Positions 1 to 64,000 of a stretch of DNA of 64,000 nt are shown here, one piece after another. The notes beneath the pieces are model-generated. The model was given only the letters and a program-made list of their open reading frames with translations. It ran no database searches and was not told where the DNA came from. Positions within the stretch are counted from its first letter, which is position 1. Every line of letters begins with the position of its first letter. The translations under genes and the position numbers were made by a program. The stretch is from Pseudomonas chlororaphis subsp. aurantiaca (lineage in GTDB: Bacteria; Pseudomonadota; Gammaproteobacteria; Pseudomonadales; Pseudomonadaceae), in the NCBI RefSeq assembly GCF_013466605.1, contig NZ_CP059162.1, forward strand, positions 1,302,001 to 1,366,000, written 5' to 3'.

Positions 1-2
1 AT

Positions 3-128
3 CTGATCGAGTGGGCGCGTGGTCGTCCCTTGTCGGATCGGGTGCAAGGTTGGGGGATACAGATCGGTATCAGTTTGGTAGTCGGGGTGATGTTGCTTGC
101 CCTGGTCAACGATCTGGGTCGTCTGTAA
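3..128 (+). CDS. rseP: RseP zinc metalloprotease, C-terminal end (partial)
   Basis: The first 41 codons visible here encode the end of a site-2 protease and stop at TAA 126-128. The hydrophobic run IGISLVVGVMLLALVNDLGR is typical of the last membrane helix of RseP (YaeL), which cleaves the anti-sigma factor in the envelope stress response. The gene begins before the window, so its catalytic HExxH motif cannot be seen. It lies 74 bases before bamA, which matches the usual rseP-bamA order in gamma-proteobacteria. Only the tail is present, so the call rests mainly on synteny. Confidence 0.85.
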   Translation: MIEWARGRPLSDRVQGWGIQIGISLVVGVMLLALVNDLGRL

Positions 129-202
129 CGCTTCGCTGAATTGCGAATCTGCCGCATTTTGCGGCAGTTTCTTTATTGCCAGTTGGAATAAGAAAGGACT
201 TC

Positions 203-2590
203 ATGAAACGTCTGCTGCTAACTGCGGTTCTCTCCGTATTGATGATCGCCGAAGTTCACGCCGAGTCCTTCACTATCTCCGATATCCGCGTCAACGGCCT
301 CCAGCGGGTCTCCGCGGGTAGCGTCTTTGGGGCCTTGCCGCTGAACGTCGGTGAGCAGGCGGACGATCGTCGCCTCGTGGAATCCACTCGTGCGCTGTTC
401 AAAACCGGCTTCTTTCAAGATATCCAGCTGGGCCGCGATGGCAATGTCCTGGTCATCACGGTAGTCGAGCGTCCATCCGTCGCCAGTATCGAAATCGAAG
501 GCAACAAGGCGATTTCCACTGAAGACCTGATGAAAGGCCTCAAGCAATCCGGTCTCGCGGAAGGTGAAATCTTCCAGCGTGCGACCCTTGAAGGTGTTCG
601 TAACGAACTGCAGCGCCAATATGTCGCACAGGGCCGCTACTCGGCCACCGTCGATACCGAAGTGGTCCCGCAGCCGCGCAACCGTGTGGCGTTGAAGGTC
701 AATATCAACGAAGGCACCGTAGCCGCCATCCAGCACATCAACGTCGTGGGCAATACCGTATTCCCGGACGAAGACCTGGTTGATCTGTTCGAGCTGAAAA
801 CCACCAACTGGCTGTCGTTCTTCAAGAACGATGACAAGTATGCCCGTGAGAAGCTGTCCGGTGACCTGGAGCGCCTGCGTTCCTACTACCTGGACCGTGG
901 CTATATCAACATGGATATCGCTTCGACCCAGGTTTCGATCACCCCGGACAAGAAACACGTCTACATCACTGTGAACGTCAACGAAGGCGAGAAGTACAGC
1001 GTTCGTGACGTGAAGCTCAGCGGTGACCTGAAAGTGCCTGAAGACCAGGTCAAGTCGCTGCTGCTGGTCGAGAAGGGCCAGGTGTTCTCGCGCAAACTGA
1101 TGACCACCACTTCCGAGCTGATCACCCGTCGCCTGGGCAACGAGGGTTATACCTTCGCCAACGTCAACGGTGTTCCGCAGCCTCACGACGAAGATCATAC
1201 GGTCGATATCACTTTTGTGGTCGATCCCGGCAAGCGTGCCTACGTGAACCGCATCAACTTCCGCGGCAACACCAAGTCCGAAGACGAAGTGCTGCGTCGC
1301 GAAATGCGTCAGATGGAAGGTGGCTGGGCTTCGACCTACCTGATCGACCAGTCCAAGACCCGTCTGGAGCGCCTGGGCTTCTTCAAGGAAGTCAACGTCG
1401 AAACCCCGGCCGTGCCAGGTGTCGACGACCAGGTAGACGTCAACTACGCAGTAGAAGAGCAGGCTTCCGGTTCGATTACCGCCAGCGTCGGTTTCGCCCA
1501 GAGCGCCGGTCTGATCCTCGGTGGTTCGATCACCCAGAACAACTTCCTGGGTACCGGTAACAAGGTCAGTATCGGCCTGACCCGCAGCGAATACCAAAGC
1601 CGTTACAACTTCGGTTATGTCGACCCCTACTGGACTGCCGATGGCGTGAGCCTGGGTTACAACGCGTTCTATCGCACCACCGACTACGACGACCTCGATG
1701 TCGACGTGGCGAGCTATGCGGTAGACAGCCTGGGTGCCGGCGTCAGCGTTGGTTACCCGATCAGCGAGACTTCGCGTCTGACCTTCGGCCTGACCGCGCA
1801 GCAGGACAAGATCAAGACCGGTCGTTATACCGTCGACGAAATCTTCGACTTCGTGAACCGCGAAGGCGACAACTACCTGAACTTCAAGGCTTCGGCCGGC
1901 TGGTCCGAGTCGACCCTGAACAAAGGTGTCCTGGCGACCCGTGGTCATTCCCAGAGCCTGGTGCTGGAAGCCACTACTCCGGGCAGCGACCTGTCGTTCT
2001 TCAAGCTCGACTATCGTGGCCAGTTGTTCCAGCCGCTGACCGACACCTACACCATGCGCCTGCACACCGAGCTGGGTTATGGCGACGGTTATGGTTCGAC
2101 CGACGGCTTGCCGTTCTATGAAAACTACTATGCTGGTGGTTTCAACTCGGTTCGTGGTTTCAAGGACAGCACCCTGGGGCCTCGCAGTACCCCAAGCCGT
2201 GGTTTTGCCGATACAGGCAACTCCGGTACGACTCGTGACCCGGACCAGGATCCGCTGCCATTCGGTGGCAACGTGCTGATCCAGGGCGGTGTCGAGGTGC
2301 TGTTCCCGATGCCGTTCGTCAAGGATCAACGTTCGCTGCGGACTTCCGTGTTCTGGGACGTGGGTAACGTATTCGACTCCAAGTGCGAGAAGACCACCAA
2401 CACCAACGGCACATCGTCCAATACACAATGTAACGACATCAGCCTGAGCAATCTGGCCAGCTCCGTGGGTGTCGGTGTGACATGGGTAACCGCTCTGGGC
2501 CCGCTGAGCTTTGCTCTGGCGATGCCGATCAAGAAACCTGACGACGCTGAAACCCAGGTGTTCCAATTCTCCCTCGGTCAGACTTTCTAA
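203..2590 (+). CDS. bamA: Outer membrane protein assembly factor BamA
   Basis: BamA is the central Omp85 subunit of the BAM complex that folds beta-barrel proteins into the outer membrane. I chose ATG 203 (795 residues): the encoded start MKRLLLTAVLSVLMIAEVHA is a signal peptide and AGAAAGGA lies just upstream; an in-frame ATG at 176 would bury the signal. After the signal come five POTRA repeats (about residues 23-420) and a C-terminal 16-strand barrel. The lid-lock loop motif VRGF is visible near residue 650, and the protein ends in phenylalanine as outer-membrane barrels do. It is followed 45 bases later by skp. Its length fits the family. Confidence 0.97.
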   Translation: MKRLLLTAVLSVLMIAEVHAESFTISDIRVNGLQRVSAGSVFGALPLNVGEQADDRRLVESTRALFKTGFFQDIQLGRDGNVLVITVVERPSVASIEIEGNKAISTEDLMKGLKQSGLAEGEIFQRATLEGVRNELQRQYVAQGRYSATVDTEVVPQPRNRVALKVNINEGTVAAIQHINVVGNTVFPDEDLVDLFELKTTNWLSFFKNDDKYAREKLSGDLERLRSYYLDRGYINMDIASTQVSITPDKKHVYITVNVNEGEKYSVRDVKLSGDLKVPEDQVKSLLLVEKGQVFSRKLMTTTSELITRRLGNEGYTFANVNGVPQPHDEDHTVDITFVVDPGKRAYVNRINFRGNTKSEDEVLRREMRQMEGGWASTYLIDQSKTRLERLGFFKEVNVETPAVPGVDDQVDVNYAVEEQASGSITASVGFAQSAGLILGGSITQNNFLGTGNKVSIGLTRSEYQSRYNFGYVDPYWTADGVSLGYNAFYRTTDYDDLDVDVASYAVDSLGAGVSVGYPISETSRLTFGLTAQQDKIKTGRYTVDEIFDFVNREGDNYLNFKASAGWSESTLNKGVLATRGHSQSLVLEATTPGSDLSFFKLDYRGQLFQPLTDTYTMRLHTELGYGDGYGSTDGLPFYENYYAGGFNSVRGFKDSTLGPRSTPSRGFADTGNSGTTRDPDQDPLPFGGNVLIQGGVEVLFPMPFVKDQRSLRTSVFWDVGNVFDSKCEKTTNTNGTSSNTQCNDISLSNLASSVGVGVTWVTALGPLSFALAMPIKKPDDAETQVFQFSLGQTF

Positions 2591-2635
2591 GAGCCTGACC
2601 CAAGATAACGACAATGGATTTTGTAGGAGTGCATC

Positions 2636-3139
2636 GTGCGTAAGTTGACTCAATTGGTTCTCCTGGCGACTGTCCTGGTAGCAGGTCCGGCCTTCGCCGA
2701 CATGAAAATCGCCGTGCTGAACTATCAGATGGCTCTGCTGGAATCCGATGCTGCGAAGAAATACGCAGTGGATGCCGAGAAGAAGTTCGGCCCGCAGTTG
2801 AACAAGCTGAAAACCCTGGAAAGCAGCGCCAAGGGCATCCAGGATCGTCTGGTTGCCGGTGGTGACAAGATGCAGCAGGGCGAGCGTGAGCGCCTGGAAC
2901 TCGAATTCAAGCAGAAAGCCCGCGACTTCCAGTTCCAGTCCAAGGAGCTGAACGAAGCCAAGGCCGTTGCCGATCGTGAAATGCTCAAGCAACTGAAGCC
3001 GAAACTCGACAGCGCCGTGGAAGAAGTCATCAAGAAAGGTGGTTTTGACCTGGTGTTCGAGCGTGGTGCAGTGATTGATGTCAAACCTCAGTACGACATC
3101 ACTCGCCAGGTTATCGAGCGCATGAATCAGCTGAAGTAA
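2636..3139 (+). CDS. skp: Periplasmic chaperone Skp/OmpH
   Basis: Skp is a trimeric periplasmic chaperone that holds unfolded outer-membrane proteins on their way to BamA. The gene starts at GTG 2636, preceded by TAGGAG at 2623. The first 21 residues form a signal peptide ending in AGPAFA. The mature part is rich in Lys, Glu and Gln with long helical segments (about residues 40-120) that would form the coiled-coil tentacles. Its 167 residues match the family. It sits between bamA and lpxD, its standard place, and lpxD starts 3 bases after its stop. Confidence 0.95.
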   Translation: MRKLTQLVLLATVLVAGPAFADMKIAVLNYQMALLESDAAKKYAVDAEKKFGPQLNKLKTLESSAKGIQDRLVAGGDKMQQGERERLELEFKQKARDFQFQSKELNEAKAVADREMLKQLKPKLDSAVEEVIKKGGFDLVFERGAVIDVKPQYDITRQVIERMNQLK

Positions 3140-3142
3140 CCC

Positions 3143-4198
3143 ATGACAGCGACTATAAAGCTCGGCCAGCTGGCCGAGTTCCTCGGAGCCACCCTGCGTG
3201 GCTCCGCAGAGAAAGAAATCACTGGGCTAGCCACCTTGCAGGAGGCTGGCCCAGCTCAGTTGAGCTTTTTGGCAAATCCCCAATACCGTAAGTATCTGGC
3301 TGACAGTCAGGCAGGCGCCGTGCTGCTGAAAGCGGCGGATGCCGAGGGTTATGCCGGTGATGCCTTGGTCGTGGCCGATCCCTACCTGTCGTACGCCCGG
3401 ATTTCCCACCTGTTCGATCCCAAGCCCAAGGCCGCTGCCGGTATTCATCCGACTGCGGTCATCGCCGAGGATGCTGTGGTCGACGCAGCTGCCAGTATTG
3501 GCGCGTTTGCGGTCATCGAGAGCGGTGCGCAAATCGCCGCGGGTGTCACGATCGGTGCTCATTGTTTTATCGGTGCCCGTTGCCAGATTGGCGAGGGCGG
3601 CTGGCTGGCTCCACGCGTGACGCTTTACCACGATGTGCGTATCGGCAAGCGCGTGGTCATTCAGTCCGGTGCGGTACTGGGCGGCGAAGGTTTCGGTTTC
3701 GCCAACGAGAAAGGCATCTGGCAGAAGATCGCGCAGATTGGTGGCGTCACCATTGGCGATGATGTCGAGATAGGCGTGAATACCGCTATCGATCGCGGTG
3801 CGCTGGCCGATACCGTCATTGGCAATGGCGTGAAGCTGGATAACCAGATTCAGATCGCCCACAACGTCCAGGTCGGTGATCACACCGCCATGGCGGCCTG
3901 TGTCGGCATTTCCGGCAGTACCCGGATCGGCAAGCACTGCATGCTCGCCGGCGGTGTCGGGCTGGTTGGCCACATCGATATTTGCGACAACGTTTTCCTG
4001 ACCGGGATGACCATGGTGACCCACTCGATTACCGAGCCGGGCTCCTACTCTTCCGGTACAGCCATGCAGCCTGCTGCCGAGTGGCGCAAAAGCGCGGCAC
4101 GCATCCGTCAGCTCGATGATCTCGCGCGACGCCTGCGACAGCTGGAAAAGCGTGTAGGGGACGTGACCCCCGACGGTAAAGCTTCATCAGATGGCTGA
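3143..4198 (+). CDS. lpxD: UDP-3-O-(3-hydroxyacyl)glucosamine N-acyltransferase LpxD
   Basis: LpxD catalyses the third step of lipid A synthesis, adding a 3-hydroxyacyl chain from ACP to the 2-amino group of UDP-3-O-acylglucosamine. The 351-residue protein has an N-terminal uridine-binding domain (about 1-100), then many hexapeptide repeats of the left-handed beta-helix type (for example [14 protein letters not shown]), and a short helical C-terminus. The conserved catalytic His region is visible as [12 protein letters not shown]. The gene follows skp by 3 bases and clearly shares its transcript. Confidence 0.97.
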
Positions 4199-4307
4199 TA
4201 CCATTTCCATATCAAGTGTGCACAGCCGTTAGACTGCCTCCTTGATTTGCTAGAGGAGTGTGCGTTAGTCGCGCGCTCCCAATCTTTACTACAGGCTTCC
4301 CCCCGAA

Positions 4308-4748
4308 ATGATGGACATCAACGAGATTCGCGAATACCTGCCTCACCGTTACCCGTTCCTGTTGGTGGACCGGGTAGTGGACCTGGATGTTGAGGGCAAG
4401 TGCATTCGTGCCTACAAGAATGTCAGCATCAACGAACCTTTCTTCAATGGTCACTTCCCTGCGCATCCAATCATGCCGGGCGTGCTGATCATCGAAGCCA
4501 TGGCTCAGGCTGCGGGCATTCTTGGTTTCAAGATGCTGGACGTGAAGCCGGCCGATGGCACCCTCTACTACTTCGTCGGCTCCGACAAGCTGCGCTTCCG
4601 CCAGCCGGTACTGCCGGGTGACCAGTTGATCCTGGAAGCCAAGTTCATCAGCTGCAAGCGCCAGATCTGGAAATTCGAATGCCAGGCTTCGGTCGACGGC
4701 AAGCCGGTCTGCTCCGCTGAAATCATCTGTGCGGAACGCAAACTATGA
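4308..4748 (+). CDS. fabZ: 3-hydroxyacyl-ACP dehydratase FabZ
   Basis: FabZ dehydrates 3-hydroxyacyl-ACP in fatty acid elongation and sets the split between phospholipid and lipid A acyl chains. The hot-dog fold is shown by the catalytic His in [12 protein letters not shown] and the catalytic Glu in [10 protein letters not shown]. Length is 146 residues. Two adjacent ATGs (4308 and 4311) are possible starts. The gap of about 110 bases from lpxD may hold a promoter, but no clear one was seen. The stop overlaps the start of lpxA by 4 bases, so the two are translationally coupled. Confidence 0.97.
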
Positions 4749-5521
4749 GTTTGATTGACCCTCGCGCAATCATCGATCCGACGGCCATTCTGGCCGACGA
4801 CGTTGAGGTTGGCCCGTGGTCGATCGTTGGCGCCGGTGTGGAAATCGGCGAGGGTACGGTGATCGGGCCGCATGTGGTGCTCAAAGGCCCGACCCGGATC
4901 GGTAAGCACAATCGTATCTACCAGTTCTCCTCGGTAGGCGAAGACACTCCCGATCTGAAATACAAAGGCGAGGAAACCCGCCTGGTGATTGGTGACCACA
5001 ACGTCATTCGTGAAGGCGTGACCATTCATCGCGGCACTGTCCAGGATCGTTCCGAGACCACTCTCGGCGATCACAACCTGATCATGGCGTACGCCCATAT
5101 CGGTCACGACAGCGTGATCGGCAACCATTGCATCCTGGTCAACAACACGGCGTTGGCCGGCCATGTGCATGTGGACGACTGGGCGATCCTGTCCGGTTTC
5201 ACCCTGGTTCACCAGTACTGCCATATCGGCGCCCACAGCTTTTCCGGCATGGGTACGGCGATCGGCAAGGATGTTCCGGCCTTTGTCACAGTGTTCGGCA
5301 ACCCGGCCGAGGCGCGCAGCATGAACTTCGAGGGCATGCGCCGTCGTGGTTTCAGCGAAGACGCGATTCACGCCCTGCGTCGAGCCTATAAAGTGGTGTA
5401 TCGCCAGGGCTTGACCGTCGATCAGGCGCTCGTCGAGCTGGCAGAAGCTGCTGCACAATTTCCCGAAGTCGCGGTATTTCGTGACTCGATCCAGTCTTCG
5501 ACTCGCGGCATCACCCGTTAA
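4745..5521 (+). CDS. lpxA: UDP-N-acetylglucosamine O-acyltransferase LpxA
   Basis: LpxA performs the first step of lipid A synthesis: transfer of a 3-hydroxyacyl chain (C10 in Pseudomonas) to O-3 of UDP-GlcNAc. The 258-residue protein is built of hexapeptide repeats (for example [15 protein letters not shown]) with a C-terminal helical domain. The catalytic His lies in the [12 protein letters not shown] segment. ATG 4745 overlaps the fabZ stop, and lpxB follows after 2 bases. Length and repeat pattern are normal. Confidence 0.97.
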
Positions 5522-5523
5522 TC

Positions 5524-6654
5524 ATGAGCAAACTGCGTATTGCGCTGGTGGCTGGCGAAGCTTCCGGCGACATTCTTGGCGCCGGTTTGATGCGTGCGCT
5601 CAAGGCCCAGCATCCTGCCGTTGAGTTCATCGGTGTCGGAGGCCCGCTGATGCAGGCTGAAGGGTTGACGTCCTATTTCCCGATGGAGCGCCTGGCGGTC
5701 ATGGGCTTGGTGGAAGTCCTGGGGCGCTTGCGCGAACTGCTGGCCCGGCGCAAGAAGCTGGTTCAGACCCTGATCGCCGAGAAGCCGGACGTGTTCATCG
5801 GCATCGACGCCCCCGACTTCAACCTGAACATCGAACTCCAGTTGCGCCAGGCCGGTATCAAGACCGTGCACTACGTCAGTCCTTCGGTCTGGGCCTGGCG
5901 GCAAAAGCGCGTGCTGAAGATCCGCGAAGGTTGCGACCTGATGCTGACGCTGTTCCCGTTCGAAGCCAAATTCTATGAAGAGAAGGGCGTGCCAGTGCGG
6001 TTCGTCGGGCACTCCCTGGCTGACGCCATTCCGTTGGAAGCCGATCGGGCTGCGGCTCGCGCTGAGCTGGGCTTGGCCGAGGGTCCGCTGGTGGCCCTGA
6101 TGCCGGGCAGCCGTGGCGGCGAAGTCGGGCGCCTCGGGGCCTTGTTCCTCGACGCGGCGCAACGCCTGCGCGCCTTGCGTCCAGGGGTGCGTTTCGTCAT
6201 GCCTTGCGCGAGCCCCGAGCGGCGTACTCAGCTGGAAGAGCTGCTGGCCGGTCGCGACTTGCCGCTGACCCTGCTCAACGGCCAGTCGCATCAGGCGCTG
6301 GCGGCTTGCGATGCGGTATTGATCGCTTCCGGCACCGCGACCCTTGAGGCGCTGCTGTACAAGCGCCCGATGGTCGTCGCCTATCGCCTGGCGCCGCTGA
6401 CCTTCTGGATTCTCAAGCGCATGGTCAAGAGCCCTTATATTTCCCTGCCGAACCTGCTGGCCCAGCGCCTGCTGGTTCCCGAGCTGCTGCAGGATGACGC
6501 GACTGCGGAGGCCCTGGCCCAGACCCTGTCGCCCCTGATCGAAGACGGCCAGGAGCAGACTCGCGGGTTTGACGAGATCCATCGCACCCTGCGCCGGGAT
6601 GCCTCCAACCAGGCGGCTGAAGCGGTGTTGAACCTGATTGGCAAACCGGCATGA
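5524..6654 (+). CDS. lpxB: Lipid-A-disaccharide synthase LpxB
   Basis: LpxB is a GT19 glycosyltransferase that joins UDP-2,3-diacylglucosamine to lipid X, forming the lipid A disaccharide at the inner face of the cytoplasmic membrane. The N-terminal [15 protein letters not shown] motif and the later [10 protein letters not shown] and MPGSRGGEV motifs are characteristic, as is GTATLEALL near the C-terminus. The 376 residues fit the family. It closes the lipid A block; its stop overlaps the rnhB start (ATGA). Confidence 0.96.
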
Positions 6655-7298
6655 GTAACGAAAAGATGCAGATGGGACTGGATTTCTCGCTGGTGGCCGA
6701 TGCCGAAGACCTGGTGGCCGGTGTCGACGAAGTAGGGCGCGGCCCATTATGCGGCGCAGTGGTCACGGCCGCGGTCATCCTCGATCCGAGCCGGCCGATT
6801 CTCGGCCTGAACGACTCGAAGAAGCTCACCGAGGCCCGCCGCGAAAAACTCTACGACGAGATTTGTGAGAAAGCCCTGAGCTGGTGCATTGCTCGCGCCG
6901 AAGTCGAGGAAATCGACGAATTGAATATCCTGCATGCCACCATGCTGGCCATGCAGCGCGCGGTAGAAGGGCTGAGCGTGACCCCGAAACTGGCAATGAT
7001 CGACGGTAATCGTTGCCCGAAACTGTCGATGCCTGCCGAAGCGGTGGTCCAGGGCGACAGCAAGGTGCCGGCGATCGCCGCGGCGTCGATTCTGGCCAAG
7101 GTCAGCCGGGATCGCGAGATGGCGGCGTTCGAGCTGATCTACCCAGGTTATGGCATCGGCGGGCACAAGGGCTACCCGACGCCCGTTCATCTGGAAGCGC
7201 TGGCCCGCCTGGGGCCGACGCCGATTCACCGGCGCTCGTTCGCGCCGGTACGTCAAGCCTACGAAGCCCGTGAGAACCTGGGCGAGATTCAGTCCTGA
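6651..7298 (+). CDS. rnhB: Ribonuclease HII
   Basis: RNase HII cuts RNA in RNA-DNA hybrids and starts removal of single misincorporated ribonucleotides. The metal-binding [10 protein letters not shown] motif (about residues 25-34) and the later conserved Asp segments, including [17 protein letters not shown] near the end, identify it. Length is 215 residues. The start overlaps the lpxB stop by 4 bases; internal ATGs at codons 6 and 8 are alternatives. A strong intrinsic terminator follows (7315-7348), separating the lpx-rnhB unit from dnaE. Confidence 0.96.
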
Positions 7299-7314
7299 GG
7301 CTGATGTTTTAGCG

Positions 7315-7348
7315 AAGGCCCGGTACAATCCGGGCCTTGTTGTTTTTG
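7315..7348 (+). terminator. Intrinsic terminator after rnhB
   Basis: Inverted arms AAGGCCCGG and CCGGGCCTT enclose the 6-base loop TACAAT and are followed by a T-rich tract (GTTGTTTTT). It lies between the rnhB stop and the dnaE start, so it should end or weaken readthrough. The loop resembles a -10 box, but no -35 was found at the right distance. Confidence 0.75.
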
Positions 7349-7367
7349 TGCTCATTACAGGATCACT

Positions 7368-10892
<3,525 letters not shown>

Positions 10893-11032
10893 CGGTCAGG
10901 CGCCATGAAAGTGCGCCGATCTCGACCCGAATTTTTAATCTCGACCTGAACGCGCCTCTCCCTTAAGGTAGGGCGCGAATAGACAACCGGCCGGCCCAAG
11001 CTCTCTTGGACGTCGACCCAAGACGGACGCCT

Positions 11033-11980
11033 ATGAACCCGAATTTTCTTGATTTCGAACAGCCGATCGCCGACCTGCAAGCCAAGATCGAAGAGTTGCG
11101 CTTGGTCGGTAATGACAATTCGCTGAATATCGGCGATGAGATCACCCGCCTGCAGGACAAGAGCAGCACCCTGACCGAGGACATCTTCGGCAAGCTGACC
11201 AGCTGGCAGATCGCACGCCTGGCGCGTCACCCGCGTCGTCCGTACACCCTGGACTACATCGAGCACATCTTTACCGAGTTCGACGAACTGCATGGCGACC
11301 GTCACTTCTCCGACGACGCCGCGATCGTTGGTGGTGTTGCCCGTCTGGACGACCAGCCGGTCATGATCATCGGCCACCAGAAAGGCCGTGAAGTGCGCGA
11401 GAAAGTCCGTCGCAACTTCGGCATGCCGCGTCCTGAAGGCTATCGCAAGGCGTGCCGCCTGATGGAAATGGCCGAACGCTTCAAGATGCCGATCCTGACG
11501 TTCATCGACACCCCGGGCGCCTACCCGGGCATCGACGCCGAAGAGCGCAACCAGAGCGAGGCAATCGCCTGGAACCTGCGGGTCATGGCGCGCCTGAAAA
11601 CCCCGATCATCGCCACCGTGATCGGTGAGGGTGGTTCCGGCGGTGCGCTGGCCATCGGTGTCTGCGATCAGCTGAACATGCTGCAGTACTCCACTTACGC
11701 GGTGATCTCGCCGGAAGGCTGCGCCTCGATCCTGTGGAAAACCGCCGAGAAAGCGCCGGATGCCGCCGAAGCCATGGGCATCACCGCCGAGCGCCTGAAA
11801 GGCCTGGGCATTGTCGACAAGGTCATCAGCGAGCCGCTGGGTGGCGCGCACCGTGATCCGGTTGCCGCTGCTGCTCTGATCCGCGCCGAGCTGACTTCCC
11901 AGCTGGCGATGCTTAAGAAGATGGATAACGACACCCTGCTGGCGCGTCGTTACGATCGCCTGATGAGCTACGGTCTCTGA
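11033..11980 (+). CDS. accA: Acetyl-CoA carboxylase carboxyltransferase subunit alpha
   Basis: AccA pairs with AccD to transfer the carboxyl group from biotin-BCCP to acetyl-CoA, the first committed step of fatty acid synthesis. I chose ATG 11033 (315 residues, [10 protein letters not shown]) because this start matches the family; an in-frame ATG at 11006 adds nine residues of no family character. The crotonase-like core has the oxyanion-hole segment [12 protein letters not shown] and the [12 protein letters not shown] motif. It follows dnaE after 140 bases and is followed by a REP-like inverted repeat. Confidence 0.96.
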
Positions 11981-11996
11981 CAGATCGACGCTCCTT

Positions 11997-12081
11997 GTAG
12001 GGGCGGGCTTGCTCGCGAAATGGGCGCCTCGGCCATTCAGGTCGAGGCTTTTCAGGCGCTGCGAGCAAGCTCGGTCTCTAC
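11997..12081. repeat. REP-like inverted repeat between accA and tilS
   Basis: Two imperfect inverted arms, 11997-12018 (GTAGGGGCGGGCTTGCTCGC...) and 12059-12081, face each other across about 40 bases. The sequence is the common Pseudomonas intergenic repeat of the type GTAGGAGCGAGCTTGCTCGC. Such pairs are mobilised by RAYT transposases and can affect transcript ends. They contain no gene. Confidence 0.75.
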
Positions 12082-12099
12082 TCAGGATCCGGTCCACTC

Positions 12100-13428
12100 A
12101 TGAGCCCATTCGATACCGCCCTTACGCAAAAACTGCTGCAACGCCTCCTGCCCTGGCTGGATCGATCGGTCTGGCGCATCGCGTTCTCCGGTGGCCTTGA
12201 TTCCACCGTCTTGCTGCACCTGCTTGCCCAACTCAGGCAGCGACATATGCTTCCCCCGTTGACCGCCATCCATGTGCATCACGGCCTTCAGGCTGTGGCT
12301 GACGCCTGGCCGGAGCATTGTCGAATCCAGTGCGAAGCGTTGGCAGTGCCGTTACAAATAGTGGCGGTGCAGGTGCAACCGGGAGCCAGCCTCGAGCGTG
12401 CGGCACGGGAAGCGCGTTATGCCGCGTTCGAAGAGGTAACCGGCAGCAATGAGCTGTTGCTGACGGCCCAGCACCGTGACGATCAGGCGGAAACCCTGTT
12501 GTTCCGTTTGCTGCGTGGGGCCGGGGTCAGGGGGCTGTCCGCCATGCCGGCGTCGCGTGCCTTGGGGCGGGGGCATTTGCTGCGGCCTTTGCTCGACGTC
12601 TCCCGCGACGAGTTGGAGCGTTACGCTCGTGATCACCAACTGCACTGGATCGACGACCCCTCCAATCAGGACCGGCAGTTCTCCCGTAATTACCTGCGCC
12701 ATCAGGTGTTCCCATTGCTGACCGCCCGCTGGCCACAGGCTGCCAGCAGCCTGGCGCGCAGCGCGGCGCATTTGCGTGAGGCCCGGGAGTTGCTGGATGA
12801 GCTGGCGATCATCGATCTGCAAGAGGCGGCTAAGGGTGTTGGGTTCGAGTGGCTGGGCTTGCCATCCCTGGCACTGGCGCCTTTGGTCGGTTTGTCGGAG
12901 GCGCGTCAGCGCAATGCCCTGAGTCACTGGCTGAGCCAGTTCACGACCTTGCCTGACAGCGACCACTGGGCGGGTTGGCAGACGCTGCGCGATGCCGCAG
13001 GCGACAGCCGCCCGGTATGGCGGCTGGGGCAGGGCGAGTTGCAGCGGGCGGCAGGGCGTGTCTGGTGGTTGTCGGGTTGCTGGTTGCAATCCCCGCTATC
13101 GGCGCCGAGTTGGGTCGATACCGCTGCGCCTTTGCAGTTACCAGGCAATGGGCAATTGCAATTCATCGGTGGCGCACCGCAAGGGCCCTTGCAGGTGCGT
13201 TACCGTCAGGGGGGCGAGGTGATGCAACTGCCTGGGCGCGGCCACCGCGACCTCAAGCGCCTGCTCAATGAGACAGGTCTGCCGGCCTTCGTCCGTGGCA
13301 GATTGCCGCTGCTGTATCGAGGCGAGCAATTGCTCGCGGTGGCGAACCTGCCAGGTCTTGACGCAAATGCCCATGAAGGTTGGCAATTGCATTGGCAGCC
13401 GCCTTCGAGCGATCAAGGTTTGAGCTGA
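12100..13428 (+). CDS. tilS: tRNA(Ile)-lysidine synthase TilS
   Basis: TilS attaches lysine to C34 of the CAU-anticodon tRNA-Ile so that it reads AUA codons; it is essential. The N-type ATP pyrophosphatase P-loop SGGLDSTV is at about residues 28-35, followed by the HHGLQ motif and the C-terminal substrate-binding domains (about 330-430) with the conserved RGHRDLKRLLNE segment. Length 442 is normal. The gene begins after a REP-like element and is followed by a 274-base gap before pyrG in which I found no further gene. Confidence 0.95.
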   Translation: MSPFDTALTQKLLQRLLPWLDRSVWRIAFSGGLDSTVLLHLLAQLRQRHMLPPLTAIHVHHGLQAVADAWPEHCRIQCEALAVPLQIVAVQVQPGASLERAAREARYAAFEEVTGSNELLLTAQHRDDQAETLLFRLLRGAGVRGLSAMPASRALGRGHLLRPLLDVSRDELERYARDHQLHWIDDPSNQDRQFSRNYLRHQVFPLLTARWPQAASSLARSAAHLREARELLDELAIIDLQEAAKGVGFEWLGLPSLALAPLVGLSEARQRNALSHWLSQFTTLPDSDHWAGWQTLRDAAGDSRPVWRLGQGELQRAAGRVWWLSGCWLQSPLSAPSWVDTAAPLQLPGNGQLQFIGGAPQGPLQVRYRQGGEVMQLPGRGHRDLKRLLNETGLPAFVRGRLPLLYRGEQLLAVANLPGLDANAHEGWQLHWQPPSSDQGLS

Positions 13429-13681
13429 AAGTCCCTTTCCGGTAGACTACGCTCCCTTCTTGATACAACTTCTGTGGATTCGCCTGAATTGCAGGAGTTG
13501 CCGATTACCAAGCAGTCTTTGCTGGGCGATTCCAAAAAATGTGTAGCGAGCAACGTACCGGTGTTTTTTCTTCCGGTCTGTCCCAACGCGGCGGTTTTTT
13601 TGAAAGGTGCACTGTGATTAATGCAGGTGATCGGGGGCTTCGGCCTTCCTTCGCTTTCCCCGGCGGCTCGGACCGCTTTAA

Positions 13682-16185
<2,504 letters not shown>

Positions 16186-16219
16186 AACCGATTTCTCCGG
16201 TAAAGTACCGCACGATTAA

Positions 16220-17632
<1,413 letters not shown>

Positions 17633-17714
17633 GCGGTAGATGGTACAAAGACACCGGATTGGGTCAGAAAAATCGCATCAGCGAGGTTTTTGCCACTAAT
17701 CTGATGCCTTAAGA

Positions 17715-17744
17715 GCACAAGCCTGGTTCTTCCAGGCTTCGTGC
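17715..17744 (+). terminator. Hairpin downstream of eno
   Basis: AAGCCTGG and CCAGGCTT pair across the loop TTCTT, and the flanking GCAC/GTGC extend the stem with one bulge. The following bases are not T-rich, so termination strength is doubtful. It is the best candidate end of the eno transcript. Confidence 0.4.
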
Positions 17745-17804
17745 TGTCAGTAGGTTCGAAGTTGTTGGCATGGCTGTCTTTTTTCACTGGATACCCGATA
17801 TTCG

Positions 17805-18083
17805 ATGCGCAGTCCCAATTGGTTGTTCCTCGTCTTGCTCTTGCTGCTGGCTGGCCTGCAGTACCGCCTCTGGGTGGGGAATGGCAGCTTGGCGCAGGTA
17901 ACCGACCTGACTCAGCAAATTGCCGATCAGCGCGCTGAAAACGAGCGCCTGCTGGAGCGCAATCGTGTACTCGATGCGGAAGTCATGGAATTGAAGAAAG
18001 GCATGGAGACCGTGGAAGAGCGGGCTCGTCATGAACTGGGCATGGTCAAGGAGGGCGAAACCCTCTACCAGTTGGCCCAATGA
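17805..18083 (+). CDS. ftsB: Cell division protein FtsB
   Basis: FtsB is a small bitopic divisome protein that forms a complex with FtsL and FtsQ and helps activate septal peptidoglycan synthesis. The 92 residues show a short cytoplasmic N-terminus, one membrane helix (WLFLVLLLLLAGLQYRLWVG, about 5-24) and a periplasmic coiled coil (about 30-72) rich in Leu, Glu and Asn. The stop overlaps the ispD start by 4 bases; ftsB-ispD is a conserved pair. Confidence 0.93.
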   Translation: MRSPNWLFLVLLLLLAGLQYRLWVGNGSLAQVTDLTQQIADQRAENERLLERNRVLDAEVMELKKGMETVEERARHELGMVKEGETLYQLAQ

Positions 18084-18787
18084 TTCAGTCTCTACCGGCC
18101 TTCTGGGCCGTGATTCCTGCCGCGGGCGTCGGTGCCCGCATGGCCGCGGACCGTCCCAAGCAATACTTGCAACTGGGCGGGCGCACTATTCTCGAACACA
18201 GCCTCGGCTGTTTCCTCGACCATCCCTCCCTGAAGGGGCTGGTGGTCAGCCTGGCGCTTGACGATCCTTACTGGCCGACCCTGGTCTGTGCCCACGACCC
18301 ACGGATCCAGCGGGTCGAAGGCGGCGCGGAGCGTTCCGGATCGGTCCTCAATGCCTTGCTCCATCTGCACGCCCGGGGCGCTGCGGATGAAGACTGGGTG
18401 CTGGTCCACGATGCGGCACGGCCGAACCTGTCCCGGGATGACCTGGACAAGTTGCTGAGCGAACTGGCGGATGACCCCGTGGGCGGCCTGCTCGCGGTAC
18501 CGGCCCGTGACACCCTGAAACGGATCGACAAGCACGGCCGAGTGCTGGAAACCGTGGATCGCAGCCTGATCTGGCAAGCCTATACGCCGCAGATGTTCCG
18601 TCTTGGCGCCTTGCATCGCGCCTTGGCCGACAGCCTGGTGGCGGATGTGGCGATTACCGACGAGGCATCGGCAATGGAGTGGGCCGGCCAGGCACCGCGC
18701 CTGATCGAAGGGCGTTCGGACAACCTCAAGGTGACCCGTCCGGAAGACCTGGAGTGGCTGCGCCAGCGCTGGGCCAATCGCCGCTGA
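18080..18787 (+). CDS. ispD: 2-C-methyl-D-erythritol 4-phosphate cytidylyltransferase
   Basis: IspD transfers CMP from CTP to methylerythritol phosphate in the MEP isoprenoid pathway. The nucleotide-binding loop PAAGVGARMAADRPKQY is at about residues 11-27, and VHDAARP and ITDEASA follow as expected. Length is 235. It is coupled to ftsB. The related ispF lies about 3.3 kb away, after the LysR/formaldehyde genes, whereas in many gamma-proteobacteria ispD and ispF are adjacent, so a block has been inserted here. Confidence 0.95.
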   Translation: MIQSLPAFWAVIPAAGVGARMAADRPKQYLQLGGRTILEHSLGCFLDHPSLKGLVVSLALDDPYWPTLVCAHDPRIQRVEGGAERSGSVLNALLHLHARGAADEDWVLVHDAARPNLSRDDLDKLLSELADDPVGGLLAVPARDTLKRIDKHGRVLETVDRSLIWQAYTPQMFRLGALHRALADSLVADVAITDEASAMEWAGQAPRLIEGRSDNLKVTRPEDLEWLRQRWANRR

Positions 18788-18808
18788 ATGCAGGTTTCGC
18801 TGGTCCCT

Positions 18809-18948
18809 GTAGCCGCTGCCGCAGGCTGCGATCGGCTACGCAGTAGCCGTTTACCGGGTAACACGGTCGATTGGTTTGACCATGCGTGGTGGTGACCTGC
18901 GAAAAGCGCGTCTCGTTTCGGCCGATCGCAGCCTGCCGTAGCGGCTAC
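18809..18948. repeat. REP doublet (REPIN-like) after ispD
   Basis: Two 27-base arms, 18809-18835 and 18922-18948, are inverted copies differing at 2 positions; each contains the core GCAGGCTGCGATCGG or its complement. The pair encloses about 86 bases with no gene. This is the Pseudomonas REPIN form. It fills most of the gap between the convergent ispD and lysR genes. Confidence 0.85.
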
Positions 18949-18951
18949 GGA

Positions 18952-19848
18952 TCAATCCTTGTACTCCGACCGCTTGGCCAGCCCCTCCTTGAGATAATCC
19001 ACCAGCTTGCGCACCTTGGGCGACAGGTGCCGTTGTTGCGGATACAGCGCCCACACCGCGGTATTCGGTGGCTGATGCGCCTCAAGCAGGGAAATCAGAC
19101 TGCCCTGATGCAGGTGTTCCAGCACGTAATAATCCGGTAGCTGGCAGAGGCCAACCCCCTGCAGCGCCGCATCCAGCACAGCTTGCCCGCTGTTACAGCG
19201 CCAGTTGCCTTGCACCCGCTGGGAGAACTCGCGCCCGTCCTGCTCCAGCTGCCAGATGTCCGAGCTACCGATCAGGCAGTTGTGCCGACTCAATTCCGAC
19301 AAACTGTGGGGGCGACCATAACGCTCCAGGTAGGACGGCGAGGCGCAAAGGTACATGCGACGCGGCGCCAGGCGGGTCGCCACCAGTCGTGAATCCTGCA
19401 GGCGGCCGAGGCGGATCGCCAGGTCCAGGCCTTCATGCACCAGGTCCAAAGGGCGGTTGCTCAGTTCGATATCCACCCGCAGTTGCGGATAAAGCCCCAT
19501 GAAACTGGTGACCAGCGGCACGATAAACCGCTCGCCGTAGGCCACTGCGCAGGTCATGCGCAGCATGCCCTTGGGCTCACTGGTCAGGTCGCCGACGGCG
19601 CGCAACGCCTCTTCGCGTCCATCCTGCAGACGCTGGCAATGCTGCAAGAAGGTCTGCCCGGCTTCGGTCAGGGTCACCCGGCGGGTACTGCGATACAGCA
19701 GGCGGGTCTGCAGCCGCTCTTCCAGGCGGACGATCTGCCGGCTGATATGGGAAGACGACACCCCGAGGCGTTCGGCGGCGGCAGTGAACTGGCTGCATTC
19801 GGCCACGGCGACGAACTCATCAATGCCTTCCCAGCGGTTCTCGTTCAT
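18952..19848 (-). CDS. LysR-family transcriptional regulator
   Basis: The 298-residue protein has an N-terminal winged helix-turn-helix (about residues 5-64, with VAECSQFTAAAERLGVSSSH) and a C-terminal LysR substrate-binding domain. It is transcribed away from adhC-fghA, with 106 bases between the two starts, so it very likely controls that formaldehyde-detoxification pair. The effector is unknown. The intergenic region is rich in A/T and would hold LysR boxes, but I could not assign one with confidence. Confidence 0.9.
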   Translation of the reverse strand: MNENRWEGIDEFVAVAECSQFTAAAERLGVSSSHISRQIVRLEERLQTRLLYRSTRRVTLTEAGQTFLQHCQRLQDGREEALRAVGDLTSEPKGMLRMTCAVAYGERFIVPLVTSFMGLYPQLRVDIELSNRPLDLVHEGLDLAIRLGRLQDSRLVATRLAPRRMYLCASPSYLERYGRPHSLSELSRHNCLIGSSDIWQLEQDGREFSQRVQGNWRCNSGQAVLDAALQGVGLCQLPDYYVLEHLHQGSLISLLEAHQPPNTAVWALYPQQRHLSPKVRKLVDYLKEGLAKRSEYKD

Positions 19849-19873
19849 GTTGATTATCCCTGTACGGCAATAA

Positions 19874-21067
<1,194 letters not shown>

Positions 21068-21092
21068 GGAGCAGTGGCAAGCGGCAAGCCAG

Positions 21093-21127
21093 AAGCTGCA
21101 AGAGCGATCACCGCCAACTTGCAGCTT
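21093..21127. repeat. Inverted repeat between adhC and fghA
   Basis: The perfect 10-base arms AAGCTGCAAG (21093-21102) and CTTGCAGCTT (21118-21127) enclose 15 bases, and the flanks repeat CAAGC/GCTTG motifs. It resembles a widespread P. fluorescens intergenic repeat. It may lower readthrough into fghA, but no T-tract follows. Confidence 0.6.
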
Positions 21128-21156
21128 GAAGCTTGAAGCCTGCGGCTGAAATGCCC

Positions 21157-22002
21157 ATGAGTCTGGAAAACCTGTCCTGCCAGAAAAGCTTCGACGGCTG
21201 GCACAAACGCTACAAGCATCATTCCGAGGTGCTGGGCTGCGACATGGTGTTTGCCGTGTACCTGCCGCCACAGGCGGAGCAGGGTGGCAAGCTGCCGGTG
21301 CTGTACTGGTTGTCCGGCCTGACCTGCACCGACGAGAACTTCATGCAAAAGGCCGGTGCCCAGCGCCTGGCCGCCGAGCTGGGTTTGATCATTGTCGCGC
21401 CGGATACCAGCCCGCGTGGCCCTGGCGTGCCGGGCGATCCGGATGGCGCCTGGGACTTCGGCCTGGGGGCCGGGTTCTACCTGAATGCCACCCAGCAGCC
21501 CTGGGCCGAGCATTACCGCATGCATGACTATGTGGTGCAGGAGCTGCCGGCATTGGTCGAGGCACATTTCCCGGCCTCGGACAAGCGCGGCATCAGCGGG
21601 CACTCCATGGGCGGCCACGGGGCTCTGGTCTGTGCGTTGCGCAATCCGGGACATTACCAGTCGGTATCGGCCTTCGCGCCGATCAGCAACCCGATGGATT
21701 GCCCGTGGGGGCAGAAAGCCTTTTCCCGCTACCTGGGCGAAGAACGTTCCCGTTGGCGCGAATGGGATGCCAGCGTGCTGATCCAGGAGGCCAGTGAAAA
21801 GCTGCCGTTGCTGGTGGACCAGGGCGATCGTGACGATTTCCTGGCCAATCAGCTCAAGCCAGAAGTGCTGCAACAGGCGGCGAAAGCCGCGGGTCACCCG
21901 CTGACGTTGCGCCTGCAACCCGGCTACGACCACAGCTATTTCTTCATCGCCAGCTTCATTGGCGACCATCTGCAGCATCATGCGCGCGCTCTGAGCGGCT
22001 AA
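21157..22002 (+). CDS. fghA: S-formylglutathione hydrolase
   Basis: FghA, an esterase D family serine hydrolase, splits S-formylglutathione into formate and glutathione, the last step of formaldehyde detoxification after adhC. The nucleophile elbow GHSMGGHGA, the Asp in VDQGDRDDF and the His in YDHSYFF form the catalytic triad. I prefer ATG 21157 (281 residues, [10 protein letters not shown]); ATG 21151 is equally close, and the in-frame TTG 21133 lies in the repeat. A terminator follows at once. Confidence 0.93.
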
Positions 22003-22026
22003 TGTCCGCCAAAGCAGGTAGAATCA

Positions 22027-22054
22027 CGCCCTGACTCAATCAGGGCGTTTTTTT
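22027..22054 (+). terminator. Intrinsic terminator between fghA and ispF
   Basis: CGCCCTGA and TCAGGGCG pair across CTCAA and are followed by seven T. The T-tract runs directly into the ATG of ispF at 22055, so ispF either has a nearly leaderless transcript or needs readthrough or an upstream promoter. Confidence 0.85.
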
Positions 22055-22528
22055 ATGCGTATTGGCCACGGCTACGATGTGCACCGTTTCGCTGAAGGCG
22101 ATTTCATCACTCTGGGCGGCGTGCGGATTGCGCACAGCTTCGGGCTGCTCGCCCACTCCGACGGCGACGTGCTGTTGCACGCTCTGAGCGATGCCTTGCT
22201 GGGTGCGGCCGCGCTGGGCGACATCGGCAAGCATTTTCCGGACACCGATCCGCAGTTCAAGGGCGCCGACAGCCGTGCGCTGTTGCGTCATGTCGTCGCA
22301 CTGATCCATGCCAAGGGCTGGAAGGTCGGCAACGTCGATAACACCATCGTGGCCCAGACGCCGAAGATGGCCCCCCATATTGAAACGATGCGCGCGCTGA
22401 TCGCCGCGGATCTGCAAGTCGAGCTGGATCAAGTGAACGTCAAGGCCACCACCACCGAAAAGCTCGGCTTCGTCGGGCGCGAAGAAGGCATCGCCGTACA
22501 TTCCGTTGCCTTGTTGCTGCGCGCATGA
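22055..22528 (+). CDS. ispF: 2-C-methyl-D-erythritol 2,4-cyclodiphosphate synthase
   Basis: IspF cyclises CDP-methylerythritol 2-phosphate to the cyclodiphosphate in the MEP pathway. The metal-binding GYDVHRF motif is at about residues 5-11, and [17 protein letters not shown] gives the conserved active-site run. Length 157 is normal. The start lies at the end of a terminator T-tract with no evident ribosome-binding site apart from weak purines. The stop overlaps the truD start by 4 bases. Confidence 0.96.
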
Positions 22529-23570
22529 ATGAACTGCAACTGTTGGGCCCGCGGGCCTATGGCGAAGCCCTGGGCAGCGCGGTACTGAAGGCCACCGCCG
22601 AAGACTTCCAGGTCGACGAAGTCCTGGACATTCCCCTGACCGGCGAAGGCGAACACCTGTGGTTGTGGGTGGAAAAGCGCGGCCTGAACACCGAAGAAGC
22701 GGCGCGGCGGATTGCCAAGGCCGCGGGCGTGCCGTTGCGCACCGTCAGCTATGCCGGCTTGAAGGATCGCCAGGCGCTGACCCGGCAGTGGTTCAGCATC
22801 CAACTGCCTGGCAAGGCCGACCCCGATCTGTCGGCGGCTGAAAACGACACCCTGAAGATCCTCAAGCTGACCCGCCACAAGCGCAAGCTGCAACGCGGCG
22901 CCCATGCGGCCAACGGCTTTACCCTGCGCCTGACCGAATTGAAGGCAGACAAGGCGGGAATCGAAGAGCGCCTGCAATCGATCGCCAAACACGGCATCCC
23001 CAATTATTTCGGCGCCCAGCGTTTTGGCCATAACGGCGGCAACCTGGTCGATGCCCGCGATTGGGCCGCCCGCAAGGCCTTGCCGGAACAGCGCAACGTG
23101 CGTTCGCGACTGCTTTCCACCGCGCGCAGTTACCTGTTCAACCGGGTGCTGGCGGCGCGAGTGGCCGATGGCAGCTGGCAGCGGGCCCAGGTCGGCGACC
23201 TGCTGGCCTTCACCGATAGCCGCAGTTTTTTCCCGGCCGGCGAAGCTGAATGCAGCGATCCGCGCCTGGCCATCCTCGACTTGCACCCGACCGGCCCGCA
23301 GTGGGGCGAGGGCGAATCGCCTGCTGCGGGAGCGACCCATCTGCTGGAACAGCAGGTGGCTGGCGACGAAGCGGATCTGCGCGATTGGTTGATTAAAGCC
23401 GGAATGAGCCACGAACGTCGCATCCTGCGGCTGCCCATTGGCGGGTTGACGTGGCATTATCCCGAGCCTGACATTCTGCAACTGGAATTCGTCCTGCCGG
23501 CCGGATGCTTCGCCACCGTATTGGTGCGTGAACTCGTCGATCTGGTGCCGGTGGGGCAGACGGACAGCCC

Positions 23571-23583
<13 letters not shown>
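22525..23583 (+). CDS. truD: tRNA pseudouridine(13) synthase TruD
   Basis: TruD converts U13 of tRNA-Glu to pseudouridine. The catalytic Asp is in [15 protein letters not shown] (about residues 75-89), and the insertion domain characteristic of TruD follows (about 155-300), with [14 protein letters not shown]. Length 352. It overlaps ispF at the start and surE at the end (13 bases), so ispF-truD-surE-pcm is a tight operon. Confidence 0.95.
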
Positions 23584-24997
<1,414 letters not shown>

Positions 24998-25206
24998 GCA
25001 TTTGTTCGGAGCGGGTGAATTCTGTTTGATCGGCTTGGTCTTACAGCTTGATCAATCGGTTAAGTAACCTTGAACCCTGATCGATATGCCTGTGCCTGCC
25101 GATTTCGCTTTGCCGGGAGTAAAGCGCGGGTGGCCGGTTATACTTGCGACATTTCATGCCTGAGCCAGGCACTATTTATCTTCAACCACCACAAAGGGAG
25201 CGGCGG

Positions 25207-26040
25207 GTGAGTCTCACAGTCATTGCGCAGCGTATGGGTACAACAAGCTTTCAGCGACTGGTGATTGGCCTTGTCTTGAGTTCTCTGTTGGTCGGGTGTT
25301 CGAGCAATAAGTCGAGCAGCGCCCGGGTCGTCGATCGCACCAGTGCGGTACCGCAGCGTCCGACGGTGACCACGGGGCAATACACGGTTCGTCGCGGCGA
25401 TACCCTGTTCTCGATCGCCTTCCGCTATGGCTGGGACTACAAGGCCCTGGCCGCGCGCAACAATATCGCCGAGCCGTACACCATTCACCCGGGGCAGACC
25501 ATCCGCTTCGACGGTCGCTCGGGTTCGGCACCGACAGCAGTGGTTACAAAGTCGGCTTCCAGTGCATCTTCTTCAAGTAAAACCACGGTAATTCGTCGTC
25601 CGGCAGGGGCCGCGCCAACGATTGCGAGCCAGCCCTCGCCGGCTCCATTACCGCCTGCAGGCCCCGCGCCAAAGGGCTGGGGCTGGCCTGCGAACGGTAT
25701 TCTGATTGGAAAATTCTCTTCAAACGGTAGTTTGAATAAAGGCATTGATATCGCCGGGGATTTGGGACAGCCTGTTTTAGCTGCGTCTGATGGGACGGTG
25801 GTTTACGCCGGGAGTGGCTTAAGGGGCTACGGCGAACTGGTCATCATCAAACACAGCGATACCTACGTCAGTGCTTACGGCCACAGCCGTAGGCTGTTGG
25901 TTCGGGAGGGGCAGCAGGTCAAAGTCGGACAGACAATTGCCGAAATGGGATCAACTGGTACAGACCGGGTGAAACTGCACTTTGAGATTCGCCGACAAGG
26001 TAAACCTGTAGATCCGCTGCAATTCCTGCCACGTCGTTGA
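25207..26040 (+). CDS. nlpD: Lipoprotein NlpD, LysM and degenerate LytM domains
   Basis: NlpD is an envelope lipoprotein that activates the amidase AmiC during cell separation. I chose GTG 25207 (277 residues) because AGGGAG lies 6 bases upstream and it places the lipobox LLVGC at residues 27-31; an upstream in-frame ATG exists at 25144. A LysM domain (about 59-103, YTVRRGDTLFSIAF) is followed by a Pro/Ser linker and a C-terminal M23 domain. The usual metal His before GIDIAG is replaced by Asn-Lys, so it is likely non-catalytic, as in E. coli NlpD. In Pseudomonas the main rpoS promoter lies inside nlpD; I could not place it. Confidence 0.93.
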   Translation: MSLTVIAQRMGTTSFQRLVIGLVLSSLLVGCSSNKSSSARVVDRTSAVPQRPTVTTGQYTVRRGDTLFSIAFRYGWDYKALAARNNIAEPYTIHPGQTIRFDGRSGSAPTAVVTKSASSASSSSKTTVIRRPAGAAPTIASQPSPAPLPPAGPAPKGWGWPANGILIGKFSSNGSLNKGIDIAGDLGQPVLAASDGTVVYAGSGLRGYGELVIIKHSDTYVSAYGHSRRLLVREGQQVKVGQTIAEMGSTGTDRVKLHFEIRRQGKPVDPLQFLPRR

Positions 26041-26052
26041 TCCGTTACCAAG

Positions 26053-26079
26053 CCTGTTCCGTCACGTAGAGGGAACAGG
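26053..26079 (+). other. Hairpin in the nlpD-rpoS gap (rpoS leader)
   Basis: CCTGTTCC and GGAACAGG pair across 11 bases, between the nlpD stop and the rpoS start. No T-tract follows. In the rpoS messenger it would sit about 70 bases before the start codon and may affect translation or stability; this role is an inference. Confidence 0.35.
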
Positions 26080-26146
26080 TTCCAGCGTTGCCAAGGATAA
26101 AGGCGTCGCTTGAGCCTGAGGTCGAACTCACCAAAGGACTATAACA

Positions 26147-27151
26147 ATGGCTCTCAGTAAAGAAGTGCCGGAGTTTGACATCGACGATGAAGTTCTCCTT
26201 ATGGAGACGGATATCGCCACTGATTCGATGTCGAATGAGGGATCTGCTGTACCTTCAGTTCGTGCCAAATCCAAACACTCCGCTTCATTGAAACAACACA
26301 AGTACATTGATTACACACGAGCGCTCGACGCGACGCAGTTGTATCTCAATGAAATCGGCTTTTCTCCATTGCTCTCTCCGGAAGAAGAAGTTCATTTTGC
26401 GCGTCTGTCGCAAAGTGGCGATCCGGCCGGGCGCAAGCGCATGATTGAAAGCAACCTGCGTCTGGTGGTGAAAATCGCCCGGCGTTATGTCAATCGTGGG
26501 CTTTCGCTGCTGGACCTGATCGAAGAGGGCAACCTCGGTTTGATCCGGGCGGTGGAGAAGTTCGATCCGGAGCGCGGTTTCCGCTTCTCGACCTATGCCA
26601 CCTGGTGGATCCGTCAAACCATCGAACGGGCAATCATGAACCAGACCCGGACTATCCGGCTGCCGATTCATGTGGTCAAAGAGCTCAACGTCTACCTGCG
26701 GGCAGCACGGGAGCTGACACAGAAACTCGACCATGAACCCTCCCCTGAAGAAATCGCCAACCTGCTGGAGAAACCGGTAGGTGAGGTCAAGCGCATGCTG
26801 GGCTTGAACGAGCGGGTTTCTTCAGTCGACGTCTCGCTGGGTCCGGATTCGGATAAAACCCTGCTGGACACCCTCACCGACGATCGTCCGACCGATCCGT
26901 GCGAGCTGTTGCAGGATGACGACCTGTCGCAAAGCATCGATCAATGGCTTTCCGAATTGACCGACAAGCAACGTGAAGTGGTCGTTCGCCGCTTCGGCTT
27001 GCGCGGTCACGAGAGCAGCACCCTGGAAGATGTGGGCCTGGAGATCGGGCTTACCCGAGAGCGGGTACGCCAGATCCAGGTCGAAGGTCTCAAGCGTTTG
27101 CGTGAGATCCTCGAGAAGAACGGCCTCTCCAGCGAGTCGCTGTTCCAATAA
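26147..27151 (+). CDS. rpoS: RNA polymerase sigma factor RpoS
   Basis: RpoS is the stationary-phase and general stress sigma factor, important in this group for antibiotic and secondary metabolite control. The 334 residues contain region 1.2 ([16 protein letters not shown]), region 2 ([24 protein letters not shown] and [17 protein letters not shown]), region 3, and region 4 with the helix-turn-helix near residues 290-320 ([16 protein letters not shown]). It is followed by a terminator at 27174 and then the RsmZ gene, so two linked stress/Gac functions sit side by side. Confidence 0.98.
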
Positions 27152-27173
27152 CGGCACGAGCAACCCTGCCGTG

Positions 27174-27201
27174 AAAAGCCCCGACAGGTTCGGGGCTTTT
27201 T
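27174..27201 (+). terminator. Intrinsic terminator of rpoS
   Basis: AAAAGCCCCGA and TCGGGGCTTTT pair across a short loop (CAGGT) and end in a T-run, 22 bases after the rpoS stop. Confidence 0.9.
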
Positions 27202-27263
27202 ATTGGGAGATCGATAGGAGTCAGATGAAATAGTCAGGCGCGCGTTCAATAGCTGAAAGAGCA

Positions 27264-27281
27264 TGTAAGTAAAGGCTTACT
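27264..27281 (+). promoter_or_regulatory. GacA upstream activating sequence of rsmZ
   Basis: The 18-base element TGTAAGTAAAGGCTTACT is an imperfect palindrome matching the known GacA box (TGTAAG-N6-CTTACA). It lies about 175-190 bases before the predicted RsmZ start, the distance at which this element controls rsmZ in P. protegens. The phosphorylated response regulator GacA would bind here. Confidence 0.88.
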
Positions 27282-27418
27282 CTTTCGTAAGTGTTCGGTT
27301 TTTATACGGTATGAAAGTTGTCTGTTTGACCTGAGGATTTTAGTTATCCTGTTGATTAATAAGAGCTTATTTTGATGTCTAGAATGGCGTTCGACACTTT
27401 TTCTAGCTGTCAGTGCCA

Positions 27419-27446
27419 TTGCTCTGTCATGGAAAATCTCTAATAT
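27419..27446 (+). promoter_or_regulatory. Promoter of rsmZ
   Basis: A -35 candidate TTGCTC (27419-27424) and a -10 TAATAT (27441-27446) are separated by 16 bases, about 9 bases before the RNA start. The stretch between the GacA box and this promoter (27282-27418) is A/T-rich and holds no gene. Confidence 0.65.
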
Positions 27447-27454
27447 CAGCCCTG

Positions 27455-27583
27455 TGTCGACGGATAGACACAGCCATCAAGGATGATGGTCAGGACATCG
27501 CAGGATGCGATTCATCAGGACGATGAAAAGGAACACAGGGACTAGGGAAAAAAGGTGGGCGGGTCATACCGCCCCTTTTTTTT
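27455..27583 (+). ncRNA. rsmZ: Small regulatory RNA RsmZ
   Basis: RsmZ sequesters the translational repressors RsmA/RsmE and is made under GacS/GacA control. At least six GGA motifs are visible (27462, 27481, 27493, 27503, 27518, 27530). Several sit in hairpin loops: CCATC-AAGGAT-GATGG, ATCGC-AGGAT-GCGAT and TTCATC-AGGAC-GATGAA. The RNA ends in a terminator, GGGCGG-GTCATA-CCGCCC, followed by T8 (27576-27583). About 129 bases long, between rpoS and fdxA, it matches the known rsmZ locus of fluorescent pseudomonads. The 5' end may be 2 bases earlier. Confidence 0.93.
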
Positions 27584-27611
27584 GCCTGCGTAAAAGTGAA
27601 TCCGGAATAGC

Positions 27612-27636
27612 AAAAAGGCCTGCAAGGGGCCTTTTT
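27612..27636 (-). terminator. Terminator downstream of fdxA
   Basis: AAAAAGGCC-TGCAAG-GGGCCTTTTT can form a stem on either strand. On the - strand it lies 17 bases after the fdxA stop and ends in a T-run; it may also back up the RsmZ terminator. Confidence 0.75.
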
Positions 27637-27652
27637 GGGGAACGCGAGGTAA

Positions 27653-27976
27653 TCAGCGTTCGAGGTCTTTGATCTTGCCTTTGACGCCATCCCACTCTTC
27701 GGCATCGGGCAGGGAATCTTTCTTTTCAGTGATATTGGGCCAGATTTCGGCCAGCTCAACGTTCAACTGAATGAATTCCTGCATCTCTTCCGGAACTTCG
27801 TCCTCGGAGAAGATCGCTACAGCGGGGCATTCAGGCTCGCACAGCGCGCAGTCAATGCACTCATCCGGGTGAATCACCAGGAAGTTCGGGCCTTCGTAAA
27901 AGCAGTCCACCGGACAGACTTCTACGCAGTCGGTGTACTTGCACTTGATGCAGTTGTCGGTGACGACGAAGGTCAT
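27653..27976 (-). CDS. fdxA: 7Fe-8S ferredoxin FdxA
   Basis: FdxA is a small electron carrier with one [3Fe-4S] and one [4Fe-4S] cluster. The N-terminal half has two Cys groups: Cys 9, 12, 17, 21 and 25, and the [12 protein letters not shown] run (Cys 40, 43, 46 and 50). The acidic C-terminal extension of about 50 residues is typical of the Azotobacter FdI type. Length is 107. It lies between rsmZ and mutS, the conserved Pseudomonas order. Confidence 0.95.
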
Positions 27977-28118
27977 TTCTAATTCTCTCCTCAGGCGGCG
28001 GCAGCGGAGCCCCTTCAGGACGGGGTCGCCAGGTTCGGGAGCGATAGTCTGCGGACCAGGCTAATAGTCCGCAGCATCCCAAACCGCGCGAGATTCTAAC
28101 AGCTTGAAAGCATCAGCG

Positions 28119-30698
28119 TTAGATGCGTGTCTTCAATGTATAGAGCATTTCCAGTGCCTTGCGCGGGGTCATGTCGTCCAGATCGAGCTTGGCCAGGTCA
28201 TCGAGGACTGGGTGCGGCAGGCTGGCGAACATGTCGCTTTGCTGCGGGACCGAGGGCTTGCCCGGTACCAGAGACGGCGCTTCATGGGGCAGGCTGGTGG
28301 TCTCCAGGCGACTCAGGTGCTCGCGGGCGCGGACGATCACATCGCTCGGAACCCCCGCTAACTGGGCCACGGCCAGGCCATAGCTCTGGCTGGCAGGGCC
28401 TGGCAGCACGTGGTGCAGGAACACGATGCGTTCGTTGTGCTCGGTGGCGTTGAGGTGCACGTTGGCGACCAGAGGTTCGCTTTCCGGCAGGACGGTGAGC
28501 TCGAAGTAGTGGGTGGCGAACAGGGTGTACGCCCGCAGCTGGGCGAGACGTTCTGCCGCAGCCCAGGCCAGGGACAGACCATCGAAGGTACTGGTGCCGC
28601 GACCCACTTCGTCCATCAGCACCAGGCTGCGCTCGGTGGCGTTATGCAGAATGTTGGCGGTTTCGCTCATTTCCACCATGAAGGTGGAACGACCGCCGGC
28701 CAGGTCATCGCTGGAACCGATCCGGGTAAAGATGCGGTCCACCAGCGACAGCTCGCAGCTCGCCGCCGGCACGAAGCTGCCGATATGGGCCAGCAGCACG
28801 ATCAGCGCGGTTTGCCGCATATAAGTGGATTTACCACCCATGTTCGGGCCGGTGATCACCAACATCCGGGTTTGATCGTCGAGGCTCAGGTCGTTGGCCA
28901 CGAACGGCGTGGTCAGGACCTGCTCGACCACCGGGTGACGACCCTGGGTGATGCGCATGCACGGCTCGCTGACGAAGCGCGGGCAATTGAGGTCGAGATT
29001 CAGCGCTCGCTCGGCCAGGTTGCTCAGCACGTCCAGCTCGGCCAGCGCCGCGGCGGTGTCCTGCAGCGGCGGCAGGTGACCGATCAGGGTTTCCAGCAGG
29101 GCTTCGTAGAGCATCTTTTCGCGAGCCAGCGCGCGGCTCTTGGCGGACAGCGCCTTATCTTCGAAAGCCTTGAGCTCCGGAGTGATGAAGCGTTCTGCGC
29201 CTTTGAGGGTCTGGCGGCGGATGTAGTCCGCGGGGGCCTGTTCCGCCTGTTTGCTCGGCAATTCGATGAAGTAGCCGTGAATCCGGTTATAGCCGACTTT
29301 CAGGTTGGCCAGGCCGGTGCGGGCCTTCTCCCGGGCTTCCAGGTCGATAAGGAATTGGCCGGCGTTTTCGCTCAGCGATTGCAGCTCGTCCAGCTCGGAG
29401 TCGTAGCCGGTCTTCAGTACGCCACCATCGCGGATCACCGCTGGCGGGTTGTCGATGATGGCTTTTTCCAGCAGCGCCGCCAGTTCCGGGTAGGTGTTGG
29501 TGGTCACGGCCAGTTGGCTCAGGTGCTCGGCTTCGAGCTCGGTCATCGCCACTTGCAGTTCCGGCAGCGCCGCCAGGGCATCGCGCAGGCGCGCCAGGTC
29601 GCGGGGACGGGCGTTGCGCAGGCCAATACGGGCGAGGATCCGCTCGATGTCGCCGATCTCCTTGAGCTGCGGTTGCAGCCTTTCGAAACGGTAACCGTCC
29701 AGCAGGCAGCCGATCGAGGTCTGCCGCGCCTGCAGGACTTTCAAGTCGCGCAGTGGGCGGTTCAGCCAGCGGGTCAGCAAGCGGCTGCCCATGGCCGTCT
29801 GGCAACGGTCGACCACCGATTGCAGGGTGTTGTCGCGACCGCCGGCGAGGTTGGTGTCCAGCTCCAGGTTGCGCCGGCTGGCGCCGTCGAGCACCACGGT
29901 GTCGTCCAGGCGTTCGTGACGCAGGCTGCGCAGGTGGGGCAGGGCGGTGCGCTGGGTTTCCTTGGCATAGCTCAGCAGGCAGCCCGCGGCGCCGATGGCC
30001 AGGGTCAGATTCTCGCAGCCGAAGCCCTTGAGGTCCTGGGTGGAGAACTGCTGGCACAGGCTCTTGTGGGCCGAGTCGCGTTCGAAGTCCCAGGGCGCGC
30101 GACGGCGCACGCCACGGCGTTTTTCCGCCGGCAGGCCTTGCGGCCAGTCGTCCGGAATCAACAGTTCCACCGGGTTGATGCGTTCCAGCTCGGCCAGCAG
30201 GTTTTCCCAGCCCTTGATTTCCAGGACCGTGAAATTGCCGCTGGTGATGTCCAGCACCGCAAGGCCGAACAGACGCTCGTCGCCCAGCACCGCCGCGATC
30301 AGGTTGTCCCGGCGCTCGTCGAGCAGGGCCTCGTCGCTGACGGTCCCCGGGGTGATGATCCGCACCACCTGGCGCTCCACCGGGCCCTTGCTGGTGGCCG
30401 GGTCGCCGACCTGTTCACAGATCACCACCGACTCGCCAAGCTTCACCAGTTTGGCCAGGTAACCTTCGGCGGCGTGATAAGGAATCCCGCACATCGGAAT
30501 CGCCTGGCCAGCCGACTGCCCGCGCGCGGTCAGGGTGATGTCCAGCAACTTGGCGGCCTTCTTTGCGTCTTCATAGAAGATTTCGTAGAAGTCGCCCATG
30601 CGATAGAACATCAGCTGGTCGGGGTGCTGGTTCTTGAGGCGCCAGTACTGCTGCATCATCGGCGTGTGGGAGGACAGATCGGTGAGCGCTTTATTCAT
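28119..30698 (-). CDS. mutS: DNA mismatch repair protein MutS
   Basis: MutS recognises mispairs and starts methyl-independent repair with MutL. I chose ATG 30698 (859 residues, [19 protein letters not shown]), since homologues begin near here; an in-frame upstream start at 30740 adds 14 unlike residues. The mismatch-reading Phe-X-Glu is in GDFYEIF, the ABC-type Walker A is GPNMGGKST, and the Walker B segment is [16 protein letters not shown]. In the P. fluorescens group mutS marks the left edge of the tailocin island, which starts just upstream on the opposite strand. Confidence 0.96.
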
Positions 30699-30834
30699 CG
30701 GGTCGTCAGGTTGATTCGTTGAAAGGGTGGGCAAAAGCAAAGGGCATGGGCCCGGCTTTTTCGCGATGGGCGCAAGGTTACCATGGGCGGTCCGACCTTC
30801 GCAGGGATGAACCCAGACGGATTTTGGGTGTTTT

Positions 30835-30850
30835 ATGCATAAATATGCAT
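30835..30850. promoter_or_regulatory. Operator upstream of the PrtR-like repressor
   Basis: The near-palindrome ATGCAT-AAAT-ATGCAT lies 36 bases before the repressor start and matches the ATGCAT motifs at 31728-31775. It probably serves autorepression. The promoter itself could not be defined. Confidence 0.6.
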
Positions 30851-30885
30851 TTTAGCATTTGTCATCGGCGAAAATAACCCGCAAT

Positions 30886-31620
30886 ATGCGCGTTATGCAA
30901 AAGCGCAACGTATCTACCGTCTTAAGAGAGCTACTCGATCGCGATGGCATTTCCCCCACGGAACTCCATCGGCGTACCGGCGTGCCTCAATCCACCCTTT
31001 CGCGGATCCTCAGCGGCAAGATTGTCGATCCTTCGGACAAACACATCTCGCGGATCGCCGAGTACTTCCAGGTGAGCACTGATCAACTGCGCGGGCGCGC
31101 GGCGGTCGCCTCTGCCCGGCCGGCCGATCCGCATTCGGAACTCAAGGACATAAGTCTGTGGGACGACGATACCCCCGTCGATGACGACGAGGTGTCGGTC
31201 CCCTTTCTTCGCGAGGTTGAATTGGCTGCGGGATCAGGAAGATTCGTCATCGAGGAAAGCGAGCGCTCCAGTCTGCGCTTCGGCAAGCGCAGCCTGCGAC
31301 ACAATGGCGTGCAGTTCGACCAGGCCAAATGCGTGACGGTACGCGGCAACAGCATGTTGCCGGTGCTGCGCGACGGTGCCACGGTGGGGGTCAATGCCGG
31401 CAAATGCGGTATCGGCGACATCATCGACGGCGACCTGTATGCCATCAACCACAACGGCCAGCTGCGAGTGAAGCAGCTCTATCGTCTGCCTTCCGGCATT
31501 CGCCTGCGCAGCTTCAACCGCGACGAACACCCGGATGAGGACTACAGCTTCCAGGAAATGCAGGAAGAGCAGATCGTCATCCTCGGTCACGTCTTCTGGT
31601 GGGGCATGTACGCCCGTTAA
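30886..31620 (+). CDS. prtR: LexA/CI-like repressor with S24 peptidase domain (PrtR-like)
   Basis: This is the likely switch of the tailocin island. An N-terminal helix-turn-helix (about residues 8-60, GVPQSTLSRILSG) precedes an S24 self-cleaving domain: a candidate Ala-Gly cleavage site at 115-116 (ELAAGSG), catalytic Ser156 in RGNSMLP and Lys196 in RVKQLY. By analogy with PrtR and LexA, RecA activated by DNA damage would trigger self-cleavage and release the tail genes. The start is uncertain: ATG 30886 or 30895. No prtN-like activator gene is seen, so control is probably direct. A terminator follows at 31638. Confidence 0.87.
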   Translation: MRVMQKRNVSTVLRELLDRDGISPTELHRRTGVPQSTLSRILSGKIVDPSDKHISRIAEYFQVSTDQLRGRAAVASARPADPHSELKDISLWDDDTPVDDDEVSVPFLREVELAAGSGRFVIEESERSSLRFGKRSLRHNGVQFDQAKCVTVRGNSMLPVLRDGATVGVNAGKCGIGDIIDGDLYAINHNGQLRVKQLYRLPSGIRLRSFNRDEHPDEDYSFQEMQEEQIVILGHVFWWGMYAR

Positions 31621-31637
31621 CCACAGCCCATAACGCC

Positions 31638-31664
31638 AAAGCCCGCCATCGAGCGGGCTTTTTT
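31638..31664 (+). terminator. Intrinsic terminator of the repressor gene
   Basis: AAAGCCCGC and GCGGGCTTT pair across CATCGA and end in six T, 17 bases after the stop. Confidence 0.88.
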
Positions 31665-31727
31665 GTGCCCGCGGAAAACCCTCCACGCCTTTATTTATGC
31701 GGTGTTCATGCGTAGGTGCATTTGACC

Positions 31728-31780
31728 TGCATAAATAAATGCATTTGTGCATTGACTGTATATGCATCAATGCATATTAT
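31728..31780 (+). promoter_or_regulatory. Tailocin promoter with clustered ATGCAT operators
   Basis: A -35 TTGACT (31752-31757) and a -10 TATTAT (31775-31780) are 17 bases apart, close to the sigma-70 ideal. The spacer holds two motifs, ATGCAT (31762-31767) and ATGCAT (31770-31775). Three more TGCAT motifs lie upstream at 31728, 31740 and 31748. A repressor bound here would block polymerase directly. The same motif precedes the repressor gene, which ties the two sites to one protein. Confidence 0.75.
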
Positions 31781-32011
31781 TCGTTCCAAGCCGCCCGACA
31801 GCGGTGAGCGACACTGCTCTTTAGTGGCAAAAGCAAAGGCAGCGATGAACCGGCCTCGACGGTTCAGAGGGTTGGCAACTGACCCGGGTGTGCAGCGTAA
31901 AGCACCGTGAACAGTTATCCGGCGGGCAGGGACCGCGGTCGGAAAAACAATTTGAATAGACTCGTACCGCGCCAGTAGCGCCGAAAAGTCAGCTTCCTTT
32001 TTGTTCACAGG

Positions 32012-32041
32012 ATGAAAGGAAGGCGAAGGATCGCATTCTGA
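32012..32041 (+). CDS. Possible 9-residue leader peptide before the terminator
   Basis: ATG 32012 opens MKGRRRIAF with stop TGA at 32039-32041, whose last base is the first of the terminator stem. CACAGGA just upstream could bind ribosomes. Three arginine codons in a row, AGG-CGA-AGG, are rare in Pseudomonas and could slow ribosomes. It may equally be a purine-rich accident. Confidence 0.25.
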   Translation: MKGRRRIAF

Positions 32042-32068
32042 AAAGCCCGGCGGATTGCCGGGCTTTTT
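32041..32068 (+). terminator. Leader terminator or attenuator upstream of com
   Basis: AAAGCCCGG and CCGGGCTTT pair across CGGATTG and the 3' arm runs into five T. It stands between the operator-controlled promoter and all island genes. Confidence 0.85.
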
Positions 32069-32140
32069 GGAATGCCTACCTGAAGCGCATAGGCATATCA
32101 GGCTTCATCCCTGGATGGCCAATGCAAAAGGAAGGATCCG

Positions 32141-32170
32141 ATGAACATCACAAGGCATTGCAGATGTTGA
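32141..32170 (+). CDS. Possible upstream ORF overlapping com
   Basis: ATG 32141 follows a strong ribosome site (AAGGAAGGAT at 32128-32137) and encodes MNITRHCRC, stopping at 32168-32170, seven bases into the com-like ORF. com itself has no clear ribosome site at ATG 32164, so its translation may depend on termination of this short frame. Confidence 0.35.
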   Translation: MNITRHCRC

Positions 32171-32352
32171 AAGATTGTCGATGTGGACATTGCAAGAGAC
32201 TGCTCGCCCGGATCGGCGAGTATGCAGAGCTCCAGATCAAATGTTCCCGATGCGGAACGCTGAATCATGTGAGGGCCGCGAGCCCCGAGCGATCGCCTGT
32301 GAGCGACATGAATGCTGCTTCGGCGGCCCGACCCAATCCATCACAGCCATAG
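32164..32352 (+). CDS. Com-like zinc ribbon protein
   Basis: The 62-residue product begins MLKDCRCGHCKRLL and contains CSRCGTLNH, a four-Cys zinc ribbon like phage Mu Com, which binds mom messenger RNA and turns on its translation. The basic and aromatic spacing between the Cys pairs fits Com. ATG 32122 would add 14 residues, but the Com family start fits 32164 better. The next gene starts 8 bases after the stop, the place held by mom in Mu, yet it is not mom. An RNA- or DNA-binding regulatory role is inferred from family only. Confidence 0.7.
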   Translation: MLKDCRCGHCKRLLARIGEYAELQIKCSRCGTLNHVRAASPERSPVSDMNAASAARPNPSQP

Positions 32353-32360
32353 GTGAACAC

Positions 32361-32942
32361 ATGAAAGTCTTGAAAAAATATGTCGCTCCCATTCTGGCCG
32401 CCGTTGTGCTGCTGGGCTCCGCAGCCAATGCCGTTGCGGCCAACCTGCTGGTCAACGGCAGCTTTGAACAGCCCGGTTGCAGTGGTAGCTGTATTCTGGA
32501 TACCCCGGCAAAAACCAACTTCATTACCGGCTGGACGACATTCCTGTCCGGTGCCGAGTACTTCAACGTGCCGGCTTCGATTGGCGGCTCCGTAGCCGCG
32601 GACGGTCTGGTGATTGTTGACCTGGCGAACTATATCTATGGCAACGGCGGGGGCATTCAACAGAACTTTGCCACTGTCGTTGGCGCCAAGTACCGACTGA
32701 CGTTCAGCGCCGGTAACTCGAAGTTCGCCGGTCGTTCGGGCGACGGGGTGGTACAGGTCAAAGTGGCTGGCCAAACCGCCACTTTCAATACGCCGACCGC
32801 CAAAGGCGTTGCGATCGAGTGGAGCACCCTGACCTACGACTTCACCGCCACTACCACGCAAACGACTCTGGCGTTCTCCAACGAACAGAATCCGTACGCC
32901 AACTTTGCCTTTATCGACAACGTCATTGTTGAACGTCTGTAA
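32361..32942 (+). CDS. Secreted choice-of-anchor C / DUF642-like protein
   Basis: ATG 32361 follows AGGTG and encodes 193 residues. Residues 1-27 form a signal peptide ending AVAA. The mature start NLLVNGSFEQP is the hallmark of the choice-of-anchor C and DUF642 families, which are jelly-roll, carbohydrate-binding-like domains. Cys 40 and 44 in GCSGSC may form a disulfide. No membrane anchor or PEP-CTERM tail is seen, so it is likely exported to periplasm or outside. Its task in a tailocin island is unknown. It sits between com and the holin gene. Confidence 0.75.
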   Translation: MKVLKKYVAPILAAVVLLGSAANAVAANLLVNGSFEQPGCSGSCILDTPAKTNFITGWTTFLSGAEYFNVPASIGGSVAADGLVIVDLANYIYGNGGGIQQNFATVVGAKYRLTFSAGNSKFAGRSGDGVVQVKVAGQTATFNTPTAKGVAIEWSTLTYDFTATTTQTTLAFSNEQNPYANFAFIDNVIVERL

Positions 32943-33044
32943 CTCCCGTTCAGCGGACTTTTCCGGGGTTGAAGACAGCGCCGGTGACTCGGTGCTGTCT
33001 TGCCCTCAATCCCTGCACTCATCAACGCTCCCAGGAGGCGTGAC

Positions 33045-33392
33045 ATGACAAACGAGCAACAAGCGTTGCTGGACATGCCGATCTGGCTTGTCATCGTCCT
33101 CGCCCTGGTGGGCGGGGTGTCCGGCGAAATGTGGCGCGCCGACAAGGAGGGCGCCCGCGGCTGGTTGCTGCTGCGGCGCCTGGCACTGCGCTCCGGGGCC
33201 TGCGTGATCTGCGGGGTCTCGACCATCATGCTGCTGTACGCCGCCGGCGTATCGATCTGGACCGCTGGCGCCTTCGGTTGCCTGACCGCCATGGCGGGCG
33301 CCGACGTGGCCATCGGGCTCTACGAGCGCTGGGCGGCCAAGCGGCTGGGTGTGTGCGAAGTGCCGCCCAAGGATCCCCGCTCGGACTCCTGA
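33045..33392 (+). CDS. Holin
   Basis: The 115-residue protein has three predicted membrane helices (about residues 11-28, 45-65 and 67-86) and a charged C-terminus, as in class I holins. ATG 33045 follows AGGAGGCG, a strong ribosome site; an in-frame upstream start at 33000 adds 15 residues without a site. It lies first in the P2-like tail block, as in R-pyocins, and would open the inner membrane so that the lysis enzymes reach the wall. Confidence 0.85.
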   Translation: MTNEQQALLDMPIWLVIVLALVGGVSGEMWRADKEGARGWLLLRRLALRSGACVICGVSTIMLLYAAGVSIWTAGAFGCLTAMAGADVAIGLYERWAAKRLGVCEVPPKDPRSDS

Positions 33393-33410
33393 ATAACGAC
33401 CAAAACAGAT

Positions 33411-33431
33411 CGTCGACTCATTGAGTCGACG
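33411..33431. other. Perfect 10-bp inverted repeat between holin and amidase genes
   Basis: CGTCGACTCA and TGAGTCGACG flank a single central T. No T-tract follows, so it is not a terminator. The rest of the 166-base gap holds no ORF. Confidence 0.5.
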
Positions 33432-33558
33432 CTGCCGTGATACCCGCCTGACGCAGGACGCGTACTCGTATTGAACGAGCTCAATCGGCCCTCCCGGCAG
33501 GGAGGCGCCAGGTACGGCCCAGCGCCGTCCATCCATCCGTTTCAAACAGAGGCAAACC

Positions 33559-34323
33559 ATGATTCCAATCGACTACAACAGCTATCGCACCCTCGCGCCC
33601 TACAACAAGCGGGTGCGGTTCCTGGTGCTGCATTACACGGCCCTGAACTTCGAGGCGTCGGTCAAGGCGTTGACCACCGGTGCGGCGAGCGCCCATTACC
33701 TGATCCCGGCGGTACAGGATCCGACGTATCAGGCCGCGGGTTTCCAGGAACAACGAATCTTCAACCTGGTGGCCGAAGAAGACCGCGCCTGGCATGCCGG
33801 AGTCAGTGACTGGGCCGGTCGCAGCGGCTTGAACGATACTTCCATCGGCATCGAGATCGTCAACGAGGCCACCGATGTCAATGGCGTCTTCACTTTCCCG
33901 GATTACGAACGCTCCCAGGTCGAGGCGCTCAAGCAACTGGCCCTGAATATTCTCCAGCGTTATCCGGACATGTCGCCGAAAAACGTGGTGGGCCACTCCG
34001 ATATCGCGGTGGGCCGCAAATCCGATCCGGGCCCCAAACTGCCCTGGAAAGAACTCTACAAGGCCGGTATCGGCGCCTGGTACGACGAGCCGACCAAGAA
34101 GAAATACGTCCGGCAATTCCGTGTCGCGGGTCTGCCTGAGCGCGCCGAAGCGCTCAAGGCCTTCGCCACCTACGGCTATGGCGTGCCGGCCCAGGCAACG
34201 GATGACTTCTTCCAGTCGCTGGTGCGGGCCTTCCAGATGCACTTCAGGCCGAAGAACTACGCCGGGAAACTGGATGTGGAAACCTGCGCGATCCTTTATG
34301 CGCTGAACGAGAAGTACGCCTGA
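33559..34323 (+). CDS. N-acetylmuramoyl-L-alanine amidase with C-terminal peptidoglycan-binding domain
   Basis: The amidase_2 fold (AmiD/AmpD-like) hydrolyses the bond between muramic acid and L-alanine. Zinc ligands are His25 (VLHYTA), His146 (VGHSDIA) and Asp156 (RKSDPG), with Glu99 in GIEIVNE. Residues about 190-250 resemble a peptidoglycan-binding helical domain. No signal peptide is present, so it should leave the cytoplasm through the adjacent holin. Its length of 254 and its place between holin and baseplate genes support a lysis role; a housekeeping anhydro-amidase is less likely. Confidence 0.85.
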   Translation: MIPIDYNSYRTLAPYNKRVRFLVLHYTALNFEASVKALTTGAASAHYLIPAVQDPTYQAAGFQEQRIFNLVAEEDRAWHAGVSDWAGRSGLNDTSIGIEIVNEATDVNGVFTFPDYERSQVEALKQLALNILQRYPDMSPKNVVGHSDIAVGRKSDPGPKLPWKELYKAGIGAWYDEPTKKKYVRQFRVAGLPERAEALKAFATYGYGVPAQATDDFFQSLVRAFQMHFRPKNYAGKLDVETCAILYALNEKYA

Positions 34324-34536
34324 TTCGACCCGACCGGGACTCCATCGAAGGTGATGCCGGACCTCAGCGAAGTCTCGTGAGTCATCCGTTGCATCACCCA
34401 ACCCTTCGCGATCTCGCGCACCGATCTGGCGAGCCAGAGCCCTGCTCAAACCGACGTTCACCGCCCCTCCAACTCGCACCACATCCGCAGCACCCCAGCG
34501 CAATCTCAACCCTGATATCCGAACAGGAAGCCCCCT

Positions 34537-35061
34537 ATGCCCGCCGTCATCGACAAGCCGTCGCAGCTGTTTTTTGCCATTGCCGAGACTCTGCGAGGGG
34601 CGGGCCTTGGCCTCAAGGTTGGCAGTCACCAGGAGTTCGATGGTCTGCTCGACCAGGCCTGGGTGCTGATGGCGATCGAGCGCGATGCCCCGGGCATGCG
34701 CAGCCAGGAAGGGCGTATCGCCCATGTCCTGACGATCTCGCTGCAAGTTGTGGCGGCTGTGGGGGCCGAGCGTTCCGGGTTCGAGGCCTGCGATCTGGCG
34801 AGCGTGCTGAAGGATCTGGCCATGGATAACCGTTGGGGCCTCCCGGCAGCGCAGTGCGACCTGCCGATGAGCCTCGAGGGCCTGCCCTCGACCCTGATCC
34901 GCGGCGAGCAGCAATACGCCGCCTGGACGCTGTCGTTCACCCAGACGCTGTACCTCGGGCAACCATTGCTGGACGACCCGACCGGCATACCGAAGTTCGC
35001 CCGTACCTGGGAAGTCTCGAACATCGACGACCCCGACCAATACCAAGCACTTGAGGGTTGA
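34537..35061 (+). CDS. Phage tail protein of unknown function (R-pyocin PA0615 position)
   Basis: The 174-residue protein lies directly before gene V, as the small conserved protein PA0615 does in the R2 pyocin. It begins MPAVIDKPSQLFFAIAETLR and has a C-terminal beta-rich part (WTLSFTQTLYLG). It shows no signal peptide or membrane helix. A tail-terminator or tail-completion role is a reasonable guess, by analogy with the gp37-like gene at the start of tailocin 2, but is not proven. The 213 bases before it contain no other gene. Confidence 0.6.
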   Translation: MPAVIDKPSQLFFAIAETLRGAGLGLKVGSHQEFDGLLDQAWVLMAIERDAPGMRSQEGRIAHVLTISLQVVAAVGAERSGFEACDLASVLKDLAMDNRWGLPAAQCDLPMSLEGLPSTLIRGEQQYAAWTLSFTQTLYLGQPLLDDPTGIPKFARTWEVSNIDDPDQYQALEG

Positions 35062-35064
35062 GCC

Positions 35065-35673
35065 ATGTTTGACGAGCTGCTGCGCATGCAGCTGGGCCCG
35101 ATCATCGAGCGACTGGCCGAAATGGAAACCGAACTCGATGACTTGCACCGGCGGGCGGAAAACCATTGCCGTATTGGCGTGTGCCAGGCGGTCGATGCGG
35201 CCAGCAACACCTGCCGGGTCAGCCACGGAGAGCTGCTGACGCCGGCGATCAGGTTCTTCAACCCCAGCGCCGGCGCGCAAAGCGAATCGCGCATTCCTTC
35301 CGTGGGCGAGCAGTGCCTGCTGCTCAACTACGGTGGCGGCGACGGCGGGGCCCAGTCGGTGGCGCTGTTCGGCCTCAACTGCGACCGCTTTCCACCGGTG
35401 TCGACCCTGGCCGCGCTGACCCGCCGCCAATACGCCGATGGCACCCAAAGCAGTTATGACGACGCCGGCCATGTCTTGAACTGGAGCAACGGCCCGACCG
35501 CGCTCACCGCCTCCCGCGAGGCGGTCGAGTTGAGCATCGGTCCCGCCCGGCTGGCGATGAGGCCCGAGGCGATTGAGCTGCAGTTGGGCGCGGTGGGCAT
35601 CTTGCTCGACAGCGCCGGCATCCACTTCAGCGGCCCCCTGGTGGAACACCAGGGCCGCGTTATCAGCCCTTGA
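35065..35673 (+). CDS. Baseplate spike protein gpV
   Basis: The 202-residue protein resembles P2 gpV, the trimeric membrane-piercing spike at the centre of the baseplate. An N-terminal OB-like domain (about 35-110, with RIPSVGEQCLLLNYGGG) precedes a beta-helical tip. The apex Asp/His motif of longer spikes is not evident. It starts 3 bases after the previous stop and belongs to the V-W-J-I run. Confidence 0.85.
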   Translation: MFDELLRMQLGPIIERLAEMETELDDLHRRAENHCRIGVCQAVDAASNTCRVSHGELLTPAIRFFNPSAGAQSESRIPSVGEQCLLLNYGGGDGGAQSVALFGLNCDRFPPVSTLAALTRRQYADGTQSSYDDAGHVLNWSNGPTALTASREAVELSIGPARLAMRPEAIELQLGAVGILLDSAGIHFSGPLVEHQGRVISP

Positions 35674-35686
35674 TAAGAGGCTTTCC

Positions 35687-36019
35687 ATGATTGGAGTCGA
35701 TAGAAACACCGGCGCCGCGGTCGATGACTGGCTGCAGTTCGTGCAGCGCGCGACCCGCGCCCTGACCACGCCGTTGGGTACGCGGCAGAAGCGCCCTTTG
35801 TACGGTTCGCTGATTCCCGACCTGCTGGGCCAGAACCTCGGCGACGACCTGCTGATCCTCGCCCAGAGCCATGCCGCGCAGGCGTTCTACAACGAGCAGA
35901 ACGGCATTGGCGATTTCGAGCCGCAGGTCATAGTCGCCAGCCGGCGCGGCGCCGGGCTGCTGTTGCGTTTCGCCGGCAGCTGGAAAAACCGCCAACAGAC
36001 GTTCGAGGTCGTGACATGA
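35687..36019 (+). CDS. Baseplate protein gpW (gp25-like)
   Basis: The 110-residue protein, starting at ATG 35687 (MIGVDRNTGAAVDDW), has the GPW/gp25 fold: an N-terminal segment LQFVQRATRALTTPLGTRQ and the YGSLIPDLLGQN motif. It forms part of the inner baseplate wedge. Its stop overlaps the gpJ start by 4 bases. Confidence 0.9.
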   Translation: MIGVDRNTGAAVDDWLQFVQRATRALTTPLGTRQKRPLYGSLIPDLLGQNLGDDLLILAQSHAAQAFYNEQNGIGDFEPQVIVASRRGAGLLLRFAGSWKNRQQTFEVVT

Positions 36020-37011
36020 GCATGCTGATACCCGGTGAACACCAGTTGGCCGAGCCGGCCATTGTCACAGTCGAAGAATTCGAGCCGCTGCTCGTCGAGT
36101 TCAAGGCCTTCGTCGTCGACTACGTGGCCCAGCGTTCCCCCGCCCATGCACAGAAGCTGCAGGCCAGCCTGGCCAACGAAAGCGAGCTGCTGACTCTGGC
36201 GCTGGAGGCCTTCTGCCTGCGCCTGCAGACCCATGAGCGCAAGTACAACGCCCGCATCAAGCAGATGCTGGCCTGGTGGGCCACCGGCAGCAATCTCGAT
36301 GCACGCCTGGCGGACATGGGCCTGGAGCGACAGTTGCTCGACCCAGGCGATCCGGCGGCCTTTCCGCCGGTCCCCGCGGTCTACGAAAGCGACCAAGATG
36401 CGCGCCTGCGCTATTACCTGGCGCCCCATGCGCCGGCGGCGGGTTCGCGAATGCAGTATCGCCGCGAGGTGTTCACCCTCGGTGAGCGGCCGAGGGTGAA
36501 GGTGGACTCCACCGATGCGGGCGTGGTGACCGTCACCTACACCTTCGACCCGGACGGTTTCGCCGCTCAGGTCAAGGATGGCAACGGACGCCGTACCGCG
36601 CCGGGCGAAGTGCAGGTCACCGTGCTCTCACGGGAAGGCGACGGCACGCCGTCCGAAGACCTCCTCGAAGGCGTGCGCCGACACTTTGCCCGACCGGACG
36701 TGAAGCCGGAAACGGACCGGGTGACGGTGCAGGCGGCACAGATCAAGCCCTACAAGATCCGCGTGGTGGCCAAGATCAACCCGGGCCCCGATTCCGGACT
36801 GACCCAGGTCGCCACGCAGCGGCAACTCCAGGCTTACGCGGACAGCTGCCATCGCCTGGAAGGGCGGGTGGATCCGAGCTGGATCGATTACACCCTGCAT
36901 GCCGCGGGCGCGGTGCAGCTGGAAATTCTCGAACCCTTGGCGCCGATCGTCACGACGGCCTTCCAGGCGCCGTACTGCACGGATGTCGAGGTTGAGGTGC
37001 TCACGCTATGA
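36016..37011 (+). CDS. Baseplate wedge protein gpJ
   Basis: The 331-residue baseplate J-like protein forms the outer wedge and carries the fibre-bearing arm. The central domain (about 150-260) and the C-terminal RLEGRVDPSWIDYTLHAAG segment are typical of P2 gpJ. It overlaps W at its start and I at its end by 4 bases each, showing tight coupling. Confidence 0.9.
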   Translation: MSMLIPGEHQLAEPAIVTVEEFEPLLVEFKAFVVDYVAQRSPAHAQKLQASLANESELLTLALEAFCLRLQTHERKYNARIKQMLAWWATGSNLDARLADMGLERQLLDPGDPAAFPPVPAVYESDQDARLRYYLAPHAPAAGSRMQYRREVFTLGERPRVKVDSTDAGVVTVTYTFDPDGFAAQVKDGNGRRTAPGEVQVTVLSREGDGTPSEDLLEGVRRHFARPDVKPETDRVTVQAAQIKPYKIRVVAKINPGPDSGLTQVATQRQLQAYADSCHRLEGRVDPSWIDYTLHAAGAVQLEILEPLAPIVTTAFQAPYCTDVEVEVLTL

Positions 37012-37643
37012 AGGACGAAGCCGTTCACCCGAGTCTCCTGCCGGTCAACAGCTCGCCTCTGGAGCGAGCGCTCGACCTCGGTTTTGCCCGCTTGCTCGAA
37101 CGCATCGCGCCGCCGTTTCCGGAGCTGATGAGCCCCGCCGAAACACCGGTGGAATTCTTGCCTTATCTCGCGGCTGATCGGGGTGTCGGCGAGTGGCGCT
37201 CCGAAGCGCCCGAGGCCGAAAAGCGTTTGACGGTCGAGCTGGCTTGGCCCACCGCGCGTCAGGCCGGCACACGAAAGGCGCTGGAAAATGCCGCCAAGGG
37301 TTTGCAATTGATGCCCGAGGTTCGCGCCTGGTATGAGCAGACCCCGCCTGGGGCGCCCTACAGCTTTTCGGTCAGGGCCTTCACCGAGCGGCCTTACAGC
37401 GAAGAGATCGACGCGCGCCTCGATCGGCGCCTGGCGGATGCCAAAAGCGAACGCGACATCTTGACGGTATCCGTGGGCCTGAGCGCATTCGGTTCCCACT
37501 CCATCGCGGCGGCGACCGTCTGCGGCGAGTTGACCACCATCTACCCGATCGTCGTCGAGGGGCTCGAAGCCTCGGGCCAGGCCTTCATGGCCGCCGGGCT
37601 GTACAGCGTCGAAACATCCACTATTTATCCTCAGGGGTCCTAA
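37008..37643 (+). CDS. Tail protein gpI
   Basis: The 211-residue protein matches P2 gpI, which links the baseplate J wedge to the tail fibre. The segments SPLERALDLGFARLLERIAPP and LPYLAADRGVGEWRSEAPE are typical. It overlaps J by 4 bases, and the fibre gene begins at the base after its stop. Confidence 0.9.
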   Translation: MKDEAVHPSLLPVNSSPLERALDLGFARLLERIAPPFPELMSPAETPVEFLPYLAADRGVGEWRSEAPEAEKRLTVELAWPTARQAGTRKALENAAKGLQLMPEVRAWYEQTPPGAPYSFSVRAFTERPYSEEIDARLDRRLADAKSERDILTVSVGLSAFGSHSIAAATVCGELTTIYPIVVEGLEASGQAFMAAGLYSVETSTIYPQGS

Positions 37644-38282
37644 ATGGCCGACTATTACACCCTGCTCACGAATGCGGGGATCGCCTACGAAACTGCCTGC
37701 AAGGCAGCAGGCGTACCGATCAAGCTGTCGCAGATTTCCGTCGGTGACGGCGGTGGCGCGGTTTACAACCCGGCGGCGACCGATACTGTCCTCAAGCGCG
37801 AAGTCTGGCGCGGCCCGTTGAACGCCCTGTTCCAGGACGAGAAAAACCCCAGCTGGCTGCTGGCCGAAGTGACCATCCCGCCGGAGGTCGGCGGCTGGTA
37901 TGTGCGTGAAGCAGGGCTGTGGACCGACACAGGTATTCTCTACGCCATCGTCAAGTATCCGGAGTCGTTCAAGCCGGTGTTGGCGACTTCGGGGTCGGGG
38001 AAAGAGTTCTATATCCGCTCGATTTTCGAGACCAGCAATGCGTCGCTGGTGACCTTGCTGATCGACGATACGGTGGTCAAGGCCACTCGTGCCTGGGTAG
38101 CCGGGTACGTGGCGGATGAACTCGCCAAGCTTGATGCCAAGCAGTCTGTACGGGTAGCTACTACAGGCAATATTGCGTTGAAGGCGTCACAAACTATTGA
38201 TGGTGTTGCGGTCGTTGCGGGGGACAGGGTGTTGGTTGGACTTGCCCCTACAAAACCGGACACCAACTCCCCGTTAAATTGA
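37644..38282 (+). pseudogene. Tailocin 1 tail fibre, 5' part, cut by an IS
   Basis: The first 197 codons encode the normal P2-like fibre N-terminus (MADYYTLLTNAGIAYETACK) that docks on gpI/J. At 38237 the reading frame runs into IS DNA and ends at TGA 38280-38282 after 15 foreign residues. The product would be 212 residues with no receptor-binding tip. The intact gene would be 512 codons long, ending at 40514. The break falls in the common fibre motif VAGDRVLVKNQ, between its V and L-V-K. Confidence 0.92.
38232..38236 (+). repeat. Target-site duplication, left copy (TTGGT)
   Basis: TTGGT occurs exactly at both IS edges: 38232-38236 and 39564-39568. Five bases fits the IS2 group. Confidence 0.9.
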
Positions 38283-39149
38283 TGCTGGCGCCAAGCGCCT
38301 GAACTCCCTCGGTGAACGGTAATTCAAGGCGCTGTGCGGATGCTGCTCGTTGTAATGCTCGAAGGCAATTGCCAAGTTACGCAACGCCGTTTCTCGATCC
38401 GGCTTGGGCATGTGCGCCACGTAGTCACGCTTGATCGTCTTCACGAAGCTCTCGGCCATGCCGTTGCTCTGCGGGCTGCGCACCGGGGTGGTCACCGGCT
38501 GCAAGCCGATCTGTCGAGCAAACAGGCGTGTCTGTTCGGCGGTGTACGCCGAGCCGTTGTCGCTTAGCCATTGCACCGGCGTGACGGGCAGTTGATCACC
38601 AAAGCGCTTCTCCACGCTTTCCAGCATCAAGTCGCGGATATCATCGCCGCTGTACCCGGTCGGGCTCGCGACCCAGCCGATGGCCTCGCGATCACAGCAG
38701 TCCAGGGCGAAGGTCACGCTCAGTTTGGCCCCGTCCTCGCAGCGGAACTCAAAGCCGTCCGAGCACCAACGCGTATCGCTGGTTTTCACCGCAATACGGC
38801 CTTCGTGCCGACGCGGCACGCCGGGCTGTTTGAGTCGACGTTCCAACAGCAAGTTGTGATCACGCATGACCCGGTAAACTCGTTTCACGTTGATCGCCGG
38901 CAGCGACTGGGTTTCACGGGCGCGACGCAGCAATCCCCAGACACGACGGTAGCCATAGCTGGGAAGCTCGCTGACCTGTTGCTGGATTTCGACCACCAGC
39001 GCAGCATCGTCCACAGGCCTACTTCGCCGTACTTTGGGCGATACCGATTGCTTGATTCGAACCGTTAATTGCGAGCGCGCCACACCGAGACATTCGCTGA
39101 CCAGCTTCACTGGTCGTCCCCCGGCAACAAGGGTGAGTGCGCAATCCAT
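38274..39149 (-). CDS. IS2-group transposase OrfB (integrase catalytic part)
   Basis: The 291-residue protein carries the rve catalytic domain with the DDE triad Asp131 (RWCSDGFEF), Asp197 (LSDNGSAY) and Glu233 (MAESFVK), with 35 residues between the last two. An N-terminal HTH-like section (about 1-90) precedes it. It overlaps orfA by 43 bases; in IS3 elements a -1 frameshift fuses the two into OrfAB. The overlap contains CGAAAATGG, a weaker slip site than the A6G used by IS2, so the mode of fusion is uncertain. Confidence 0.95.
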
Positions 39150-39499
39150 TTTCGCGACCGGGCGATCTCCACGGCCTCTTTGAGGATTTCGGCTTCCATC
39201 GTTTTCTTGCCCAGCATCCGTTGCAGTTCACGGATCTGCTTGAGCGCATCGCTCAGCTCGGAGGCAGGCACCACGGCTTCGCCAGCACTGACCGCCGACA
39301 GGCTGCCGTCCTGATACAGCTTGCGCCACAAGAACAGCTGATTGGCATTGATGCCGTTGCGCCGAGCGACGACCGACACACTTTGTCCTGGCTCAAGGCT
39401 CTCGCGAACCATGGCCAGCTTTTGCTCTGGGCTCCAGCGGCGCCGCCGCTCCTGGCCCAAAAGCTCCCCACTCTTATCGTTGCTGTTAGTCATAAACAT
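39107..39499 (-). CDS. IS2-group OrfA (HTH DNA-binding part)
   Basis: The 130-residue protein has an N-terminal helix-turn-helix (about 20-65, with [17 protein letters not shown] and [20 protein letters not shown]) and a leucine-zipper region (about 85-115). It binds the IS ends and can repress transposition. An alternative ATG lies two codons downstream (39493). Confidence 0.93.
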
Positions 39500-39568
39500 A
39501 ACCGTTTGCCTATCCCTTATCGTAAGGGGGAAACAGTGTCCTGTCTTTCATGGGGCTCGTTCATTGGT

Positions 39569-40514
39569 GAAGAACCAGACGTTATCAAAAGACAATGGGC
39601 TGTATGTTGTTGCGAATGATGTTTGGGTTCGCGCAAAAGATGCTGACTCAAACTTGAAAGTAACCTCTGGCCTTAACGTATCCGTTGAACAAGGCACAAC
39701 TCAAGCTGACACGATCTGGCAGCTAGTGACCGATAGCCCTGTATTACTCGGCACTACCGCTTTGGTGTTTCAAAACATCACCTTCGGTTTTGCACCACTC
39801 AATTCACCGGTGTTCGCCGGCAGCCCGACAGCGCCAACAGCTAACATTTTTAGTAACGATGATGTTCTGGCAACGACTAAATTTGTTCAGCGCGCACTTG
39901 GCAGTTATGCCGGTCAGACGAACTATGATGTCAACACCCAGTTGACCATTGCCGACGTCGGGAAACTATCGATCTTTACTGCGCCCGGCTTGACGGCAAC
40001 GCTTCCTGACTGGAACAGCGTTCCGCCTGGTGGCTTGGTTCATCTGACAACCACTGCGGGATTGACAGTTAAAACCCGATCCGGGGAAACCATTGGGGCT
40101 GTGAACACAACCAACTTGACTAGCGTTGTGCTTCAACCAGGCAATTTTGCGGTTTTCCGGCGCCTGTTGCTGGGGCCCGGTTGGAGTTTGGACTCGGGGG
40201 ATACTGCGCTGAAGTATTCGCCGATGTTTCAAGCGTCGCTAACAGGGGCTAATGGTTACAAAAAAGACCCTAGCGGACTGATCGAGCAATGGGGACTGAT
40301 TCCTTCGTACAACACTGGGGGAAACGTTTCGGTGGTGTACCCGATAGCATTTCCCAATGGTGTGCTTTCAATCACGACCCAGCGACTGGATGGAGTCATT
40401 ACTGCCGGAACGATCGTGATCAATCAGATGCCGGCAACGGGATTCACCTTTGTTGATACTGCCGGTCCAACGGGGGATATCAATTCGATATTCTGGACTG
40501 CGAAAGGCAAGTAG
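39569..40514 (+). pseudogene. Tailocin 1 tail fibre, 3' part (receptor-binding region)
   Basis: After removing the IS and one TTGGT copy, the frame joins exactly: ...VLV|KNQTLSKDNGLYVV. The 3' part encodes about 315 residues with the module FVQRALGSY, LTIADVGKL, LKYSPMF and PSGLIEQWG, typical fibre C-terminal and tip segments. It has no start of its own. It is poorer in GC than the baseplate genes before it, as is usual for exchangeable fibre tips. The same module recurs in fibre C of tailocin 2. Confidence 0.9.
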
Positions 40515-40524
40515 GGAGCCATTT

Positions 40525-40950
40525 ATGTATTACTCACCTTCAAAGAACGGCTTTTATGATTCGGACCTTACTGGTCATCTTCCAGATGATGTCGTAGAGA
40601 TTAGCATTGAGGAGCACTTTCGCCTGTTGGAGGGGCAGAGTCAGGGACAGCTCATTTCAGCTGGTGCTGATGGGAAGCCTGCATTGAGCGCGCGTCCAAA
40701 ACTGACGTCCGAGCAATTGTCGACGGTCGAACGTTTTTGGCGAGATCGGCGATTGTCTGATACGGATGGCATAGTCGCCAGGCACCGTGATGAGCTTGAG
40801 GACGATCACGAAACGACGCTGTCACCGGACGAGTATGTTCAGTTGCAAGCTTACCGCCGGGCCTTACGTAACTGGCCGGAGACGGGGGAGTTTCCATTGT
40901 CGGAACATCGCCCCCAAGCACCTGTGTGGCTGTTGCCGCAGACCCAATAA
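40525..40950 (+). CDS. Tail fibre assembly protein (tailocin 1)
   Basis: The 141-residue protein begins MYYSPSKNGFYDSDLTG and has the Tfa-type C-terminus (RHRDELEDDHETTLSPDEY and LQAYRRALRNWPETGEFP). Such chaperones fold the cognate fibre tip. It lies 10 bases after the fibre stop and pairs with the broken fibre; its closest relative in the window is the cassette C chaperone (61885-62370). Confidence 0.85.
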   Translation: MYYSPSKNGFYDSDLTGHLPDDVVEISIEEHFRLLEGQSQGQLISAGADGKPALSARPKLTSEQLSTVERFWRDRRLSDTDGIVARHRDELEDDHETTLSPDEYVQLQAYRRALRNWPETGEFPLSEHRPQAPVWLLPQTQ

Positions 40951-40953
40951 GCG

Positions 40954-40974
40954 CCCCGAATCCCGGGGTGTTTT
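40954..40974 (+). terminator. Terminator-like hairpin after the fibre chaperone
   Basis: CCCCG and CGGGG pair across AATCC, followed by TGTTTTC. The stem is short, so termination may be partial. Confidence 0.5.
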
Positions 40975-41004
40975 CTTTCCCTCAAAAAACACTCAACACC
41001 TGCC

Positions 41005-41027
41005 AAGCCCCTCCCTCCGAGGGGCTT
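41005..41027 (+). terminator. Second hairpin before the sheath genes
   Basis: AAGCCCCT and AGGGGCTT pair across CCCTCCG and are followed by only two more T in a TTTCCC run. Together with 40954-40974 it marks a break between fibre and sheath sections. Confidence 0.45.
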
Positions 41028-41050
41028 TCCCGTTTATGGAGAAACAAAAA

Positions 41051-41272
41051 ATGGCAACCCGCCAAACCTACACCGTGCTAGTTCCATTCCCTGCCGGCGG
41101 TGGCCACTGGTCGAGCGTCGGCCAGCAACTGGAACTGCTCGATGTCGAGGCCAGTGCCCTGCGTGCAGCCGGCCGCCTGGAACTGACCCGCGTCCTTGCG
41201 GCGCGCCAACAGGCCGAACCGGCCACCCCGTCCACCAAGGCCTTGAAGGCCGCTGCCAAGAAGGCTGAATAA
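41051..41272 (+). CDS. Small tail protein upstream of the sheath gene
   Basis: ATG 41051 opens a 73-residue protein (MATRQTYTVLVPFPAGGGHW) ending in an Ala/Lys-rich tail. It starts just before the sheath gene, 2 bases after its stop, in the same position as the DUF2635 protein of tailocin 2, but sequence likeness is low. Its function is not known. Confidence 0.7.
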   Translation: MATRQTYTVLVPFPAGGGHWSSVGQQLELLDVEASALRAAGRLELTRVLAARQQAEPATPSTKALKAAAKKAE

Positions 41273-41274
41273 CC

Positions 41275-42441
41275 ATGGCTGAGGTTCTGAACTTCGAGCA
41301 CAACGGCATTACCGTCAATGCCACCGAATCCCCCGAGGCCATGGGTGGCCTGGGTGACAACGTCATCGGTCTGGTCGGCACCGCGCCGAAGGCCGACCCG
41401 CTGATTCCGCGCAATGCGCCGTTTCGCATCAACAGCTTCACCACCCAGGCCCTGCTGGATCCGACCGGCGCCGAGGAAGGCACCCTGTATCACGCGGTTT
41501 ACCAGATCCTCAAAGTGGTCAAGGTCCCGGTCTATGTGGTGATCGTCGACGAGGGCGCGACCCCGGCCGACACCGTCAACAACGTGATCGGCGGCGTCGA
41601 TGCCACCACCGGCCGCAAGCTCGGCCTGGCGGCCCTGGGCAGCGTCCCGGAAGACCTGACCATCATCGGCGCGCCGGGCTTCACCGGTACCAAGGCGGTG
41701 GCCGGCGAGTTCGCTTCTTTCGGCAAGCGCATCAAGGCCCGTGTGGTGCTGGATGGCAAGGATGTCTCGGTCGCCGACCAGGTGACCTACAGCAAGGAGC
41801 TGGGCGGCGCGGACCTGGGTTTCGACCGCTGCCTGGTGGTGCACAACATGCCGGCCGTGTACTCCAAGGCGGCCAAGAAGAACGTGTTCCTGGCGCCGTC
41901 GAGCCTGGCCATCGCCGCGCTGGCCAAGGTCAAGCAGTGGGAAAGCCCGGGCAACCAGGTGACCTACGCCGAAGACGTTTCGCGCACCGTGGAATACAAC
42001 ATTCTCGACACCTCGACCGAGGGCGACCTGCTCAACCGCTACGGCGTCAGCTACTACGCCCGTACCGTGCTCGGCGGTTTCTCGCTGCTGGGTAACCGCT
42101 CCATCACTGGCAAGTTCATCAGCTATGTCGGCCTGGAAGACGCCATCAGCCGCAAGCTGGTCAAGGCCGGGCAGAAAGCCATGGCCAAGAACCTGACCAA
42201 GTCCTTCATGGACCAGGAGGTCAAGCGCATCAATGACTGGCTGCAGACCCTGGTTGCCGACGAAACCATCCCGGGCGGCAGCGTGTACCTGCACCCCGAG
42301 CTGAACAGCGTCGAGAAGTACAAGAACGGTACCTGGTACGTGGTCATCGACTACGGCCGCTACGCGCCGAACGAGCACATGGTGTATCAGCTCAACGCCC
42401 GCGATGAAATCATCGAGCAGTTCCTGGAGGATGTTCTCTAA
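41275..42441 (+). CDS. Tail sheath protein gpFI
   Basis: The 388-residue contractile sheath subunit resembles P2 gpFI and pyocin R2 sheath. It stores the energy for tail contraction and drives the tube through the target envelope. The C-terminal domain (about 260-388) carries the conserved sheath segments, including INDWLQTLVADETIPGG. Its stop overlaps the tube ATG. Confidence 0.95.
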   Translation: MAEVLNFEHNGITVNATESPEAMGGLGDNVIGLVGTAPKADPLIPRNAPFRINSFTTQALLDPTGAEEGTLYHAVYQILKVVKVPVYVVIVDEGATPADTVNNVIGGVDATTGRKLGLAALGSVPEDLTIIGAPGFTGTKAVAGEFASFGKRIKARVVLDGKDVSVADQVTYSKELGGADLGFDRCLVVHNMPAVYSKAAKKNVFLAPSSLAIAALAKVKQWESPGNQVTYAEDVSRTVEYNILDTSTEGDLLNRYGVSYYARTVLGGFSLLGNRSITGKFISYVGLEDAISRKLVKAGQKAMAKNLTKSFMDQEVKRINDWLQTLVADETIPGGSVYLHPELNSVEKYKNGTWYVVIDYGRYAPNEHMVYQLNARDEIIEQFLEDVL

Positions 42442-42947
42442 TGTTTACCAACCGCGTAAGACAGGCCATCGCGGCCACCCTGCAAGGCCTGCCGTTGTCG
42501 GCGACCGTGGAAGAGTTCACCCCGCCGAAGATCGAATTCGACATGGAAGAGATGCGCGGCGGGCGCTTCATCGCCGAAGAAATGGCCAAGGGCGGCAAGG
42601 TGCTCAATGCCAAGCTGACCCTCCAGGGCGTAGGTCCGGAAATCATGCTCGCCCTCGGCGTGAGCGTGGGCGACGACATTCTGTTGAATGTGCGTGAAGC
42701 CGGCCAGGACCAGGATGGCAACACCTACTTCACCTACCACACGGTCGGTGGCAAGTTGAAATCCCTGGAAGAGACGATGCTGAAAATGGGTGAAAAGCCC
42801 AAGACCAACCTGGAGCTCAGCTGCCGTACCTACAACCGCCTGGAAAACGGCGTGCCGGTGATCGACATCGACGTGCGCACCCAGAAGTTCATGCTCAACG
42901 GCGTCGACATCCTCGGTGACGCGCGCCGCGCTGTGTTGATGCCGTAA
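42441..42947 (+). CDS. Tail tube protein gpFII
   Basis: The 168-residue tube subunit (MFTNRVRQAIAATLQG, with beta-rich segments and LTLQGVGPEIMLALG) stacks in hexamer rings inside the sheath. The start overlaps the sheath stop by one base (TAATG), typical for the FI-FII pair. Confidence 0.93.
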   Translation: MFTNRVRQAIAATLQGLPLSATVEEFTPPKIEFDMEEMRGGRFIAEEMAKGGKVLNAKLTLQGVGPEIMLALGVSVGDDILLNVREAGQDQDGNTYFTYHTVGGKLKSLEETMLKMGEKPKTNLELSCRTYNRLENGVPVIDIDVRTQKFMLNGVDILGDARRAVLMP

Positions 42948-42965
42948 CCCGTAACACCTCCCCTC

Positions 42966-43053
42966 TGTAGGCGCGAGCCGGCTCGCGATGACGGCCTGAC
43001 AGTCCGCATCGCCAGCGCTGTTCATCTGCTGTCGCGAGCCCGCTCGCTCCTGC
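42966..43053. repeat. REP-like inverted repeat inside the tail operon
   Basis: TGTAGGCGCGAGCCGGCTCGCGA (42966-42988) and the inverse arm near 43030-43053 (CTGTCGCGAGCCCGCTCGCT...) form the common Pseudomonas REP-type pair. It sits between the tube and E genes, an unusual place for such an element inside a phage-tail unit. Confidence 0.75.
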
Positions 43054-43074
43054 CTTTTACATAGGAATTCATTC

Positions 43075-43656
43075 ATGTCCTGGACGCCTCCGATCCATGT
43101 CCTGCTGTGCCCGATCACCGCCGACGACGAGTCGCAGATCGCGCAGATTCAGCTCAAGCCATTGTTCTACGCTGCGCAGAAAGAAGCGCTGGCCCGCGCC
43201 GGCGACGATGAGGACGATCAGTTCTTCGAGCTGGCCAAGCTGGCGACCGGCCTGTCGGTGAAAGAGCTGGACCAGCTCAAGCGACCGGACTACGTGAGCA
43301 TTGCGCAGTACGTTCACGAGATGTCGACCCGTCCGACCGCCCACTTTCTCAAACAGGCCGAGGGCGAGATCAACGAGGACAACCCGGACCAGGTGCAACT
43401 GCTGTTGCCGCTGGCCGTGGCCGGCCGGGACGTGACCTCGCTGACCCTGGAAATGCCGGCGCTGCGGGCGACCAAGGCGATGAAGAAACTCAAGACGGCC
43501 AAGGAACGCGCCGAGTTCATCACCGCCCACTGCACCGGCCTGATGATTCCCGATCTTGCCCAGCTGACGGTACCCGACTGGACCCAGCTGCAGGTTCGCA
43601 TCGACGATTTTTTAAACAAACCGGCGGCCTTCTTTCGGAGCGCGACATCGAAGTGA
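43075..43656 (+). CDS. Tail assembly chaperone gpE (two-domain form)
   Basis: The 193-residue product is the short form of a tail assembly chaperone that coats the tape measure protein. It appears to hold two copies of one domain (about 5-90 and 100-182): each has a start like a beta strand with PI/PLA, then an AxxTGL and D-x-L-x-QL motif. P2 gpE is about half this length. A slippery heptamer TTTTTTA at 43608-43614 near the end allows a -1 shift into the E' frame. Confidence 0.85.
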   Translation: MSWTPPIHVLLCPITADDESQIAQIQLKPLFYAAQKEALARAGDDEDDQFFELAKLATGLSVKELDQLKRPDYVSIAQYVHEMSTRPTAHFLKQAEGEINEDNPDQVQLLLPLAVAGRDVTSLTLEMPALRATKAMKKLKTAKERAEFITAHCTGLMIPDLAQLTVPDWTQLQVRIDDFLNKPAAFFRSATSK

Positions 43657-43778
43657 TTCTCGATGTGGTGCCGCTCATTTACTCGGTAAGTGAAGCGGAA
43701 ATCCTGGAGTGGGACGCCGGCAAGGCCTTGCGCCGCTACGACATCGCGATCACTCGCCTTGGCGTGAAACAGGAGTAG
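43614..43778 (+). CDS. gpE' extension reached by -1 frameshift
   Basis: In the -1 frame from the heptamer T-TTT-TTA (43608-43614) translation continues KQTGGLLSERDIEVILDVVP and runs about 54 codons, ending LGVKQE before TAG 43776-43778. This matches the gpE+E' layout of P2, where the long form recruits the tube. The tape measure starts 6 bases later. Confidence 0.85.
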   Translation, partial: KQTGGLLSERDIEVILDVVPLIYSVSEAEILEWDAGKALRRYDIAITRLGVKQE

Positions 43779-43784
43779 AGCGGG

Positions 43785-46055
43785 ATGGCGGACGATAAGT
43801 TTTCGCTCAAGTTCACCGCCGTCAAGGAAGGCTGGTTGACGTTCGGTGACATCAGGTCGGTCGACCTGAACACGCCCGTCGCGAGCATCGCGCCGTCGGG
43901 TGGATTGGCAGCCCAGCCCAAGGATCGACTACCCGGTCTTGACCGGGCACTGGATACCCTCAGCGCCGATATCGGGTTGCTGGTGACCAGCCTCGACGCC
44001 CTGAACCTGACCCTGTCGTCGCAACGTCTACGGCAGGCAGTGGTGGTCGGCCAGTCTGCTGGCGCCAAGGGGGAGCCGGCAGGTGGACAAAAAGGTGCGG
44101 GCAAGGCAGGCGGCATCGAGCCGCCGAACCTGCTCAAGCCTGCGATCAGCATGAGTTCGGCGATGGCCGATCTGGGGCGCGTACTTGATCTCTCGCCATC
44201 TCGGCGCGCGGAGGTGGTACGGGAGAACCAGCGGATGGCCAGCGCGCCGCTGATAGCCGCTGGAGGGACGACCGCCGTCGATCTGGCGAAGGTCGAATAT
44301 GCGGCAGCCAAGGCAGGCATCGGCAGTGATCAGCACTCTGCGCAAGACAAGCAGCAGGCGTTGCTGACCTTTGCCGGAGCCGCGGCGATTACTGCAACGG
44401 CATTCAAGGTATCGGCCACCGATGCCGGGGAGATGATGGCCGGCTGGCGTACGTCGATGAACCTCGACGCCAAACAGGCCCTCGATCTCGCGGATGCGAC
44501 CAATCACCTGGGCAAGGCCCCGGGGGATGCCGAAGCCGCAGATATTGGCGCTATTCTCCAGCGTCATGGTAGCGCTGCGGCCTCGGCCAGGTTGGCGCCC
44601 GAGCAAGCGGCGGCGCTTTCGGCGGCGTTGCTCAATAGTGGTACATCGAAGGCCGATGCAGGCCTGGCGTTCAGTAACATCGTCACTGCCCTGGGCAAGG
44701 GCGAGCAGGCTTCCGCGGCTCAGCGAGTCGCCTGGAGCGAACTGAAGCTGGATCCCCGGGCGGTCGCCGACGGGCTGCGCGAGAACGCCCAGGGTACAGT
44801 GATATCGGTGTTGGCAGCCTTGAATGCGCAACCCGCCGAGAAACGCTCGACACTGGCCGGTGCGTTATTTACCGAAGGCGATCAGGCGGCATTGCGCCTG
44901 TCGCGGAACCTGCCAGAGGTTCAGCAAACCTTCTCCCAGGTGGCCGACAAAGGCCAATACGCTACATCGGAGCTGGGTGACAAGGGTTCGGTACGGCAGT
45001 CCGCATTGGCGCAGTCGAAGACCCAGCAAACCACCTGGAACTGCTTCGAGGCGCGCACCGAGCGACTGTCCACTGCCGTGGGCAACGCGTTGGCACCGGT
45101 AGTCGACAGTACGCTTGCTCCTCTTGGCGAGTTGGTGGATGGCCTCAGCGAACTGGCCGAAACCTTTCCCAAGGTCACGGCCGGCCTCGTGCTGCTCGGC
45201 GCGGCGCTGAGGTTGTTGGTCAGCAAGCAGGGCAAGGCGGTGGTAGACGAGGTGTTCAACCGCGGCGCCAAACGCATCCTCGACGGTGCAGGCGCTCGCC
45301 AGCCCGGCGCTCCAGGTCCTTCGGGCGGTCCCAGTGCTCCGAGTACCCCGAGCGGTCCGAGCATAGATGTTCCCCAGGAACAACGTTCCAAAGGCAAGGC
45401 CGCAAGGAGGGCCGCTAAAAAGTCTGCCCAGAAAACGCCGAAAGCCACGGCCGCTGTTCCACATGCAGGTTCGTCCTTTGCTTTCGGTCTGTCCGGGTCG
45501 CAGGCCTCGGTTCGTTCCCTGAGCCGCAGGGCTCCAGGGCCGGCGAAGTACCTCGGCGCCGCGGTGGATGTCGCCGAAGGCCTGGTGACCGGCGATACCC
45601 AGATGCTCGCTTCTGGCCTGGGAACCGCTGGTGGCGGCTGGGCGGGAGCCTCCGCGGGGGCTGCCCTCGGCGGGGCGATCGGCAGTGTCGTGCCCATTAT
45701 CGGAACGGCTCTCGGTGCGGCCGTCGGTGGACTGTTCGGCGGCTATTATGGCGGTGACTACGGCGCCAGCCTGGGCGACAAGCTCGGCGCTCTGGTCGAT
45801 CGCCTCAGCTCGCCGGAGCAGGTCAAGAACGACCTGGTGGGCGGCCAGCCGGCGAACCCGGCGGGTGCCGGCCAGGCAGTCAGCCCGCCGATCACCTTCG
45901 CCCCGGTCATTCAGATCAGCGGGCCTGATCAAGCCAGCTCCCAGCATATTGCCAACCTCGTGCTGCAACAGCTCAGGGCGCAGTTCATACCCTTGATGAT
46001 GACCGATCCACTCGCGGTAAGACGCGGTGCCGCCCTGAGCGATGGAGGTGTTTGA
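43785..46055 (+). CDS. Tape measure protein (tailocin 1)
   Basis: The 756-residue protein sets tail length. It has a helical N-terminal two-thirds, a Pro/Ser/Lys-rich linker (about 505-565), and a glycine-rich hydrophobic region (about 600-665, with GAALGGAIGSVVPIIGTALG) that may insert in membranes. It starts 6 bases after the E' stop. By the usual 1.5 angstrom per residue rule the tube would be near 110 nm. Confidence 0.9.
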   Translation: MADDKFSLKFTAVKEGWLTFGDIRSVDLNTPVASIAPSGGLAAQPKDRLPGLDRALDTLSADIGLLVTSLDALNLTLSSQRLRQAVVVGQSAGAKGEPAGGQKGAGKAGGIEPPNLLKPAISMSSAMADLGRVLDLSPSRRAEVVRENQRMASAPLIAAGGTTAVDLAKVEYAAAKAGIGSDQHSAQDKQQALLTFAGAAAITATAFKVSATDAGEMMAGWRTSMNLDAKQALDLADATNHLGKAPGDAEAADIGAILQRHGSAAASARLAPEQAAALSAALLNSGTSKADAGLAFSNIVTALGKGEQASAAQRVAWSELKLDPRAVADGLRENAQGTVISVLAALNAQPAEKRSTLAGALFTEGDQAALRLSRNLPEVQQTFSQVADKGQYATSELGDKGSVRQSALAQSKTQQTTWNCFEARTERLSTAVGNALAPVVDSTLAPLGELVDGLSELAETFPKVTAGLVLLGAALRLLVSKQGKAVVDEVFNRGAKRILDGAGARQPGAPGPSGGPSAPSTPSGPSIDVPQEQRSKGKAARRAAKKSAQKTPKATAAVPHAGSSFAFGLSGSQASVRSLSRRAPGPAKYLGAAVDVAEGLVTGDTQMLASGLGTAGGGWAGASAGAALGGAIGSVVPIIGTALGAAVGGLFGGYYGGDYGASLGDKLGALVDRLSSPEQVKNDLVGGQPANPAGAGQAVSPPITFAPVIQISGPDQASSQHIANLVLQQLRAQFIPLMMTDPLAVRRGAALSDGGV

Positions 46056-46438
46056 TGCGACAGCAAATGGTGCTGGGCAGTTTTATTTTCGGCCAGTCGC
46101 GGGGGTTCGCTTACAGCTCTCTGGTGCGCAAGTCGAGTGGTGGTTGGGTGAGTCTGGAGATTCTCACCAGCAAGCCTAAATCCAGCCAGACCGGTCAGGG
46201 CCTGCAAGGGCTGACAATCAGTGGCAAGTCCATGCGTGCTATCGCCATGACGCGGCTCGATGAGTTGCGCGCCTTGCAGGCGTTGCGGGTGCCGCTGCCG
46301 CTGGTCGATGGCATCGGCCGCAACTGGGGTCTGTGGCGAATCGACAGTGTGTCCGAGAGCCAAAGCTACGTGATCGATGACGGCACGGCGATGGTCAACG
46401 ACTGGGTCATAGAACTGACGGAGTTCATCAATGCGTAA
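46055..46438 (+). CDS. Tail protein gpU
   Basis: The 127-residue protein (MRQQMVLGSFIFGQSRGFAY) matches P2 gpU, found at the upper end or baseplate hub of contractile tails. ATG 46055 overlaps the tape measure stop by one base. The stop lies 8 bases inside gene X. Confidence 0.9.
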   Translation: MRQQMVLGSFIFGQSRGFAYSSLVRKSSGGWVSLEILTSKPKSSQTGQGLQGLTISGKSMRAIAMTRLDELRALQALRVPLPLVDGIGRNWGLWRIDSVSESQSYVIDDGTAMVNDWVIELTEFINA

Positions 46439-46643
46439 GGTCAGAAGCATTGCCGGCGATTCGGTGAACCTGTTGCTCTACCGCGAGCTTGGTCGCAACG
46501 ACGATGCCGCCGAGGAAGCACTCTGGCGGCTCAACCCGGGGCTGGCCGAGCATGGGCCGGTGCTGCCGGCGGGGCTCTGGGTGAAACTGCCCGAGCTGGA
46601 GACCCGGCCGGTACTCGCTACGCCGGTATCGGCCTGGGATTAA
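46431..46643 (+). CDS. Tail protein gpX (LysM-like)
   Basis: The 70-residue protein resembles P2 gpX, which carries a LysM-like fold and binds the baseplate hub. RKVRSIAGDSVNLLLYREL and LNPGLAEHGPVLPAG are typical. It lies between U and D, the P2 order, overlapping U by 8 bases. Confidence 0.88.
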   Translation: MRKVRSIAGDSVNLLLYRELGRNDDAAEEALWRLNPGLAEHGPVLPAGLWVKLPELETRPVLATPVSAWD

Positions 46644-46652
46644 GGAGGCGAC

Positions 46653-47672
46653 ATGGCACTTGGATTTACGCCGTCGGTAGAGATCTACGGCGCCAACGCG
46701 GCGCTGCTCAATGAGCGTCTGGTGCAATGGCAGCACATCGACGCGGCCGGGATCGAATCCGATCAACTGACCCTGACCCTCGATACCGAAGGGCTCGACG
46801 GGTTGCCCAGCCTGGGCGGCCGCATCGGCTTTCGGGTCGGTTACCTGGAGTCGGGCATGGTGGACAAGGGGCAATTCATCATTGCCCGGCGTACACCCTT
46901 CCTGTACCCCATGCGCCTGGTGTTGGTGGCCACCGCCGCGCCGTTCAAGGAGAGCGACGAGACGGGTTTCAGGCGTCGCCGATCCGCCAGCTATGGGCCG
47001 ATCACCCTTGGCGCGCTGTTTCGTCAACTGGTCACCCGCCACGGGTTTTCGCCGCGGGTGGCGCCGGAGCTCGATGGGGTACAGATCGCCCATGTCGATC
47101 AGTCCAACGAAACCGACATGAGTTTTCTGACGCGCCTGGCCAGGGAGTACGGCGCGGTGACCAAACCGGTGAACGGCCTGTATGTGCTGGCTCGCAGCGG
47201 CCAGGTCAAATCCCTGTCGGGCCAGGCGCTGCCGGATGTGCGCTTGTCGGTGACCCGGGATAACCGCCCGGGGGATTCGGCCTTCATTTCGGCCAAGGTC
47301 GATGAGGAAAGTCGCTCGAAATTCCAGGGCTGCCAAAGCACCTGGTGGGACAGCGCTGCTGCCAAGGAGCGAGTGGTGCAAGTCGGTAGCGCGCCCTTCA
47401 ACAAGCTGGGCCAGCGCCGGGCCAGCGAGCAGGAAGCCCTGGCCGCGGCCATCAGCGAGATGCGCAGGCTGGAGCGTGAGGCGCGCAATATCCAGATCGA
47501 GTGCCCTGGCAACCCGGCGTTGTCGGCCGAGGGGCTGGTCCTGCTCGACGATACCTGGCCCGGCTTCATGCGGGGACGCTGGTCGATCAAGAAGGTGACC
47601 TCCAGCGGCTCTCGCACCCAGGGTTATCGCTGCACTCTCTCGGCCAAATGCCTGGAGCCCCAGCCGGACTGA
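46653..47672 (+). CDS. Baseplate hub protein gpD
   Basis: The 339-residue protein matches P2 gpD, the gp27-like hub on which the tail assembles (IAHVDQSNETDMSFLTRLAR is characteristic). It is the last gene of the tailocin 1 block; R2 pyocin has its endolysin next, but here a Mu-like tail block follows. The 180-base gap after it contains G/C runs and no ORF; no terminator was recognised. Confidence 0.9.
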   Translation: MALGFTPSVEIYGANAALLNERLVQWQHIDAAGIESDQLTLTLDTEGLDGLPSLGGRIGFRVGYLESGMVDKGQFIIARRTPFLYPMRLVLVATAAPFKESDETGFRRRRSASYGPITLGALFRQLVTRHGFSPRVAPELDGVQIAHVDQSNETDMSFLTRLAREYGAVTKPVNGLYVLARSGQVKSLSGQALPDVRLSVTRDNRPGDSAFISAKVDEESRSKFQGCQSTWWDSAAAKERVVQVGSAPFNKLGQRRASEQEALAAAISEMRRLEREARNIQIECPGNPALSAEGLVLLDDTWPGFMRGRWSIKKVTSSGSRTQGYRCTLSAKCLEPQPD

Positions 47673-47852
47673 GTATGCCCGGCGCAACGGCGGCCCGATC
47701 TCTCTGGCCGTCCGCAACCTTCCCCCTGTCACCCCCCTGATAAAGCTCAAGCGCATGTGGGGGGAGGGGAGCGTTCGCCCTTCGTGCATCCACCAATGGC
47801 TGCTGGGTATCGCCCTCGTTTTTCTTATCTCATTCGATTCTGGAGCTTCTTC

Positions 47853-48437
47853 ATGAAGATCACTCCGCTCCTCACGCAACTGCGCGATCACTGCCCCGGC
47901 CTGGCCAATCAGGTGGCCGTCGGCGTCGATCTCGCGCTGCTGCAAAGCAATACCGCGTTGCCCACCCCCAGTGCCCATGTGACGCCGATCGCCGATCTGG
48001 CCAGCCCGAGCAGCGGGCAGAACGTCACCCGCCAGGCCATCCGCGACCGCTTTGTGATCACCCTGGTACTGGATGCCAGCGACGGCCGGCAGGCGCTGGA
48101 GCAACTCGAAAGCCTGCGGGCCGAGTTGTGGCGGGCGCTGGTGGGGTTCAAGCCGGGCGCGGACTACAACCCGATCGAATACGACGGTGGCGAGCTGGTT
48201 TCGCTCAGTGCCACGCGGTTGTTCTATCAGCTGCGCTTTTTCGCCGAGTTCCAGCTGGGACGCAACCTGGCCAGCCAGCCGGCGGAAACCTGGCGTGAAC
48301 GTGAACTGGACGGCCTGCCGTCCTTTACCGGGGTCACGGTGCGGGTCGATGCCATCGATCCGGCGGACCCCAACCTGCAACACCCGGGGCCCGACGGGCG
48401 CCTGGAACTGACTTTCTCTGGAGACGTAACGCAATGA
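47853..48437 (+). CDS. Mu gp37-like tail protein (tailocin 2)
   Basis: The 194-residue protein (MKITPLLTQLRDHCPGLANQ) opens the Mu-like block and corresponds to gp37, a tail-terminator-like protein. ATG 47853 is preceded by TGGAGC; the longer in-frame start at 47757 lies in the intergenic stretch. The stop overlaps the next gene by 4 bases. Confidence 0.8.
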   Translation: MKITPLLTQLRDHCPGLANQVAVGVDLALLQSNTALPTPSAHVTPIADLASPSSGQNVTRQAIRDRFVITLVLDASDGRQALEQLESLRAELWRALVGFKPGADYNPIEYDGGELVSLSATRLFYQLRFFAEFQLGRNLASQPAETWRERELDGLPSFTGVTVRVDAIDPADPNLQHPGPDGRLELTFSGDVTQ

Positions 48438-48616
48438 GCAAACGCATCACTGTGCTGCCGGCCGCGGGCCGCGCCGTGCCGGACCCCGAAGCCGGCGACC
48501 TGCTGCCGCTGGAAGGCCGTGAAGTCGACGACAACGCCTGGTGGCGCCGGCGTCTGGCCGATGGCGATATCACCCTCAAGGCCGCGAAGGCGGCCAAACC
48601 ACAAGGAGCCAAATAA
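48434..48616 (+). CDS. DUF2635 protein (Mu gp38-like)
   Basis: The 60-residue protein (MSKRITVLPAAGRAVPDPEA, with DDNAWWRRRLADGD) belongs to the small DUF2635 family found right before Mu-type sheath genes. Its function is unknown. It overlaps gp37 by 4 bases and the sheath ATG by one base. Confidence 0.85.
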   Translation: MSKRITVLPAAGRAVPDPEAGDLLPLEGREVDDNAWWRRRLADGDITLKAAKAAKPQGAK

Positions 48617-50112
48617 TGGCGATCGGATTCAGCAATATTCCGGCGGACATTCGTGTGCCGCTGTTCTACGCCGAGATGGACAATTCGGCGGCCAATAGCG
48701 CGTCTTCGGCCATGCGTCGACTGATCGTGGCCCAGGTCAACGACAACGTCGCACCTGCCGAAACCGGCAAGCTGGTGCTGGTGTCCAGCGTCGCGCTGGC
48801 CAAGAACATCGGCGGTCAGGGCTCGATGCTCGCCTCCATGTACGAGACCTGGCGCAAGACCGACCCGATCGGTGAGATCTGGTGCCTGCCGCTGCACAAC
48901 GTCGAAGGCAGCGTGGCCAAGGCTGAGCTGAAGTTCACCGGCACCGCCAGCGAAAGCGGCGTGTTCAACCTGTATGTCGGTGGTGTGCGGGTTCAGGCCG
49001 CCATCGTCAATGCCGCCACCGCGGCTCAGGCCGCCAGCGCGCTGGCGCTGAAAATCAATGCCGCCGCCGACCTGCCGGTGAGCGCCGCCGCGGTCGAAGG
49101 CACCCTGACCCTGACCGCCAAATGGACCGGCGACAGCGCTAACGACATCAGCCTGCAGCTCAACCGCCTGGGCAAGAGCAATGGCGAAGAAACCCCGGCT
49201 GGCTTGAGCGTGACGGTCGGTAAAATGGCCGGTGGCGCCGGCGTGCCGGATCAGGTCGCTGCCCTGGCGGCCCTGGGCGATGAACCGTTCGAGTTCATCT
49301 GCATGCCGTGGACCGACACCGCGACCCTCAACGCCTGGCAAGCCGTCATGGATGACAGCACCGGTCGCTGGTCCTGGGCCAAGCAACTGTTCGGTCACGT
49401 CTACAGCGCCAAGCGCGGTACCGTCGGTACCCTGGTGGCGGCCGGTCAGGCACGCAACGACCAGCACATCACCATCCAGGCCCTGGAGCCGGGCGTACCG
49501 CAGCCGTTCTGGGTGCAGGCCGCCGCACTGGCCGCGCGCACCTCGGTGTTCATCTCCGCCGATGCCAGCCGTCCGACCCAGAGCGGCAGCCTGCCGGGTG
49601 TCGATCCGGCGCCGGCCAGCGAGCGTTTCACCCTGACCGAGCGTCAGTCGCTGCTCAGCTACGGCATCGCCACCGCCTACTACGAAGGCGGTTACGTGCG
49701 CATCCAGCGTTCGATCACCACCTACCAGAAGAACGCCTACGGCCAGGCCGACAACTCCTACCTGGACAGCGAAACCATGCACCAGTCGGCCTTTATCGTG
49801 CGCCGCCTGCAAAGCGTGATCACCAGCAAGTACGGGCGCCACAAACTGGCCGCCGACGGTACCCGCTTCGGTGCCGGCCAGCCGATCGTCACCCCGAGCA
49901 CCATCCGCGGCGAGCTGATCGCCCAGTACGCCAAGCTCGAACTGGAAGGCCATGTGGAGAACGCCGAGCTGTTCGCCGAGCACCTGATCGTCGAGCGCGA
50001 CAGCCAGGACCCGAGCCGGGTCAACGTGCTGTTCCCGCCGGACTACATCAACGGCCTGCGAGTGTTTGCGCTGCTCAACCAATTCCGTCTGCAGTACGAC
50101 GCGGCGGCCTAA
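48616..50112 (+). CDS. Tail sheath protein, Mu gpL-like
   Basis: The 498-residue contractile sheath subunit (MAIGFSNIPADIRVPLFYAE) is of the Mu/SfV type, longer than the P2-type sheath of tailocin 1 and only distantly related. It contains an inserted domain (about 110-230) and a conserved C-terminal region (LEGHVENAELFAEHLIVERD). The start at 48616 is preceded by AAGGAG. A hairpin lies between it and the tube gene. Confidence 0.93.
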   Translation: MAIGFSNIPADIRVPLFYAEMDNSAANSASSAMRRLIVAQVNDNVAPAETGKLVLVSSVALAKNIGGQGSMLASMYETWRKTDPIGEIWCLPLHNVEGSVAKAELKFTGTASESGVFNLYVGGVRVQAAIVNAATAAQAASALALKINAAADLPVSAAAVEGTLTLTAKWTGDSANDISLQLNRLGKSNGEETPAGLSVTVGKMAGGAGVPDQVAALAALGDEPFEFICMPWTDTATLNAWQAVMDDSTGRWSWAKQLFGHVYSAKRGTVGTLVAAGQARNDQHITIQALEPGVPQPFWVQAAALAARTSVFISADASRPTQSGSLPGVDPAPASERFTLTERQSLLSYGIATAYYEGGYVRIQRSITTYQKNAYGQADNSYLDSETMHQSAFIVRRLQSVITSKYGRHKLAADGTRFGAGQPIVTPSTIRGELIAQYAKLELEGHVENAELFAEHLIVERDSQDPSRVNVLFPPDYINGLRVFALLNQFRLQYDAAA

Positions 50113-50139
50113 GCCGAGCCGCTTTCACTGCGCTTTTCC

Positions 50140-50166
50140 AGCCCGCCCCGCGCGGGCTCATTTTTT
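50140..50166 (+). terminator. Intrinsic terminator between sheath and tube (tailocin 2)
   Basis: AGCCCGC and GCGGGCT pair across CCCGC and are followed by CATTTTTT. The downstream genes must be reached by partial readthrough or another promoter. It may adjust the ratio of the abundant sheath to later products. Confidence 0.75.
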
Positions 50167-50178
50167 GGGAGAAACACC

Positions 50179-50526
50179 ATGGGTCAACTGATTGCGGGCA
50201 CCTGCTACGTCAAAGTGGACGGCGCTCAACTGACCATCAACGGCGGCTGCGAGGCACCGCTGATGTCCGTGAAACGGGAAACCATCGTGCCGGGTTTCTA
50301 CAAGGAAACCGACATTGCCCCGTCCTTCAAGGTCACGGCGCTGCACACCCCGGACTTCCCGCTCAAGCAGCTGGTGGCCGGTTCCGACATGACCGTCACC
50401 TGCGAATTCAGCAACGGCAAGGTCTACGTCCTGGCCGGCGCCTACCTGGTGGAAGAGCCGGTTTCCAAGGGTGACGACGCGAGCATCGAACTGAAGTTCG
50501 AAGGCATCAAGGGGACCTGGCAATGA
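50179..50526 (+). CDS. Tail tube protein, Mu gpM-like
   Basis: The 115-residue protein (MGQLIAGTCYVKVDGAQLTI) matches the Mu-type tube family and stacks within the sheath. It is mostly beta strand, with SVKRETIVPGFYKE and ends KFEGIKGTWQ. GGGAGA lies just upstream. The stop overlaps the next start by 4 bases. Confidence 0.88.
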   Translation: MGQLIAGTCYVKVDGAQLTINGGCEAPLMSVKRETIVPGFYKETDIAPSFKVTALHTPDFPLKQLVAGSDMTVTCEFSNGKVYVLAGAYLVEEPVSKGDDASIELKFEGIKGTWQ

Positions 50527-50819
50527 GCGATAGCGTAAAGCTGCGTGTGGCCATCGAAGCCCACGGCGAACCGCTGACCGAACTGACCCTGCGCCGCCCG
50601 ACGGTGCAGCAAGTGCGGGCGATCAAGGCGCTGCCGTACAAGATCGACAAGAGCGAAGAAGTCAGCCTCGACATGGACGTCGCGGCCAAGTACATCGCGG
50701 TCTGTGCCGGCATTCCTCCGTCCTCGGTCAACCAGCTGGACCTGGCTGACCTCAACGCCCTGAGCTGGGCGGTCGCGAGTTTTTTCATGAGTGCGGCATC
50801 GGAGCCATCAGCGACCTGA
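50523..50819 (+). CDS. Tail assembly chaperone, Mu gp41-like (short form)
   Basis: The 98-residue short form (MSDSVKLRVAIEAHGEPLTE, then LTLRRPTVQQVRAIKALPY) is a single-domain tail assembly chaperone. A slippery heptamer TTTTTTC at 50780-50786 lies near its end, in the correct phase for a -1 shift, giving a longer form. It is shorter than the two-domain gpE of tailocin 1. Confidence 0.85.
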   Translation: MSDSVKLRVAIEAHGEPLTELTLRRPTVQQVRAIKALPYKIDKSEEVSLDMDVAAKYIAVCAGIPPSSVNQLDLADLNALSWAVASFFMSAASEPSAT

Positions 50820-50950
50820 TCGCGGTTGCCTATGACCTGGCCTGGTTCTGGAAGGTTGACCCCGAACAGATGATGGCCAGGCCACTGGATGTGCTCCGGG
50901 AGTCCCTGGAGCACGCGCAACGGATCAATGCGATGCAGCAGGTGCAGTGA
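50786..50950 (+). CDS. Frameshift extension of the gp41-like chaperone
   Basis: In the -1 frame the reading continues HECGIGAISDLIAVAYDLAW and runs to TGA 50948-50950 after ...AMQQVQ. The stop overlaps the tape measure ATG by one base. The extension is the same length as in tailocin 1 (165 bases from the slip codon to the end of the stop). Confidence 0.85.
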   Translation, partial: HECGIGAISDLIAVAYDLAWFWKVDPEQMMARPLDVLRESLEHAQRINAMQQVQ

Positions 50951-52902
50951 TGGCGAACATCAATCAAAGCTTGAATCAGACGAGCATCAAACAGCGCCTG
51001 AGCGTGACCCATGTGCAGACCACGGTGAACATGCTGGTGGTCATGCAAGGCATGCAGAAACTGGACGCCGAGCTGGGCGAGGTTCGTTCGAAAGTCAGCA
51101 ACTTCAAGAAAAGCATCGAAGACAGCGGCCTGGGCGGGCTGGATTTTTCCGACCTGATCAAGGGCGGTGGCCTGGCCGCGCCTTTCGTGGCGGGGGTCAA
51201 TTCCGCCATCGAATTCGAGAACCAGGCCGCGCGGGCCAAGCTGGTGGCGCAGGGCATCGAACCGCCCAAGGATGTGCTGGGCGAGACGGGCACCAACCTG
51301 AAGGCGTTCAGCGACAGCGTCGACGATATTTCGCAAAAGTTCGGCAGCGCTCTGCTGCCGGCGGTCAACTCGGTAGTGACCGCCGTGCAACCGCTGCTGG
51401 GCTTTGTGGCGAAGGTCATTGAAAGCAACCCGCAGCTGGTCCAGGGCCTTGCCGCCGGCGCCTTGGCCTTCACCGCGATCCGCGGCGCCATGACCCTGGC
51501 TTCGTCCGCCGTGACCCTGTTCAGCAGCGGCCTGCTGGCCTCGCCCATCGGCCTGATCGCCCTGGGAATCGCGGTTGCAGCGGGCCTGATCGTGGCCAAC
51601 TGGGAGCCGCTGTCGGCGTTTTTTGTCACCCTCTGGGCAAGCATCAAGGACGCCGCCACGCAACTGATGGCGGGGTTGAGGACTGTCTTCGGCTGGACCC
51701 CGCTGGGCATGGTGATCGCCAATTGGGGATCGATCACGGGCTTTTTCGCCGGTCTCTGGGAGCAGCTCAAGACGATGGCCGCGTCAGTGGGCGACTTCTT
51801 CAAGCAGGTGTTTTCCTGGACGCCGCTGGGGCTGGTGATTGAGAACTGGACGCCCCTGAGCGGCCTGTTTTCGGCGCTGTGGGAGTTGCTCAAGGCGTTG
51901 TCCGTCCCGGCGATGGACTTCCTCAAAGGCCTGTTCGACTGGACGCCGCTGGGGATGGTGATCAACAACTGGGGAGCGATCAGCGGCTTCTTCGCTTCGC
52001 TCTGGGCTGGCCTGCAAGGTCCGGCGCAACGGCTCAAGGCCTTCTTCATCGGGCTGTTCGACAGCTCGCCGCTGGGGCTGGTGATCAATAACTGGGGCGC
52101 CATCAGCGCCTACTTCGCCTCGCTCTGGGCCGGCCTGCAAGGTCCGGCGCAACGGGTGAAGGACTTCTTCGTCACCTTGTTCGATACCTCGCCACTGGGG
52201 ATGGTGATCAATAACTGGGGCACGGTCAGCACCTACTTCGACTCCATCTGGGCAACCCTGAAAAGCGCGGCGCAGGTCATCAAGGACTTTTTTGTCACCC
52301 TGTTCGAGTGGTCGCCCGTGGGGCAGGTCATCGCCAACTGGCAGCCCATCAGCGATGTGTTCGCGGCCCTCTGGGATGTGTTGAAAGCCCTGGCGGCGCC
52401 GGCCCTCGAGTTTATGCGCGGCCTGTTCGAGTGGTCGCCCCTGGGGCAGATCATCAAGAACTGGGAGCCGATCACCGAGTGGTTCAGCGGCTTGTGGCAA
52501 CGGCTGCAGGCGGTGATCGCACCGATCAGGGAACTGTTCGACGGCGGTTTCGCCGGCTTTGTCGCCCGCGTCACCGGCAAGGTGGAAAACCTCACCGAGG
52601 CGCAGCGGCAAACCAATGCCGAAGGCAAAGGCGCGCTGGCGCCGGCGTTTTTCGGTGGCGGCCAGCCGGCGCCGGCTTCTTCGGCGCTTTCCGGCGGCCT
52701 GCCGCAAAGCTCCAGCTCGCTGCTGCAACAGAGCGCGGCCAACAACCGCACGCAATTGCAGGGCGGGCTGACGGTGAGTTTCGAAAACGCCCCGGCGGGC
52801 CTGCGTACCAGCGCGCCGCAAATCAACCAACCCGGCGTGGCGCTGTCGTCGCGTGTCGGCTATCGCTCACTTTCGCTAGGAGGTTCCAATGAGCTGGCGT
52901 GA
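50950..52902 (+). CDS. Tape measure protein with 41-residue repeats (tailocin 2)
   Basis: The 650-residue protein governs tail length. Residues about 150-215 are hydrophobic and helical (LAAGALAFTAIRGAMTLASS). From residue 216 on, seven 41-residue units of the pattern NW-x-P-L/I-x10-W-x20-W/S-PLG-x-V-I follow, plus a partial eighth to about residue 533. A Gln/Ser/Ala-rich tail follows. The start overlaps the E' stop. By 1.5 angstrom per residue the tail is near 97 nm. Confidence 0.9.
   Translation: MANINQSLNQTSIKQRLSVTHVQTTVNMLVVMQGMQKLDAELGEVRSKVSNFKKSIEDSGLGGLDFSDLIKGGGLAAPFVAGVNSAIEFENQAARAKLVAQGIEPPKDVLGETGTNLKAFSDSVDDISQKFGSALLPAVNSVVTAVQPLLGFVAKVIESNPQLVQGLAAGALAFTAIRGAMTLASSAVTLFSSGLLASPIGLIALGIAVAAGLIVANWEPLSAFFVTLWASIKDAATQLMAGLRTVFGWTPLGMVIANWGSITGFFAGLWEQLKTMAASVGDFFKQVFSWTPLGLVIENWTPLSGLFSALWELLKALSVPAMDFLKGLFDWTPLGMVINNWGAISGFFASLWAGLQGPAQRLKAFFIGLFDSSPLGLVINNWGAISAYFASLWAGLQGPAQRVKDFFVTLFDTSPLGMVINNWGTVSTYFDSIWATLKSAAQVIKDFFVTLFEWSPVGQVIANWQPISDVFAALWDVLKALAAPALEFMRGLFEWSPLGQIIKNWEPITEWFSGLWQRLQAVIAPIRELFDGGFAGFVARVTGKVENLTEAQRQTNAEGKGALAPAFFGGGQPAPASSALSGGLPQSSSSLLQQSAANNRTQLQGGLTVSFENAPAGLRTSAPQINQPGVALSSRVGYRSLSLGGSNELA
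51595..52548 (+). repeat. Tandem 123-bp repeats in the tape measure gene
   Basis: Seven in-frame units of 123 bp run from 51595 to 52455, with a shorter eighth to about 52548. The encoded units share ANW/NNW at the start and PLG-x-V-I at the end. Units 4 and 5 are nearly identical at the DNA level (both contain TCGCTCTGGGC and GGCCTGCAAGGTCCGGCGCA), which points to recent duplication. Confidence 0.9.
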
Positions 52903-54127
52903 TCGTTTGTTGCCGGCGTCGTTTCGTGGCGTCGGGTTCTGGGTCGACCAGGCGAAAACCCCGGTCGGCCACAAGGGCCAGTTGCACGAGTACCCGCAGC
53001 GTGACCTGCCGTTCTACGAGAGCCTGGGACGGCAGGCGCGGACCCACGACCTGACGGCGTTCATCGTCGGCGCCGATTGCCTGGAGCAGCGTGACAAGCT
53101 GCTCCAGGCGCTGGAGCAGGGCAGTGGCGAACTGGTGCATCCGTGGCTGGGGCGCCTGCAGGTCAAGGTCGGCGAATGCGAGATGACCCAGAGCCGCCAG
53201 GACGGCGGCCTGGTGACCTTCACCCTGAAGTTCTACCCCGACCAGCCGTTGCAGTTCCCCAGCGCCACGGTCAACACCCGTCAGCTGTTGCTGGTGTCGG
53301 CCGACAGCCTTATCGGCTCGGCGGTGCGCCGCTTCGAGGAGGCCATGACCCTGGTCAAGGCTGCGCGCATCGGCATCGCCGATTTGCGCAACAGCCTCAA
53401 GGAGGTCTACCAGACCATCGAGCAGGAACTCAAGCCGCTGATCGACACCTACCGCGATCTCAACCTGCTGGTGCGGGCGATCAAGGACCTGCCCAAGGAA
53501 GTGAGCGCCGAGTTCAAGGGCTTGCTGGGGGACATCAAGGACCTCAAGGACTATGCGCGCAATGGTTACCGCGGCGTGCTGGCCAACGTTTCGCAGCAGG
53601 TCGAGGCGGTGAAGAAGATCGACACACCGAAACTCACCACCGGCAAGGACACCACCGCCGCGGCGCAAGCCATGGCGGACCTGGTGCAGGACGCCGTGCT
53701 GGTGCGGATCGCCCAGGCCGTGGCGTCGCTGCCGGTGGCGACCCCGGCGGTCAAACTGAGCGGCACGCCGTCGCTGGCCAAGCAGGCGATCCAGCCGGTG
53801 ACCCGTGCGGAAGTACCGGTGGCCGACGAGGTACTGGCGCTACGCAACTCGATCAACGAGGCGATCTGGCAGGCGGCGGAAAAAGCCGACGCTGTGCACT
53901 ACGAGGTGCTCAACGGCCTGCGCCAACTGGTCTACGGCCACCTCACCGCGGTGGCTTCGTCCGGTGTGCGGCTGGTGGTGAAGAACCCGATGCAGAGCCT
54001 GCCGACGGTGGTGCTCGCCTACCGGTTGTTTGGCGACGCCACCCGGGCACCCGAAGTGCAGCAGCGCAACGGCGTGGCCCATCCCGGTTTCCTGCCGCCG
54101 ACCAACGTCAAAGTGGCGGGGGAGTGA
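52889..54127 (+). CDS. Mu gpN-like tail/DNA circularisation protein
   Basis: The 412-residue protein (MSWRDRLLPASFRGVGFWVD) has the gpN N-terminal domain (about 1-95) seen in Mu-type tails, then helical regions (about 130-260). In Mu gpN is a baseplate hub component. The start lies 14 bases inside the tape measure gene, with AGGAGG just upstream. Confidence 0.88.
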   Translation: MSWRDRLLPASFRGVGFWVDQAKTPVGHKGQLHEYPQRDLPFYESLGRQARTHDLTAFIVGADCLEQRDKLLQALEQGSGELVHPWLGRLQVKVGECEMTQSRQDGGLVTFTLKFYPDQPLQFPSATVNTRQLLLVSADSLIGSAVRRFEEAMTLVKAARIGIADLRNSLKEVYQTIEQELKPLIDTYRDLNLLVRAIKDLPKEVSAEFKGLLGDIKDLKDYARNGYRGVLANVSQQVEAVKKIDTPKLTTGKDTTAAAQAMADLVQDAVLVRIAQAVASLPVATPAVKLSGTPSLAKQAIQPVTRAEVPVADEVLALRNSINEAIWQAAEKADAVHYEVLNGLRQLVYGHLTAVASSGVRLVVKNPMQSLPTVVLAYRLFGDATRAPEVQQRNGVAHPGFLPPTNVKVAGE

Positions 54128-54130
54128 GCC

Positions 54131-55171
54131 ATGAGCAACTTCGATAACCGGGTGCTGTTGACGGTGGACGGCCAGGATTACGGCGGCTGGAAAAGCGTCG
54201 AAATCAGCGCCGACCTGGAGCGGCAGTTTCGCACCTTCAAGCTCGACGTGACCTGGCAATGGCCGGGGCAGACCCTGGACCAGCGTATTCGCCCCGGAGC
54301 CAAGTGCCAGGTGCGCATCGGCGCCGACCTGTTGCTCAGCGGCCATGTGTTCAAGGCGCCGATCAGCTATGACGGTCGGCAGATCGGCCTGAGCATCGAG
54401 GGCAGTTCCCTGACCCAGGACCTGGTGGATTGCGCGGCGATCAACCAGCCCGGCCAATGGCGCGAACAGAGCCTGCTGAAAATCGTCCAGGCCCTGGCCG
54501 CGTCCTACGGCGTCGGGGTGGTCAGCGAGATCGCGGAAACCACGCGCTTGAGCAGCCACAGCATCGTGCCCGGGGAAACCGTGTTCCAGTCCATCGACCG
54601 CCTGCTGACGTTGTTCCGGGTGTTCTCCACCGACGACGCCGAAGGCCGGGTGCTGTTGGCCCGGCCGGGCAGCGGCGGGCGCGCGGTGGATGTGCTGGAG
54701 CTGGGCAAGAACATCCTCGCGGCCAGCGCGCCGATGGACTTCAGCCAGGTGTTTTCCGAGTACCGGGTGATCGGCCAGCACAAGGGCAACGACCAGAAAA
54801 GCGGTGCCGCGGTCAGCGAAGTGTCGGGCGTGGCCAGCGACAGCACGGCCAAGCGCAAGCGGGTCACGGTGATCAACGAGCCGGCCCAGCTGACCCAGGA
54901 ACTGGCCCAGCAACGGGCCGACTGGGAAAGCGCCATCCGTACCGGCAAGGCCCTGACCAGCACCTACAAGGTGCAGGGCTGGCGCCAGAGCAACGGCGAG
55001 CTGTGGCGCCACAACACCCTGGTGCGGGTGATCGACCCGGTGCTGGGTTTCGACCAGGACCTGCTGATTTCCAAGGTCACCTACTCGCTCTCCGAGCAGG
55101 GCTCGATCACCACCCTGCAAGTGGCGCCGCCCCATACCTTCGACGCCAGTCCCGTGCCACCCAAAACCTGA
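54131..55171 (+). CDS. Mu gpP-like baseplate hub protein
   Basis: The 346-residue protein corresponds to Mu gpP (gp44), the hub trimer, and is the functional counterpart of gpD in tailocin 1. The segments FDNRVLLTVDGQDYGGWKSV and VVSEIAETTRLSSHSIVPGE are seen. It starts 3 bases after gpN. Confidence 0.88.
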   Translation: MSNFDNRVLLTVDGQDYGGWKSVEISADLERQFRTFKLDVTWQWPGQTLDQRIRPGAKCQVRIGADLLLSGHVFKAPISYDGRQIGLSIEGSSLTQDLVDCAAINQPGQWREQSLLKIVQALAASYGVGVVSEIAETTRLSSHSIVPGETVFQSIDRLLTLFRVFSTDDAEGRVLLARPGSGGRAVDVLELGKNILAASAPMDFSQVFSEYRVIGQHKGNDQKSGAAVSEVSGVASDSTAKRKRVTVINEPAQLTQELAQQRADWESAIRTGKALTSTYKVQGWRQSNGELWRHNTLVRVIDPVLGFDQDLLISKVTYSLSEQGSITTLQVAPPHTFDASPVPPKT

Positions 55172-55184
55172 TGCCGCCCTATCC

Positions 55185-55201
55185 GCAGGAGTCGCTCCTG
55201 C
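55185..55201. repeat. Short hairpin of REP type
   Basis: GCAGGAG-TCG-CTCCTGC forms a small hairpin in the 64-base gap between the gpP-like and gp45-like genes. It may be a remnant of a REP element. Confidence 0.4.
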
Positions 55202-55235
55202 AAAAAGCGCAGGCTTCGCCGCCAAGGACATTTCC

Positions 55236-55745
55236 ATGAGCCTACTGACACGCCTGTTGGCGCGCGGCACCGTCGTGCTCGCCAACTCGGCCAACAAACT
55301 GCAATCGCTGCAAATGCGCCTGACCGCCGGCGAAGTGAACGACGACATGGAGCACTTCGAACCCTACGGCTTCACCAGCAACCCGCTGGCCGGCGCCGAA
55401 GGCATCGCCACCTTTCTCGGCGGCGACCGCTCCCATGCCGTCGTGCTGGTGGTCGCCGACCGCCGTTTTCGCCTCAAGGCCCTGGCCCCCGGCGAAGTGG
55501 CGATCTACACCGACGAAGGCGACAAGATTCATTTCAAGCGCGGGCGGATCATCGATATCGAGACCGCCACTCTCAATATCCGCGCCAGCAGCGCGGTGCA
55601 CATCGACACCCCGACCCTGACCCAGACCGGCAAGATCGTCTCCCAGGGCGATCAGGTCGCTGGCGGCATCAGCCAGATCCAGCACGTGCATGGCGGCGTG
55701 CAGCCAGGTAGCGGGCAGACCGGCGCGCCGGCGGGAGGCCAATGA
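55236..55745 (+). CDS. Mu gp45-like baseplate spike protein
   Basis: The 169-residue protein (MSLLTRLLARGTVVLANSAN) has an OB-like domain then beta-helical repeats, and ends with the HVHGGVQPG motif (HxH) that in phage spikes binds an iron ion at the apex. It is the piercing tip of tailocin 2. Its stop overlaps the next start. Confidence 0.88.
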   Translation: MSLLTRLLARGTVVLANSANKLQSLQMRLTAGEVNDDMEHFEPYGFTSNPLAGAEGIATFLGGDRSHAVVLVVADRRFRLKALAPGEVAIYTDEGDKIHFKRGRIIDIETATLNIRASSAVHIDTPTLTQTGKIVSQGDQVAGGISQIQHVHGGVQPGSGQTGAPAGGQ

Positions 55746-56143
55746 TGTTTATCAGCCAAGACCTGCACCGCGCACTGACCCGTTCCGTGCTGATCAGCCT
55801 GTTCACCTGGCGCCGCGCGGCGGACGACGACCCGCTGGATGACGAGGAGCGCTTCGGCTGGTGGGGCGACAGCTTTCCTACCGTGGCCGACGACCGCATC
55901 GGCTCGCGGCTGTGGCTGCTGCGGCGGGTCAAACTCACCCGCCAGACCCAGCTCGACGCCGAGTTCTATGCCCGCGAAGCCCTGCAGTGGCTGATCGACG
56001 ATGGCCATTGCAGCGCGGTGGAGATCATCAGCGAACGTCTCGACGACCAGCGCCTGAACCTGCGCACGACGCTGGTCCTGGCCAACGGTGAACGCCTGGA
56101 CATCAACCCCGATAACAGTTGGCAGGTGACCTATGCCCTTTGA
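55742..56143 (+). CDS. Mu gp46-like baseplate protein
   Basis: The 133-residue protein (MMFISQDLHRALTRSVLISL, with GWWGDSF) belongs to the GP46 family, a gp25-type baseplate wedge subunit. It overlaps gp45 by 4 bases and the gp47-like gene by 11 bases. ATG 55745 is an equally good start. Confidence 0.88.
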   Translation: MMFISQDLHRALTRSVLISLFTWRRAADDDPLDDEERFGWWGDSFPTVADDRIGSRLWLLRRVKLTRQTQLDAEFYAREALQWLIDDGHCSAVEIISERLDDQRLNLRTTLVLANGERLDINPDNSWQVTYAL

Positions 56144-57173
56144 TACCCCTTCGCTGCCGGTGCTGATCAAGCGCACCCAAAGCGACCTGGCCAGCGATGC
56201 GCTGCGCCAGTCCGATGCGCAAGTGCTGGCCCGCGCCCTCGGTGGCGCCGCCTATGGCCTCTACGGCTACCTGGACTGGATCGCCGATCAGATCCTGCCG
56301 GACAAGGCCGACGAGTCGACCCTGGAACGCATCGCCGCGCTGCGCCTCAACCAGCCACGCAAGGCCGCCCAGGCGGCCAGCGGTTCGGTGAGCTTCAGCG
56401 CCGCGGCGGGCGCGGTACTGGACGTCGATACCCTGCTGCAGGCCAGCGACGGTCGCACCTACAAAGTCACCGCCGCCCGCACCACCAGCGCCGGCAACAA
56501 CAGCACCACCATCCAGGCCCTCGACGCCGGTACCCTGGGCAACGCCGAGGCCGGCCTGGACCTGATCCCGGTGCAACCGATCCAGGGCATCGGCAACAGC
56601 TTCACCGTGCTCGCCCCCGGCCTGAGCGGCGGCGTCGCCGCGGAAAGCCTGGAATCGCTGCGCGCGCGGGTGATCCGCTCCTACCGCATCATCCCCCACG
56701 GCGGCTCGGCCCAGGACTATGAAACCTGGGCGCTGGAGTGCCCGGGGATTACCCGCGCCTGGTGCCGTGGCAGCTACCTGGGGCCGGGCACCGTGGGCCT
56801 GTTCGTGATGCGCGACGACGATGCGCAACCGATCCCCAATGCCGAGCAACTGGCGGAGGTAAAGGCCTATATCGAACCGCTGCGCCCGGTGACGGCCGAG
56901 TTGCATGTGCTGGCGCCGCAGCAGTCACCCGTGACCTACAGCCTGCGGCTGTCGCCGGACACCAGCGCGGTACGCGCGGCGGTCGAGGCTCAGCTGCGCG
57001 ATCTGCACAACCGCGAGGCCGGCCTGGGCGACACCTTGTTGATCAGCCATATCCGCGAGGCCATCAGCAGTGCCGCCGGCGAGAACGATCACCGGCTCAG
57101 CGCACCGGTCGCGGATGTCCCCGCCGCCAGTAACCAGTTGCTGACGTTCGGAGGTTGCGTATGGCTGGAGTAA
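56133..57173 (+). CDS. Mu gp47-like baseplate J protein
   Basis: The 346-residue baseplate J-like protein (MPFDTPSLPVLIKRTQSDLA) forms the outer wedge. The segments GGSAQDYETWALE and ITRAWC are typical. It overlaps the gp46-like gene by 11 bases and the gp48-like gene by 13. Confidence 0.9.
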   Translation: MPFDTPSLPVLIKRTQSDLASDALRQSDAQVLARALGGAAYGLYGYLDWIADQILPDKADESTLERIAALRLNQPRKAAQAASGSVSFSAAAGAVLDVDTLLQASDGRTYKVTAARTTSAGNNSTTIQALDAGTLGNAEAGLDLIPVQPIQGIGNSFTVLAPGLSGGVAAESLESLRARVIRSYRIIPHGGSAQDYETWALECPGITRAWCRGSYLGPGTVGLFVMRDDDAQPIPNAEQLAEVKAYIEPLRPVTAELHVLAPQQSPVTYSLRLSPDTSAVRAAVEAQLRDLHNREAGLGDTLLISHIREAISSAAGENDHRLSAPVADVPAASNQLLTFGGCVWLE

Positions 57174-57760
57174 GAACCGCCGCGCAGTACCAGAGCCAGC
57201 TGCGCAGCCTGCTGCCCAGCGGCCCGGCCTGGGACCCGGAGCGGGTGCCGGAACTCGAGGAGGTGCTGGAAGGCGTCTCCCAGGAACTGGCCCGCCTCGA
57301 CGCCCGCGCCGCCGACCTGCTCAACGAAATGGACCCCGCTGGCGCCAGCGAGCTGGTGCCGGACTGGGAGCGGGTGATGAACCTGCCCGACCCCTGCCTG
57401 GGTGCGACCCCACTGTTCGACGACCGCCGCCTGGCCGTGCGCCGGCGACTGCTGGCCGTCGGGAGCCAGGCGCTCGCCTACTACATCGAGATCGCCCGTA
57501 GCCAGGGCTATCCGAATGCCACCATCACCGAGCACGAAGCCCCGCGCATGGGCCGCGCACGGTTTGGTGACGCGCATTTCGGCACATGGCAGGCGCAATT
57601 CATGTGGACGCTCAACACCGGTGGACGACTGCTCCTGGGCCGGCGCTTTGGCGCGAGTTACTGGGGCGAGCGTTTCGGCATGAACCCGGGCTCGGCCCTG
57701 GAATGCCAGATCCACCGCAGCGCACCGGCCCATACGCGGGTGCACATCAATTATGACTAG
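57161..57760 (+). CDS. Mu gp48-like tail protein (YmfQ/DUF2313)
   Basis: The 199-residue protein (MAGVRTAAQYQSQLRSLLPS) matches DUF2313/YmfQ, the gpI counterpart linking the wedge to the fibres. ATG 57161 is preceded by GGAGG at 57151. It ends 11 bases before fibre A. Confidence 0.88.
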   Translation: MAGVRTAAQYQSQLRSLLPSGPAWDPERVPELEEVLEGVSQELARLDARAADLLNEMDPAGASELVPDWERVMNLPDPCLGATPLFDDRRLAVRRRLLAVGSQALAYYIEIARSQGYPNATITEHEAPRMGRARFGDAHFGTWQAQFMWTLNTGGRLLLGRRFGASYWGERFGMNPGSALECQIHRSAPAHTRVHINYD

Positions 57761-57771
57761 GGGATAGACCG

Positions 57772-58629
57772 ATGGATTATCCGAAAAGTGTGCCCAGTGC
57801 CGGGTTGGTCAACGGCAGGTTCGTCGATGAGAACCCGCTGACCGGCACGCCGGGATCGCTGATTCCGGCGGACTGGGGCAACGGGGTGACCCAGGAACTG
57901 CTGGCCGTGATCACGGCGGCTGACCTGACACCCAGCGAGGCGAACCTGACACAGCTGCTGAGCGCGATCCGCAGCATCAGCCGCAAGAGCGCGGGGTTGG
58001 GTATTCAGCGCTTTACCGCCAATGGCAGCTTCACCGTGCCGGAGGGGGTGACGAAGATTTGGTTGAGTGGGTGTGCGGGTGGGGGGGGTGGCGGTTCGTG
58101 TCCAGCTGGAACGACCGGATCCGCATCCGGCGGCAGCGGCGGTGGTGCTGGCCAGCCGGCCATCAAGGTACCCGTCACCGTCACTCCTGGCCAAGTGATC
58201 CCCATCACGATTGGAGCGGCGGGTGTGGGGGGCGTCAGCGGAGTCAGTAACCCGACAAGCGGAGGAAACACGCTCGTGGGTGTGGGGGGCGCTTTGTTGG
58301 TGCTGAGTGGCGGAGGCGCCGGTAACTCGGGGGCAAATCTTCCTGTAGACCGTGTGGCCGGTCCCAGAGGGGGAGAGGGATTTCCCGCCGGTGGCGATGC
58401 TACTGACTCTCAGGCCCAGGTGACGGCAGGACTGTCGGGGGCTGGCGCAAGCGGGCCATTTGGTGGCGGTGGCAGCGCCTGTCGGTATGGAACATCGGGA
58501 GGGTATGCGGCACGGGATGCCTACGGCTTCGGGGCTGGCGGCAGCGGCGCGGGAGGTTGGTATGTGTCTGGTGCCTTGGCCGTCTCGGGGGGGCGCGGTG
58601 CTCCTGGTCTGATGATCATTGAGTGGTGA
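57772..58629 (+). CDS. Tail fibre A, glycine-rich tip
   Basis: The 285-residue protein has the shared anchor domain (residues 1-65: MDYPKSVPSAGLVNG, then FVDENPLTGTPGSLIPADWG) and a tip of about 200 residues dominated by Gly runs (GGGGGGS, GGSGGGAGQP, GGGGS). Such Gly-rich tips form polyglycine-II bundles with exposed recognition loops in adhesins like phage S16 gp38. This would be one of four receptor-binding proteins of tailocin 2. ATG start. Confidence 0.87.
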   Translation: MDYPKSVPSAGLVNGRFVDENPLTGTPGSLIPADWGNGVTQELLAVITAADLTPSEANLTQLLSAIRSISRKSAGLGIQRFTANGSFTVPEGVTKIWLSGCAGGGGGGSCPAGTTGSASGGSGGGAGQPAIKVPVTVTPGQVIPITIGAAGVGGVSGVSNPTSGGNTLVGVGGALLVLSGGGAGNSGANLPVDRVAGPRGGEGFPAGGDATDSQAQVTAGLSGAGASGPFGGGGSACRYGTSGGYAARDAYGFGAGGSGAGGWYVSGALAVSGGRGAPGLMIIEW

Positions 58630-58633
58630 ACAT

Positions 58634-59275
58634 ATGACTAAGCAAGTTCTTTACTGCCTTGGGTCCGGGGTGGTCATCGAGTGGCAGGACACTGAAGTAC
58701 TGGCCTACGCGGCGACAGCCGAGGGCAACAGTGTCCTGCAGGTGACGGCCGAGCAATGGAAGCAGAAAGATGCGTTGCATTTCGTGCTGGATGGCGAACT
58801 GACTCGGGTCGATGGACCTCCACCCTCTGCTGCTCACTACTGGGACGGTAGCCAGTGGTCGCTGGACTCCCTGGAGGCCGCAACCATCGCCGAACAGGAG
58901 GCGGAGCAACTTTGCCGGCGAGTGGACGCGGAGGCTGACGCCGCCCGGCAGATGCTCGGCGGCGACCCGCTGCGTGCCATGGAGTATGCCCAGGCCGCCA
59001 GCGACGCCCAGGCGTTCAAGGAGGCCGGCTACCCGAAAAAGGCAGTGCCCCTCGCGGTAAGCGCCTGGGTAGTGAAAGGCCGTACCGCCAAGGCAGCGGC
59101 CGACCAGATTCTCGACAAGGCGGCCGAGCTCAACAGCAAGCTGTTCGCACTTCGCACGCTGCGCTTGCAGGCAAAAGAGCGCATCCGGGCTCAGGCCAGC
59201 AAGGGCAAGCAGGAAGCTGCGAAAGACGCCTGCGAGGCAGCGATTGAGGCGATTGGCAAGGTTGTCGGCGACTGA
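58634..59275 (+). CDS. Fibre A partner, putative chaperone or tail protein
   Basis: The 213-residue protein begins MTKQVLYCLGSGVVIEWQDT; residues about 95-210 are helical and Ala/Lys-rich (AEADAARQMLGGDPLRAMEY). It sits 4 bases after fibre A, as tail fibre assembly proteins do, but lacks the WP-ending Tfa motif of the other three partners, so it belongs to another family. Role inferred from position. Confidence 0.6.
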   Translation: MTKQVLYCLGSGVVIEWQDTEVLAYAATAEGNSVLQVTAEQWKQKDALHFVLDGELTRVDGPPPSAAHYWDGSQWSLDSLEAATIAEQEAEQLCRRVDAEADAARQMLGGDPLRAMEYAQAASDAQAFKEAGYPKKAVPLAVSAWVVKGRTAKAAADQILDKAAELNSKLFALRTLRLQAKERIRAQASKGKQEAAKDACEAAIEAIGKVVGD

Positions 59276-59384
59276 TCCGGCCTTTGTCGGGCCTGTCTTT
59301 CATAAACATGCTATGGCGCTCACTGCAACGTGGGCGGCTTTTCGCACAGGGCTCCCTGAGCAAGGGGGATTGCAGGGCAATGAT

Positions 59385-60305
59385 ATGGATTATCCGAAAA
59401 GTGTACCCAGCGTTGGCTTGGTCAATGGCTGGTTTGTCGATGAGAACCCTCTGTCGGGCACACCGGGATCGCTGATTCCCGCCGCCTGGGGCAACGGGGT
59501 GACGCAAGAAATCCTGAATGTCATCAAGGCCGCCGGCCTGGCACCGGACGAAGCGAAAAACGACCAGTTGGCGCTGGCGATCGCAGCCCTGGTCGACTTC
59601 ACCAAGCTGAAGAACACCCCAACCACCTTGAGCGGATATGGCATCACTGATGCCGGCGGGCGCTTGTTGGCAGTGAAGCAGTTCGACACCGTCGGCGTCA
59701 CGGTCTATCGCCCCAACCCCAAGGCCAGGCGTATTCGGGTCCGCCTGGTCGGTGCGGGAGGCTCCGGTGCCGGTTGTCCGCCGGTAGCGGCCACTTATCA
59801 AAGCCTGGGCGGTGGCGGAGGGGCTGGCGCCTATGCGGAGAGTCTTTACGACGTGACTCCGGAAATGTTGGCGGGTGTACCCATCACACTGGGTGCCGGT
59901 GGGGCCGCTCGAACCAGTATGGGGGCCGCGGGAGGTGCTGCGTCGTTTGGCAGCCTCATGAGCGCCGCAGGGGGAGGAGGGGGGCAGATTCTGACCTTCG
60001 TATCTAACACGCCAGGATTTGTCCAGGGCGGCATGGGCGGCCAAGTCGTAACGGGTGGCAACCTTGCCAATGCGCGTGGTGCAACGGGTGGTTATGCGAT
60101 GAGCAATCCCAATTGGGGCCTGCTTTCTGGATGGGGAGCCGCCAGCCCGTTCGATGGCGGCGGCCCCTTCAACGGGGTGAATGGCAATGGCAATGCGGGT
60201 CAGCGAGGTTCCGGCGGCAGCGGCAGCTGTTCGAGCAATCCATCTGCTTCGTATGTGAGTGGCTCCGGCGGCAACGCCTTTTGTGAAATCTGGGAGTACG
60301 AATAA
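59385..60305 (+). CDS. Tail fibre B, glycine-rich tip
   Basis: The 306-residue protein shares the anchor MDYPKSVPSVGLVNGWFVDE and the PGSLIPAAWGNGVTQEI segment, then a linker (TTLSGYGITDAGG), then a Gly-rich tip of about 190 residues distinct from fibre A (GGGGGAGAYAES, GGAARTSMGAAGG). ATG 59385 is preceded by AGGG. The 109-base gap before it contains no gene. Confidence 0.87.
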   Translation: MDYPKSVPSVGLVNGWFVDENPLSGTPGSLIPAAWGNGVTQEILNVIKAAGLAPDEAKNDQLALAIAALVDFTKLKNTPTTLSGYGITDAGGRLLAVKQFDTVGVTVYRPNPKARRIRVRLVGAGGSGAGCPPVAATYQSLGGGGGAGAYAESLYDVTPEMLAGVPITLGAGGAARTSMGAAGGAASFGSLMSAAGGGGGQILTFVSNTPGFVQGGMGGQVVTGGNLANARGATGGYAMSNPNWGLLSGWGAASPFDGGGPFNGVNGNGNAGQRGSGGSGSCSSNPSASYVSGSGGNAFCEIWEYE

Positions 60306-60793
60306 TGGCCCTCTATGCACGAGTCGAAGACGACGTTGTCGTCGAACTGATCGAGACCGGTGGCTTCATGATTTCCCAGCTGTTTGCCGCGGATTTTCTG
60401 AGTTCGATGGTCGCTGTCCCTGAGGGCGTCGAGGTTGAGCTGGGGAAGCCGATCTACCTTCCCGAGGTTGCACCGCTTTCCCCCGTGGTGGACGTGGCGG
60501 AGGCAGTGGCGCTTGCTCCCGAAGTGCGAGTCAAGGCGACTGACGAGGATGCTCTGGTTCAGGAGCGCAACTGGCGTCAATCGATGCTATCGACCAGCCA
60601 ATGGCTGGTGACCCGCCATCGTGATGAACAGGAGCTGGGGCGGGGCACGACGCTGACGGCGAAACAGTACCTGGAGTTGCTTGAGTATCGCCAGGCACTG
60701 CGTGATTGGCCCGCCTCCGATAGCTTTCCCGAGATGACCGCCCGACCGTCGATTCCAGTGTGGTCAGTGAGTTTTTTTCATACAGCCGATTGA
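60305..60793 (+). CDS. Fibre B assembly chaperone
   Basis: The 162-residue protein (MALYARVEDDVVVELIETGG) carries the Tfa-type C-terminus, STSQWLVTRHRDEQELGRGT then LLEYRQALRDWP. It shares one base with the fibre B stop. Its C-terminus resembles the fibre D chaperone most. Confidence 0.82.
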   Translation: MALYARVEDDVVVELIETGGFMISQLFAADFLSSMVAVPEGVEVELGKPIYLPEVAPLSPVVDVAEAVALAPEVRVKATDEDALVQERNWRQSMLSTSQWLVTRHRDEQELGRGTTLTAKQYLELLEYRQALRDWPASDSFPEMTARPSIPVWSVSFFHTAD

Positions 60794-60855
60794 TCGAGGG
60801 CTGCGTTTATTTCAAATGGATCAGCAGCGTATGTATCTGCATCGCGCTCATCAAT

Positions 60856-60885
60856 AAAAACGCCCGCTTCAAGCGGGCGTTTTTT
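60856..60885 (+). terminator. Intrinsic terminator between cassettes B and C
   Basis: AACGCCCGCTT and AAGCGGGCGTT form a near-perfect stem with a T-run, 60 bases after the fibre B chaperone. Cassettes C and D thus lie beyond a strong terminator, unless another promoter exists in 60886-60961. Confidence 0.9.
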
Positions 60886-60961
60886 ATGGGGCGTGCAGTT
60901 GGCTGCTTCATGACCCTGGTCCGCAGGTGGGCCAACAGAATTTATTATCAGGAGCAAGACC

Positions 60962-61882
60962 TTGGATTATCCAAAGAGTGTGCCCGGTGTAGGGCTGATG
61001 AATGGAAGGTTTGTTGATGAAGACCCGCTGGCCGGCACGCCAGGTTCGCTTATTCCGGCAAGTTGGGGGAATAGCGTTACCCAAGAGATTCTCGGCGTAA
61101 TTCAGGCGTCGGGTATGACGCCGGACGAAGGGGCGGATGATCAACTGCTGAGTGCATTACGCAGTCCAACGCTCTTTTCTACGCCTCCTCGTTTTGACGT
61201 GAGTCGGTCGGTCGCTACTCCAGAGTTTGTACAGCGCGCGCTGGGTAATTACTCCAGCGCTCGAGGAATATCGGAAAGCACGCAACTGACCATTGCCGAT
61301 GTAGGTTGCTCAATCGGCCTCGGTGGGACCACCGGTTATACTGTAACCTTGCCGGATGTTTCGACTGTTCCAAATGGCGCGACCATCAGCTTGCATTGCC
61401 GCAATAGTGCGATGGTTACCATCGCCAGCAAGAGTGGGGCGCAGATCAGTCCACAAGGGAACTTTCTGAATTCCATTGTGATGAGTAGCGGTGAAAGCGC
61501 GAATCTGGTTCGTGAGTCAGGTGTCTGGACCGTTTATGGTACGGCTAGCCTCAAGTACTCCGCGTTGTATGGGGCTCAGTTGTCGACGGCGGGTTATCAG
61601 AAGTACCCGAGCGGGCTGATCATGCAATGGGCGATGGGTGGAACCGATGCCGATGGGGTCATGTCTCTGTCGCTGCCCATAAAGTTTCCCAATGCCATAT
61701 TGGGAGGCATCGCTGATGAAGGTTATCCGCCAGGCTGGGGAGGCAACGTTACCGTCTGGTCATTCGACGTAACGTCATCGAGCACGTCAACAGCTGTCGC
61801 CCGGGCCAGATGGGTCGAGGTTGGTGGAACCATCAGAGTGAGCTCGGGCATATCCGGTCGCGTACTGGTTTGGGGGCGATAA
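60962..61882 (+). CDS. Tail fibre C (TTG start)
   Basis: The 306-residue protein shares the anchor (first codon TTG, then DYPKSVPGVGLMNGRFVDED and PGSLIPASWGNSVTQEI). After it the module FVQRALGNY, LTIADVGCS, LKYSALY and YPSGLIMQW is homologous to the tip of the tailocin 1 fibre. GGAG lies 7 bases upstream of TTG 60962. Lower GC than fibres A and B. Confidence 0.85.
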   Translation: MDYPKSVPGVGLMNGRFVDEDPLAGTPGSLIPASWGNSVTQEILGVIQASGMTPDEGADDQLLSALRSPTLFSTPPRFDVSRSVATPEFVQRALGNYSSARGISESTQLTIADVGCSIGLGGTTGYTVTLPDVSTVPNGATISLHCRNSAMVTIASKSGAQISPQGNFLNSIVMSSGESANLVRESGVWTVYGTASLKYSALYGAQLSTAGYQKYPSGLIMQWAMGGTDADGVMSLSLPIKFPNAILGGIADEGYPPGWGGNVTVWSFDVTSSSTSTAVARARWVEVGGTIRVSSGISGRVLVWGR

Positions 61883-61884
61883 CC

Positions 61885-62370
61885 ATGAAGATTTATTTCT
61901 TTGCGAAAACCCTCGGCTTCGATGTTGTCGCCTCTGCGAACGAGGCTCCGCCAGAAGGTGCGGTTGAAATCAGTCAGGTTGAATATGCCGAACTCTTTGC
62001 CGGGCAGGGCGTGGGCAAGCGGATTGCGGCCAATGACAACGGCGCGCCCATTCTTGTCGACCCTGCCGGCCCCTCGCCGGAACAATTGATTTCAATTGAA
62101 CGTGCCTGGCGAGACACAGAACTGCTCAAGAGCGACGGGTTGATCGCCCGGCACCGCGATGAACTGGAGTCTCAAGCCGTCACCACCTTGTCCGATGCCG
62201 ACTACAACGCCCTGCAAGCCTATCGCTGCGATCTGCGCAGTTGGCCAAAATCCCGAAAGTTTCCAGCCGTCACAGATCGCCCCGTGCTGCGAATGACTTC
62301 CGGCACTATGGGAGCGACGGTGAAAAGAAAGAGGGTGAGAAAGCCGGTGCAGGTGACCGAGTCCGTTTGA
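61885..62370 (+). CDS. Fibre C assembly chaperone
   Basis: The 161-residue protein (MKIYFFAKTLGFDVVASANE) has the C-terminus RAWRDTELLKSDGLIARHRD, ending near LRSWPKSRKFP, which matches the tailocin 1 chaperone (40525-40950). A basic tail follows. It starts 2 bases after fibre C. Confidence 0.82.
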   Translation: MKIYFFAKTLGFDVVASANEAPPEGAVEISQVEYAELFAGQGVGKRIAANDNGAPILVDPAGPSPEQLISIERAWRDTELLKSDGLIARHRDELESQAVTTLSDADYNALQAYRCDLRSWPKSRKFPAVTDRPVLRMTSGTMGATVKRKRVRKPVQVTESV

Positions 62371-62442
62371 GTTTGTCGGTTCTGTGTTGGGCTTTGCCGA
62401 ACGCTGAAGTTTTTTATGTTTAATTTGTATGAGGGCTAGATA

Positions 62443-63183
62443 GTGGACTACCCAAGGAGTGTACCTGGCGCCGGTTTGGTAAACGGAAAGTTTGTCGATG
62501 AAAACCCCCTCACGGGTATGCCAGGGTCTTTGATTCCGGCTGATTGGGGGAATGCTGTTACACAGGAAATTCTGGAAGTTATTCGAGCGGCAGGCGATAC
62601 GCCGAATGAGTCTGACAATACGCAACTGAAAGCAGCGGTTTCTGGTTTGATTTCAAAGAAACAAAGCGAAAACCTGGCGAATCAGGAAGAGGCGGAAGCC
62701 GGAGTCAATACCGCCAAGACGATGTCGCCGTTACGCGTGTTTCAGGCCATTGCTAAGAAGGTGGTCCAGGCAACGGAGTCCATCGCGGGTATTGCCAGAG
62801 TGGCTTCGCAGGCAGAGGTCAATGCCGGTACAAGTGACATTTCTGTCGTGACTCCTAAAAAGCTTCGATTGGGCTTTCTGGTAAGAATGGGAGCTTCTGG
62901 GTACATCGTTTTTCCTTCATGGATGGGGGGGCTGATTATTCAATGGATCACGGGGAGTGCAAGTCAGACTGCCAATAATGGTTACGGTGAGTACAACCCT
63001 TGGCCTCTGGCATTTCCCAATGCGCGTTTTCTCGCAGTTGCCACTCATGAAGGGACAGCTTCTGGAACATTTCTAACGGTCTGCAACCTTTCGGTTGCGA
63101 GCAGCCTTACCGGGATCAATGTACGTTGCCCCGATTGGCCGTCGCAAACTATCGCCGCCCGAGTTATTGGCATAGGGTATTGA
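62443..63183 (+). CDS. Tail fibre D (GTG start)
   Basis: The 246-residue protein starts at GTG 62443 with the shared anchor (DYPRSVPGAGLVNGKFVDEN, GTPGSL-like run reading GMPGSLIPADWG), then a different linker (ENLANQEEAEAGVNTAKTMS), and a compact tip with GLIIQWITGS. GAGG lies 8 bases upstream. The 72 bases before it hold no gene. Confidence 0.85.
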   Translation: MDYPRSVPGAGLVNGKFVDENPLTGMPGSLIPADWGNAVTQEILEVIRAAGDTPNESDNTQLKAAVSGLISKKQSENLANQEEAEAGVNTAKTMSPLRVFQAIAKKVVQATESIAGIARVASQAEVNAGTSDISVVTPKKLRLGFLVRMGASGYIVFPSWMGGLIIQWITGSASQTANNGYGEYNPWPLAFPNARFLAVATHEGTASGTFLTVCNLSVASSLTGINVRCPDWPSQTIAARVIGIGY

Positions 63184-63185
63184 AT

Positions 63186-63617
63186 ATGTATTACTTTTCT
63201 CCCGAAACTTTCGGTTTCTATAACTCAGAACTGCACGGGAAAAATATTCCAGTAGATGCCTTCGTGATCAGTGATGAAGACTATGAGTCACTGGTAATAG
63301 AGGCACTGCCTGGTACCGTTTTATCCCTGAATAGCAAAGGTTTTCCCGAACGTATTTCCTTCGATTCCCAAAATACTCCTGAGGTCGAAAGGGCCTGGCG
63401 TAACAAGGTCCTTGAGTCGACTCAGTGGCTGGTTATTCGTGATAACGAAGAGCTGGAAATGGGTGAAGGGACGACGCTGAATACCGAACAGTTCAAGGAG
63501 CTGCTGGCTTATAGGCAGGCGTTGCGGGACTGGCCTTCAGCCGCCGACTTTCCGGACGCTGAATATCGACCTGTCGAACCAGCCTGGCTTGAAAGTGTTC
63601 TCCAGGAGCGTAAATGA
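63186..63617 (+). CDS. Fibre D assembly chaperone
   Basis: The 143-residue protein (MYYFSPETFGFYNSELHGKN) has the Tfa-type C-terminus, RAWRNKVLESTQWLVIRDNE and LLAYRQALRDWPSAADFP. Its N-terminus resembles the tailocin 1 chaperone, while its C-terminus matches the fibre B chaperone, a mosaic pattern. Confidence 0.82.
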   Translation: MYYFSPETFGFYNSELHGKNIPVDAFVISDEDYESLVIEALPGTVLSLNSKGFPERISFDSQNTPEVERAWRNKVLESTQWLVIRDNEELEMGEGTTLNTEQFKELLAYRQALRDWPSAADFPDAEYRPVEPAWLESVLQERK

Positions 63618-63661
63618 CCCTGTTTGTTCTGAACGTCCTCGATGTAGAGGAGGTAGAGTGA
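63614..63661 (+). CDS. Possible 15-residue ORF before the endolysin
   Basis: ATG 63614 opens MTLFVLNVLDVEEVE with stop TGA 63659-63661, one base before the endolysin ATG. GAGGAGG near 63644-63650 lies within it and would serve the endolysin. It may be a coupling frame or chance. Confidence 0.2.
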   Translation: MTLFVLNVLDVEEVE

Positions 63662-63662
63662 A

Positions 63663-64000
63663 ATGCCTGTCACCCTTGAAATGATTCAACGCATCATGCC
63701 CAACGCCCGCTCCCAAGCGGGCGTTTTTGTTTCTGCGCTTAACACCGCCATGGTGCATCGCTATATCGACACACCCAAACGCATGGCCGCCTTCCTCGCG
63801 CAGGTCGGTCATGAGTCGGGGCAGTTGCGTTATGTGCGGGAGCTGGGCAATGACCAGTACCTGAGCAAATACGACACCGGCAGCCTGGCGGCCCGTCTGG
63901 GCAATACCCCGGAGGCCGATGGCGACGGCCAGAAATACCGTGGCCGTGGTCTGATCCAGGTCACCGGTCGCGACAACTACCGGCAATGCAGCCTCGGATT
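63663..64000 (+). CDS. GH19 endolysin (partial, runs off the window)
   Basis: The visible 112 codons encode a chitinase-like GH19 lysozyme (MPVTLEMIQRIMPNARSQAG), with the catalytic Glu51 in VGHESGQLRYVREL and the segment YRGRGLIQVTGRDNY. It cleaves peptidoglycan and completes lysis with the holin and amidase at the far left. In R2 pyocin the same endolysin (PA0629) follows gpD. ATG 63663 is preceded by GGAGG. The C-terminus lies beyond position 64000. An intrinsic-terminator hairpin is embedded in codons 14-22. Confidence 0.92.
   Translation, partial: MPVTLEMIQRIMPNARSQAGVFVSALNTAMVHRYIDTPKRMAAFLAQVGHESGQLRYVRELGNDQYLSKYDTGSLAARLGNTPEADGDGQKYRGRGLIQVTGRDNYRQCSLG
63702..63727 (+). terminator. 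Terminator hairpin inside the endolysin coding region
   Basis: AACGCCCGCT and AGCGGGCGTT pair across CCCA and run into five T, inside codons 14-22 of the endolysin. The stem sequence is nearly the same as that of the terminator at 60856-60885. Confidence 0.75.

Follow-up and report, generated by a model that had tools for sequence, protein, structure and literature searches.

Fibre cassettes of a predicted Mu-type R-tailocin keep a near-constant slot order in Pseudomonas chlororaphis subsp. aurantiaca and related loci

The four-cassette fibre array in a 64,000-nt stretch of the P. chlororaphis subsp. aurantiaca genome (hereafter the window) most probably constitutes a slotted, interchangeable receptor-binding module of a Mu-type R-tailocin, in which the gp48 sockets of one tailocin would be contested by all four fibres, giving it several specificities (probability roughly three in four). 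A multi-fibre array is not a new kind of system. What the comparison adds is a slot rule, comprising a constant order of cassette types, near-exclusive alternatives and single-slot swaps, which offers a testable grammar for keeping several specificities at once and exchanging them between species. No fixed slot order was found in the available text of the literature searched (tailocins, the Mu baseplate and phage receptor-binding proteins); Dorosky 2018 and Ghequire 2015 lie outside this scope and may contain more. The relevant features of the window are:

28122-30740, minus strand: MutS, border of the tailocin locus
30859-31617: S24/HTH repressor (PrtR-like), beside MutS in the tailocin locus
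56133..57173, plus strand: gp47/Baseplate_J-like baseplate wedge protein (PF04865, E 9e-58)
57155..57760 (ATG at 57161), plus strand: gp48-like baseplate protein, predicted fibre docking protein (PF10076, E 1e-27)
57772..58629, plus strand: fibre A (ATG, 285 aa; type T11, Gly-rich tip)
58634..59275, plus strand: chaperone A (phrog_8983 type)
59385..60305, plus strand: fibre B (ATG, 306 aa; type T3, Gly-rich tip)
60305..60793, plus strand: chaperone B (Phage_tail_APC, Pfam cut-off passed)
60856..60885, no strand: intrinsic-terminator-like perfect hairpin in the gap between cassettes B and C, T-run on both strands
60962..61882, plus strand: fibre C (TTG, 306 aa; type T1, R-pyocin-like head)
61885..62370, plus strand: chaperone C (phrog_188, E 1e-38)
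62443..63183, plus strand: fibre D (GTG, 246 aa; late-slot T6 type, gp53-like head)
63186..63617, plus strand: chaperone D (Phage_tail_APC, Pfam cut-off passed)
63663..64000, plus strand: GH19-type endolysin gene, next after the array, continuing beyond the window end

The fibres share an N-terminal anchor of 66-67 residues, which over residues 1-67 is 76% (B), 72% (C) and 73% (D) identical to that of A. At the DNA level, a 173-nt direct repeat is present in four copies, with the non-A copies 82, 71 and 69% identical to that of A, and all four anchor repeats are co-oriented. The tips past the anchor are unlike, with Gly-rich domains in A and B and gp53-like heads in C and D; residues 40-284 of fibre A match the Pam3 fibre 7yfw (E 2e-6). 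A chaperone-like gene follows each fibre. Chaperone C falls slightly under the Pfam Phage_tail_APC cut-off yet matches phrog_188, and chaperone A belongs to a separate family of unknown function, phrog_8983, and weakly matches 'tail fiber assembly protein' (E 3e-5). In the whole genome, the anchor occurs at four places and gp48 at one. The preliminary description, which had proposed four fibres with a common anchor and different tips, an own chaperone-like gene for each, a single gp48-type gene ahead of them and thus several fibres for one tailocin, is borne out, save for a small correction of the start codons of fibres C and D to TTG and GTG.

The contractile tail set (sheath, tube, gpP and gp45-gp48; PF04984, PF10618, PF21929, PF06890, PF07409, PF04865 and PF10076) is present, and no capsid, portal or terminase gene was found among the 38 Pfam-scanned ORFs, 36 of them within the window. 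CinA was found in L033, and recA was spotted by eye in the ORF list. Judged by its gene content, the locus is predicted to be a Mu-type R-tailocin situated between mutS and cinA-recA and accompanied by a PrtR-like repressor (tailocin 2). The window gp48 matches Mu gp48 in 9ki1 (E 3e-7), a profile built for the B-type fibre hits residues 41-83 of Mu gpS (E 0.006), and the four-row anchor profile gives a weak match to Mu (E 0.06). The part of gp48 predicted to form the docking loop is about as conserved as the remainder of the protein (0.93 versus 0.92 over 80 of the 81 loci described below, L112 being omitted).

Several fibres are common in this Pseudomonas lineage. Two to six such cassettes are carried by 62 of 81 loci, a set made up of the window and the best 80 of 120 by gp48; loci L013-L032 had been chosen for several fibres, from genomes shared with the gp48-chosen L035-L114. 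The order of gp48, cassettes and lysozyme gene recurs in the compared loci, the lysozyme match being missing from the fetched DNA in 5 of the 81. Among 149 sampled genomes, 53 give a strong gp48 match, and of these 29 have at least two and 20 at least three tandem anchors (tallied by hand from the search tables). The earlier proposal of a novel system is not supported in view of these frequencies and of the published precedents. Reviews (PMC12090994, PMC10598620) describe tailocins with several fibres in P. chlororaphis and in Kosakonia; one of them gives a single fibre gene as typical per tailocin cluster, asks why bacteria target no more, and describes a P. chlororaphis tailocin whose fibres, from three genes, are assembled as three distinct complexes (PMC12090994). 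That R-tailocin, from Dorosky 2018 as cited in PMC12090994, PMC10598620 and PMC12961389, has several fibre genes for one tailocin, as the window does, but three where the window has four cassettes, and slot order goes unmentioned in the available text of the citing reviews. At the same site, before lys, cinA and recA, the ssh6 element of P. fluorescens Q8r1-96 (EU982300; Mavrodi 2009, PMC2647930) carries, according to its annotation, a gp48-like gene and then three fibre/chaperone pairs as against four in the window, with an anchor-type match at three places; the accessible text of PMC2647930 lists tail fibre and tail collar genes without discussion of an array. Tailocin #2 of CHA0 (Vacheron 2021, PMC7815802), likened to the window by its locus description, also occupies a mutS-cinA/recA locus, which holds two R-tailocins and in which the fibre genes vary, and the text available mentions no cassette order.

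The evidence for the slot rule comes from tip types defined by Louvain clustering, in which singletons make up 8 of the 23 tip groups. Cassette types keep a fixed order in 352 of 363 type pairs, compared with a shuffle maximum of 257, a type pair with a single occurrence being scored as concordant in the observed and in the shuffled arrays. With only the 46 distinct arrangements retained, 244 of 255 pairs agree (shuffle maximum 195), although all shuffle tests of the slot rule overstate the signal, the loci being related. Exceptions include T0 in first position in L050, and T4 in L046 and L054. Types that are alternatives for one slot co-occur 0, 1 and 0 times versus 7.6, 5.4 and 6.5 expected, with slots named after the arrays had been seen and the slot-1 T6 type defined by position; among 53 arrays of at least three cassettes, both slot-4 types are found together in the window only. 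The co-occurrence controls gave a mixed outcome: T0+T3 occur together 18 times versus 20.9 expected (a count this low arising in 134 of 5000 shuffles), T2+T0 33 versus 31.2, and T3+T5 12 versus 6.4. Tip type also predicts chaperone type for T0 (50/50), T2 (37/37) and T3 (24/24), and the T1 and T4 tips have two chaperone types each.

Purifying selection is seen in the tips of all common types. For the tips of A-D, dN/dS against the nearest relative is 0.06-0.16, and the type medians are 0.04-0.15; dS is saturated in many comparisons, including those of the window's own tips (1.6-2.7). These values bear on the view that the array consists of one functional fibre and decaying relics of earlier acquisitions. 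Relatives do lose cassettes, as seen from scars in L069, L078 and, weakly, L072, and from short fibres in L053, L077 and L080. However, 250 of the 254 fibres in the compared loci have at least 180 aa (one of the four shorter ones is clipped by a contig end), and the four gaps of the window showed no scar of a lost cassette. The stop codons or frameshifts in the other cassettes that had been named as evidence against a working array are absent, all eight ORFs (four fibres and four chaperones) being intact and in frame, so that decay is a very unlikely explanation here.

The array is not clearly one transcription unit by sequence because of the terminator-like hairpin at 60856-60885. By the criterion used, an internal hairpin of this kind is present in 40 of 62 arrays and lacking in 22 (the control shuffled two-base blocks rather than exact dinucleotides). 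In 35 other arrays it follows a T2, T8 or T11 cassette, and at the 18 further T3-to-T1 junctions it is absent from the window's position. A scan of 57500-64000 gave no sigma-70-type promoter on the plus strand and one promoter-like site on the minus strand, with 2.4 expected by chance; a conserved promoter behind the terminator was considered and dropped, as none is visible by eye in 36 aligned gaps. Given a hairpin between A-B and C-D and no plus-strand promoter, expression of C and D may be reduced or absent. In the 53 arrays of at least three cassettes, the Shine-Dalgarno match is stronger in slot 1 (median -8.3 versus -6.0 in the other slots), and TTG starts occur in 0/53 first slots versus 18/164 others.

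Together with the frequent end of inter-array homology in or near the anchor, these signals could mean that expression is confined to the first cassette, or to A and B, and that the cassettes past the terminator serve as silent donors for recombination into the expressed slot. We consider this improbable. Tip types mostly keep their slots, implying that donors seldom reach slot 1; purifying selection acts on tips of every common type; and the lysozyme gene, which lies past the same hairpin, must be transcribed. Furthermore, the Shine-Dalgarno values in the window lie close together (-6.4, -5.5, -6.6 and -6.1 for A-D), and TTG starts belong mostly to T1 (15/19 in the type and slot tables). The same signals tentatively suggest a ranked repertoire, which we regard as possible but doubtful: each slot would hold alternative fibres and position would set dose, since the first cassette's ribosome site is strongest and the internal terminator thins downstream transcription. 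A clone would then yield one dominant and several minor specificities in fixed proportion on mosaic particles, and species would renew their repertoire at the anchors, one slot at a time.

Selection of one fibre by a phase-variable switch, through an invertase or a diversity-generating element, is the least credible reading. Tailocin fibres of Pectobacterium and Xenorhabdus are altered by DNA inversion (PMC10598620), and for the P. chlororaphis tailocin of Dorosky 2018 a 2026 review uses the term tail fiber 'switching' mechanism (PMC12961389). The 6.95-Mb genome, however, gives no match to PF00239 (serine recombinase), in agreement with the earlier statement that no invertase is seen, and no match to PF00078, the reverse transcriptase of a diversity-generating retroelement; among 14 genomes, positive controls numbered 10 for the PF00239 search and 3 for PF00078. 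The arrangement is also unlike the invertible switches of Mu or carotovoricin type, as all four anchors are co-oriented and inverted arms reach 24 nt at most, which upholds the earlier reading of no inverted crossover layout. The Pectobacterium and Xenorhabdus tailocins resemble the window in the several specificities per tailocin proposed for it, and differ in using inversion where the window has a fixed, co-oriented array. Phage Mu shares the gp48 protein, predicted to be the docking protein in the window as well, the pairs of fibre and assembly protein and interchangeable fibres, but selects its fibre by the invertible G segment (PMC11915804), whereas no serine invertase was found in the window's genome.

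In Mu, six trimeric fibres anchor to a loop of gp48 (PMC11915804). For the slotted module preferred here, each fibre would form a homotrimer aided by its adjacent chaperone, and all four would dock by the common N-terminal anchor on six gp48 sockets, like the Mu fibre. The four fibres would be expressed simultaneously and address different receptors, and one producing cell would release tailocins of several specificities, either as mosaic particles or as a mix of uniform ones. The repertoire would change by homologous recombination of single slots, often at or inside the shared anchors, without a site-specific switch.

Consistent with such exchange, locus comparison shows that similar backbones exchange single slots, and array content differs in 42 of the 45 closest backbone pairs, which draw repeatedly on the same loci. 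The idea that gene conversion makes the anchors evolve in concert was rejected because anchors of the same tip type are more alike across genomes (82% aa) than anchors within one genome (69%; 21 arrays). That breakpoints always lie within the anchor proved too strong a claim: among 10 locally aligned pairs, the backbone tract ends inside the anchor in five (L064/L076, L062/L070, L093/L094, L079/L085 and L047/L053) and in or behind the tip in the other five, one of which is the window versus L035. In pairs with a swapped first slot (n=35), identity over the first three 33-nt bins is 86, 84 and 82%, values between those of paralogues (78, 75 and 74%) and same-type pairs (97, 95 and 93%; n=16), indicating exchange within the anchor in some cases and at its start or ahead of it in others.

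The four fibre genes A, B, C and D (57772-63183), each with its own chaperone-like gene as a cassette behind one gp48 gene, make up the last part of tailocin 2, the second one encoded in the mutS-cinA locus of a 6.95 Mb Pseudomonas chromosome. CinA and a recA ORF, the latter recognised by eye in the ORF list, lie just past the window end. Tailocin 2 has a gene set of Mu/SfV type (sheath, tube, DNA-circulation, gpP, gp45, gp46, gp47 and gp48). The upstream tailocin 1 is of P2 type (Tail_P2_I, Phage_tail_fib), and its fibre N-terminus is unlike the anchor, i.e. the N-terminal 66-67 residues common to fibres A-D; searching the genome with the anchor profile at E 0.001 returns exactly four places, all within the tailocin 2 array. 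The remaining features of the locus referred to here are as follows.

28122-30740, minus strand, MutS
30859-31617, PrtR-like S24/HTH repressor
37644-38282, tailocin 1 fibre N-terminus (PF12571)
38277-39149, strand opposite to that of the tailocin 1 fibre N-terminus, IS3-like transposase (HTH_21 + rve)
39342-40514, tailocin 1 ORF with gp53-like fibre C-terminus

Upstream of tailocin 1, a DUF642 protein (32175-32942) is encoded between the repressor and an amidase gene. The tailocin 1 fibre gene is seemingly interrupted, in three pieces over 37644-40514, and if this is truly so, tailocin 2 may be the carrier of the strain's working specificities.

Among 149 Pseudomonas genomes, the anchor profile matches in 60 and the gp48 profile in 61, of which 53 are counted as strong (E 2e-78 or better); these 53 genomes carry one (24 genomes), two (9) or three or more (20) tandem anchors, with an internal stop in the second fibre of one two-anchor genome (G108). 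Elsewhere in the order, 21 genomes belonging to other families give no anchor match. The anchor is carried by two phages as well, one of Stutzerimonas and one of Burkholderia (OQ504958, OK665841; 62% identity over ~70 residues), and fibre B matched 3 of 50,697 phage records. Across 81 loci (the window plus 80 from named genomes, chosen by gp48 as the best of 120), one cassette is present in 19, two in 9, three in 16, four in 18, five in 17 and six in 2, so four is an ordinary number for the lineage; a match to the lysozyme gene that follows the array is absent on the fetched DNA in 5 of the 80. Passages in two reviews describe P. chlororaphis and Kosakonia tailocins that have more than one fibre gene (PMC12090994, PMC10598620), among them a P. 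chlororaphis tailocin with three fibre genes assembled into three separate complexes (PMC12090994), and a passage in another speaks of fibre 'switching' (PMC12961389). Thus, the window array is a further case of an already described class. In contrast to such multi-fibre tailocins, the P. syringae tailocin regions inspected in the relevant passages of PMC12208367 have a single fibre each. The record deposited with a 2009 paper holds three fibre/chaperone pairs at the same place.

As regards attachment, tailocin 2 gp48 matches Mu gp48 at E 3e-7, and the B-type fibre profile matches residues 41-83 of Mu gpS (E 0.006), the anchor profile alone reaching E 0.06 against Mu. In the Mu structure, as described in part of PMC11915804, a gp48 docking loop anchors six trimeric fibres. 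The predicted loop, placed by position near gp48 residues 138-160, lies in a region that is conserved, though no more than the remaining gp48 (0.93 versus 0.92), and we can thus go no further than to infer that the fibres dock on gp48.

Clustering of tips (the remainder of the fibre behind the anchor) and chaperones into types (T and c, respectively) yields a majority order that starts with T1c4 or T8, followed by T2, early T6 or T11; T0 comes next, T3 after it, T1c0 or late T6 after that, and T4 or T5 last. With slots defined post hoc from the same arrays and kinship of the loci inflating the numbers for both order and exclusivity, this order holds for 352 of the 363 type pairs found across 62 arrays (mean 238 and maximum 257 in 1000 shuffles), and for 244 of 255 over the 46 distinct arrangements (shuffle mean 177, maximum 195). 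In the 53 arrays of three or more cassettes, the alternatives of slots 1, 4 and 5 co-occur 0, 1 and 0 times (7.6, 5.4 and 6.5 expected), and the sole exception is the window itself, in which both slot-4 types are present as C (T1) and D (late T6). Control pairs from different slots give a mixed outcome, T0/T3 being slightly rare together (18 versus 20.9 expected), T2/T0 as expected (33 versus 31.2) and T3/T5 frequent together (12 versus 6.4). Shared descent alone might account for a common order; array content differs, however, in 42 of the 45 pairs with the closest backbones (92-96% identity; the same loci can occur in several pairs), which indicates that slot order is maintained despite exchange. 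The nearest backbone to that of the window, from Pseudomonas sp. NFIX28 (90.5%), has only the first tip type in common with it. Slot order, mutually exclusive alternatives and exchange near anchors were not met in the passages of the limited literature library searched. The only two six-cassette arrays in the 81 loci, from P. chlororaphis EA105 and P. koreensis DSM 16610 (L094 and L086), both obey the slot order.

Pairs of loci may differ at a single slot, e.g. L063 and L065, where the type differs in the last slot alone. Backbone homology ends inside the anchor in 5 of 10 pairs compared, and in or behind the tip in 5. As anchors of different types are already 75% alike among themselves, the bin analysis is more reliable here; in some pairs it places exchange within the anchor's first 100 nt, in others at the anchor start or ahead of it. 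Tip and chaperone types are paired without exception for T0 (50/50), T2 (37/37) and T3 (24/24), the pairing being less strict for T1 and T4. Remains of lost cassettes lie at the expected slot in three loci: L069 retains the end of a T3 chaperone between T0 and T6 (77% over 91 residues), L078 a piece of anchor between T0 and T1 (61% over 28 residues), and L072 a short end of a T5 chaperone, after T1 and ahead of the lysozyme gene (53% over 19 residues). No such scar is detected in the window array. By eye, a decayed anchor piece is seen in the T0-T1 gap of L024, where a T3 cassette would sit, and the T1-T5 gap of L025 and L052, before the last cassette, holds a stretch resembling the lysozyme gene 5' end, so that the last cassette looks to have been inserted there.

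Against the nearest relative, the tips of A to D have dN/dS ratios of 0.16, 0.06, 0.07 and 0.06, rough values at dS 1.6-2.7; for pairs with dS 0.1-1.2, type medians are 0.04-0.15, with a maximum of 0.28. By these ratios the tips are conserved rather than racing, which argues for the use of every slot. Of 233 junctions, 45 have a hairpin resembling an intrinsic terminator, where shuffled gaps predict 0.6; among T2-to-T0 junctions the figure is 29 of 34. The first cassette of arrays with three or more has the stronger Shine-Dalgarno match (median -8.3 versus -6.0) and no TTG start (0/53 versus 18/164 for the others), the latter being largely a property of type T1; together with the junction hairpins, this suggests unequal fibre doses. 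In the window, the four Shine-Dalgarno values are alike, and C and D start with TTG and GTG, respectively. The window hairpin between B and C (60856-60885) is the only one among 19 T3-to-T1 junctions, and none is present behind cassette A by the same criterion. The lysozyme gene lies behind the B-C hairpin, so at least part of the transcription has to read through this hairpin or start downstream of it. Another terminator-like hairpin (63702-63728), within the lysozyme gene 5' end, resembles that between B and C.
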